From Chloroflexota bacterium (GTDB lineage: Bacteria; Chloroflexota; Limnocylindria; QHBO01), in NCBI GenBank assembly GCA_013816405.1, contig JACDEL010000014.1, positions 1 through 45,348 of the forward strand: a stretch of 45,348 nucleotides of DNA, in the 5' to 3' direction. The first letter of the stretch is position 1. Each line of letters begins with the position of its first letter. Both the position numbers and the translations under genes were made by a program. The notes under the pieces were generated by a model that worked only from the letters and a program-made list of their open reading frames with translations, was not told the DNA's origin and did not search any database. This document shows, one piece after another, positions 1 to 45,348 of this stretch.

Positions 1-654
1 GTCCAGCAAGGGGCCGGCCAGCTGGGAGCTGCTGGCCGTGGCGGCGAGACTCCACTCCGCGTCACCCAGCAGGCCGTCGAGCACGAGCAGGGAATCCTCG
101 CCGAGCGCGCCGGCTACGACGGCCACGCCGTGCGGCTGCGCCGATGCCAGGGCGAAGGCAGCCGAAGACGATCGACCCTCGCCGACGTACTCCACCGCCG
201 TCGGGGAGGCGCGCTCCGGAGTGGCGGTCCGCTGATGCGCCCCCGCCAGCGTCGCCTGCGCCAGCAGCACGGCGACCGGATCATTGGTCGTCACCCGCAG
301 CGGGACGCCGGCCCGTGCCGCCGCATCCGCGACGTGGCCGAGCAGCGGCAGCGCCGCGATCGTCTGGAAGCGCTCGGTTGCTGAGGCGGCGCGGCTCACG
401 CCTGCGCTGCCCAACGAGATCGTCGCATCGGCCCCTGACTCCGCCGCGAGCGCCATCATGCGACCGACCCGCGAGAGTCCGCCGAGGTCCGATCCGACCC
501 ACCGCGCGCCCGGCCGTGCGACCAGCGACAGGACCACGAGCAGCACCAGCAGGATGGCAACCGTCGGCGCGGCGCCAAGGCGCATCGACGATGAGCCGAT
601 GGCGTCGGTCATGAGGCCGATCAGGTGCGAGGCGAACTCGCCGAGGTTTGGCAT
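1..654 (-). CDS. DUF6754 domain protein, N-terminal 218 codons (3' end outside window)
   Basis: The frame is open from an ATG at 654 to the window edge, so the C-terminus is missing. A hydrophobic stretch at about residues 29-46 (AILLVLLVVLSLVA) is a single membrane anchor. The part after it, with GGLSRVGRMMALAAESG, the ISLGSAG segment and AGVPLRVTTNDP, matches what I know of DUF6754, a membrane-anchored family common in Chloroflexota and of unknown biochemical role. The start codon directly follows the TAG of the upstream 98-aa gene (TAGATG), so it is the last visible member of the alr operon. Family assignment is by recalled motif resemblance, not a search. Confidence 0.7.
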   Translation of the reverse strand, partial: MPNLGEFASHLIGLMTDAIGSSSMRLGAAPTVAILLVLLVVLSLVARPGARWVGSDLGGLSRVGRMMALAAESGADATISLGSAGVSRAASATERFQTIAALPLLGHVADAAARAGVPLRVTTNDPVAVLLAQATLAGAHQRTATPERASPTAVEYVGEGRSSSAAFALASAQPHGVAVVAGALGEDSLLVLDGLLGDAEWSLAATASSSQLAGPLLD

Positions 655-951
655 CTAGCGCGAGGGATCTCGGCGTTCGCCGGTCAGCCTGGCGGCGATG
701 CGGTCGTAGACGGCAGGGTCCTCGAGGGCCTCGCGCAGCATGCCGAAGCGGCGGGTGCCGAGCAGCGGGCTCAGCAGCGGGCCGAGGAAGATGATTCCCT
801 GGCGGAGGAGCGGCAGGAGGGGCCGATGCGCCTCCATCAGGAGCGCCGCCGGCGCTGCGACTCCGCGCCGTTCGAGCTCATCGGCGACGGAGTCGGACCG
901 CTCCACGCTGCACTTCTCCCACACGCATGGTCGCTCGCTCGACGACCTCAC
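655..951 (-). CDS. hypothetical protein, 98 aa, between alr and DUF6754 gene
   Basis: Starts with GTG at 951 inside the alr stop (GTGA overlap) and stops directly before the DUF6754 ATG, so it sits tightly in the operon and is probably translated by coupling. The N-terminal third is charged. The middle (about residues 42-68, PLLPLLRQGIIFLGPLLSPLLG) is hydrophobic with prolines and could be a hairpin-like membrane-associated segment. The C-terminus (FGMLREALEDPAVYDRIAARL) looks helical and amphipathic. I do not recognise a family. The strict overlap on both sides is the main reason to treat it as a real gene. Confidence 0.6.
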   Translation of the reverse strand: MRSSSERPCVWEKCSVERSDSVADELERRGVAAPAALLMEAHRPLLPLLRQGIIFLGPLLSPLLGTRRFGMLREALEDPAVYDRIAARLTGERRDPSR

Positions 952-2102
952 CCGGCGTTCGCGGTGCCCTCCGACAGATGCACGCGCGGGAGGCGGCCAC
1001 GAAGAGCGGTCGTCACTTCGTAGTTGATGGTGCGTCGCTGGGCGGCAACCTCATCGGCGACGATGCGGGCACCCATCTGCTCGCCGATCAGGACGAACTC
1101 GTCGCCGTAGGTTACATCATCAAGGTCGCCCAGATCGACGGTTATGCCGTCCATGCTCACCGCCCCAACCACGGGACGACGAACACCGTGCAACAGCACC
1201 CAGCCGTTGTTGGCGTGAACGCGTGGCCACCCGTCCCCGTAACCGATTCCCAGGGTGGCGATGCGGGTCGCGCGCTCGGCATGGAAGCGAAGCCCGTACC
1301 CGAGCCCCTCTCCGGCCGCCAGGTCGAAGATCCGCAATGGAAGCGCCTTGAGGGAGAGGACCGGCTGCAGACCGAGGTCTCGGTCGCCGGCCCAGCCGGG
1401 AGCCATGCCGTACAGTCCAAGCCCGGGCCGAATCGCATCGCCGAAGGCGCCTGCGCCGGCCACCACGCCCCCGGTGGCCGCCAGGTGAACGATCCCGGGA
1501 TCGGCTCCGGCCGATCGCATGGCGTCGAGCGCCTGGGCCAGCCTGAGCCGCTGAACATCGCTGTAGGCCTCGTCCTCGCCGGGGACCGCGAGGTGGCTGA
1601 AGGTTCCTGTGAGGTGCAGGTGCCGGCTCCGGGTGATGCGCAGCGCCAGCTGGACAGCGACTGCCGGCTCGCTGCCCTGGCGTCCCAGCCCGGAGTCGAT
1701 CTTGAGCTGGACCGCCGCCCGGCGCCCGACCGCGGCTGCCGCTCGTTCCAGCAGCTCGATCCCGGCCTCGTCGTAGACGACCGGTTCGAGGTCGGCGGCC
1801 ACGGCCGGCTCGGCCTCCGGACCTCCCAGCGCCCAGAGGACGAGGATCGGAGCCTCGATCCCGGCCTTCCGCAGCTCGAGCCCCTCCCCCAGCGTGGCGA
1901 CGGCGAGTCGCTCGGCGCCGTGGTCCAGCAGCGTCCGAGCCACCTGGTTCGCTCCGTGGCCGTAGGCATTCGCCTTGACCACGGCGATCACGGTCATGTG
2001 GTCTCCGGCGAGCCGGCGGAGCGCCGCCAGGTTTCCTGCCAGGGCGACGTGATCGACCTCGATCCAGGCGCGGTGCGGGCTGCGCCCTGTGGCAGAGCTC
2101 AC
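948..2102 (-). CDS. alr: alanine racemase
   Basis: A 384-aa PLP enzyme interconverting L- and D-alanine, which supplies D-Ala for peptidoglycan. The PLP lysine is K43 in AVVKANAYGHG. The second catalytic region GIGYGDGWPR, the GAVSMDG motif and the C-terminal RRTINYEVTTAL block are all present, and length is normal for fold-type III alanine racemases. Its ATG overlaps the nnrD stop by 4 bp and its TGA overlaps the next GTG, so it is coupled to both neighbours. Its presence with glmM, glmS and cdaA suggests the cell makes peptidoglycan, a point worth noting if it is a chloroflexote. Confidence 0.96.
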   Translation of the reverse strand: MSSATGRSPHRAWIEVDHVALAGNLAALRRLAGDHMTVIAVVKANAYGHGANQVARTLLDHGAERLAVATLGEGLELRKAGIEAPILVLWALGGPEAEPAVAADLEPVVYDEAGIELLERAAAAVGRRAAVQLKIDSGLGRQGSEPAVAVQLALRITRSRHLHLTGTFSHLAVPGEDEAYSDVQRLRLAQALDAMRSAGADPGIVHLAATGGVVAGAGAFGDAIRPGLGLYGMAPGWAGDRDLGLQPVLSLKALPLRIFDLAAGEGLGYGLRFHAERATRIATLGIGYGDGWPRVHANNGWVLLHGVRRPVVGAVSMDGITVDLGDLDDVTYGDEFVLIGEQMGARIVADEVAAQRRTINYEVTTALRGRLPRVHLSEGTANAG

Positions 2103-2995
2103 CGGCCCCGCCCGCCACGAACTTGCTGGATGGCCGTCGGCAGCAGGTTGGCGATGTCACGCGCCACCACGCCGGCTTGCCCGATCCGCTGCTCGGCCAG
2201 CATGCCGGCCGCGGCGTGCACTGCCACTCCGCAGCCGGCGGCGTCCAACGCCTCGAGCCCGGCCGCCAGGAATGCCCCAATCGCGCCCGCGAGCACGTCA
2301 CCGCTTCCGGCCGTTGCCAGCGCCGGCGTGGCGACCGCGGATCGAAGGAGCTCGCCGGTCGGCGAGGCGACGACGGTGTGCGCGCCCTTGAGGACCACGA
2401 CCTGGCCCCAGCGGGCCGCCGCTTCGCCGGCCGCCTCCGCGCGCTGGGTATCGTCATCGGCCAGGCCCTCTGACATCCGCATGAGTCGAGCAAACTCGCC
2501 CGGGTGCGGCGTGAGGACCAGGCGCGCTCGAATCGACTCCCACCAGCGCTGAACCTCCGCCAGCGCCACCAGGCCGTCGGCGTCGATCACTGCCGGCTGG
2601 CGGAGCTCGCTGATGAACGTGCGTGCCCGACGCAGCGTGGCCGGCTGCCGGCCGATCCCGGGACCAACAACCAGCGCGTCGTAGGCCGGAGCCTCGGCGG
2701 CCAGCCGACGCCAGCCACCCGGTGCCGTGAGACCGGGCGCCTCCTCGACCAGGAGCATCGAGATCAGCTCGGGGACGAGCCCCATCAGCCGGATCCCGAC
2801 TGCCTCCGGGGTGGCCAGACAGGCGACGCCGACCCCCGCACGGATGGCGCCGAGCCCGGCCAGCAGCGCCGCCCCCGAATACTCCATCGAGCCGGCCACG
2901 ATCAGCAGCCTGCCGAAGGTGCCCTTGTGCGCCCGTGGCGGACGCGCCGGCAGGTGCTCGGCGACCCACCGCTGGGACAGTCCCACGACCGTCAT
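2099..2995 (-). CDS. nnrD: ADP/ATP-dependent NAD(P)H-hydrate dehydratase
   Basis: A 298-aa ribokinase-like CARKD protein (YjeF C-terminal domain) that repairs hydrated NAD(P)H. Visible signatures are HKGTFGRLLIVAGS near residue 30, LTPHPGEFARL, VVLKGAHTVV and the nucleotide-binding ATAGSGDVLAG with its catalytic Asp. The N-terminal epimerase domain (NnrE) found in bifunctional homologues is absent here: the protein starts about 25 residues before the dehydratase domain. Start is ATG at 2995, 4 bp after the final acpS stop, and it overlaps alr by 4 bp. The acpS-nnrD-alr order is common in many bacteria. Confidence 0.93.
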   Translation of the reverse strand: MTVVGLSQRWVAEHLPARPPRAHKGTFGRLLIVAGSMEYSGAALLAGLGAIRAGVGVACLATPEAVGIRLMGLVPELISMLLVEEAPGLTAPGGWRRLAAEAPAYDALVVGPGIGRQPATLRRARTFISELRQPAVIDADGLVALAEVQRWWESIRARLVLTPHPGEFARLMRMSEGLADDDTQRAEAAGEAAARWGQVVVLKGAHTVVASPTGELLRSAVATPALATAGSGDVLAGAIGAFLAAGLEALDAAGCGVAVHAAAGMLAEQRIGQAGVVARDIANLLPTAIQQVRGGRGR

Positions 2996-2999
2996 CGGC

Positions 3000-3380
3000 C
3001 TATGCGTCCGGCGCGCGATGCGCGACCGCCACCGCCACCGCCATGTGCCGCTCGTGCGAGATGCTCACCGTCACGTCTTCGAGCCCGAGCGCGGCTGCGC
3101 GGGCCGCGGCGCGCGCGTGCAGGCGGACCTGTGGGGCGCCGGCCTAGTTGGGGAGGATCTCGATCTCCCGCCAACCGACGCCGCGCACGCCCAGGCCCAG
3201 CACCTTGCTGATCGCCTCCTTGGCGGCCCAGCGCCCCGCAATGCGCTCGGCTCGCGCACCGCAGTAGCGCGCCTCGCCGTCGGTCAGGACGCGCTCGCGG
3301 AATCGATCGGGAAAGCGGCCGAGCGTGGCGATGATGCGATCGATGTCGACCAGGTCGACGCCGATCTCGTGGCGGCTCAT
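3000..3380 (-). pseudogene. acpS: holo-[acyl-carrier-protein] synthase interrupted by an in-frame amber codon
   Basis: AcpS moves 4'-phosphopantetheine from CoA to ACP and is normally essential. From ATG 3380 the frame reads MSRHEIGVDLVDIDR (metal-binding Asp near residue 9) and RWAAKEAISKVLGLG (catalytic Glu), then reaches TAG at 3144-3146 after 78 aa (ILPN-stop). Beyond the TAG the same frame continues as AGAPQVRLHARA and then VSISHERHMAVAVAVA, the conserved AcpS C-terminus, to a second TAG at 3000-3002. The complete frame would be 126 codons, the normal family length. One base change, such as GAG to TAG, explains the break. It may be a real nonsense mutation, readthrough, or a base-call error. 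TAG is the ordinary stop of neighbours such as glmS and rpmJ, so genome-wide recoding is unlikely. Confidence 0.9.
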
Positions 3381-3399
3381 CGCGGCAGCGTCGCGGCCG

Positions 3400-5229
3400 C
3401 TATTCGACCGTGACCGACTTCGCCAGGTTGCGCGGCTGGTCGACGTCCGCGCCGCGCGCGACGGCCACCTCGTAGGCGAGCAGCTGCAGTGGCACGATCG
3501 CAATCACCGGGGACATCTCCTCGGGCGTCTCCGGGACGTACAGGACATCCTGCGCATACCGATCGATCACCTCGTCCCCCACCGTCGCGACCGCCACCAC
3601 GGGCGCCTCGCGGGCATGCACCTCGGCGACGTTGCTGACCACCTTTTCGTAGGTGGCGCTCTTCGTCGCGATCGCCACCAGCGGCGTCTGCGGGTCGAGG
3701 AGCGCGATCGGCCCGTGCTTCAGCTCCCCGGCGGCGTATCCCTCGGCGTGGACATAGGAGAGCTCCTTGAGCTTCAGCGCTCCCTCCATCGCGACCGGGA
3801 ATCCGAGCGCCCGACCGACGAACATGACGTCGCGCACGCCGGCCCAGCGCCTGGCCAGCTTCTTGACCTGGGGAGCCAGCTTGAGCACCTCGGCAGCCTG
3901 GCCGGGGAGGTCGCGCAGGGCGAGCCCGAAGGAGCGGCGGCGGCGATCGCTCATCGTGCCTCGCAGCTGCGCGAGGTGGAGCGCGATCATCTCGAGCACG
4001 ACCACCTGCGTCACGAACGCCTTGGTGGATGCGACGGCGACCTCCGGCCCGGCCTGCAGGTAGCAGACCGCATCAGCCTCGCGGGTCAGGGCGCTGCCGA
4101 CCACGTTGGTGACGACCACGATCACCGCGCCGCGCTCGGAGGCAAGCTTCTGGGGCGCCAGGGTGTCGGCCGTCTCGCCCGACTGGCTGACGCTGATGAC
4201 CAGGGTCCGGTCATCGATGGGCGGCGGCGAGTAGCGCATCTCCGAGCCGATCTGGCCGTTTGCTGGCAGCCCCGCCCAGCTCTGGATGAGGTGCGCACCG
4301 ACCTCGCCCGCGTACCGTGCCGTGCCACAGCCGACCACGTACACCCGCTCGACCCGTCGCAGCTTCTCCTCGATCGCTTCGAGCTCGGGGAGCTTCACGT
4401 TGCCCGCGTCGTCGACACGACCGCGCAGGGCCTCTCCGATGGCGTGTGGCTGCTCGTAGATCTCCTTGAGGGTGAAGTGCGGGAATCCGCCCTTCTCCGC
4501 CGCAGCGATGTTCCACCGGATCTTCGTGACCGGGCGTTCGACCTTGACCCCGTCCATCCCGATGATCGTGACCCCCTCCGGCGTGACGTCGGCGATGTCG
4601 CCCTCCTGCAGGATCACGACGTTCTTGGTGTGCTCCAGGATGGCCGGAACGTCGCTCGCCAGGAACCCCTCGCCGTTCCCGAGTCCCACGATCAGCGGCA
4701 CGTTCATGCGCGCCCCGACGATGCGATTGGGGTGGTCGAGGTGCATCACCCCGATGGCATATGCGCCACGCACCTCGCCGAGGGCGTCGCGCACAGCCTC
4801 GACCAGGTCGCCCTGGTACCGCTCCTCGATCAGGTGCGCCAGGACCTCGGTATCGGTCTCCGAGGTGAACCGATGCCCCGCGGACAGCAGCCGCTCCTTG
4901 ATCTCGGCGTAGTTCTCGATGATCCCGTTGTGGATCAGCGCCAGGCGGCCGCTGCAGTCGCGATGCGGATGGGCGTTGGCGTCGTTCGGGCGTCCATGGG
5001 TTGCCCAGCGGGTGTGGGCGATGCCGGGGTGCCCCGCCGGAGCGCTCCCGTTGAGGTGATCGGTCAGGTTGGAGAGCTTGCCCGCCTTCTTCTCGACGAA
5101 CACCTCTCCGTCGTCGGTGAGGACCGCCAGCCCGGCCGAGTCGTAGCCCCGATACTCGAGGCGGCGAAGGCCCTCGAGCAGGATCGGCGCCGCGTCACGC
5201 GGGCCGACGTACCCCACGATGCCGCACAT
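3400..5229 (-). CDS. glmS: glutamine--fructose-6-phosphate aminotransferase (isomerizing)
   Basis: A 609-aa enzyme making glucosamine-6-phosphate from fructose-6-phosphate and glutamine, the first step of UDP-GlcNAc synthesis. It opens with MCGIVGYVG, whose Cys2 is the N-terminal nucleophile of the glutaminase domain. HTRWATHGRPND and the later SIS domains (SVSQSGETADTLA and a second SIS half ending LAYEVAVARGADVDQPRNLAKSVTVE) are intact. Length and C-terminus match the family. It lies 15 bp downstream of glmM. No ribozyme-like leader can fit in that gap, so a glmS riboswitch is excluded at this position. Confidence 0.97.
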   Translation of the reverse strand: MCGIVGYVGPRDAAPILLEGLRRLEYRGYDSAGLAVLTDDGEVFVEKKAGKLSNLTDHLNGSAPAGHPGIAHTRWATHGRPNDANAHPHRDCSGRLALIHNGIIENYAEIKERLLSAGHRFTSETDTEVLAHLIEERYQGDLVEAVRDALGEVRGAYAIGVMHLDHPNRIVGARMNVPLIVGLGNGEGFLASDVPAILEHTKNVVILQEGDIADVTPEGVTIIGMDGVKVERPVTKIRWNIAAAEKGGFPHFTLKEIYEQPHAIGEALRGRVDDAGNVKLPELEAIEEKLRRVERVYVVGCGTARYAGEVGAHLIQSWAGLPANGQIGSEMRYSPPPIDDRTLVISVSQSGETADTLAPQKLASERGAVIVVVTNVVGSALTREADAVCYLQAGPEVAVASTKAFVTQVVVLEMIALHLAQLRGTMSDRRRRSFGLALRDLPGQAAEVLKLAPQVKKLARRWAGVRDVMFVGRALGFPVAMEGALKLKELSYVHAEGYAAGELKHGPIALLDPQTPLVAIATKSATYEKVVSNVAEVHAREAPVVAVATVGDEVIDRYAQDVLYVPETPEEMSPVIAIVPLQLLAYEVAVARGADVDQPRNLAKSVTVE

Positions 5230-5244
5230 GGTCTCTGGTGGCTC

Positions 5245-6573
5245 CTAGTTCAGTCGCGCGCGGGCGAGCTCGGACAGCTCCCGCGCAATCTGGTTGATCT
5301 CGTCAGCGTCCTCGCCCTCGACCATGATTCGGATCTTCGGCTCCGTCCCGGAGGGCCGAACCAGGATCCGTCCACGCGCGCCAAGACGGGCGTCGGCCTC
5401 TGCCACCGCGGCCGCGAACTCCGTATCGACCTCCCACTGGTCCCGATGGCGGACGGTCGAGTTTATCACCACCTGCGGAAGCATCTGGATCTGACCGGCC
5501 GCCTCCGCCAGCGTGGCGCCGGTGTCGCGCAGCGTCCGCAGCAGCTGGATGCCGGTGAGAATCCCGTCCCCAGTGACGGTCAGGTCGCGGAAGATGACAT
5601 GGCCCGATTGTTCGCCGCCAAGGCATGCGTCGGCGCGCTCCATGGCCTCGAAGACATGCCTGTCGCCGACCGGTGTCCTGATGACGCGGCCCCCGGCAGC
5701 GCCGATGGCGCGGTCGAGCCCGCCGTTGCTCATCACGGTAGTGACCAGGATCCCGTTGCGCAGCGTCCCCTCGGCCAGCCGCGCGAGGGCGCAGATGCCC
5801 ATCACCCCGTCTCCGTCGACGATCGACCCGCGCTCATCGACGGCGATCAGTCGGTCGGCGTCGCCGTCGAACGCCATCCCCATCTCGAGGCTCTCTGCCA
5901 GAACCGCGGCGGCCAGGGCCTGCGGCTGGGTCGACCCGGAATCGAGGTTGATGTTGGTCCCGTCGGGGGATGCCGACAATGCGGTGACGCTCGCCCCCAG
6001 CTCGCGCAGCAGGTCGGGAGCGATTGCCGCCGCCGAGCCGTTGGCACAGTCGATCCCGATCCGCATCCCGCGCAGCAGATCGCCCGCCTCCGAAACGAGG
6101 AAGGCGCGGTAGTCCTCGACCGGCCGCGCATCGCGCGTGATCCGGCCGATCTGCCCATTTGGCATGCCGGGCAGCGACTCGGCCTGGAAGAGCAGGCGCT
6201 CGAGCCCCTCTTCCACCTCGTCGTCGATCTTTCGCCCGCCCGACAGCACCTTCAACCCGTTGTCGTCGGCGGGGTTGTGCGACGCCGAGACCATGATCCC
6301 GGCGGCGAATTCACCGCTAGCGGCCGCGTGTGCGAGGCAGGGCGTGGTCACCACCCCCAGCTGGATGGCGTCCGCGCCGACCGCGGCCAGGCCCGAGGAG
6401 ACCGCGGCAACCAGCATGTCTCCCGACCGGCGCGTGTCCTGGCCGATCACCACGCGACGTCCGAACGCCTCCAGCAGGTGCCCGACGGCGCGGCCCAGGT
6501 CGTAGGCGAGGGTCGGCGTCAGGTCGACATTGGCGACGCCGCGGATTCCATCCGTCCCAAAGAGGCGACCCAT
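5245..6573 (-). CDS. glmM: phosphoglucosamine mutase
   Basis: A 442-aa alpha-D-phosphohexomutase converting GlcN-6-P to GlcN-1-P. The N-terminus is the family's GRLFGTDGIRGVAN. The phosphoserine loop VSASHNPADDNG places the catalytic Ser at residue 98. The Mg loop DGDADR, the sugar-binding GGEQSGH and the phosphate-binding RPSGTEPKIRI are all present. Its ATG overlaps the cdaR stop (TGATG). The cdaA-cdaR-glmM order is the conserved arrangement in which GlmM binds and restrains the diadenylate cyclase, so the pair probably links cell-wall precursor supply to c-di-AMP level here too (inference from other bacteria). Confidence 0.97.
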   Translation of the reverse strand: MGRLFGTDGIRGVANVDLTPTLAYDLGRAVGHLLEAFGRRVVIGQDTRRSGDMLVAAVSSGLAAVGADAIQLGVVTTPCLAHAAASGEFAAGIMVSASHNPADDNGLKVLSGGRKIDDEVEEGLERLLFQAESLPGMPNGQIGRITRDARPVEDYRAFLVSEAGDLLRGMRIGIDCANGSAAAIAPDLLRELGASVTALSASPDGTNINLDSGSTQPQALAAAVLAESLEMGMAFDGDADRLIAVDERGSIVDGDGVMGICALARLAEGTLRNGILVTTVMSNGGLDRAIGAAGGRVIRTPVGDRHVFEAMERADACLGGEQSGHVIFRDLTVTGDGILTGIQLLRTLRDTGATLAEAAGQIQMLPQVVINSTVRHRDQWEVDTEFAAAVAEADARLGARGRILVRPSGTEPKIRIMVEGEDADEINQIARELSELARARLN

Positions 6574-7796
6574 CAGGGCGCCGGCGTCGCCGGCGGAGCG
6601 ATCGTGACCGTGGTCGAGATCGGCGACATGGTGACGAGCGACACTCCCTGAGGAAGTCCCACGGTCGCCTGGATCAGGTGATCCCCTGGGCCTTGGCCCG
6701 TGACATCGAGGGTCGCCGTAAGGCCGCCAGGGTCGATGGCGTCGAGGGCCGAGACGGTCCCGCGCACGGTGACCGCGACCTGCTGAACGTGCGGCAGGCA
6801 GGCGCTGTCGGCTGGGGCACCCTGGCAGACCAGTCCGAGCAGGAGCGTTCGAGTGGCAACCGTCTCACGGATCTGCACCACCACGGTCGGCTCCGCGGCC
6901 GCCGCATCCGCCAGCCGCGCTCCTTCGGGCAGCACCAGCGTGCCGCTCGCCCGCAGGGTCGAGTTGCTGCCCGACAGGCTGATCGGCTCGGTCAACACCT
7001 CGGCGATGGCCGAGAGGACCTCCGGCGCGCCGCGCAACGTCACCACTGACGGGTCCGCGGTCACCGAGCCGACCTCGAAGCCGGCCGCTGGCGATCCGAT
7101 CAGCAGCGGACGGATCGCCACCGTACGGCTGGTCTCGACCGTGTTGACGTCGATCTGGACCCGGACGCTCGACGGGTTCAGCTCCACGGATTCGACACGG
7201 CGCCCGTCGGCGTCGACCGGCACCAGGTCGACCTGCCCGCAACAGTCGATCCCGGACGGGTCGATGCGCACGGTGGCCAGCGCTCGGTCGACGCGGTCCA
7301 GGAGGCTCTGGGGGCCGCTGGCCGCAACCCGCTGGACACTGAGCTGCGGGGTGCTGATCTCCAGGCCGGGAGGGACCTGGCCCGAATCGACGGCGACACG
7401 GACCTGCACCTCGGCGAGGCGATCGATCGCCACTGAGACGGCATCCGGCGTGTAGGTCAGCACCTCGACGCCGTCGACCAGGGGACGGACGTGAATCCTG
7501 AGGGACTGCACCTGCGGCGCCTGGGACATGTCGTAGGTGGAAAGGTCGATGGTGACCGCGAAGGACTCGGCGGTCACGCTAGCGGGCAGGTCGGTGGCGC
7601 TGCGGTACTTGATGTCGACCGTCCCGAGCTGCTGCGTGAGCAGGTACGTCCCTTCGGGCTGCGCCAGGGCCGTGACCGAGACGCCTGGAAAGGTCTTGTC
7701 GCTGAACGAGCCTGAGAAGACGAGGCCGGTATACAGGATCGTGGCCAGGGCGAGCGCGCCCAGCTTCAGGGCCCAGTTGCGGAAGAGCCAGGCCAT
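6573..7796 (-). CDS. cdaR: YbbR-domain protein, CdaA regulator
   Basis: A 407-aa protein with one N-terminal transmembrane segment (about residues 8-28, WALKLGALALATILYTGLVF) followed by an extracytoplasmic region of several beta-rich repeats. These have the YbbR pattern (for example TVDIKYRSATDLP and SLRIHVRPLVDGVEVLTY). Such proteins bind and modulate CdaA. It starts directly after the cdaA stop with no spacer and overlaps glmM by 1 bp. The repeats diverge in sequence, which is normal for YbbR domains. Function is assigned from domain plus gene order. Confidence 0.87.
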   Translation of the reverse strand: MAWLFRNWALKLGALALATILYTGLVFSGSFSDKTFPGVSVTALAQPEGTYLLTQQLGTVDIKYRSATDLPASVTAESFAVTIDLSTYDMSQAPQVQSLRIHVRPLVDGVEVLTYTPDAVSVAIDRLAEVQVRVAVDSGQVPPGLEISTPQLSVQRVAASGPQSLLDRVDRALATVRIDPSGIDCCGQVDLVPVDADGRRVESVELNPSSVRVQIDVNTVETSRTVAIRPLLIGSPAAGFEVGSVTADPSVVTLRGAPEVLSAIAEVLTEPISLSGSNSTLRASGTLVLPEGARLADAAAAEPTVVVQIRETVATRTLLLGLVCQGAPADSACLPHVQQVAVTVRGTVSALDAIDPGGLTATLDVTGQGPGDHLIQATVGLPQGVSLVTMSPISTTVTIAPPATPAP

Positions 7797-8804
7797 CTAG
7801 GGGCGCTTCGAACCGGGAGCGGCGGCGGCCGGCTCATGGGGCTCCGCCGCGGCGCCGGCGATCATCGGCTTGTCCTCGGCCGTCACCTTGACCACGCGGG
7901 CATCGGGATCGATGGGGGGCTCCACGACCTCGGGGGCGGCGACCCCCCAGCGGCCCTCCAGGGAACGCCGCAGGAGCGGTGCCTGGCGACGCGGCGCCTG
8001 CGGGCGGATGAGGTTGAGGATCCGCCGTCGCAGCTGCTCCTCGGTCAGGTTGCGTTCGATCCGACCGCGCATCACCAGGGAGATCGATCCCGTCTCCTCG
8101 GAGACGACCACCACGATTGCATCCGACTGCTCGCTGATCCCGATGGCGGCGCGGTGACGGGTGCCATAGCGCTCGGAGTCGAGCACGTTCTGGGAGAGCG
8201 GCAGCAGGACTCCGGCCGCGAGGATGCGATCCCCGGAGATGATCACCGCGCCGTCGTGCAGCGCCGTCCCGTGATAGAAGAGGGTCGCCAGCAGCTCGGC
8301 TCGAAGATCGGCATGCAGGAGCACTCCGGACTCGGCGGCCAGGTCGGCGAGCCCGGTCTCGCGCTCCAGCACGATGAGGGCACCGTGGCGCGATCCTGCC
8401 AGCAGGCGAGCGGCCCGGCTGATCTCGCGGGCGACCCGCTCGGCCTCGGCGATGTCGCTGCTCACGAAGAGGCGATTGAAGGAGCCGAAGCGGCCGATCT
8501 GCTCCAGGGCCCGCCGCAGCTCGGGCTGGAAGACGACCACGATCGCGAAGAGGCCAACCACCGCGCCCGTCTGCAGGATGGTGGAGAGGAGCCGCAGGTT
8601 GGCCACCTGGGCGCCAAGGTAGAAGAGGTACAGGATCGAAAGGCCGATCACGATTCGCACGGCGCGGGTGCCGCGGATCAGGATGAAGACCCAGTAGATG
8701 ACGAACGCAACCAGCAGGATGTCGACGACCGACGTCCAGCTGCCGAGCAGATAAAGCCGGAGGAAGTCAGCGATGGCGTCCAACAAGGGCACCGATGATA
8801 CCAA
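7797..8804 (-). CDS. cdaA: diadenylate cyclase CdaA/DacA
   Basis: A 335-aa membrane enzyme that condenses two ATP to c-di-AMP. The first ~95 residues give three hydrophobic helices (including LLVAFVIYWVFILI and IVIGLSILYLFYLGAQVA). The DAC domain carries both catalytic signatures, LHDGAVII (DGA) and GTRHRAAIG (RHR). A C-terminal Ala/Pro-rich tail of about 50 residues, beyond RRRILNLIRPQ, is not part of the usual domain. The start is uncertain: TTG at 8804 gives the longest form, and GTG at 8792 would begin just before LLDAIADFLRLYLLG, where homologues usually start. It lies 42 bp after rpsI with no visible terminator between them. Confidence 0.95.
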   Translation of the reverse strand: MVSSVPLLDAIADFLRLYLLGSWTSVVDILLVAFVIYWVFILIRGTRAVRIVIGLSILYLFYLGAQVANLRLLSTILQTGAVVGLFAIVVVFQPELRRALEQIGRFGSFNRLFVSSDIAEAERVAREISRAARLLAGSRHGALIVLERETGLADLAAESGVLLHADLRAELLATLFYHGTALHDGAVIISGDRILAAGVLLPLSQNVLDSERYGTRHRAAIGISEQSDAIVVVVSEETGSISLVMRGRIERNLTEEQLRRRILNLIRPQAPRRQAPLLRRSLEGRWGVAAPEVVEPPIDPDARVVKVTAEDKPMIAGAAAEPHEPAAAAPGSKRP

Positions 8805-8846
8805 AGGCCCCCCGACCCACCTTTGACGCCACTCGGTCGCCCGCGG

Positions 8847-9239
8847 CTAGCGCTTGGTGTACTGCGGTGCCTTGCGGGCTCGCTTGAGGCCGTACTTCTT
8901 GCGCTCCTTGGCACGCGGATCCCGCGTCAGAAGCCCTGCCGCTCGCAGCGCGGCGCGTGCGTCGGGGTGCGCGCTGAGCAGCGCTCGGGCGATCCCGTGG
9001 CGGATCGCTCCCGCCTGCCCGGAGAAGCCACCACCCGCGACCAGGACGCTGGCCGAGTAGCGACCCTCGGTCTCCGTCACCCTGAAGGGAAGGCGGAGGG
9101 TGGCGAGCCCGGGCGTCCCGCCGAAGTAGTCGGCGGCATCCTTGCCGTTCACCACGATGCTGCCGTCGCCCGGCAGCAGCCGTACGCGAGCGACCGCCTC
9201 CTTGCGTCGTCCTGTTCCGTAGACATAACTGGTGCTCAC
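8847..9239 (-). CDS. rpsI: 30S ribosomal protein S9
   Basis: 130 aa, normal length. The N-terminus [17 protein letters not shown], the central [19 protein letters not shown] and the basic C-terminus ending in KAPQYTKR, which reaches the P-site tRNA, are diagnostic. It follows rplM by 13 bp, the conserved L13-S9 pair. It is the last ribosomal gene of the superoperon before the c-di-AMP set. Confidence 0.98.
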
Positions 9240-9252
9240 CGGTGCGTTCCTC

Positions 9253-9681
9253 TTACAGCTCAGCCGCGGTCGGCTGCTGGGCCTGATGTGGGTGCTCCGC
9301 CCCGCGGTAGACCCTGAGCTTCTTGAACATCGCCCGACCGAGGCGGTTCTGGGGCAGCATCCCCTTCACGGCTCGCTCGATGACGATCTCGGGCTTGCGC
9401 GCCATAAGGGCCTGCAGGCTCTCCTCCTTCAGCCCGCCGGGGTAGCCGGAGTGGCGGTAGTAGGTCTTCTGCAGCAGCTTGTTGCCAGTCACCTTGACCC
9501 GCGCGGCATTGATCACCACCACGTGGTCGCCCGTATCGAGGTGCGGCGTGTAGATCGGCTTGTGCTTCCCCTCCAGCAGCGTCGCGATGCGCGTGGCGAG
9601 GCGACCCAGCGTCTGGTCGGTGGCATCCACCAACCACCAGCTGCGCTCGATCTCGCTCGCCCTGACTGCGTACGTTGTCAC
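9253..9681 (-). CDS. rplM: 50S ribosomal protein L13
   Basis: 142 aa. [19 protein letters not shown], the GDHVVVINA segment and the [11 protein letters not shown] motif identify L13. It begins with GTG at 9681, which overlaps the truA stop (GTGA), so initiation is probably coupled to truA translation. Partner of rpsI downstream. Confidence 0.98.
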
Positions 9682-10496
9682 GTTGCCTTCTTCCTCGATC
9701 CCATTGTCGCCGACGCCGTATTCGAATAGATGACCCGCTCGAGGGTGAGCCCCCGCGCCGGTGCCGCGCGTCCATGCAGGACACGCTCACCCGCGTCGAG
9801 CAGCCCGGCGACCGATCCCGGTGCCAGCCTCCGGCGCCCCGCCTCCAGCAGGAGGGCCACGATGCTGCGCACCATTCGCCTCAGGAACGCGTTGGCCGTG
9901 ACACGGATCTCGATTGAGGTCCCGCGCTGCACGACCGAGACCTCCCGCAGGTGGCGGATGGTTCGACCCTCTGCATTGCTCCCCAGAGCTGCGAAGTCTC
10001 GCTCTCCTGGGAGCTCCGCCGCCACGGCCCGCATGGCCGCGACGTCGAGCCGATCGCCGATCTCGAGCGTCCGATGCAGGTCCGCTGGCCGCTTGTCGCC
10101 CGCCATCCGAATTCGGTAGCGGTAGACGCGCATGCGAGCGTCGCGCCGCGGGTCGAATCCCGCGGACGCCGGGCGGAGCGACCGCAGTGCCAGGTCCGGC
10201 GGGAGGGCTGCATTCAGCCGTCGCCGCAGCTCCGGCCATCCGATCCCCTCTCCGCGACGGCGGCGAGCGAGGCAGAAGGCCACGACCTGGCCGGTGGCGT
10301 GCACCCCGGCATCGGTTCGCCCGGCGAATCGGACTCTCGTCCGCTCGCCGGTCAGTCTGTTAAGCGCCTCCTCCAGCTCCCCCTGCACCGTCCGCACCCG
10401 CGGCTGGTACTGGGAGCCGGCGAAGTCGGTTCCGTCGTACTCGATCACCGCCCGTGCACATCGTCGTCCAGTGGGTGGCATCGGTCCGTCTTCCAT
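9678..10496 (-). CDS. truA: tRNA pseudouridine(38-40) synthase TruA
   Basis: 272 aa. Converts uridines 38-40 of the anticodon arm to pseudouridine. The catalytic Asp is D62 in [15 protein letters not shown]. The N-terminal [15 protein letters not shown] and the C-terminal [19 protein letters not shown] match the family. Residues 1-14 precede the conserved core, and Met6 is an alternative start. It lies between rplQ (26 bp upstream) and rplM (4-bp overlap), a frequent position in bacteria. The ecfA transporter genes often found here in Firmicutes are absent. Confidence 0.95.
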
Positions 10497-10522
10497 TGTC
10501 CGCCCAGTTGCAGCCGGTCTGG

Positions 10523-10876
10523 CTAGACCAGCTCGATCTGGACGATGGCCGCCGCATCTCCCAGCCGGAGCCCGATCTTGACGATGCGGGTGTAGCCGGA
10601 GGCACGGTCGGCGTATTTGGTGGCCAGCTCGCCCATCAGCTTGTCGATGATGAGGGGCTCGTCCGGCATGGCAGAGATGAGGAGACGGCGTGCCGAGAGG
10701 TCGCCGCGCTTGGCCAGCGTGATCATGTGGTCCACCCGGCCGCGAACCTCCTTGGCCTTGGCCTCGGTGGTGCGCACCTTCTCGTAGCGGAGGACCGATA
10801 CCGCCAAGTTGTCCAGCATGTGCAGGCGGTGGTCGCTCGCGCGGCCAAGCCTGCGGCCGGCCAACCGATGGGGCAC
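10523..10876 (-). CDS. rplQ: 50S ribosomal protein L17
   Basis: 117 aa, starting with GTG 3 bp after the rpoA stop. The N-terminus has the L17 pattern PHRLAGRRLGR followed by DHRLHMLDNLAVSVLRYEKVRTTEAKAKEVR. The C-terminus GYTRIVKIGLRLGDAAAIVQIELV is also typical. rpoA-rplQ is the conserved end of the alpha operon. Confidence 0.98.
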   Translation of the reverse strand: MPHRLAGRRLGRASDHRLHMLDNLAVSVLRYEKVRTTEAKAKEVRGRVDHMITLAKRGDLSARRLLISAMPDEPLIIDKLMGELATKYADRASGYTRIVKIGLRLGDAAAIVQIELV

Positions 10877-10879
10877 TGC

Positions 10880-11899
10880 TCAGCCCTCTCGATCGAGCTC
10901 GGCGGCGACTGCCTCATCGAGCTCGGCCGCGGCCGGCAGGTCGGACTCGTCGACGCTTCCGGCGCCGCCCTCCGGCACGATGAAGCCGCGGAGCGCCAGG
11001 CGCTCCTTCATCTCGTCGAGGCTCTTCTTGCCGAAGTTCCGCATCCGCAGCAGCTCGTCGTCACCGAGCGCCAGCAACTGGCCGATCTTGGTGATGTTGT
11101 TGCGCTTCAGGCTGTTGTAGGCGCGCATCGGCAGGTCGAGCTCCTCGATCGGTGCGTCGAGCAGGTTCGCGCTCACCAGGGCCGGGACATCCTCGGTACC
11201 GGGCACCGGACGTCGACCGATCTCGGCAAAGCGGCTGAATTCCTGCACCAGGATCTCCGCGGCGCTCGACAGCGCTGCCTTGGGGGTGGTCGTGCCATCG
11301 GTCTCGATCTCGAGGCTCAGGCGGTCGAAGTTGGTCATCTGGCCAACGCGGGTGTCGCTGACGATGAAGTTCACGCGGCGCACCGGGGTGAAGATGGCGT
11401 CGACCGGGATGATCCCGATCGGCAGATCCTCGGCATGCTCGGCGGGTCGATAGCCGACGCCGGTCTCGACAGTCAGGTCCATCTCGATGGATCCGGCGTC
11501 CGAGTCGAGGGTCAGCAGCAGCAGCTCCGGGTTCACGATCTCGACGTCGGCCGACTCGGTGATGTCGGCAGCGGTGACGGCTCCGGCACCGTGCTTCATC
11601 AACTTGAGCGTGACAGGGTGGCGCGCGAACGAGCGCAGCCGCAGCTTCTTGATGTTGAGGACGATCTGTGTCACGTCCTCCTTGACGTTGTCGATGGTGC
11701 TGAATTCGTGGAAGACGCCGGCCACCTGCACCGACGTGACGGCAGCCCCCTCGAGGGAATTCAGGAGGACGCGGCGCAGCGCGTTGCCGAGCGTCACCCC
11801 GTAGCCATCGGCCAGCGGGTTGACCTCGAAGATTGATAGGTCGCCGCGCGTTTCGACCTCCTCGATGCGGGTGGTCGGCGTGGACTCAAGTTCGATCAT
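10880..11899 (-). CDS. rpoA: DNA-directed RNA polymerase subunit alpha
   Basis: 339 aa. The N-terminal dimerisation domain includes PLADGYGVTLGNALRRVLLNS. The C-terminal domain (about residues 250-315) has IEELDLPMRAYNSLKRNNI and MRNFGKKSLDEMKERL, the helices that contact UP-element DNA and activators. A short acidic tail follows the C-terminal domain, with two clusters of Asp/Glu. Start ATG at 11899 lies 21 bp after rpsD. Confidence 0.98.
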   Translation of the reverse strand: MIELESTPTTRIEEVETRGDLSIFEVNPLADGYGVTLGNALRRVLLNSLEGAAVTSVQVAGVFHEFSTIDNVKEDVTQIVLNIKKLRLRSFARHPVTLKLMKHGAGAVTAADITESADVEIVNPELLLLTLDSDAGSIEMDLTVETGVGYRPAEHAEDLPIGIIPVDAIFTPVRRVNFIVSDTRVGQMTNFDRLSLEIETDGTTTPKAALSSAAEILVQEFSRFAEIGRRPVPGTEDVPALVSANLLDAPIEELDLPMRAYNSLKRNNITKIGQLLALGDDELLRMRNFGKKSLDEMKERLALRGFIVPEGGAGSVDESDLPAAAELDEAVAAELDREG

Positions 11900-11920
11900 G
11901 AAGGCGTATGACTCCTGCTG

Positions 11921-12547
11921 CTATCGCGAGTAGTACTCGACGACGAGCTGCTCGTTGAATTCGAGCGGCATCTGCTCCCTCGCGGGCTCGGCCAGCACTG
12001 ACCCGGCCAGCTTGGCCGCTTCGGTGCTCACCCACTCGGGGATCGCTGCCGACTTCATCGTCTCGGCTGCGGTCTTGAAGATCTCGCGACCGCGTCGGCT
12101 CTCCCGGACCTCGATCCGGTCGCCGACCTTGGTCCCGAAGCTCGGGATGTTGGTGGGCCGGCCGTTCACGGCGAAGTGCCGGTGGTTGACGAGCTGGCGC
12201 GCCTCGGCCCGAGACCGCGCGAAGCCCATGCGGAATACCACGTTGTCGAGGCGCATCTCGAGCATGCGGAGCAGGTTCTCGCCCGTCATCCCCTTGCGCT
12301 GCTCGGCCTTCTCGAAGTAGTTGCGGAACTGCTTCTCCAGGACTGAGTAGCTGCGGCGCACCTTCTGCTTTTCGCGCATCTGCATCCCGAACTCGCTGAC
12401 CTTGCGGCGGCGCTGGGTGTTCATGCCCGGCGGGGTGCTGCGACGCTCGAAGGCGCACTTCTTGCTGAAGCAGCGACTCCCCTTCAGGAAGAGCTTGAGC
12501 CCCTCGCGACGGCAGATGCGGCAGACCGGATCGGTATAGCGTGCCAT
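11921..12547 (-). CDS. rpsD: 30S ribosomal protein S4 (zinc-binding form)
   Basis: 208 aa. Cysteines at residues 9, 12, 26 and 31 near the N-terminus make a C+ (zinc) form. The S4 RNA-binding domain contains [31 protein letters not shown], and the protein ends LVVEYYSR as usual. In many bacteria S4 represses the alpha operon by binding its leader, but I see no matching pseudoknot that can be claimed here. Confidence 0.98.
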
Positions 12548-12551
12548 CGGC

Positions 12552-12947
12552 TCAGACCCTGCGCCGCTTGGGAGGGCGGCAGCCGTTGTGCGGGATCGGC
12601 GTCACGTCGGTGATGGCGGTCACCTCGAGGCCGGCGGTCTGGAGGGAGCGGATCGCCTGCTCGCGGCCGGCACCCGGGCCCTTGACGAAGACCTCGATCT
12701 GGCGCATCCCGTGCTCCATGGCGCGCTTCGCCGCCCCGTCGGCGGTTTGCGCGGCGGCGTACGGGGTGCTCTTGCGCGAGCCCTTGAACCCGACCAGTCC
12801 GGCGCTCCCCCAGCTGATCACGTTCCCGGTCATGTCCGTGATGGTCACGATCGTGTTGTTGAACGTCGACTGGATGTGGGCGTGGCCGGTCGGCACGTTC
12901 TTCTTCTCGCGCTTCTTGGTGCGGGTCGCCTTCTTTCGCTCAGCCAT
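12552..12947 (-). CDS. rpsK: 30S ribosomal protein S11
   Basis: 131 aa. [41 protein letters not shown]-like core and the C-terminal [18 protein letters not shown] identify S11. The N-terminus (about 15 residues) is Lys/Arg-rich, as expected. It lies 15 bp after rpsM and 4 bp before rpsD. Confidence 0.98.
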
Positions 12948-12962
12948 GGAACTCCTGTGTCG

Positions 12963-13334
12963 CTACTTCTTGCGCCGAACGCCGACCGTCTTGCGCGGAC
13001 CGCGCCGCTGACGTGCGTTCGTCTTGGTGCGCTGGCCGCGCACCGGGAGGTTGCGCCGATGGCGAATGCCCCGGTAGGAGCCGATCTCCATCAACCGCTT
13101 GATGTTCATGCTCACTTCGCGTCGCAGGTCGCCCTCGACCTTGAACCGCTTGTCGATCACCTCGCGGAGGCGGTTGACCTCCTCCTCGGTGAGATCGCGT
13201 ACGCGGGTCGCCTGCGGCACGTTGGCTGCCGTCAGAATCTGCTGTGATGAGCTTGGACCGATGCCGTGGATGTAGGTCAGCGAGATGACGACCCGCTTCT
13301 CGCGGGGAATGTCGACACCGGCGATGCGTGCCAC
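12963..13334 (-). CDS. rpsM: 30S ribosomal protein S13
   Basis: 123 aa. [25 protein letters not shown] at the start, the helix-two-turn-helix core, and the basic tail [21 protein letters not shown] are diagnostic. The C-terminal tail contacts tRNA in the P site. It lies 6 bp after rpmJ. Confidence 0.98.
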
Positions 13335-13340
13335 TCGCGC

Positions 13341-13454
13341 CTAGCCCTGCCGCTGCTTGTGCTTGGGGATGACGCAGATGACCATGACCACGCCGGAGCG
13401 CTTGATGACCTTGCAGCGCTCACAGCGCGGCTTGACGGAAGCAGAAACCTTCAT
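13341..13454 (-). CDS. rpmJ: 50S ribosomal protein L36 (zinc form)
   Basis: 37 aa, read directly from the minus strand. It begins [16 protein letters not shown] and ends [11 protein letters not shown]. Cys11, Cys14, Cys27 and His32 form the zinc-ribbon set of the C+ type. Its ATG overlaps the infA stop (ATGA). The infA-rpmJ-rpsM order is the conserved one in most bacteria. Confidence 0.97.
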
Positions 13455-13669
13455 CTCATCCTGTAGGTGATGCGACCCCTGGTGAGGTCATATGGACTCA
13501 GTTCGACGCGCACGGTGTCGCCGGGCAGGATGCGGATGAAGTTCTGGCGCAGCTTGCCGGAGATGTGGGCGAGGACCTCGTGTCCATCCTCCAGTCGCAC
13601 CTTGAACATCGCGTTGGGCAAGGGGAGGACAACCTCGCCCTCGACCTCGATCGCATCCTTCTTCGCCAA
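13451..13669 (-). CDS. infA: translation initiation factor IF-1
   Basis: 72 aa S1-like OB-fold protein that occupies the 30S A site during initiation. [20 protein letters not shown], the [33 protein letters not shown] core and final YRMR fit the family exactly. It is preceded by 129 bp that hold a TATACT -10-like hexamer, so an internal promoter is plausible here. Confidence 0.98.
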
Positions 13670-13757
13670 GCGCTACGCACCCTCGAACTGCTGATTAGCT
13701 GCAAATGAGTTGGGAACACACGGAAAGGCCGCCGCTCGGGGCGACCACGGAAGGAGG

Positions 13758-13763
13758 AGTATA
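13758..13763 (-). promoter_or_regulatory. possible internal promoter (-10 hexamer) for infA-rpmJ-rpsM
   Basis: On the minus strand the map-infA gap reads GTGTATACTCC, a near-consensus -10 (TATACT) identical to the hexamer of the str promoter near 30.4 kb. No good -35 lies at 16-19 bp because that stretch is GC-rich. The predicted start would leave a leader of about 80 nt before infA. This 129-bp gap is the longest in the superoperon, which fits a secondary promoter, but the evidence is the one hexamer. Confidence 0.4.
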
Positions 13764-13798
13764 CACGAGGCGGGGTGCCGAGCCGATCAGAGCGGCGA

Positions 13799-14566
13799 TC
13801 AGGCACGCGTGAGCACCTCCGGGCCGGATGGCGTGACCGCGATCGTGTCCTCGAAATGGGCCGACACACTGCCGTCGGTGGTGACGACGGTCCACCCGTC
13901 GTCCAGCAGCGCAACGTCGTCACCGCCGAGGTTGAACATCGGCTCGATCGCGAAGCACATGCCCGCCTCGATGCGCATCCCGGTCCCGACCCGGCCATAG
14001 TTCGGAACCTGTGGATCCTCGTGCATGGCGGTGCCGATGCCATGGCCCACGAACGGTCGCACGATGCCGTAACTGTGCTCGTGCGCGACCGCCTCGATGG
14101 CGGCGCCGACATCGCCCAGCCGGTTTCCCGGGACAGCGGCCGCGATCCCCGCCTCCATGCCGCGCCGTGTGGCATCGATCAGCCGGGTGAGCCGCTCGGG
14201 GATCGGCCCGACCGCGAACGTGCGCGCGGTATCGGCGTGCCACCCCTGCCAGATGCACCCGATGTCCAGCTTCACGACGTCGCCGGCGCCGATACGACGC
14301 CCCGTGGAGGGGATCCCGTGGACCACCTCGTCGTTGAGCGAGACGCAGATCGAGCCGGGAAACGGGATCGTCTGGCGCGAGCCGCCGTAGCCCAGGAAGG
14401 AGGGGGTCGCCCCGGCGTCGCGAATCATCCGCTCCGCGATGACGTCGAGATCAGCGGTCGTGACATCCGGACGCAGCTCGCCCTCGAGCACGCGCAGGAC
14501 ATCGGCCAGGATGGTGCCGGCATGTCGCATGCGGGCGACCTCCTCGGGACGCTTGATCGTCACCAT
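13799..14566 (-). CDS. map: methionine aminopeptidase, type I
   Basis: 255 aa. It removes the initiator Met from nascent proteins. The metal site residues are visible in VVKLDIGCIWQGWHADTART, GHGIGTAMHEDPQVPNYG and MCFAIEPMF. A conserved His lies in FLGYGGSRQTIPFPGSICVSLNDEVVHGIP. It has no N-terminal zinc-finger extension. Its ATG overlaps the adk stop by 7 bp, in the usual secY-adk-map-infA order. Confidence 0.97.
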   Translation of the reverse strand: MVTIKRPEEVARMRHAGTILADVLRVLEGELRPDVTTADLDVIAERMIRDAGATPSFLGYGGSRQTIPFPGSICVSLNDEVVHGIPSTGRRIGAGDVVKLDIGCIWQGWHADTARTFAVGPIPERLTRLIDATRRGMEAGIAAAVPGNRLGDVGAAIEAVAHEHSYGIVRPFVGHGIGTAMHEDPQVPNYGRVGTGMRIEAGMCFAIEPMFNLGGDDVALLDDGWTVVTTDGSVSAHFEDTIAVTPSGPEVLTRA

Positions 14567-15255
14567 CCGGCGCGCACGCCTTCGAGGATCTCCTCCGTCA
14601 CGCGAGCGATCGGCTGGGTGCCGTCCACGTGCTGCACCACGCCCTTGCGGTCATAGTAGTCGAGCACCTCGAGCATCGGCTTGACCTGCTTCTCGAGCCG
14701 AGCGCGGACGACCTCCGGCCGATCGTCGTCGCGCTGCTGCAGCTCAGCGCCGTCCTTGTCGCAGCGACCCGCCACGCGCGGCGGATCGCTGTCGACGTGG
14801 TAGGGCGTCCCGCACACGGGGCAGACGCGACGCCCCGCGACGCGCGCGACCAGTTCCTCGACGGGCACCTCGATCGAGATAACCCGTTCGATCTGCTCCC
14901 CGCGCTCAGCGAGCGTGGCATCCAGCGCGCGAGCCTGGGCCACCGTCCTTGGGAAGCCATCGAGGATTGCGCCGCGAGCCGCGGCCGGCTGCGAGAGTTC
15001 CTGCATGAACATCTGGATGGTGATGTCGTCGGGCACGAGGTCGCCGCGCTCCATGTAGGCGCGCGCCTGCTCGCCCAGCGGGCTTCCATCGCGCAGCGCC
15101 TGGCGGAACAGGTTGCCGGAGGCGAGGTGCGCCAGGCCAAGCTCGCTGCTGAGCGCGGCCGCCTGCGTACCCTTGCCCGCGCCGACCGAGCCGACCAGCA
15201 GAAGAATCCGGCGTCCCATGGACGACGACGCCGTGCCGCCGCCCGCATCGGTCAA
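14560..15255 (-). CDS. adk: adenylate kinase
   Basis: 231 aa. Catalyses ATP + AMP = 2 ADP. The P-loop GSVGAGKGT is at residues 22-30, the AMP-site DGFPRT is present, and the LID is the long zinc type with CPVCGTPYH followed by CDKD (three Cys plus Asp). The first 12 residues before MGRRILLLVG are extra and Gly/Ser-rich. Met13 (15219) is an alternative start, although ATG 15255 overlaps the secY stop (ATGA) and I prefer it for that reason. Confidence 0.96.
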   Translation of the reverse strand: MTDAGGGTASSSMGRRILLLVGSVGAGKGTQAAALSSELGLAHLASGNLFRQALRDGSPLGEQARAYMERGDLVPDDITIQMFMQELSQPAAARGAILDGFPRTVAQARALDATLAERGEQIERVISIEVPVEELVARVAGRRVCPVCGTPYHVDSDPPRVAGRCDKDGAELQQRDDDRPEVVRARLEKQVKPMLEVLDYYDRKGVVQHVDGTQPIARVTEEILEGVRAGW

Positions 15256-16535
15256 CGGATGAAGCCCTCGTAGTGGCGCATCAGCATCTGTGCCTCGAGC
15301 TGCTTCATCGTCTCGACCACCACGCTGACCACGATCAGCACGCTCGTGCCACCCAGCTGCAGCCCCTGCGTGCCCGGGATCGCGGTTGAGACCACGAGCG
15401 GCAGCACCGCGAGGGTCGCGAGGAAGAGGGCGCCGCCCAGCGTGATCCGGTTGGTGATGCGCCCGAGGAACTCCTCAGTCGGCTTCCCGGGCCGGATGCC
15501 GGGGATGAAGCCGCCGTTCTTGCGAAGGTAGTCGGCGGTCTGATCGGGACGGAACTGGAATGCGGTGTAGAAGTATGTGAAGAAGACGACCAGCACGAAG
15601 TAGAGCACGCCGTAGACCGCGGGGTTGCTCTGGCTCAGGTTCGCGACCACGAAGTTCGCGACGCTCTTGACCCAGTCGATGGTCGAGGCCGTGAAGTACT
15701 GGGCGATCTGCGCCGGAAAGAGCAGGATGCTGATCGCGAAGATGATCGGGATGACGCCGGCCATCGTCACCTTGAGCGGCAGGTACTGGGTCTGGCCCTG
15801 GTACATCTTGCGACCGCGCACGCGGCTGGCGTACTGGACCGGGATCCGCCGCTGGCCCTCGTTGATGAAGACAACGCCGGCGATCACCACGATTGCGATC
15901 AGGATGAACGGGATGATGCGCAGAAGCCCGTCGGGACCGCTGACGATCGGGGCGGCCGTGTGCGGCAGCCGTCCGACGATGCCGGCGAAGATGATGAAGC
16001 TGATCCCATTGCCGAGTCCGCGCTCACTGATCAGCTCACCCAGCCACATCAGCAGGATTGTGCCGGCGGTGAACGAGAGCAGGAGCGAGAGGGTCTCGAA
16101 GCTGAAGAGCGGGTTCTGCGGGATGACCCCGTTTGCGGCAAGGAGCACGGAAAAGCCGTAGCCCTGCGCGAAGGCCATCGGGATGGTCAGCAGGCGGGTG
16201 TACTGGTTGAGCCGATTGCGTCCGTACTCGCCCTCCCGAGCCAGCTCGCCCAGGCTCGGGATCACCCCCTGCATCAGCTGCATGATGATGCTGGCGTTGA
16301 TGTAGGGGTTCACCCCCATCCCGATGATCGACGCGGTGGCCAGGCCGCCACCGGAAAAGAGATCGAGCAGGCCCAGCAGCTGGTTCGACTCGAACAGGTT
16401 CTTGAGCTGCGCCTGGTCCACGTTGGGAACGGGAACGTTGGTCAGCGCCCGGAAGACGAGCAGGATCCCGAGCGTGAAGAGGATCTTGCGGCGAATGTCC
16501 GGGGCGCGGAAGGCCTGGACCAGGGACTCGATCAC
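15252..16535 (-). CDS. secY: preprotein translocase subunit SecY
   Basis: About 427 aa from GTG at 16535, one base after the rplO stop. An upstream extension of the frame lies wholly inside rplO and is Arg/Pro-rich, so I rejected it. The start reads VIESLVQAFRAPDIRRKILFTLGILLVFR. Ten hydrophobic segments follow, with the plug-region FSGGGLATASIIGMGVNPYINASI and the conserved NGISFIIFAGIVGRLP and GFIPGIRPGKPT motifs. SecY forms the protein-conducting channel. Its place between rplO and adk is the usual one. Confidence 0.96.
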   Translation of the reverse strand: MIESLVQAFRAPDIRRKILFTLGILLVFRALTNVPVPNVDQAQLKNLFESNQLLGLLDLFSGGGLATASIIGMGVNPYINASIIMQLMQGVIPSLGELAREGEYGRNRLNQYTRLLTIPMAFAQGYGFSVLLAANGVIPQNPLFSFETLSLLLSFTAGTILLMWLGELISERGLGNGISFIIFAGIVGRLPHTAAPIVSGPDGLLRIIPFILIAIVVIAGVVFINEGQRRIPVQYASRVRGRKMYQGQTQYLPLKVTMAGVIPIIFAISILLFPAQIAQYFTASTIDWVKSVANFVVANLSQSNPAVYGVLYFVLVVFFTYFYTAFQFRPDQTADYLRKNGGFIPGIRPGKPTEEFLGRITNRITLGGALFLATLAVLPLVVSTAIPGTQGLQLGGTSVLIVVSVVVETMKQLEAQMLMRHYEGFIR

Positions 16536-16536
16536 G

Positions 16537-17211
16537 TCAAGACTCGCTTTCGCTCTCGTCAGCGGTCTTGGTTTCGGCCTCCTCCTCGGCGCCCGGAGCC
16601 TCCACTGCGGGTGGCGCGTCGTCCTCGGCCGGTGCGTCATCCGCGGCTGGCTCGTCCTCCTCGATCGCGTCTGCGGCGGGCTTGGCCGCGCGCTTCGCCC
16701 TGCGCTTCGGCTCCGGCTTCGCCTCCGGCTCGAAGGAGATCGGCGCGCCATCCGGCCAGCTGATCAGCTGGGCCGTGCTGCCGGCCTCCGCCAGCTTGGC
16801 GAGCGCCGAGCGGGTGAAGGCATGAGCGTGGATCGTGACGCCGCGCGGTGCGTCATCACCGCCCAGGATCTTGACCGGCATCGGCCTCGTCTTCTGGTCG
16901 CGCAGGAGCTGATCGTGACGCAGGACGTCGGGGGTGATCAAGGTTCCTGCTGCCGCGTCGGACAGGCGCGCCAGATTGAGCGGGGCGTACTCGACCCGGA
17001 ATCGATTCTTGAAGCCGTGCAGCTTGGGGGTGCGGATATGGAGTGGCGTCTGGCCACCCTCGAACCAGGCGGGAATGCCGCCTCCGGCGCGCGACTTCTG
17101 GCCCTTGGTGCCGCGTCCGGCGGTCTTGCCTCGGCCCGAGCCGTGGCCGCGCCCGAGCCGGCGAGGCAGCTGGTGCGACCCTGGATTCGGTCGCGGATCG
17201 TGGAGCTTCAT
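16537..17211 (-). CDS. rplO: 50S ribosomal protein L15 with long acidic C-terminal tail
   Basis: 224 aa against about 145-150 for most L15 proteins. Residues 1 to ~150 are a normal L15: HDPRPNPGSHQLPRRLGRGHGSGRGKTAGRGTKGQ-type start and a conventional core ending near residue 155. The rest (from about SFEPEAKPEPKRR) is first Lys/Arg/Pro-rich, then strongly acidic and Ala/Pro-rich, ending ESESES. The tail is low-complexity and probably disordered. Its ATG overlaps the rpmD stop by 4 bp. Confidence 0.96.
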   Translation of the reverse strand: MKLHDPRPNPGSHQLPRRLGRGHGSGRGKTAGRGTKGQKSRAGGGIPAWFEGGQTPLHIRTPKLHGFKNRFRVEYAPLNLARLSDAAAGTLITPDVLRHDQLLRDQKTRPMPVKILGGDDAPRGVTIHAHAFTRSALAKLAEAGSTAQLISWPDGAPISFEPEAKPEPKRRAKRAAKPAADAIEEDEPAADDAPAEDDAPPAVEAPGAEEEAETKTADESESES

Positions 17212-17450
17212 GCCTGGCCATCCCCCTTCGCCGTGGCGGTCGAGGGCTCGTCCACCGTCACGAGGAAGGCAACCCGGCGCAGCATGCCCCGGATCACCGG
17301 GGTGTCTGCGACCTCGACGGTCTCATGAAGCCGATGCAGGCCAAGGGCCCGTATGGTGCCGCGGGCACCTGCCTTGTGGCCGATCGTCGACTTGACCCAG
17401 GTGACGCGAAGCATCGACCCGGTGGTCGTCGCCTTGCGCTTACCTGCCAC
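17208..17450 (-). CDS. rpmD: 50S ribosomal protein L30
   Basis: About 80 aa. The conserved part is [28 protein letters not shown] with [20 protein letters not shown] chose GTG at 17450 because GGGAGG lies 5 nt upstream, which overlaps the 3' end of rpsE by 11 bp. ATG at 17414 (MLRVTW) is the alternative and would give a 68-aa form. A short Lys/Thr-rich leader and a C-terminal tail of about 15 residues flank the core. Confidence 0.93.
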
Positions 17451-18024
17451 GGCCGCCTCCCTGGTACGCGGGTGCCGGTCGCTCGACGTACTCATGCGGC
17501 CGGCGGGAAGCTTCCGCGCCGCGCTTACCCAGCAGCCGCTCGGCAGTCGTGCCCCGGCTCAGCGCGATGTCGTCGGCGGAGCGCAGGGAGCGCAGGGCCT
17601 CGATCGTCGCTCGCACCACGTTGACCGGGTTGTTGCTGCCCATCGACTTCGAGAGGATGTCGCGAATGCCGGCCGCCTCCACGACGGCGCGGACCGAGCC
17701 GCCGGCGATGACGCCGGTGCCGGCCGAGGCCGGTCGCAGGAGGACGGTGCTGGCACCGAAGTCGACGCTCACCATGTGCGGGATCGAGGTACCGACCAGG
17801 GGCACTTTGATGAGGTGCTTCTTGGCATCCTCGACCCCCTTGCGGATCGCCTCAGGCACCTCGCCGGCCTTGCCGAGCCCCGCGCCGACGATCCCGTTTC
17901 CGTCGCCAACGACCACGACCGCGCTGAAGCTGAAGCGCCGGCCGCCCTTGACGACCTTCGCGACGCGGTTGATCTGGACGACCTTCTCCTCGAGGTTGAG
18001 CTTGGTTGGATCGATTCGAGCCAT
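17440..18024 (-). CDS. rpsE: 30S ribosomal protein S5
   Basis: 194 aa from ATG 18024. The longer open frame upstream overlaps rplR and is Arg/Pro-rich, so I rejected it. [31 protein letters not shown] is the double-stranded RNA-binding domain, and [23 protein letters not shown] belongs to the second domain. A tail of about 20 residues rich in Arg/Gly/Pro ends GGGRGR. It overlaps rpmD. Confidence 0.97.
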
Positions 18025-18034
18025 GGTTCCTCCG

Positions 18035-18394
18035 CTACAGGTCGAGGCCGCCCTCGCGGGCGCCCTCGGTGAGCGAGCGAACCCGCCCGTGATACCGATA
18101 TCCTCCGCGGTCGAGGACCACGGCGCCGACGCCCGCCGCCTTCGCCCGCTGGGCGAGAGCCAGGCCCACCGCCTTGGCCGACGCGACCTTGCCGGAGCCG
18201 CCGGCGAGGGTCGCCTCCCGACTCGAGGCGGAGGCAAGCGTGCGCCCGCTACTGTCGTCGATGACCTGGGCGTAGATGAACTTGGCGCTGCGGAAGATCG
18301 AGAGGCGCGGGCGCTCCGAGCTGCCTGTGATGCGAAGCCGGATCCGTTCGTGGCGCTTGCGACGCAGCGTGTCGCGCGAAAGCTTCTTGATCAT
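18035..18394 (-). CDS. rplR: 50S ribosomal protein L18
   Basis: 119 aa. [29 protein letters not shown] and the C-terminal [22 protein letters not shown] are the L18 signatures for 5S rRNA binding. The ATG overlaps the rplF stop by one base (TAATG). Confidence 0.98.
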
Positions 18395-18945
18395 TACTTG
18401 CCCGTCCCGACCTTGCCGGCCTTGCCGGCCTTGCGCAGGATCTGCTCCCCGGCGTACCGGATCCCCTTTCCCTTGTAGGGCTCCGGCTTGCGACGGGACC
18501 GGATGTACGCGGCTATCTGGCCGACCAGCTCCTTGTCCGCCCCGACTACGGCCAAACGGGTCGGCGTCTCCACCTGGAAGCTGATCCCCTCGGGCGGGTC
18601 GACCTCGACCGGGTGCGAGTAGCCAAGCGCAAGCACGAGCTTGGTCCCCTGCAGCTGGGCCCGATACCCGACCCCGCTGATCTCGAGCCCCTTCGTGAAC
18701 CCGGTGGTCACGCCGACGACCATGTTGTTGACGAGGGTCCGGGTCAATCCGTGCAGTGCCCGATGGCGCGGCTCGTCACTCGGGCGCACCACGCGCAGCT
18801 CGCCCTCTTCGCGCTCGACCACCATCTCGGGGTGGATCGTTCGCGCGAGCGTGCCGAGCGGACCCTTCACGCTGAGGGTTGCGCCCTGCTGAGTTACCTC
18901 CACGCCCGACGGGAGCGGGATCGGCATTCGACCGATGCGTGACAT
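18394..18945 (-). CDS. rplF: 50S ribosomal protein L6
   Basis: 183 aa. [16 protein letters not shown] at the start, [20 protein letters not shown] in the middle and [15 protein letters not shown] near the C-terminus are diagnostic. A short Lys/Gly tail ([11 protein letters not shown]) closes the protein. It follows rpsH by 12 bp. Confidence 0.98.
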
Positions 18946-18957
18946 CGCGTTCGCTCC

Positions 18958-19356
18958 TTACCAGACGTAGCAGAGAACCTCGCCGCCGAGATTCAGCTTC
19001 CGGGCGCTCTGCCCGGTCATGATCCCGTGGGAGGTTGAGAGGATGGCCGTGCCGAGCCCGCCCAGAACGCGCGGGATCTCGGTCTTGCGGGCATAGACGC
19101 GCAGACCCGGCTTGCTGATTCGCTTCAGGCCGCTGACGACGGGGGTCTTGCCCTCGACGTACTTGAGCTGGATCGTCAGGAGCTCCTGCACGCCGTCCTG
19201 GCTGGTGGCGTACGACTCGATGAACCCCTCCTCGACCAGGATCCGCGCGATGTCGCGCTTGATCCGGGACGAGGGCAGGGTGAGCTCGCGATGCCGCGCC
19301 AGGCTCGCATTTCGAATCCTGGTCAGCATGTCGGCGATCGGGTCAGTCACATTCAT
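18958..19356 (-). CDS. rpsH: 30S ribosomal protein S8
   Basis: 132 aa. [45 protein letters not shown] and the ending GGEVLCYVW are typical. S8 represses the spc operon in enteric bacteria. The 104-bp gap before it contains one GC hairpin (see entry at 19421), but I cannot show an S8 site. Confidence 0.98.
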
Positions 19357-19420
19357 ATTGGTGTTCTGTCTCTCCTCGGCGGTGGTTCGCCCCGTGCCCT
19401 TCGGCTACGGCGCCTGCCGC

Positions 19421-19454
19421 TGATGGGGCCGCCGCGTGGCGGCCGATTGGTTTC
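19421..19454 (-). promoter_or_regulatory. GC-rich hairpin in the rpsN-rpsH gap
   Basis: The 104-bp gap between rpsN and rpsH is one of the longer ones in the ribosomal block. It contains GGCCGCC-GCGT-GGCGGCC, a 7-bp perfect stem with a 4-base loop. There is no T-run, so it is not an intrinsic terminator. It may be mRNA structure affecting rpsH translation, and I infer nothing firmer. Confidence 0.3.
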
Positions 19455-19460
19455 TTCGAG

Positions 19461-19646
19461 CTACCAGCTCGACTTCGTGACGCCGGGCAGCTGACCCTCG
19501 AGGGCTCGCTCCCGGAAGCAGATGCGGCACAGCGCGAAGCGCCGCATGTAGCCGCGCGGGCGTCCGCAGACGGCGCATCGGCTCTTGTGCTGGACCGCGA
19601 AGCGCGGCTTGCGCTGCGACTTCACGATCATCGACTTCTTGGCCAC
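19461..19646 (-). CDS. rpsN: 30S ribosomal protein S14, zinc type
   Basis: 61 aa, the short zinc-binding form (S14Z). Cysteines at 24, 27, 40 and 43 in [22 protein letters not shown] hold the zinc. The ending [11 protein letters not shown] is standard. It lies 11 bp after rplE in the normal spc order. Confidence 0.98.
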
Positions 19647-19657
19647 TCGAATCCTCG

Positions 19658-20317
19658 CTAGCTGGCCTGGAACGGCATACCGAGCAGCTGGAGGAGCTTC
19701 AGCCCCTCCTCGTCGGTCTTGGCGGTGGTGACGATGCTGATCTCCATCCCCCGCAGGCGATCGATCTTGTCGTAGTCGATCTCCGGATAGACGAGCTGCT
19801 CCCGCAGCCCCAGGCTGAAATTGCCGCGACCATCGAACGAGTTGCGGCTGATCCCTCGGAAGTCCCGGATGCGCGGCAGCGCCAGTCGCATGGTTCGCTC
19901 CAGGAAGTCGTACATGCGCTGTCCGCGAAGCGTCACCTTGGCGCCGATCGGCATGCCGGTTCGCAGCCGGAACTGTGCGATGGAGCGTTTGGCCTTGGTG
20001 ACGATCGGCTTCTGGCCGGTTATCTGGGTCAGGTCCCCCACCGCTGCATCGAGCGCCTTGGCGTTCTGGATCGCCTCGCCCAGGCCGATGTTCACGACCA
20101 CCTTGTCGAGGCGCGGGATCTGCAACGGGTTCGCGTAGCCGAACTCACGGCGCATCGCCGGCGCCACCTCATCCAGGTAGCGGCGATGAAGCCCACCTGC
20201 CTCCGCTGCCGGCGCGGCTCCGGCCGGCTGGGCCGCTGGGGTAGCCGCAGTGGTGCGGCGGGGCGAGCGGCGGGGCGCCTTGGGGGCGGTCTTCGGGGTC
20301 GCGTCTTCGTCGCTCAC
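19658..20317 (-). CDS. rplE: 50S ribosomal protein L5 with N-terminal extension
   Basis: 219 aa against about 180 usually. The core begins near residue 43 with [40 protein letters not shown] and ends [10 protein letters not shown]. The first ~42 residues are Ala/Pro/Thr with basic patches. No in-frame start codon exists between GTG 20317, which overlaps the rplX stop by 4 bp, and the core, so the extension is real unless a non-standard start is used. L5 binds 5S rRNA and contacts the 30S head. The extension is probably disordered. Confidence 0.96.
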
Positions 20318-20643
20318 TGGCCCACCTCCATCTGCTCGCCGCAGTGCTTGCAGACGCGGACTCGCTTCGACCCGCCCTCGAGCAGCTGGTGCGAGACGCG
20401 AGTAGGGCGATCGCAGCGTGGGCAGACGACCTGCACGTTGCTCAGGTGCAGCGGGACGGGCAGGTCGAGGATCCCGGCCTGCTGGGTCCGCGAGCGCGGA
20501 CGCTGATGGCGCTTGGCCATGTTGAGGCCGGGGACCACGATGCCAAGGCCGCGCTTGGTGCGCTCCACGCGCTCGACCACGCCCCGCTTCCCGCGATCCT
20601 TGCCGGCGAGCACGAGGACGGTGTCGCCCTTGCGAATGTTCAT
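20314..20643 (-). CDS. rplX: 50S ribosomal protein L24
   Basis: 109 aa. The KOW region is [24 protein letters not shown]. The C-terminal half has [17 protein letters not shown] and later VRVCKHCGE, two CxxC pairs that form a zinc ribbon, as in many bacterial L24 proteins. One base separates it from rplN, and it overlaps rplE by 4 bp. Confidence 0.97.
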
Positions 20644-20644
20644 C

Positions 20645-21013
20645 TCAAAGCACCTCCGGGGCGAGCGACACGATCTTCATGTAGTTCCGCTCGCGGAGCT
20701 CACGAGCCACGGGCCCGAAGATGCGGGTCCCGCGGGGGCTGCCCTGGGGTGTGATCAGGACCGCCGCATTCTCGTCGAAGCGGATGTGGCTACCGTCCGG
20801 GCGCCCGAACTCCTTGGCGGTGCGCACGATGACGGCTCGCACCACCTCGCCCTTCTTGACGCCGGTGTTGGGCAGCGCCTGCTTGACGCTCGCGACGATG
20901 ACATCGCCGACCTCGGCGGTGTCGCTGCTCGAGCGGCCGATGACGGTGATGCACATCAGCTCGCGGGCCCCGCTGTTGTCGGCGACTCGCAGCCGTGTGT
21001 ACTGGCGGATCAT
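20645..21013 (-). CDS. rplN: 50S ribosomal protein L14
   Basis: 122 aa. [51 protein letters not shown] and [18 protein letters not shown] identify L14. It overlaps rpsQ by 4 bp. Confidence 0.98.
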
Positions 21014-21285
21014 GCGGTGTCCACCATCTCCTCACCCGATCCGCGAGCGACCACCTCGACGACCCGCCAGCGCTTCTCGCGCGAGAGCGGCTTGCTCTCC
21101 TCGATCAGCACCGTGTCGCCGACGTGCGCCGAGTTCTCCTCGTCATGCGCCTTGAACTTGCTGGAGAGACGGACCACACGCTTGTAGATCGGGTGGCGGC
21201 GAAGCCGTTCGACGCTCACCACGACCGTCTTGTCCATCTTGTCCGAGATGACGCGGCCGACCTTGGTGCGACGCTTGCCTGCCAT
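21010..21285 (-). CDS. rpsQ: 30S ribosomal protein S17
   Basis: 91 aa from ATG 21285, which overlaps the rpmC stop (TGATG). The longer upstream frame runs inside rpmC and was rejected. [26 protein letters not shown] and [24 protein letters not shown] are diagnostic of S17. Confidence 0.97.
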
Positions 21286-21518
21286 CAGCTGGCCTTCTCG
21301 ACGGCGGCCGCGGCATCGTCGGCCGCGTGCTGTCGTTCGGTCATCACGGTCAGGATGCGAGCGATCCGCTTCCGGGTCGCCGGCAGCCGGCTGTAATTCT
21401 TCTCCTGGCGCGTGGCCAGGTCGAAGCGGATCTTCCACAGCTCCTGCTTGGCGTCGACCAGTGCGCTCTCCAGGTCGAGGTCCGACAGGCCCCGGATCTC
21501 GTTGATATCCATGATCAC
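21285..21518 (-). CDS. rpmC: 50S ribosomal protein L29
   Basis: 77 aa, almost all helical. [31 protein letters not shown] and [22 protein letters not shown] are typical. The C-terminal 15 residues are an Ala/Asp-rich addition. ATG 21518 overlaps the rplP stop by 4 bp. Confidence 0.97.
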
Positions 21519-21928
21519 GCGCCCTCCTTGGCGACGAACCGGGTCTGAATCGGCAGCTTGTGGCTGGCCAATCGCATCGCCTCGCGGGCGATCTCCTCGG
21601 GCACGCCGGACATCTCGAACATGACTCGGCCCGGCTTCACGACCGCGACCCAGTGGTCGGGCGCACCCTTGCCGGATCCCATCCGAACCTCGGCCGGCTT
21701 CTTGGTAACGGGCTTGTCCGGGAACACGCGGATCCAGATGCGTCCGCCGCGCTTGATGTGATGGGTCATGGCACGCCGCGCGGCCTCGATCTGGCGGCTG
21801 GTGAGCCAGCAGACCTCCTCGGCCATCAGCCCGTACTCGCCGAAGCTGACGGTGGTGCCTCCCTTTGCCAGGCCTGCGCGGCGGCCACGCTGGACCTTGC
21901 GGTGAGTGACCCGCTTTGGCATCAACAT
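21515..21928 (-). CDS. rplP: 50S ribosomal protein L16
   Basis: 137 aa. [23 protein letters not shown], the [35 protein letters not shown] core and the C-terminal [16 protein letters not shown] are all present. It lies 3 bp after rpsC. Confidence 0.98.
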
Positions 21929-21931
21929 GGC

Positions 21932-22702
21932 TCAGGCCTCCTCGCTGGCAGCGGCGGGCGGCGACTCGGCAGCCGCAGCGGGCGCCGCGGCTGCGGGGAT
22001 GACAGCCTTGGTGCGGGTGCGGGTGGTCGCACGCTGTCGCGGCTCACGCGGCTCGGTGCGCGCCGAGCCCGGTCGCTCCCCGAGCTGATCGCCGCGGTAG
22101 ACCCACACCTTCACACCGATGCGGCCATAGGTGGTTCGGGCGTGGACGACCCCGTAGCTGATGTCGGCGCGCAGCGTACCCAGCGGGATGCGGCCTTCCT
22201 TGTCCCACTCGGTGCGGCTCATCTCCCCCCCGCCGAGCCGACCGGAGACCTGGATCTTGACGCCCTTGGCGCCGGCCTTGATGGTCCGCTGCACGGTCTG
22301 CTTGACCGCCTTGCGGAAGGCGATGCGGCGCTCGAGCTGACCGGCCACGTTCTGCGCGACCAGGACCGCATCGAGCTCCGGCTGCAGGATCTCCTTGATC
22401 TCGAGCTTGACCTTCTTGTCGGTCAGCTTTCCGATCGACGTGCGCAGCAGCTCGACGTTCTGCCCGCCCTTGCCGATCACGATCCCCGGCTTGGCGGAGT
22501 GCACCGTGACGGTGACGTGGTTGATGCCGCGCTCGATCTCGACCTGGCTGACGCTGGCGTTGGCCAGCTGCTTGCTGACCAGCGCGCGGATCTTCATGTC
22601 CTCCTGGAGCAGGGTGGCGTAGTCCTTGTCGGCGTACCACTTCGCCAGCCACGGCTTGTTGATCCCGATCCGGAAGCCGTAGGGATGAACCTTGTGTCCC
22701 AT
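21932..22702 (-). CDS. rpsC: 30S ribosomal protein S3 with Ala-rich C-terminal tail
   Basis: 256 aa. GHKVHPYGFRIGINKPWLAKWYADK starts the N-domain, and PGIVIGKGGQNVELLR is the KH GxxG loop. The C-domain ends near VKVWVYRGDQLGE. The last ~45 residues are Arg/Thr-rich, then almost pure Ala/Pro/Glu, a low-complexity tail like those on rplO and rplE of this operon. Start overlaps the rplV stop (TGATG). Confidence 0.97.
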   Translation of the reverse strand: MGHKVHPYGFRIGINKPWLAKWYADKDYATLLQEDMKIRALVSKQLANASVSQVEIERGINHVTVTVHSAKPGIVIGKGGQNVELLRTSIGKLTDKKVKLEIKEILQPELDAVLVAQNVAGQLERRIAFRKAVKQTVQRTIKAGAKGVKIQVSGRLGGGEMSRTEWDKEGRIPLGTLRADISYGVVHARTTYGRIGVKVWVYRGDQLGERPGSARTEPREPRQRATTRTRTKAVIPAAAAPAAAAESPPAAASEEA

Positions 22703-23052
22703 CAGGACTCCTCTCGATCGGCCACGGCGACCGTGATATGGCTGGTTCGCTTCAGGATGCTGAAGGTCCGACCCTGTGCGCGGGGCCGGAACCGCTTGAG
22801 CGTCGGTCCCTCGTTGGCGGTGGCGCTCAGCACGTGGAGCTCATCGGCCGACAGGTTGAAATTGTTCTCCGCGTTGGCCGTCGCGCTCTTGAGCACCTTG
22901 GCGACGTCGCGAGCGGCGGCATTCGGCAGGAAGCGCAGGATGGCGGCAGCCTCCTCGACCGGCTTGCCGGTGATCAGATCAGTCACCAGGCGCACCTTGC
23001 GGGGGCTGATCCGGATGTACTTGGCGGTGGCGACGACACGCATCTCCTGCAT
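22702..23052 (-). CDS. rplV: 50S ribosomal protein L22
   Basis: 116 aa. [23 protein letters not shown], the [10 protein letters not shown] segment and the tunnel-lining hairpin [21 protein letters not shown] identify L22. The loop carries no insertion. It lies 2 bp after rpsS. Confidence 0.98.
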
Positions 23053-23054
23053 TC

Positions 23055-23339
23055 CTACTTCAGTGCCGTGGAGCGATCCGTGGCCTTGCCGTGGCCGCGG
23101 TAGTGGCGCGTTGGCGCGAACTCGCCGAGCCGATGCCCGACCATGTTCTCGGTGACGAAGACCGGCACGTGGCGCTTGCCGTCGTGCACCGCGATGGTGT
23201 GCCCGATCATCTGCGGGAAGATCACGCTGGGGCGCGACCAGGTCTTCAGCACCTTGCGCTCGTTGCGCTTATTCATCTCGTCGATGCGGCCGAGGAGCCG
23301 GGCATCGACGAAGGGTCCCTTCTTGACGGAACGGCTCAT
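23055..23339 (-). CDS. rpsS: 30S ribosomal protein S19
   Basis: 94 aa. [54 protein letters not shown] and the ending [18 protein letters not shown] are standard. It follows rplB by 9 bp. Confidence 0.98.
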
Positions 23340-23348
23340 CGGACTCTC

Positions 23349-24179
23349 CTAACCTCGTCCATACCGGCGACGAACGATCATCTTGCCGGTCGTCTTGTTC
23401 TTACGGGTGCGCAGCCCCATCGCGGGCTTGCCCCAAGGCGTCTTGGGCGGCATGCCGGTCGGGGACTTGCCCTCCCCACCGCCGTGCGGATGGTCGCGCG
23501 GGTTCATCACCACGCCCCGCACCTCGGGCCGCCGGCCCATGTGGCGGCTGCGTCCCGCCTTCCCGATGTTCTGGTTCTCGTGCTCGAGGTTGCTCACCTG
23601 TCCCACGGTGGCCATGCAGTCGGCGCGAACTCGGCGCACCTCGCCGGAGGGGAGTCGGATGGTTGCCATCTCGCCCTCCTTGGCGAGCAGCTGGGCGCTG
23701 CTCCCCGCGCTGCGCACGATCTGACCGCCGCGGCCGGCGACCATCTCCACGTTGTGGATCTGGGTGCCGAGCGGCATCCGCCCCAGCGGCAGGGCGTTCC
23801 CCACCCGGGCCTCCGCGTCGGCTCCGCTGACGACCACGTCGCCAACGCCAAGGCCGTGGGGCAGGAGCATGTAGCGCTTGTCACCGTCGGCGTAGTGCAG
23901 GAGGCCGATGCGAGCCGACCGATTCGGGTCGTACTCCACCGTTGCGATCGTGGCCGGGACGCCGAACTTGTCGCGCTTCCAGTCGATCACGCGGTACAGC
24001 CGCTTGTGGCCGGCGCCCTGGTGGCGAACGGTCAGCCTGCCCTGGCTGTTCCGACCAGCCTTGCGCACGAGGCGCTCGGTGAGTGGCTTGTGCGGCTCAT
24101 CGGTCGTGATCTCGTCGAAGGTCGAGCGCGTCATCTGGCGCAGCCCGGGGCTGGTGGGTCGGTAGTTGCGAAGTGGCAT
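23349..24179 (-). CDS. rplB: 50S ribosomal protein L2
   Basis: 276 aa from ATG 24179 ([17 protein letters not shown]). A longer frame to 24278 overlaps rplW and was rejected. [29 protein letters not shown] and the peptidyl-transferase-near [19 protein letters not shown] motif, with its conserved His, are intact. It lies 4 bp after rplW. Confidence 0.98.
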
Positions 24180-24183
24180 GTCG

Positions 24184-24480
24184 TTACACGGCCTCGAAGA
24201 GTTCGATCTTCTGTCCGGCGGCGATGGTGACGACCGCCTTGCGCCAGCCGGGCACGGTGCCCATCGTCTGGCGGCCACGGCGCTTCTGCTTCGGCTTGAC
24301 CCAGAGCACCCGTACGCCCAGCACCGTTACCTTGAACTCAGCCTCGACCGCGTCCTTGATCTGGAACTTGTTGGCGTCGCGCCCTACGGCGAAGGTGTAG
24401 TTGTTCCGCTCCGTCTGGGCGACGCTCTTCTCGCTGATCACCGGGCGGATAAGGATGTCGTGCACGCTGACTGCGGTCAT
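24184..24480 (-). CDS. rplW: 50S ribosomal protein L23
   Basis: 98 aa from ATG 24480, which overlaps the rplD stop (ATGA). The much longer open frame upstream is out of phase with rplD and is Arg/Gly-rich, so it was rejected. [25 protein letters not shown] and the [25 protein letters not shown] tail are typical. L23 lies at the tunnel exit and docks trigger factor and SRP. Confidence 0.97.
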
Positions 24481-25106
24481 CCGTACACCTCCTGCGCACG
24501 TGCCAGCGCATCGGCCGTGAAGACGATCGTGTCGGCCTCCAGCAGGTCGACCACGTTCAGGCTGTCGGCCAGCAGCACGCGCACTTCGCGCAGGTTGCGG
24601 CAGGAGCGCTCGACGACCGGATCGCGCGCGGCCAGGACGACCAGCACCTTGCCCTCGGCCTTCCAGGCGACGAGCCGCTCGGCAAATGCCTTGGTGCCCA
24701 TCGTGTCGAGGCCGAATCCCTCGACGAACCGGAGGGCCCCGTCGTCGGCCTTGCCGCTCAGGACGCCCTGCAGGGCCGCGCGCCGCATCTTGGCCGGCAT
24801 CCGCTGCTCGTAGCCGCGCGGGTGCGGTCCGAAGACCACGCCGCCGCCCTTCCACTGCGGGGCGCTGCGGGTCCCCTGCCGAGCACGGCCGGTTCCCTTC
24901 TGGCGCCACGGCTTCTTGCCGCCGCCCCTGACCTGGCCGCGCGTCAGCGTGTCGGCGTTCCCGAGGCGATGGCCCGCCAGTTGGCGGACGACGGCCTGGT
25001 GGATGAGCGCCTCGTTCACCGGCGCGGCGAAGAGCGACGGGGCAAGGTCGACCTTGCCCGACTCCGAGCCGCTGACGGTGAGGATCGGTGCGTTCTCCAT
25101 CGTCAT
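24477..25106 (-). CDS. rplD: 50S ribosomal protein L4
   Basis: 209 aa. The tunnel loop contains GGGKKPWRQKGTGRARQGTRSAPQWKGGGVVFGPHPR, an L4 hallmark, and the C-terminal domain ends with RAQEVYG. L4 autoregulates the S10 operon in gamma-proteobacteria, and no such leader is visible here because rpsJ is inside a longer transcript. It overlaps rplC by 4 bp. Confidence 0.98.
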   Translation of the reverse strand: MTMENAPILTVSGSESGKVDLAPSLFAAPVNEALIHQAVVRQLAGHRLGNADTLTRGQVRGGGKKPWRQKGTGRARQGTRSAPQWKGGGVVFGPHPRGYEQRMPAKMRRAALQGVLSGKADDGALRFVEGFGLDTMGTKAFAERLVAWKAEGKVLVVLAARDPVVERSCRNLREVRVLLADSLNVVDLLEADTIVFTADALARAQEVYG

Positions 25107-25726
25107 TTCGCCTTCTGCACGAGCAGGACCGCGTTGCGAGCGCCGGGCACGGCACCCTTCACCAGGATCAGGTTGCGCTCGGCGTCGACCTTGACCACCT
25201 GCATCTTCTTGACGGTGACCCGGTCATCGCCCATATGGCCGCCCATCCGCGTTCCGCGGAAGACGCGGCCAGGCGTGGTGCCGGCCCCGATCGACCCCGG
25301 CTGGCGAATGTTGGTCGAGCCGTGCGTCTTGGGGCCACGCTTGAAGTGGTGCCGGGCGATCGTGCCAGTGAAGCCGTGGCCCTTGCTCACGCCGGTCACG
25401 TCAACCAGGTCGCCGGGCGCGAAGAGGCTGACGTCGACCTGCTGGCCGAGCTCGTAGCCGTCGGTCGACTCAACCCGGAACTCGCGAACGTGGCGCGGCT
25501 TCTGGAGCCCTTTGTCCAGCTCCTTGAATTGCCCGGCGACCGGCTTGGTCTGCCGCTTCGCGGTACCGGCGCCGACCTGGAGCGCGGCATAGCCGTCCCG
25601 CTCCGTCGTGCGGAGCCGCGTGACGCTGTTGGGCGTGGCCTCGATGACGCTCACCGGCACGACGCTCCCGTCGTCGCCGAAGATCCGCGTCATGCCGAGC
25701 TTGCGCCCGATCAATCCTGCCGGCAC
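25103..25726 (-). CDS. rplC: 50S ribosomal protein L3
   Basis: 207 aa starting with [30 protein letters not shown], the [52 protein letters not shown] segment and [19 protein letters not shown] all match L3, including the extended loop towards the peptidyl-transferase centre. It lies 19 bp after rpsJ. Confidence 0.98.
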
Positions 25727-25745
25727 TACTTCTCTCGTTCCCCGC

Positions 25746-26054
25746 TCACATCTTGATTTCGATGTCGACGCCTGCTGCCAGGCTCAGCCGCATGAGCGCA
25801 TCCACCGTCTTGGTCGACGGGTCGATGATGTCGATCAGCCGCTTGTGCGTCCGGATCTCGAACTGCTCCCGGCCGTCCTTGTGGACGAACGGGCCGCGGA
25901 TGACCGTGTACTTCTCGATCCGTGTCGGCAGCGGCACCGGCCCCGCAATGGCGGCACCGGTCCGCTGCGCCGTCTCCACGATCTGCTCGGCCGACTGGTC
26001 GAGCAGCTTGTGGTCGTACGCCTTGAGCCGAATGCGGATGCGCTGTTTTGCCAT
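25746..26054 (-). CDS. rpsJ: 30S ribosomal protein S10 (NusE)
   Basis: 102 aa. [52 protein letters not shown] and THKRLIDI are diagnostic. It lies only 7 bp after tuf, so the str and S10 operons are joined in this genome. Confidence 0.98.
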
Positions 26055-26061
26055 CGTCGAC

Positions 26062-27264
26062 TCAGGCTGTCAACGCTGTGATGACGCCCGCGCCGACGGT
26101 GTGCCCGCCCTCGCGGATGGCAAAGCGCTGACCCTGCTCGATGGCGATCGGCGTGATCAGCTCGACATCGATGTTGACGTTGTCGCCCGGCATGATCATC
26201 TCCACTCCCGGAGGCATCGAGATGGCACCGGTCACATCGGTCGTGCGCAGGTAGAACTGCGGACGGTAGCCGGCGTAGAACGGCGTGTGGCGACCGCCCT
26301 CCTCCTTGGTCAGGACGAGCACCTCGGCCTTGAACTTGGTGCCTGGCTTCACGCTGTTCGGCTTGGCCATCACCTGGCCGCGTTCGAGCTCCTCGCGCTC
26401 GATCCCTCGCAGCAGAAGCCCGACGTTGTCGCCGGCCTGCCCCTCGTCAAGGGTCTTCTTGAACATCTCGACGCCGGTGACCACCAGCTGGCGGCTCTTG
26501 GCATGGATCCCGACCAGCTCGACTGTGTCGCTGGTGTGGACCACGCCGCGCTCGATGCGACCGGTGGCGACAGTGCCACGTCCCTTGATGCCGAAGACGT
26601 CCTCGATCGGCATCAGGAAGGGCTTGTCGACCTCCCGCACGGGGGTCGGGATGTAGTTGTCGACGGCATCCATCAGCTCCTTGATGGAGGCGTACTCCGG
26701 GGCGTCCTGGTCGGTCGAGGTGGACTCGAGCGCCTTGAGCGCGGAACCGCGGATGACCGGGATATCGTCGCCGGGGAAGTCGTACTTGCTGAGGAGCTCG
26801 CGCACCTCCATCTCGACCAGGTCGATCAGCATCTCGTCGTCGACGGCGTCGACCTTGTTGAGATACACGACCATCGACGGCACCTCGACCTGCTTGGCGA
26901 GGAGGATGTGCTCGCGGGTCTGGGGCATCGGGCCGTCAGCGGCCGACACTACCAGGATGGCGCCGTCCATCTGCGCGGCGCCGGTGATCATGTTCTTGAT
27001 GTAGTCGGCGTGGCCCGGGCAGTCGACGTGCGCGTAGTGCCGCGCAGCCGTCTGGTACTCCACGTGGCTGATGGCGATGGTGATGCCGCGCTGCCGCTCT
27101 TCCGGAGCGTTATCAATCGAGTCGAAGGCGCGGAAGTCGGCACCGCCCTGCATGGCCAGATACTTGGTGATCGCCGCGGTCAGGGTCGTCTTGCCATGGT
27201 CGACATGACCGATGGTCCCGACGTTGACGTGCGGCTTGCTGCGGTCGAACTTCTGCTTTGCCAT
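26062..27264 (-). CDS. tuf: elongation factor Tu
   Basis: 400 aa. The P-loop GHVDHGKT is at residues 19-26, followed by switch [26 protein letters not shown] (G3) and NKVDAVDD (G4). Domains 2 and 3 are complete, ending [10 protein letters not shown]-Tu delivers aminoacyl-tRNA to the ribosome. One copy is seen, 21 bp after fusA. Confidence 0.98.
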
Positions 27265-27285
27265 GGTGTGTCCTTCGTTGCTCCT

Positions 27286-29361
<2,076 letters not shown>

Positions 29362-29368
29362 CATCGGC

Positions 29369-29842
29369 CTACCACTTGAAGTGGCTGAAGGCCTTGTTGG
29401 CCTCCGCCATCCGATGCGTGTCCTCGCGCCGCTTGACGGCGTTGCCGATGCCGTTCGAGGCATCCACGAACTCCGCCGCCAGCTTCTCCCCCATGCTGTG
29501 GCCATTACGCTTCCGGGCAGAGTCGATCAGCCACCGCATGCCGAGGCTGATGCGGCGATCCGCTCGCACCTCGACCGGGATCTGGTAGGTCGAGCCACCG
29601 ACCCGCTTGGGCTTGACCTCGATCAGCGGCATCGCGTTGCGCAGGGCCAGCTCCATCACCTCGACCCCGGATCGACCCGCCTGCTTCTCGCAGCGAGCCA
29701 GCGCATCCTCGAGGATGCGTGCGGCGAGCTGGCGCTTGCCGCCGTGCATCAGCTTGTTGGTGAACTGGTCGAGCGTCAGCGCAGTGCCGACCAGCACTAC
29801 CTGGTACTTGGTCTTGCGCGCGATGGTCGGACGGCGGGGCAT
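29369..29842 (-). CDS. rpsG: 30S ribosomal protein S7
   Basis: 157 aa from ATG 29842 ([14 protein letters not shown]). The upstream extension overlaps rpsL and was rejected. [50 protein letters not shown] and the C-terminal [10 protein letters not shown] are typical. S7 nucleates assembly of the 30S head and contacts the E-site tRNA. It lies 7 bp from rpsL and 7 bp from fusA. Confidence 0.97.
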
Positions 29843-29849
29843 CGGCCGA

Positions 29850-30269
29850 CTATCCCTTGCCCGGCGATTTGGCGCCGTACTTGGAGCGGCTCTGGCGCCG
29901 ATCGCGGACGCCGGCGGCATCCAGCGTGCCCCGAACGATGTGGTACTTCACGGCCGGGAGGTCCTTGACCCGCCCGCCGCGCACCAGCACCACCGAGTGC
30001 TCCTGGAGGTTGTGGCCGACGCCGGGGATGTAGGCGGTGACCTCCATCCCATTGGTGAGGCGCACGCGGGCCACCTTGCGCAGCGCGGAGTTCGGCTTCT
30101 TGGGGGTGCGGGTCATCACCTGCAGGCAGACGCCGCGGCGCTGGGGGGCGCCCCGTCCCTCGGAGGTGGTCTGCTTGAGCGTGTTGAAGGTACGGCGCAG
30201 CGCCGGTGCCTTCACCTTCTGCCCGGCCGGCTTTCGGCCCTTGCGGACCAGCTGGCTGATCGTCGGCAA
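29850..30269 (-). CDS. rpsL: 30S ribosomal protein S12
   Basis: 139 aa. [29 protein letters not shown] and [26 protein letters not shown] are diagnostic. The lysines whose change gives streptomycin resistance (TPKKP and VKDLP) are both wild type. The start is TTG at 30269, with GTGAGG 8 nt upstream. No ATG lies nearby in frame, so a weak start codon opens the superoperon. First gene of the str block. Confidence 0.96.
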
Positions 30270-30360
30270 GAAAAGAACCTCACACTCCGATGGATTGATG
30301 GTGCGTCGGCGTCGAGTGATGGCGACCCGAACTTAGGCCGGCACTCAAGGGGCTGACGGC

Positions 30361-30403
30361 GCCCTCCCGCAGGGCACACACGAAGGCGTCCCGCGAGCGG
30401 GAC
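30361..30403 (-). promoter_or_regulatory. two GC hairpins in the rpsL leader
   Basis: The leader between the predicted start near 30408 and rpsL at 30269 is about 140 nt long. It holds GTCCCGC/GCGGGAC (30388-30403) and GCCCT/AGGGC (30361-30375) as small perfect hairpins. No T-run follows, so they are unlikely to be terminators. They may be r-protein or attenuation structures, but nothing in the sequence names a ligand. Confidence 0.35.
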
Positions 30404-30414
30404 ACCGAACGCGG

Positions 30415-30444
30415 AGTATACGGTTCGCGCCGCACGAGTGTCAA
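30415..30444 (-). promoter_or_regulatory. promoter of the str/S10/spc/alpha superoperon
   Basis: On the minus strand TTGACA (30439-30444) and TATACT (30415-30420) are separated by 18 bp, close to the sigma-70 consensus. It lies about 145 bp upstream of rpsL. The -35 begins within the tail of the rpoC terminator, so the two transcription units abut with almost no spare sequence. Confidence 0.85.
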
Positions 30445-30473
30445 ACGAAACGAGGCGGTTGCCCGCCTCGTTT
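30443..30473 (-). terminator. intrinsic terminator of rpoBC
   Basis: About 35 nt after the rpoC stop the minus strand has AAACGAGGCGG, a 4-base loop and CCGCCTCGTTT, an 11-bp perfect stem, followed by CGTTTG. The T-tract is short and interrupted, but the stem is very strong. Its tail merges with the next promoter's -35. Confidence 0.8.
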
Positions 30474-30509
30474 GGCTGCCGTGCATCGAGCCCATGACGG
30501 GCCTCCGGA

Positions 30510-34850
<4,341 letters not shown>

Positions 34851-34972
34851 GAGTGGCTTATGGCTCCTGCGGCTGACGCCGCTTCTGGCACGGTGCGCCA
34901 GGGCTGACCAGGCCCCGGCTCGACATGGACCGATGGGTGGGGCGCGACGCCGTCACGACGCCGCTCCCCCGA
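34851..34972. other. rpoB-rpoC intergenic spacer
   Basis: 122 bp on the minus-strand transcript between rpoB and rpoC. I see no terminator (no stem with a T-run) and no convincing promoter hexamers, so rpoC is probably cotranscribed with rpoB. Confidence 0.5.
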
Positions 34973-38473
<3,501 letters not shown>

Positions 38474-38522
38474 TCAGGACTCCTCGGAGAGGACATGGTG
38501 GGGCGCGGACACGCGAACGAGG

Positions 38523-38551
38523 AGTTTAGATCAGCGGATGCGCTTCGTCAA
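38523..38551 (-). promoter_or_regulatory. rpoBC promoter
   Basis: On the minus strand TTGACG (38546-38551) and TAAACT (38523-38528) are exactly 17 bp apart. Transcription would start near 38516, giving a ~43-nt leader to rpoB. The target duplication of the mobile element begins 8 bp upstream of the -35, so everything further upstream on this side is now transposon DNA. Confidence 0.8.
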
Positions 38552-38558
38552 GTGAAGC

Positions 38559-38567
38559 GGTGGCCAA
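38559..38567. repeat. left 9-bp target-site duplication (GGTGGCCAA)
   Basis: GGTGGCCAA directly abuts the left inverted repeat and is repeated exactly at 42213-42221 outside the right one. A 9-bp duplication is the usual size for IS1-family transposition. Confidence 0.92.
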
Positions 38568-38588
38568 GGTAGTGGCTCAATTTGGATT
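38568..38588 (+). repeat. left terminal inverted repeat of the element
   Basis: 21 bp beginning GGTAGTGGCTC and ending TTGGATT, an exact reverse complement of 42192-42212. It is more AT-rich at its inner end than the surrounding DNA. Confidence 0.93.
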
Positions 38589-38600
38589 CCGGTCCGCTTG

Positions 38601-38611
38601 CTCTCACGCAT
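38601..38611 (+). repeat. CTCTCACGCAT motif, copy 1
   Basis: First of five identical 11-bp direct copies in the element. It lies 22 bp upstream of the ATG of the 79-aa gene, and a TATGCT hexamer (38622-38627) falls between them. Confidence 0.85.
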
Positions 38612-38633
38612 CGCCTCCGGTTATGCTTCCGAC

Positions 38634-38873
38634 ATGAAGCGATCCCCCATGCCACGCGACCCGAATCAGAGAGCGAAGGCCGTTGTGGACCTCGCTACTG
38701 GTCAGCGATCCCCGGCGCCTGTCCGAGAGAAGGACCCGGCGGCGATTGCGCGTGGACACCTGGGCGGTATCAAGGGCGGCGCGGCTCGGGCGGCAAAGAT
38801 GACGCCCGCCGAGCGCAGCGCGTCCGCGAGTAAGGCCGCCAAGGCCCGTTGGGAGCAGGCGCGAGAGGCGTAG
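38634..38873 (+). CDS. small basic passenger protein, 79 aa
   Basis: From ATG 38634 (Met6 at 38649 is an alternative). The C-terminal half reads GHLGGIKGGAARAAKMTPAERSASASKAAKARWEQ. This GG-x-AR-A-K-x-(S/T)PxxRSxxAxKAAxARW pattern recurs in many small bacterial, phage and mobile-element proteins of unknown role. It is basic and helical, so nucleic-acid binding is plausible but not shown. There is no Shine-Dalgarno. A TATGCT hexamer 6 nt before the ATG suggests a leaderless message. It could act as the element's own regulator (inference). Confidence 0.6.
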   Translation: MKRSPMPRDPNQRAKAVVDLATGQRSPAPVREKDPAAIARGHLGGIKGGAARAAKMTPAERSASASKAAKARWEQAREA

Positions 38874-38902
38874 TCCCCGCTCTCCCAACCGAATCTCCGA
38901 AC

Positions 38903-38913
38903 CTCTCACGCAT
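38903..38913 (+). repeat. CTCTCACGCAT motif, copy 2
   Basis: Identical 11-mer upstream of the transposase gene. It is 32 bp from copy 3, with an inverted repeat between them. Confidence 0.85.
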
Positions 38914-38933
38914 CGTGACACACTGTTGTCACG
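38914..38933. promoter_or_regulatory. operator-like inverted repeat upstream of the transposase
   Basis: CGTGACA (38914-38920), a 6-base spacer and TGTCACG (38927-38933) form a perfect 7-bp inverted repeat. It is framed exactly by motif copies 2 and 3 and lies 21 bp before the transposase ATG. The size and symmetry fit a dimeric DNA-binding protein. The stem is too short, and lacks a T-run, to be a terminator. Confidence 0.55.
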
Positions 38934-38934
38934 C

Positions 38935-38945
38935 CTCTCACGCAT
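38935..38945 (+). repeat. CTCTCACGCAT motif, copy 3
   Basis: Identical 11-mer ending 9 bp before the transposase ATG. A CATAGT hexamer (38943-38948) overlaps its last bases and could be the -10. Confidence 0.85.
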
Positions 38946-38954
38946 AGTTGCAGT

Positions 38955-39800
38955 ATGAACAGGCTGAACGTCAACGAACGAGCGCAGATCATCCGGTGTC
39001 TGATCGAAGGTAACTCGATCCGTTCGACCGCCCGGATGACCGGGGCTGCCCGGAACACGATCACCACCCTGCTCGTCAATCTCGGGACCGTCTGCTCCGA
39101 GTATCAGGACCGGGTACTCCGCAACCTGACCTCGACTCGGATCGAGTGCGACGAGATTTGGTCCTTCTGCTACGCCAAGGCCAAGAACGTCCCGGACCAG
39201 TACGCGGGCGTCCCCGGCTACGGCGACGTGTGGACCTGGACCGCGATTGACCCCGACACCAAACTCGTCCCGGCATGGCTGGTCGGCTCGCGCGAGCAGG
39301 AGGACGCCTTCGCCTTCATCGCCGACCTTGGCTCGCGGCTGGCGAACCGGGTCCAGCTGACGACCGATGGGCACCTTGGCTACCTGACCGCCATCGAGAA
39401 GGAGTTTGGGCGCGACGTTGACTACGCCATGCTCATCAAGACTTTCGGTGTAGTCCCGAGTTCCGATGGATCGCCGACCGCTCGGCGCTACTCGCCCAAC
39501 GAGGTCACGTCGCAAGAGGTCCGGGTCGTCATGGGCAACCCCGATCCCGACCTGATCTCGACCTCCTACGTTGAGCGCAACAACCTGACCATGCGCATGC
39601 AGATGCGCCGCTTCACCCGCCTGACCAATGGCTTCTCCAAGAAGATCGAGAATCACGCGGCGATGGTCAGCCTGCACTTTATGGCCTACAACTTCGCGCG
39701 ACCCCACTCGGCGCTCGGCAAGAACCGAACCCCGGCGATGGCGGCTGGAGTGGCGGATCACGTCTGGACCGTGCAGGAGATCGCGGCGCTGCTCGACTAG
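38955..39800 (+). CDS. IS1-family DDE transposase, 281 aa
   Basis: The N-terminus (residues ~5-45, VNERAQIIRCLIEGNSIRSTARMTG) is a helix-turn-helix for binding the ends. The catalytic triad is visible as D66 in CDEIWSFCY, D138 in LTTDGHLGYL and E207 in TSYVERNNLTMRM. MRRFTRLTNGFSKK and LHFMAYNFARPHSALG follow as in IS1-group enzymes. It is a single uninterrupted frame, unlike IS1 itself, which needs a -1 frameshift to join insA and insB. No Shine-Dalgarno is seen. The gene looks intact, so the element may still move. An IS1595-type enzyme is less likely because the N-terminal zinc ribbon is absent. Confidence 0.9.
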   Translation: MNRLNVNERAQIIRCLIEGNSIRSTARMTGAARNTITTLLVNLGTVCSEYQDRVLRNLTSTRIECDEIWSFCYAKAKNVPDQYAGVPGYGDVWTWTAIDPDTKLVPAWLVGSREQEDAFAFIADLGSRLANRVQLTTDGHLGYLTAIEKEFGRDVDYAMLIKTFGVVPSSDGSPTARRYSPNEVTSQEVRVVMGNPDPDLISTSYVERNNLTMRMQMRRFTRLTNGFSKKIENHAAMVSLHFMAYNFARPHSALGKNRTPAMAAGVADHVWTVQEIAALLD

Positions 39801-39818
39801 GCTGCTAGGCTCCGCGAC

Positions 39819-41336
39819 GTGGCCGACGATCCAAACATCCTCTACTACGGCGATAACTTGGACGTGCTGCGCCGCCATATCGCGGATGCCAGCGTCGATC
39901 TCGTCTACCTCGATCCCCCGTTCAACTCGAACGCCGACTACAACGTGCTCTTCTCTGAGCATGGCGAGAAGGCGTCCGCGCAGATTCAGGCGTTCGAGGA
40001 CACCTGGGAGTGGAACACCGAGGCGGCTGCCGCCTACCAAGAGATTGTCGAGCGGGGGGGGGGAGTCGCAGAGGCTATGCGCGCCTTCCGAACGATGGTC
40101 GGCGACAGCGACATGCTCGCCTATCTGTCGATGATGGCCCCGCGGCTGGTCGAGTTGCGACGGGTGCTCAAGCCGAGTGGGTCGATCTATCTCCACTGCG
40201 ACCCGACCGCGTCCCATTACCTCAAGCTCCTTATGGACTCCGTGTTCGGGCCGGCGAACTACCGAACCGAAATCATTTGGCGTCGGGCAAGCGGATTCAA
40301 GAGGTCGTCTGCGAGGCGTTTCCCGCACAAGCATGACGTGATCCTTTTCTACTGCAAGGACCCCGCCCGACTCACATTCCATCCGCAATTCCGCAAGCAC
40401 AAGCCTGAATACATCAAGCGATTCAAGAGGGATGTCACTGGTCGGCTCTACCGCGACGATGTAAATCCAACGGCAGGCGGCCGCCGCACTATCTATCTGG
40501 ACGAGGTGGAGGGCGACCTGGTTGATTCGGTGTGGGCTGACATAAACCCAATCAACCCCGTCGCCGCCGAGCGTCTCGGCTATCCAACACAGAAACCGAT
40601 CGCACTGATGGAACGCATCATTGCTGCCAGCTCCGACCCCGGCGATCTCGTGCTTGACCCGTTCTGCGGCTGCGGGACTACCGTCGATGCGGCACAAGCA
40701 CTCGGGCGACGATGGATAGGGATCGACGTCACCCACCTTGCAATCGGGCTTATCAAGCATCGACTGGCCGGTCGCTACGGACCGGGGATCGCGGCCACTT
40801 ATCGGACCATCGGCGAGCCGACCACGGTCGAAGGCGCTCGGATGCTCGCCGCCGAAGATCCGTGGCAGTTCCAAGCATGGGCGCTCGGCCTTGTCGGAGC
40901 GCGGCAGGCAGGATCGGCAAAGAAGGGCGGGGACAAGGGGATCGACGGCAAGCTCTACTTCCACGATTCGCCCGACATGGCGGACAAACAGATCGTCTTC
41001 TCCGTCAAGGCCGGGCATCTTGTCCCGAGCTTCATCCGTGATCTGCGCGGAGTGATCGACCGAGAAGAAGCGCAGATCGGCGTCCTAATCTCGTTCGAGG
41101 AACCCACTTCGGGGATGCGATCGGAGGCGGCGAGCGCCGGCTTCTACGACTCCCCTTGGGGACGGCATCCGCGCATACAGCTCCGGACGGTCGGCGAACT
41201 GTTGGAGGGCAAGGGCATCGACTATCCGCACATGACCAATGTCACGCATCGGCGTGCGCCGCGAGCGAAGGCGGCTGAACCGGAGCGGTTGGAACTGTTC
41301 GGCCAAGTCGCCGAGGAGCCGGAGCCGTTCGACTAG
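39819..41336 (+). CDS. DNA N4-cytosine/N6-adenine methyltransferase fused to an Mrr-like nuclease domain, 505 aa
   Basis: Starts with GTG 18 bp after the transposase stop, so it is probably cotranscribed. DPPF at residues 32-35 is the catalytic motif IV, and DPFCGCGTT at 280-288 is the SAM-binding motif I. Motif IV preceding motif I places it in the beta-type N6/N4 class (pfam N6_N4_Mtase). Residues ~350-470 form a restriction-endonuclease-like domain: KKGGDKGIDGKLYF with D376, then IVFSVKAG with K397 and DLRGVIDREEAQIGVLISFE. This matches the Mrr_cat-type tail of a recognised methyltransferase subfamily. A run of ten G (40054-40063) encodes R79-G82 and is a slippage-prone site. No separate restriction enzyme is present. 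Confidence 0.9.
   Translation: MADDPNILYYGDNLDVLRRHIADASVDLVYLDPPFNSNADYNVLFSEHGEKASAQIQAFEDTWEWNTEAAAAYQEIVERGGGVAEAMRAFRTMVGDSDMLAYLSMMAPRLVELRRVLKPSGSIYLHCDPTASHYLKLLMDSVFGPANYRTEIIWRRASGFKRSSARRFPHKHDVILFYCKDPARLTFHPQFRKHKPEYIKRFKRDVTGRLYRDDVNPTAGGRRTIYLDEVEGDLVDSVWADINPINPVAAERLGYPTQKPIALMERIIAASSDPGDLVLDPFCGCGTTVDAAQALGRRWIGIDVTHLAIGLIKHRLAGRYGPGIAATYRTIGEPTTVEGARMLAAEDPWQFQAWALGLVGARQAGSAKKGGDKGIDGKLYFHDSPDMADKQIVFSVKAGHLVPSFIRDLRGVIDREEAQIGVLISFEEPTSGMRSEAASAGFYDSPWGRHPRIQLRTVGELLEGKGIDYPHMTNVTHRRAPRAKAAEPERLELFGQVAEEPEPFD
40054..40063 (+). repeat. G10 homopolymer inside the methyltransferase gene
   Basis: Ten consecutive G, read as part of CGG-GGG-GGG-GGA. Loss or gain of one base would truncate the methyltransferase between its motifs IV and I. 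I did not notice a longer homopolymer elsewhere in the window. Confidence 0.9.
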
Positions 41337-41337
41337 C

Positions 41338-41348
41338 CTCTCACGCAT
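41338..41348 (+). repeat. CTCTCACGCAT motif, copy 4
   Basis: Begins one base after the methyltransferase stop codon and 21 bp before copy 5, in the 31-bp gap before the next ATG. Confidence 0.85.
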
Positions 41349-41358
41349 CCGGCGTAGA

Positions 41359-41369
41359 CTCTCACGCAT
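41359..41369 (+). repeat. CTCTCACGCAT motif, copy 5, overlapping a start codon
   Basis: The final AT of the motif is the AT of the ATG at 41368-41370. A TAGACT hexamer at 41355-41360 lies just upstream and overlaps the motif's first two bases. Confidence 0.85.
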
Positions 41370-42168
41370 GGCGCTGCCCCCGACCGCTGGTATTCGTCTG
41401 AAGATCCTCCGGGCATTGCACGATCTCGACGAAATCCACGTCGAAGAAGGGAACTACCTGCGTCCAGACCCGCACACCGTCCGGTTCGAGTTTTACGAGG
41501 AAAAGGGCGAGCGGCGCGCCCGCGCGCTCCTCGTTATCCGCGAGCCGGCGCCCCCAGGCCTGGGCGTCTTGGCTGGCGAGGCTGCCTACCACTTGCGCGG
41601 GGCGCTGGACCACTTGGTCTATCAACTCGCGCTGCTTAACGTTCGCAACCCGTCCGGCACGCAGTTTCCGCTCTGTCTCGATGAGCGGGCCTATCGGACC
41701 GTGCCGCCGGGGAAGAAGCGCAGTCCCCGCGACTCGATGCTCCGTGGCCTGCGCGAGGAGCACCGGGCAATCATCGACGAGTTCCAGCCTTACCACGACG
41801 GGGAGCGAGCGAAGCTGAACCCCCTCTACGTCGTCGGCAAGTTCGCAAACGCGGACAAGCACCGCACCATCCAAGCGGCGTTTGGCCGACCTGATCAGCG
41901 CAAGGTCGTGCCGTGGGAGGACGGCATCGAGCTTGACGTCCGGTTCCCCGATCTGAAACCCCCAATCAATGAGGGAGCAGAACTGTTCAACGTGCGCGTC
42001 GTCGAGGGATACCCGAACGTGCCCATGAACTACAGCATCCGATTCACTGTCGCCTACGGGACTGGTCGGCCCGACGATGTCTCGCATATGTATCTCGTGG
42101 AGGCGGGCGAGCGCATCCACAACCTCATCAGCGAGATTGAGGACCGCGTCCCCGCGCTGAAAGGGTAG
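41368..42168 (+). CDS. passenger protein of unknown function with RX4H motif, 266 aa
   Basis: From ATG 41368. The open frame extends upstream into the methyltransferase gene, but that part is an Arg-rich shadow. Residues 66-90 read GVLAGEAAYHLRGALDHLVYQLA, a motif I recognise from scattered hypothetical proteins but cannot name. FQPYHDG and VGKFANADKHRTIQAAF follow. R77-G-A-L-D-H82 fits the RX4-6H pattern of HEPN ribonucleases, and the surrounding stretch looks helical, but this is only a resemblance. There is no signal peptide or membrane segment. It has no Shine-Dalgarno, and its place beside a methyltransferase suggests an accessory role in the same system. Confidence 0.75.
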   Translation: MALPPTAGIRLKILRALHDLDEIHVEEGNYLRPDPHTVRFEFYEEKGERRARALLVIREPAPPGLGVLAGEAAYHLRGALDHLVYQLALLNVRNPSGTQFPLCLDERAYRTVPPGKKRSPRDSMLRGLREEHRAIIDEFQPYHDGERAKLNPLYVVGKFANADKHRTIQAAFGRPDQRKVVPWEDGIELDVRFPDLKPPINEGAELFNVRVVEGYPNVPMNYSIRFTVAYGTGRPDDVSHMYLVEAGERIHNLISEIEDRVPALKG

Positions 42169-42186
42169 GGTCATGCCCCACCGCCT

Positions 42187-42206
42187 GGCTCAATCCAAAT
42201 TGAGCC
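42187..42206. repeat. inverted repeat at the inner edge of the right end
   Basis: GGCTCAAT-CCAA-ATTGAGCC is a perfect 8-bp inverted repeat. Half of it is the right terminal repeat itself. The left end does not have this extension, so the two ends differ just inside the terminal repeat, which may matter for transposase binding or for ending transcripts leaving the last passenger gene. Confidence 0.7.
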
Positions 42207-42212
42207 ACTACC
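42192..42212 (-). repeat. right terminal inverted repeat of the element
   Basis: Exact reverse complement of 38568-38588, ending GAGCCACTACC at the element boundary. Confidence 0.93.
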
Positions 42213-42221
42213 GGTGGCCAA
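42213..42221. repeat. right 9-bp target-site duplication (GGTGGCCAA)
   Basis: Exact copy of 38559-38567. Removing 38568-42221 would restore a plain intergenic region between the divergent rpoB and the YggT-like gene. Confidence 0.92.
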
Positions 42222-42236
42222 CCCCTCGGCGCGGGG

Positions 42237-42260
42237 TTGCGCGGCGCCGGCGCCGCGCAA
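42237..42260. repeat. 24-bp perfect palindrome upstream of the YggT-like gene
   Basis: TTGCGCGGCGCC followed directly by its reverse complement, with no spacer. It begins 16 bp from the target duplication and about 57 bp before the downstream ATG. It may be a regulatory site for the divergent promoters or a hairpin in the mRNA leader. There is no T-run, so an intrinsic terminator is unlikely. Confidence 0.8.
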
Positions 42261-42316
42261 GGAGATTGCAACACTTCGCCCTCGCGAGGAGGGCTCATAG
42301 CACCGAGGGTACCGCC

Positions 42317-42799
42317 ATGCTGGACGCCGGACCCAACCAGGAGGTGCTCATCGTGGACGAAAAGCGCGTGGTCGAGCGCCAGAGCGTGACCACCCCACCC
42401 GCAGATACCACCACGTACGTCGAGCCGGTCGCCGAGCCGGTCCGCGCTCCGGCGCCCGTCAGCAACACATCGGTCGTTTCGGAGACTGTCCGTCACTCGC
42501 CCAGCGGCGCCGAGGTTGCCCGCCGGGTCGTGGTCTTCATCTTCGGCATCATCCAGGCCCTGATCGTGATCCGGATCGTCCTGCTGTTGGCCGATGCCAA
42601 CCAGGCGAACCAGCTCGTGCGGTTCCTCTACGACACCAGCGCATTCTTCGTCGGGCCGTTCGAGGGCATCCTGAACACGAACGCCGTTCAAGCGGGCGCG
42701 TCGATCTTCGACATTGCTGCGCTCGTGGCACTCATCGGCTGGACGATCCTGGAGGTCCTGATCATCGCTCTGATCGGGATCGCCCGGCGCGAGCCGTAG
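42317..42799 (+). CDS. YggT-like small membrane protein, 160 aa
   Basis: ATG 42317 has GAGGG 7 nt upstream. Residues ~1-70 are hydrophilic, Pro/Val/Thr-rich and probably cytoplasmic and disordered. Two membrane helices follow (VFIFGIIQALIVIRIVLLLA and FDIAALVALIGWTILEVLIIALIGIA), separated by a loop with FVGPFEGIL. The RIVLLLADAN-to-PFEGILNT arrangement resembles YggT/YlmG family proteins, which affect cell division or membrane organisation in other bacteria. The assignment is by pattern only. Insertion of the element lies about 95 bp upstream and may have removed promoter DNA. Confidence 0.7.
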   Translation: MLDAGPNQEVLIVDEKRVVERQSVTTPPADTTTYVEPVAEPVRAPAPVSNTSVVSETVRHSPSGAEVARRVVVFIFGIIQALIVIRIVLLLADANQANQLVRFLYDTSAFFVGPFEGILNTNAVQAGASIFDIAALVALIGWTILEVLIIALIGIARREP

Positions 42800-42804
42800 C
42801 GGCC

Positions 42805-42849
42805 CCACGATCCAGGTGAACGCAGGACTTGTACGATGCCCGATCGTGG
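42805..42849. promoter_or_regulatory. inverted repeat around a possible promoter of the response-regulator gene
   Basis: CCACGATC (42805-42812) and GATCGTGG (42842-42849) are perfect 8-bp arms 29 bp apart. Between them lies TTGTACGAT, a candidate -10 (TACGAT). No clear -35 is visible. The arms could be a site for the regulator itself, or simply a weak hairpin after the YggT-like gene. Confidence 0.35.
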
Positions 42850-42886
42850 ACCCTGACCGCTCTGCATGCCCGCGCGAGGAGCCCGC

Positions 42887-43651
42887 ATGAACAACCAGCC
42901 CCTGGTGCTCGTCGCAGATGACGAGCCCCGAATCACCAAGCTCGTCGCCATCAGCCTGGCCGATGAGGGTTTCCGCGTCGTCACCGCCGGTGGCGGCGAG
43001 GAGGCGCTCCGCAAGGCGGAGGAGATGCGCCCCGACATCGTCCTGCTCGACGTGGTGATGCCGGACCTGGACGGGATCGAGGTCATGCGCCAGCTCCGCG
43101 AGTGGCGTCCAGTGCCGGTCATCCTGCTGACCGCCAAGGGCTCGACCTCCGACAAGGCGAAAGGACTGGACCTGGGAGCGGACGACTACATCGCCAAGCC
43201 CTTCCATCCGGACGAGCTGGCAGCCCGCGTACGGGCGGTGCTTCGCCGCGCCGCCGGCATCGCACCGTCAGGCGGGCTTCTCCACATTGGCGACGTGGAG
43301 ATCGACCTGGAGCGGCGCATGATGAGCCGCAGCGGCCAGCTCGTTCAGCTGAGCAGGACGGAGTGGCTGTTGTTGCAGCATTTGGCGGCCAATGCGGGCA
43401 AGGTCGTCCTGCACACCGAGCTCCTCACCAAGGTATGGGGGCCCGAGTACCGCGACGACCTCCAGTACCTGCGGGTCTGGATCAGTCGGGTGCGTCGCAA
43501 GCTCGGGGCTCTGCCGGGCGAGCCCGGCCCGATCACAACCTTCCAGGGGATCGGCTACGTGTTGAACGTGGACGAGACTCCCCCGCTCGAGATGCCCCCT
43601 GACGGGGCAGAGGTCGGCGACGCCCAACCGGTAGGCGGTCATGCCCCCTGA
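42887..43651 (+). CDS. OmpR/PhoB-family response regulator, 254 aa
   Basis: From ATG 42887. An in-frame ATG seven codons upstream is less likely. The receiver domain has the acidic pair at D11-D12, phosphoacceptor D55 in IVLLDVVMPDLDG, LLTAKG and the conserved Lys in YIAKPFHPDE. The winged-helix output domain (about residues 135-230) contains LSRTEWLLLQHLAANAGKVV, LLTKVWGPEY and RKLGALPGEPGPITTFQGIGYVL. It resembles KdpE/MtrA-type regulators. No histidine kinase gene is adjacent, so it is an orphan within this window. A short acidic tail ends it, and its stop overlaps the next gene by 11 bp. Confidence 0.93.
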   Translation: MNNQPLVLVADDEPRITKLVAISLADEGFRVVTAGGGEEALRKAEEMRPDIVLLDVVMPDLDGIEVMRQLREWRPVPVILLTAKGSTSDKAKGLDLGADDYIAKPFHPDELAARVRAVLRRAAGIAPSGGLLHIGDVEIDLERRMMSRSGQLVQLSRTEWLLLQHLAANAGKVVLHTELLTKVWGPEYRDDLQYLRVWISRVRRKLGALPGEPGPITTFQGIGYVLNVDETPPLEMPPDGAEVGDAQPVGGHAP

Positions 43652-44216
43652 TCCTGCAGCGGCCGGCCTGCCCGCGGCGGGGATCCTCATCGCGCTCGAT
43701 GCGCTCATCGTCCAGCGCGCGGATCCGCCGGTGGCCTTGGAGGAGGCGGCGGTGGCCCTGCGCCGGATCGGCTGGATCGGCCGGCCGATCATCCTCGTTG
43801 GTGAGCAGGTCGCCGGTCGGGACCTGCCCTCGGACTTGCGGGAGCGGGAGGCATGGGTCCGCGCGTCCATCGGCAGAGGAGCGTATGGCGTCGTCGATTT
43901 CCAGGACCCGACTGCAGATCGTGGCCTCAGCCAGGATGGCCAGGGCGTAGAGCGATGGGGCGAGGTGCGGGACGCCCAGGACGGCACTTGGCTGCTGACC
44001 GATCGGCCGCGCCAGGTCGGTGCCGCCCGCAAGGCCGGCTTGAAGGTGATCCTCATCGGGCCGCCCGATCCTCAGCCGCGCGGCCAGCGACCCGACTACC
44101 AGGCCAGGGACCTGCGGGATGCCGTCGGGCATCTGCTGACGATGGACGTCTTCTCCGGGCCGCCAGTACGATCGGGAACGAGCGGACGCCTCAGGAGACC
44201 CAGCACGAGCGCTTGA
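43641..44216 (+). CDS. HAD-like hypothetical protein, 191 aa
   Basis: ATG 43641 overlaps the response-regulator stop, so the two are probably coupled. AAGILIALDALIVQR at the start resembles HAD motif I but lacks the second Asp of DxD. TWLLTDRPRQVGAARKAGLKVILIGP resembles the motif III/IV region where HAD enzymes have a GDxxxD and AGM/AGL pattern. If the fold is right, phosphatase activity is doubtful because the first motif is degenerate. A basic C-terminal tail (TSGRLRRPSTSA) is probably disordered. Unknown substrate or partner. It could act with the upstream regulator. Confidence 0.6.
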   Translation: MPPDPAAAGLPAAGILIALDALIVQRADPPVALEEAAVALRRIGWIGRPIILVGEQVAGRDLPSDLREREAWVRASIGRGAYGVVDFQDPTADRGLSQDGQGVERWGEVRDAQDGTWLLTDRPRQVGAARKAGLKVILIGPPDPQPRGQRPDYQARDLRDAVGHLLTMDVFSGPPVRSGTSGRLRRPSTSA

Positions 44217-44273
44217 CTTCCGGCCTCGTCGCCTCCACGATTCCGATCCCCCCAGCGAGGATTGACTGATCGA

Positions 44274-44642
44274 ATGATCGTCAGGGTCCTGAGCGTACGA
44301 ATTGCACAAGGCCGCGGAGCCGAGTTCCATGCGTTCATTCGTGAACGGGGGCTCCCCCGGATCCAGGTGCATCCCGGCCTTGTCTCGGTTCACGTTGGTC
44401 GCCGGACGGAAGGGCACGACGAATTCGCGATCGTCGTCACGGTCTGGACCGATTGGCACGCCATAACGGATGCCCTTGGCCCTGACCCTTCGCAGCCCTA
44501 TCTCCTGACCCCGGAGACTGGCCTGGTGGAGACGGCCACGGTGGAGCATTTCGAGGCGATCGACCTGCCGCCCAAGCCGCAGCTCGAGCCAGAGGCGGGT
44601 GGCAGGGAGGTCCGCCTGGTCGCCCCGCCGATCACGACCTGA
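44274..44642 (+). CDS. dimeric alpha-beta barrel (ABM-like) protein, 122 aa
   Basis: From ATG 44274. An upstream in-frame TTG at 44262 is also possible. MIVRVLSVRIAQGRGAEFHAFIRERGLP, VHPGLVSVHVGRRT and DEFAIVVTVWTDWHAITDALG give the beta-alpha-beta-beta pattern of ferredoxin-like ABM-domain proteins. Members range from monooxygenases to non-catalytic proteins, so no reaction is claimed. The Pro/Glu-rich last 30 residues lie outside the domain. Confidence 0.65.
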   Translation: MIVRVLSVRIAQGRGAEFHAFIRERGLPRIQVHPGLVSVHVGRRTEGHDEFAIVVTVWTDWHAITDALGPDPSQPYLLTPETGLVETATVEHFEAIDLPPKPQLEPEAGGREVRLVAPPITT

Positions 44643-44771
44643 ACGCTCCTCGGCGGCGAACTCGCCCGGATTTGTCATGGGCGTGCAACGCGACCGCCCA
44701 CGCGCAACGGGTCGTGTGTTGCCTCCGCTGGCCGACCATCTGCCCGTTGAATCACAGATGAGGAGCCTCCC
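44643..44771. other. intergenic region, 129 bp
   Basis: No gene, tRNA or clear terminator is seen. An imperfect hairpin is possible around the GCAAC...GTTGC pairing near 44690-44730. GAGGAG at 44760-44765 serves as ribosome binding site for the next gene. Confidence 0.4.
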
Positions 44772-45011
44772 GTGGCGATCCGCATGCCCGATTCCCCCCG
44801 ATTGCCGCAGCCGGGATGGCGTCTGACCGGGTTCGCATCCATCGGACTCGGCGCCGGCCTGTTCACCGCAGATGCACCGCTTGTGGTGCTTGCGGCCGCG
44901 TTCATCCCGGCAGTGATCTCGATGGTCGTCATTGCCGCGCACGCGACCCGGGCGGCAGGTGTCCCGGAGCGAGTTAACCGTGGCGTGGAAGAGCTCGCTC
45001 CCACGAGGTGA
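44772..45011 (+). CDS. small two-TM membrane protein, 79 aa
   Basis: Starts at GTG 44772 with GAGGAG 6 nt upstream. Two hydrophobic stretches, about residues 19-33 (TGFASIGLGAGLF) and 38-56 (VVLAAAFIPAVISMVVIAAH), suggest a short helical hairpin. The ends are charged. No family recognised. Its TGA lies just before the next ATG. Confidence 0.5.
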   Translation: MAIRMPDSPRLPQPGWRLTGFASIGLGAGLFTADAPLVVLAAAFIPAVISMVVIAAHATRAAGVPERVNRGVEELAPTR

Positions 45012-45016
45012 CCGTG

Positions 45017-45271
45017 ATGGCAGACCTGGACACCGCAAACCGGAAGAAGCTGGACAAGGAGCAGTTCGCCTACGTCGACAGGGAGGGCACCGGGCACCTC
45101 CCGGTCAACGACGAGGCACACGTCCGCAACGCCATCGCCCGCTGGAACCAGACGGACTTTCCGTCGAAGACGGCAAAGGAGCAGGCGCGACGGAAGATCC
45201 TGGCGGCAGCCCGCCGGCACAACATCGACGTGTCGGATGACGGCATGGTCGCAAAGCCGGCCGCGACCTGA
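45017..45271 (+). CDS. DUF6582-like protein, 84 aa
   Basis: ATG 45017 has GAGGTG 6 nt upstream. GTG 45008, overlapping the previous stop, is an alternative. LDKEQFAYVDREGTGHLPVNDEAHVRNAIARWNQ followed by ARRKILAAARRHNIDV matches the pattern 'xFAxPx..LPIxDxAHxRNAxARxxQ', which I recall as DUF6582 and related ChaB-like small proteins. Function unknown. The sequence is soluble and helical. Confidence 0.65.
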   Translation: MADLDTANRKKLDKEQFAYVDREGTGHLPVNDEAHVRNAIARWNQTDFPSKTAKEQARRKILAAARRHNIDVSDDGMVAKPAAT

Positions 45272-45275
45272 GATA

Positions 45276-45348
45276 GTGGGACGACTCACCGCTGACGAGG
45301 TGCTGATGGCGGCTTCGCCGCGCACGGCTTCGACGAACAGGCCCACTC
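45276..45348 (+). CDS. possible 5' end of a further gene (cut by window)
   Basis: GTG at 45276 (or ATG at 45308, with GAGGTG 3 nt upstream) opens a frame to the window edge reading GRLTADEVLMAASPRTAST. Too short to identify, and the frame may be chance. Confidence 0.2.
   Translation, partial: MGRLTADEVLMAASPRTASTNRPT

Follow-up and report, generated by a model that had tools for sequence, protein, structure and literature searches.

Whether the stop codon interrupting acpS is a genuine feature of a living bacterium or a flaw in the record of its genome is the question raised by a 45,348-nucleotide stretch of DNA from an uncultured Chloroflexota bacterium (contig JACDEL010000014.1; hereafter, the window). 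The gene, which encodes a holo-[acyl-carrier-protein] synthase, lies on the minus strand at 3000..3380 and comprises 126 codons plus a terminal TAG, its minus-strand frame (3380..3000) translating as MSRHEIGVDLVDID...GRWAAKEAISKVLGLGVRGVGWREIEILPN*AGAPQVRLHARAAARAAALGLEDVTVSISHERHMAVAVAVAHRAPDA*. A preliminary description of this DNA had reported that an amber codon splits the gene after the catalytic Glu (E55, in WAAKEA) and before the SISHE segment, and this observation is confirmed: an in-frame TAG stands at codon 79 (minus strand, 3144..3146, or 3146..3144 as read; CTA on the plus strand), while the rest of the frame is complete. As written, the ORF encodes 78 residues only, rather than the uninterrupted frame of ~120 amino acids that marks an AcpS-type phosphopantetheinyl transferase (PPTase).

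On either side of the stop the gene is well preserved. The N-terminal 78 codons (3147..3380, minus strand) score 51 bits against PF01648 by themselves and hold the active-site region with D9 (GVDLVD), E55 and K59 (WAAKEAISK), all of which align with relatives and with solved AcpS chains. The C-terminal 47 codons (3003..3143, minus strand), past the stop, are open and conserved, including a G-x-P turn and the VTVSISHE motif, and run to the normal TAG terminator (3000..3002, minus strand), which is likewise TAG in the congener G002. With X at codon 79, the product scores 89.4 bits against NCBIfam TIGR00516 (cut-off 59.8); in a profile search of the genome it scored 62.1 bits against PF01648 (cut-off 25), and across its full 126 residues it shares 96% identity with the AcpS of G002, whose copy has no stop. 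The window gene matches AcpS-type holo-ACP synthases (TIGR00516/PF01648) in full length, in the D9/E55/K59 region and SISHE, and in the neighbourhood alr-nnrD-acpS-glmS-glmM, but differs from them in its in-frame TAG. The order here continues as alr-nnrD-acpS-glmS-glmM-ybbR-cdaA, the cdaA label coming from translation and gene order with no profile. Both flanking genes are intact: glmS, upstream (3400..5229, minus strand; SIS and GATase domains), is stop-free and 95% identical to its G002 counterpart, and nnrD, the NAD(P)H-hydrate dehydratase gene downstream (2099..2995, minus strand; PF01256), is 86% identical. On the plus strand, a 1108-codon open frame (3325-6651) runs antisense to glmS-glmM and has the look of a mirror ORF in GC-rich coding sequence.

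Comparison with relatives establishes the one-base nature of the interruption. Codon 79 is TGG (Trp) in all three congeners (G001, G002 and G003), none of which shares the stop, so the amber is a one-base change: a transition at position 3145, G-to-A on the gene strand and C-to-T on the plus strand. The preliminary description was mistaken in expecting GAG, AAG or CAG here. Trp is the residue of this genus; the wider family varies at codon 79, with mostly Arg and some Phe. In a set of 100 related genomes plus the window's own, 96 have a PF01648 match, and in that survey an in-frame stop in the matching gene was seen only in the window's genome and in one fragmentary match. In the latter, from a genome of the same class (G048; L051, C103:20300-21500), an in-frame TGA precedes the AcpS open frame, which begins only a little ahead of GRWAAKEA, and the N-terminal part may be frameshifted.

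Between the window and G002, acpS shows 27 synonymous and 5 nonsynonymous differences, of which 18 and 2 precede the amber and 9 and 3 fall in the C-terminal half, despite the ~101 nonsynonymous sites there. Among the 121 codons comparable in the four genomes of the genus, W79* is the sole window-private amino-acid change at a genus-invariant site. Both halves of the gene show purifying selection, either ongoing or lasting until very recently.

An intact frame beyond a TAG could in principle reflect reassignment or suppression of that codon throughout the genome, and the presence of one in-frame TAG, though nothing else, speaks for it. However, TAG terminates 19 of the 46 ORFs in the window, acpS included; release factor RF1 is present (prfA, 494.6 bits against a cut-off of 423.25); none of the ~50 tRNA matches in the genome has a CUA anticodon, tRNA-Trp being plain CCA; and no further TAG lies in frame within a gene in 179 kb. 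TAG recoding and dedicated suppression are rejected, and genome-wide reassignment, already contradicted by these counts, is scarcely credible. Two partial tRNA-like pieces (L179, G000:C7:7830-7888; L182, G000:C5:24954-25007) share CCTGACTCTGGATCAGG and are possibly integration-site remnants of tRNA-Gln(CTG); on inspection, neither contains a CUA anticodon.

A split or restarted AcpS was likewise rejected, as no usable start codon lies near the amber and the C-terminal piece would be without the Asp and Glu. Nor was a readthrough-stimulating RNA structure found 3' of the amber (z = +0.82 over an 86-nt stretch spanning the stop and its 3' side, in pseudoknot-free folding). Programmed or suppressor-dependent UAG readthrough would share with the window acpS an open, conserved frame past the UAG, but here suppressor tRNA and structure are absent, RF1 is present, and the stop occurs in no relative. 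The suggestion of readthrough in the preliminary description has thus gained no positive support, since its proposed search for an amber suppressor tRNA returned none, RF1 is encoded, TAG routinely ends genes here and the RNA after the stop has no unusual structure. It is also conceivable that the TAG is real and simply tolerated, with background near-cognate readthrough of UAG giving enough full-length AcpS and the residue at codon 79 not being critical. Because this position varies in relatives, almost any inserted residue should work; AcpS is catalytic, such that low amounts might do; and the frame past the stop is conserved. The presence of RF1, the lack of a CUA tRNA and of any stable downstream structure (z = +0.8), and the restriction of the stop to the window among its congeners all count against such tolerance, and we consider it improbable. 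That the TAG is both real and fixed, with the sole, essential AcpS made only through leaky readthrough at a position where any residue will serve, is more doubtful still, and we regard it as very improbable.

Could the organism instead do without acpS? The preliminary description had seen no other PPTase in the window, and this holds genome-wide: acpS is the sole PF01648 match in the 95%-complete genome, and TIGR00556 and PF17837 add none. By PF01648 and TIGR00556, each of the three congeners, one of them 99% complete, also has acpS as its only PPTase. With a second PPTase absent from the genome and from each congener, the proposal of a nonsense mutation offset by a different transferase is unsupported, and a pseudogene with a functional backup was rejected by the three profiles. 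A backup in the unassembled part of the genome is possible, without support from the congeners. Since ACP is intact, as are the FabF-type synthases with their four ketoacyl-synthase matches, this organism presumably still requires holo-ACP, and because acpS is its sole PPTase, a true acpS null should be lethal. AcpS has been described as essential (PMC11436758), and in Streptomyces an acpS-like gene is apparently essential (PMC3909215). Elsewhere in the phylum, four Chloroflexota assemblies rated 92-98% complete (G174, G209 and G421, at 96-98%, and G011) have ACP and no PF01648 match, which would reflect gaps in the assemblies or a transferase that goes unrecognised.

The amber is also isolated within its assembly. 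Interrupted genes were sought over 179 kb, made up of the window and 134 kb sampled elsewhere in the genome, at thresholds calibrated on acpS. Of the five same-frame stops detected, four mark ordinary boundaries between genes, each followed closely by a start; the fifth is the one in acpS, leaving no other gene split by an in-frame stop. None of 55 matches to ABC-ATPase domains contains one either. With acpS the only split gene and the ABC-ATPase domains free of stops, the amber is a solitary point event and reflects no systematic error or change of code. In seven neighbouring genes, 43 amino-acid changes are private to the window versus 34 private to G002, no marked excess. Farther along the window (38955-42168), an N6/N4 DNA methylase gene has a transposase-like ORF, with an IS1-type DDE match, on one side and a companion ORF on the other. 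In G002, relatives of both flanking ORFs occur without the methylase in the ribosomal-protein operon, at a place matching window ~13340-13799; given this different location, the unit appears to have moved.

The isolation of the event in a clean assembly counts in favour of a rival reading, a genuine nonsense mutation of very recent origin that is fixed in the population sequenced. AcpS would then be lost, or bypassed through outside fatty acids or through a transferase that lies in the unassembled ~5% or is too diverged for the profiles. The three 96-98% complete assemblies with ACP and no PF01648 match make loss or replacement of the enzyme conceivable in the phylum. Against such fixation, relatives in PF01648, TIGR00556 and PF17837 are absent elsewhere in the genome, the congeners have one PPTase each, ACP and the ketoacyl synthases are intact, and the remainder of acpS shows no decay; we judge it unlikely, though still worth serious consideration.

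For a sole, apparently essential gene that bears one fresh nonsense change and has no machinery to compensate for it, the most plausible reading is a consensus error or an allele that is rare or dead. We therefore favour, with a probability of roughly 0.6, the view that the T at 3145 is a mistake of consensus or assembly, or else that the metagenome-type consensus picked up an allele that is rare or non-viable. The locus would then be an ordinary acpS, present in single copy in a metagenome-type assembly from Chloroflexota and one base off its congeners, and the living population would carry an intact gene; we infer that the 3145 base has not become fixed among living cells. The clean state of the remaining assembly (43 versus 34 private changes, 0/55 ABC-ATPase domains, 179 kb scanned) is a counterpoint to this reading, as is the fact that C-to-T is the commonest kind of real mutation. 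The case resembles single-base nonsense codons in draft or metagenome-assembled genomes, whether error, minor allele or recent pseudogene, in that it involves one transition in a sole essential copy with no other decay or second disruption. A base error, the first of the three explanations in the preliminary description, remains the best of them, and the amber most likely marks such an error, or a rare allele that the assembly caught, and not new biology.

As the evidence stands, the finding is a caution: where a metagenome bin shows a lone nonsense codon in an essential gene that has no second copy, the reads should be consulted before biology is read into it. If the stop proves to be fixed, acpS would offer a natural example in which an enzyme that seems essential survives a nonsense codon with neither suppressor nor backup.
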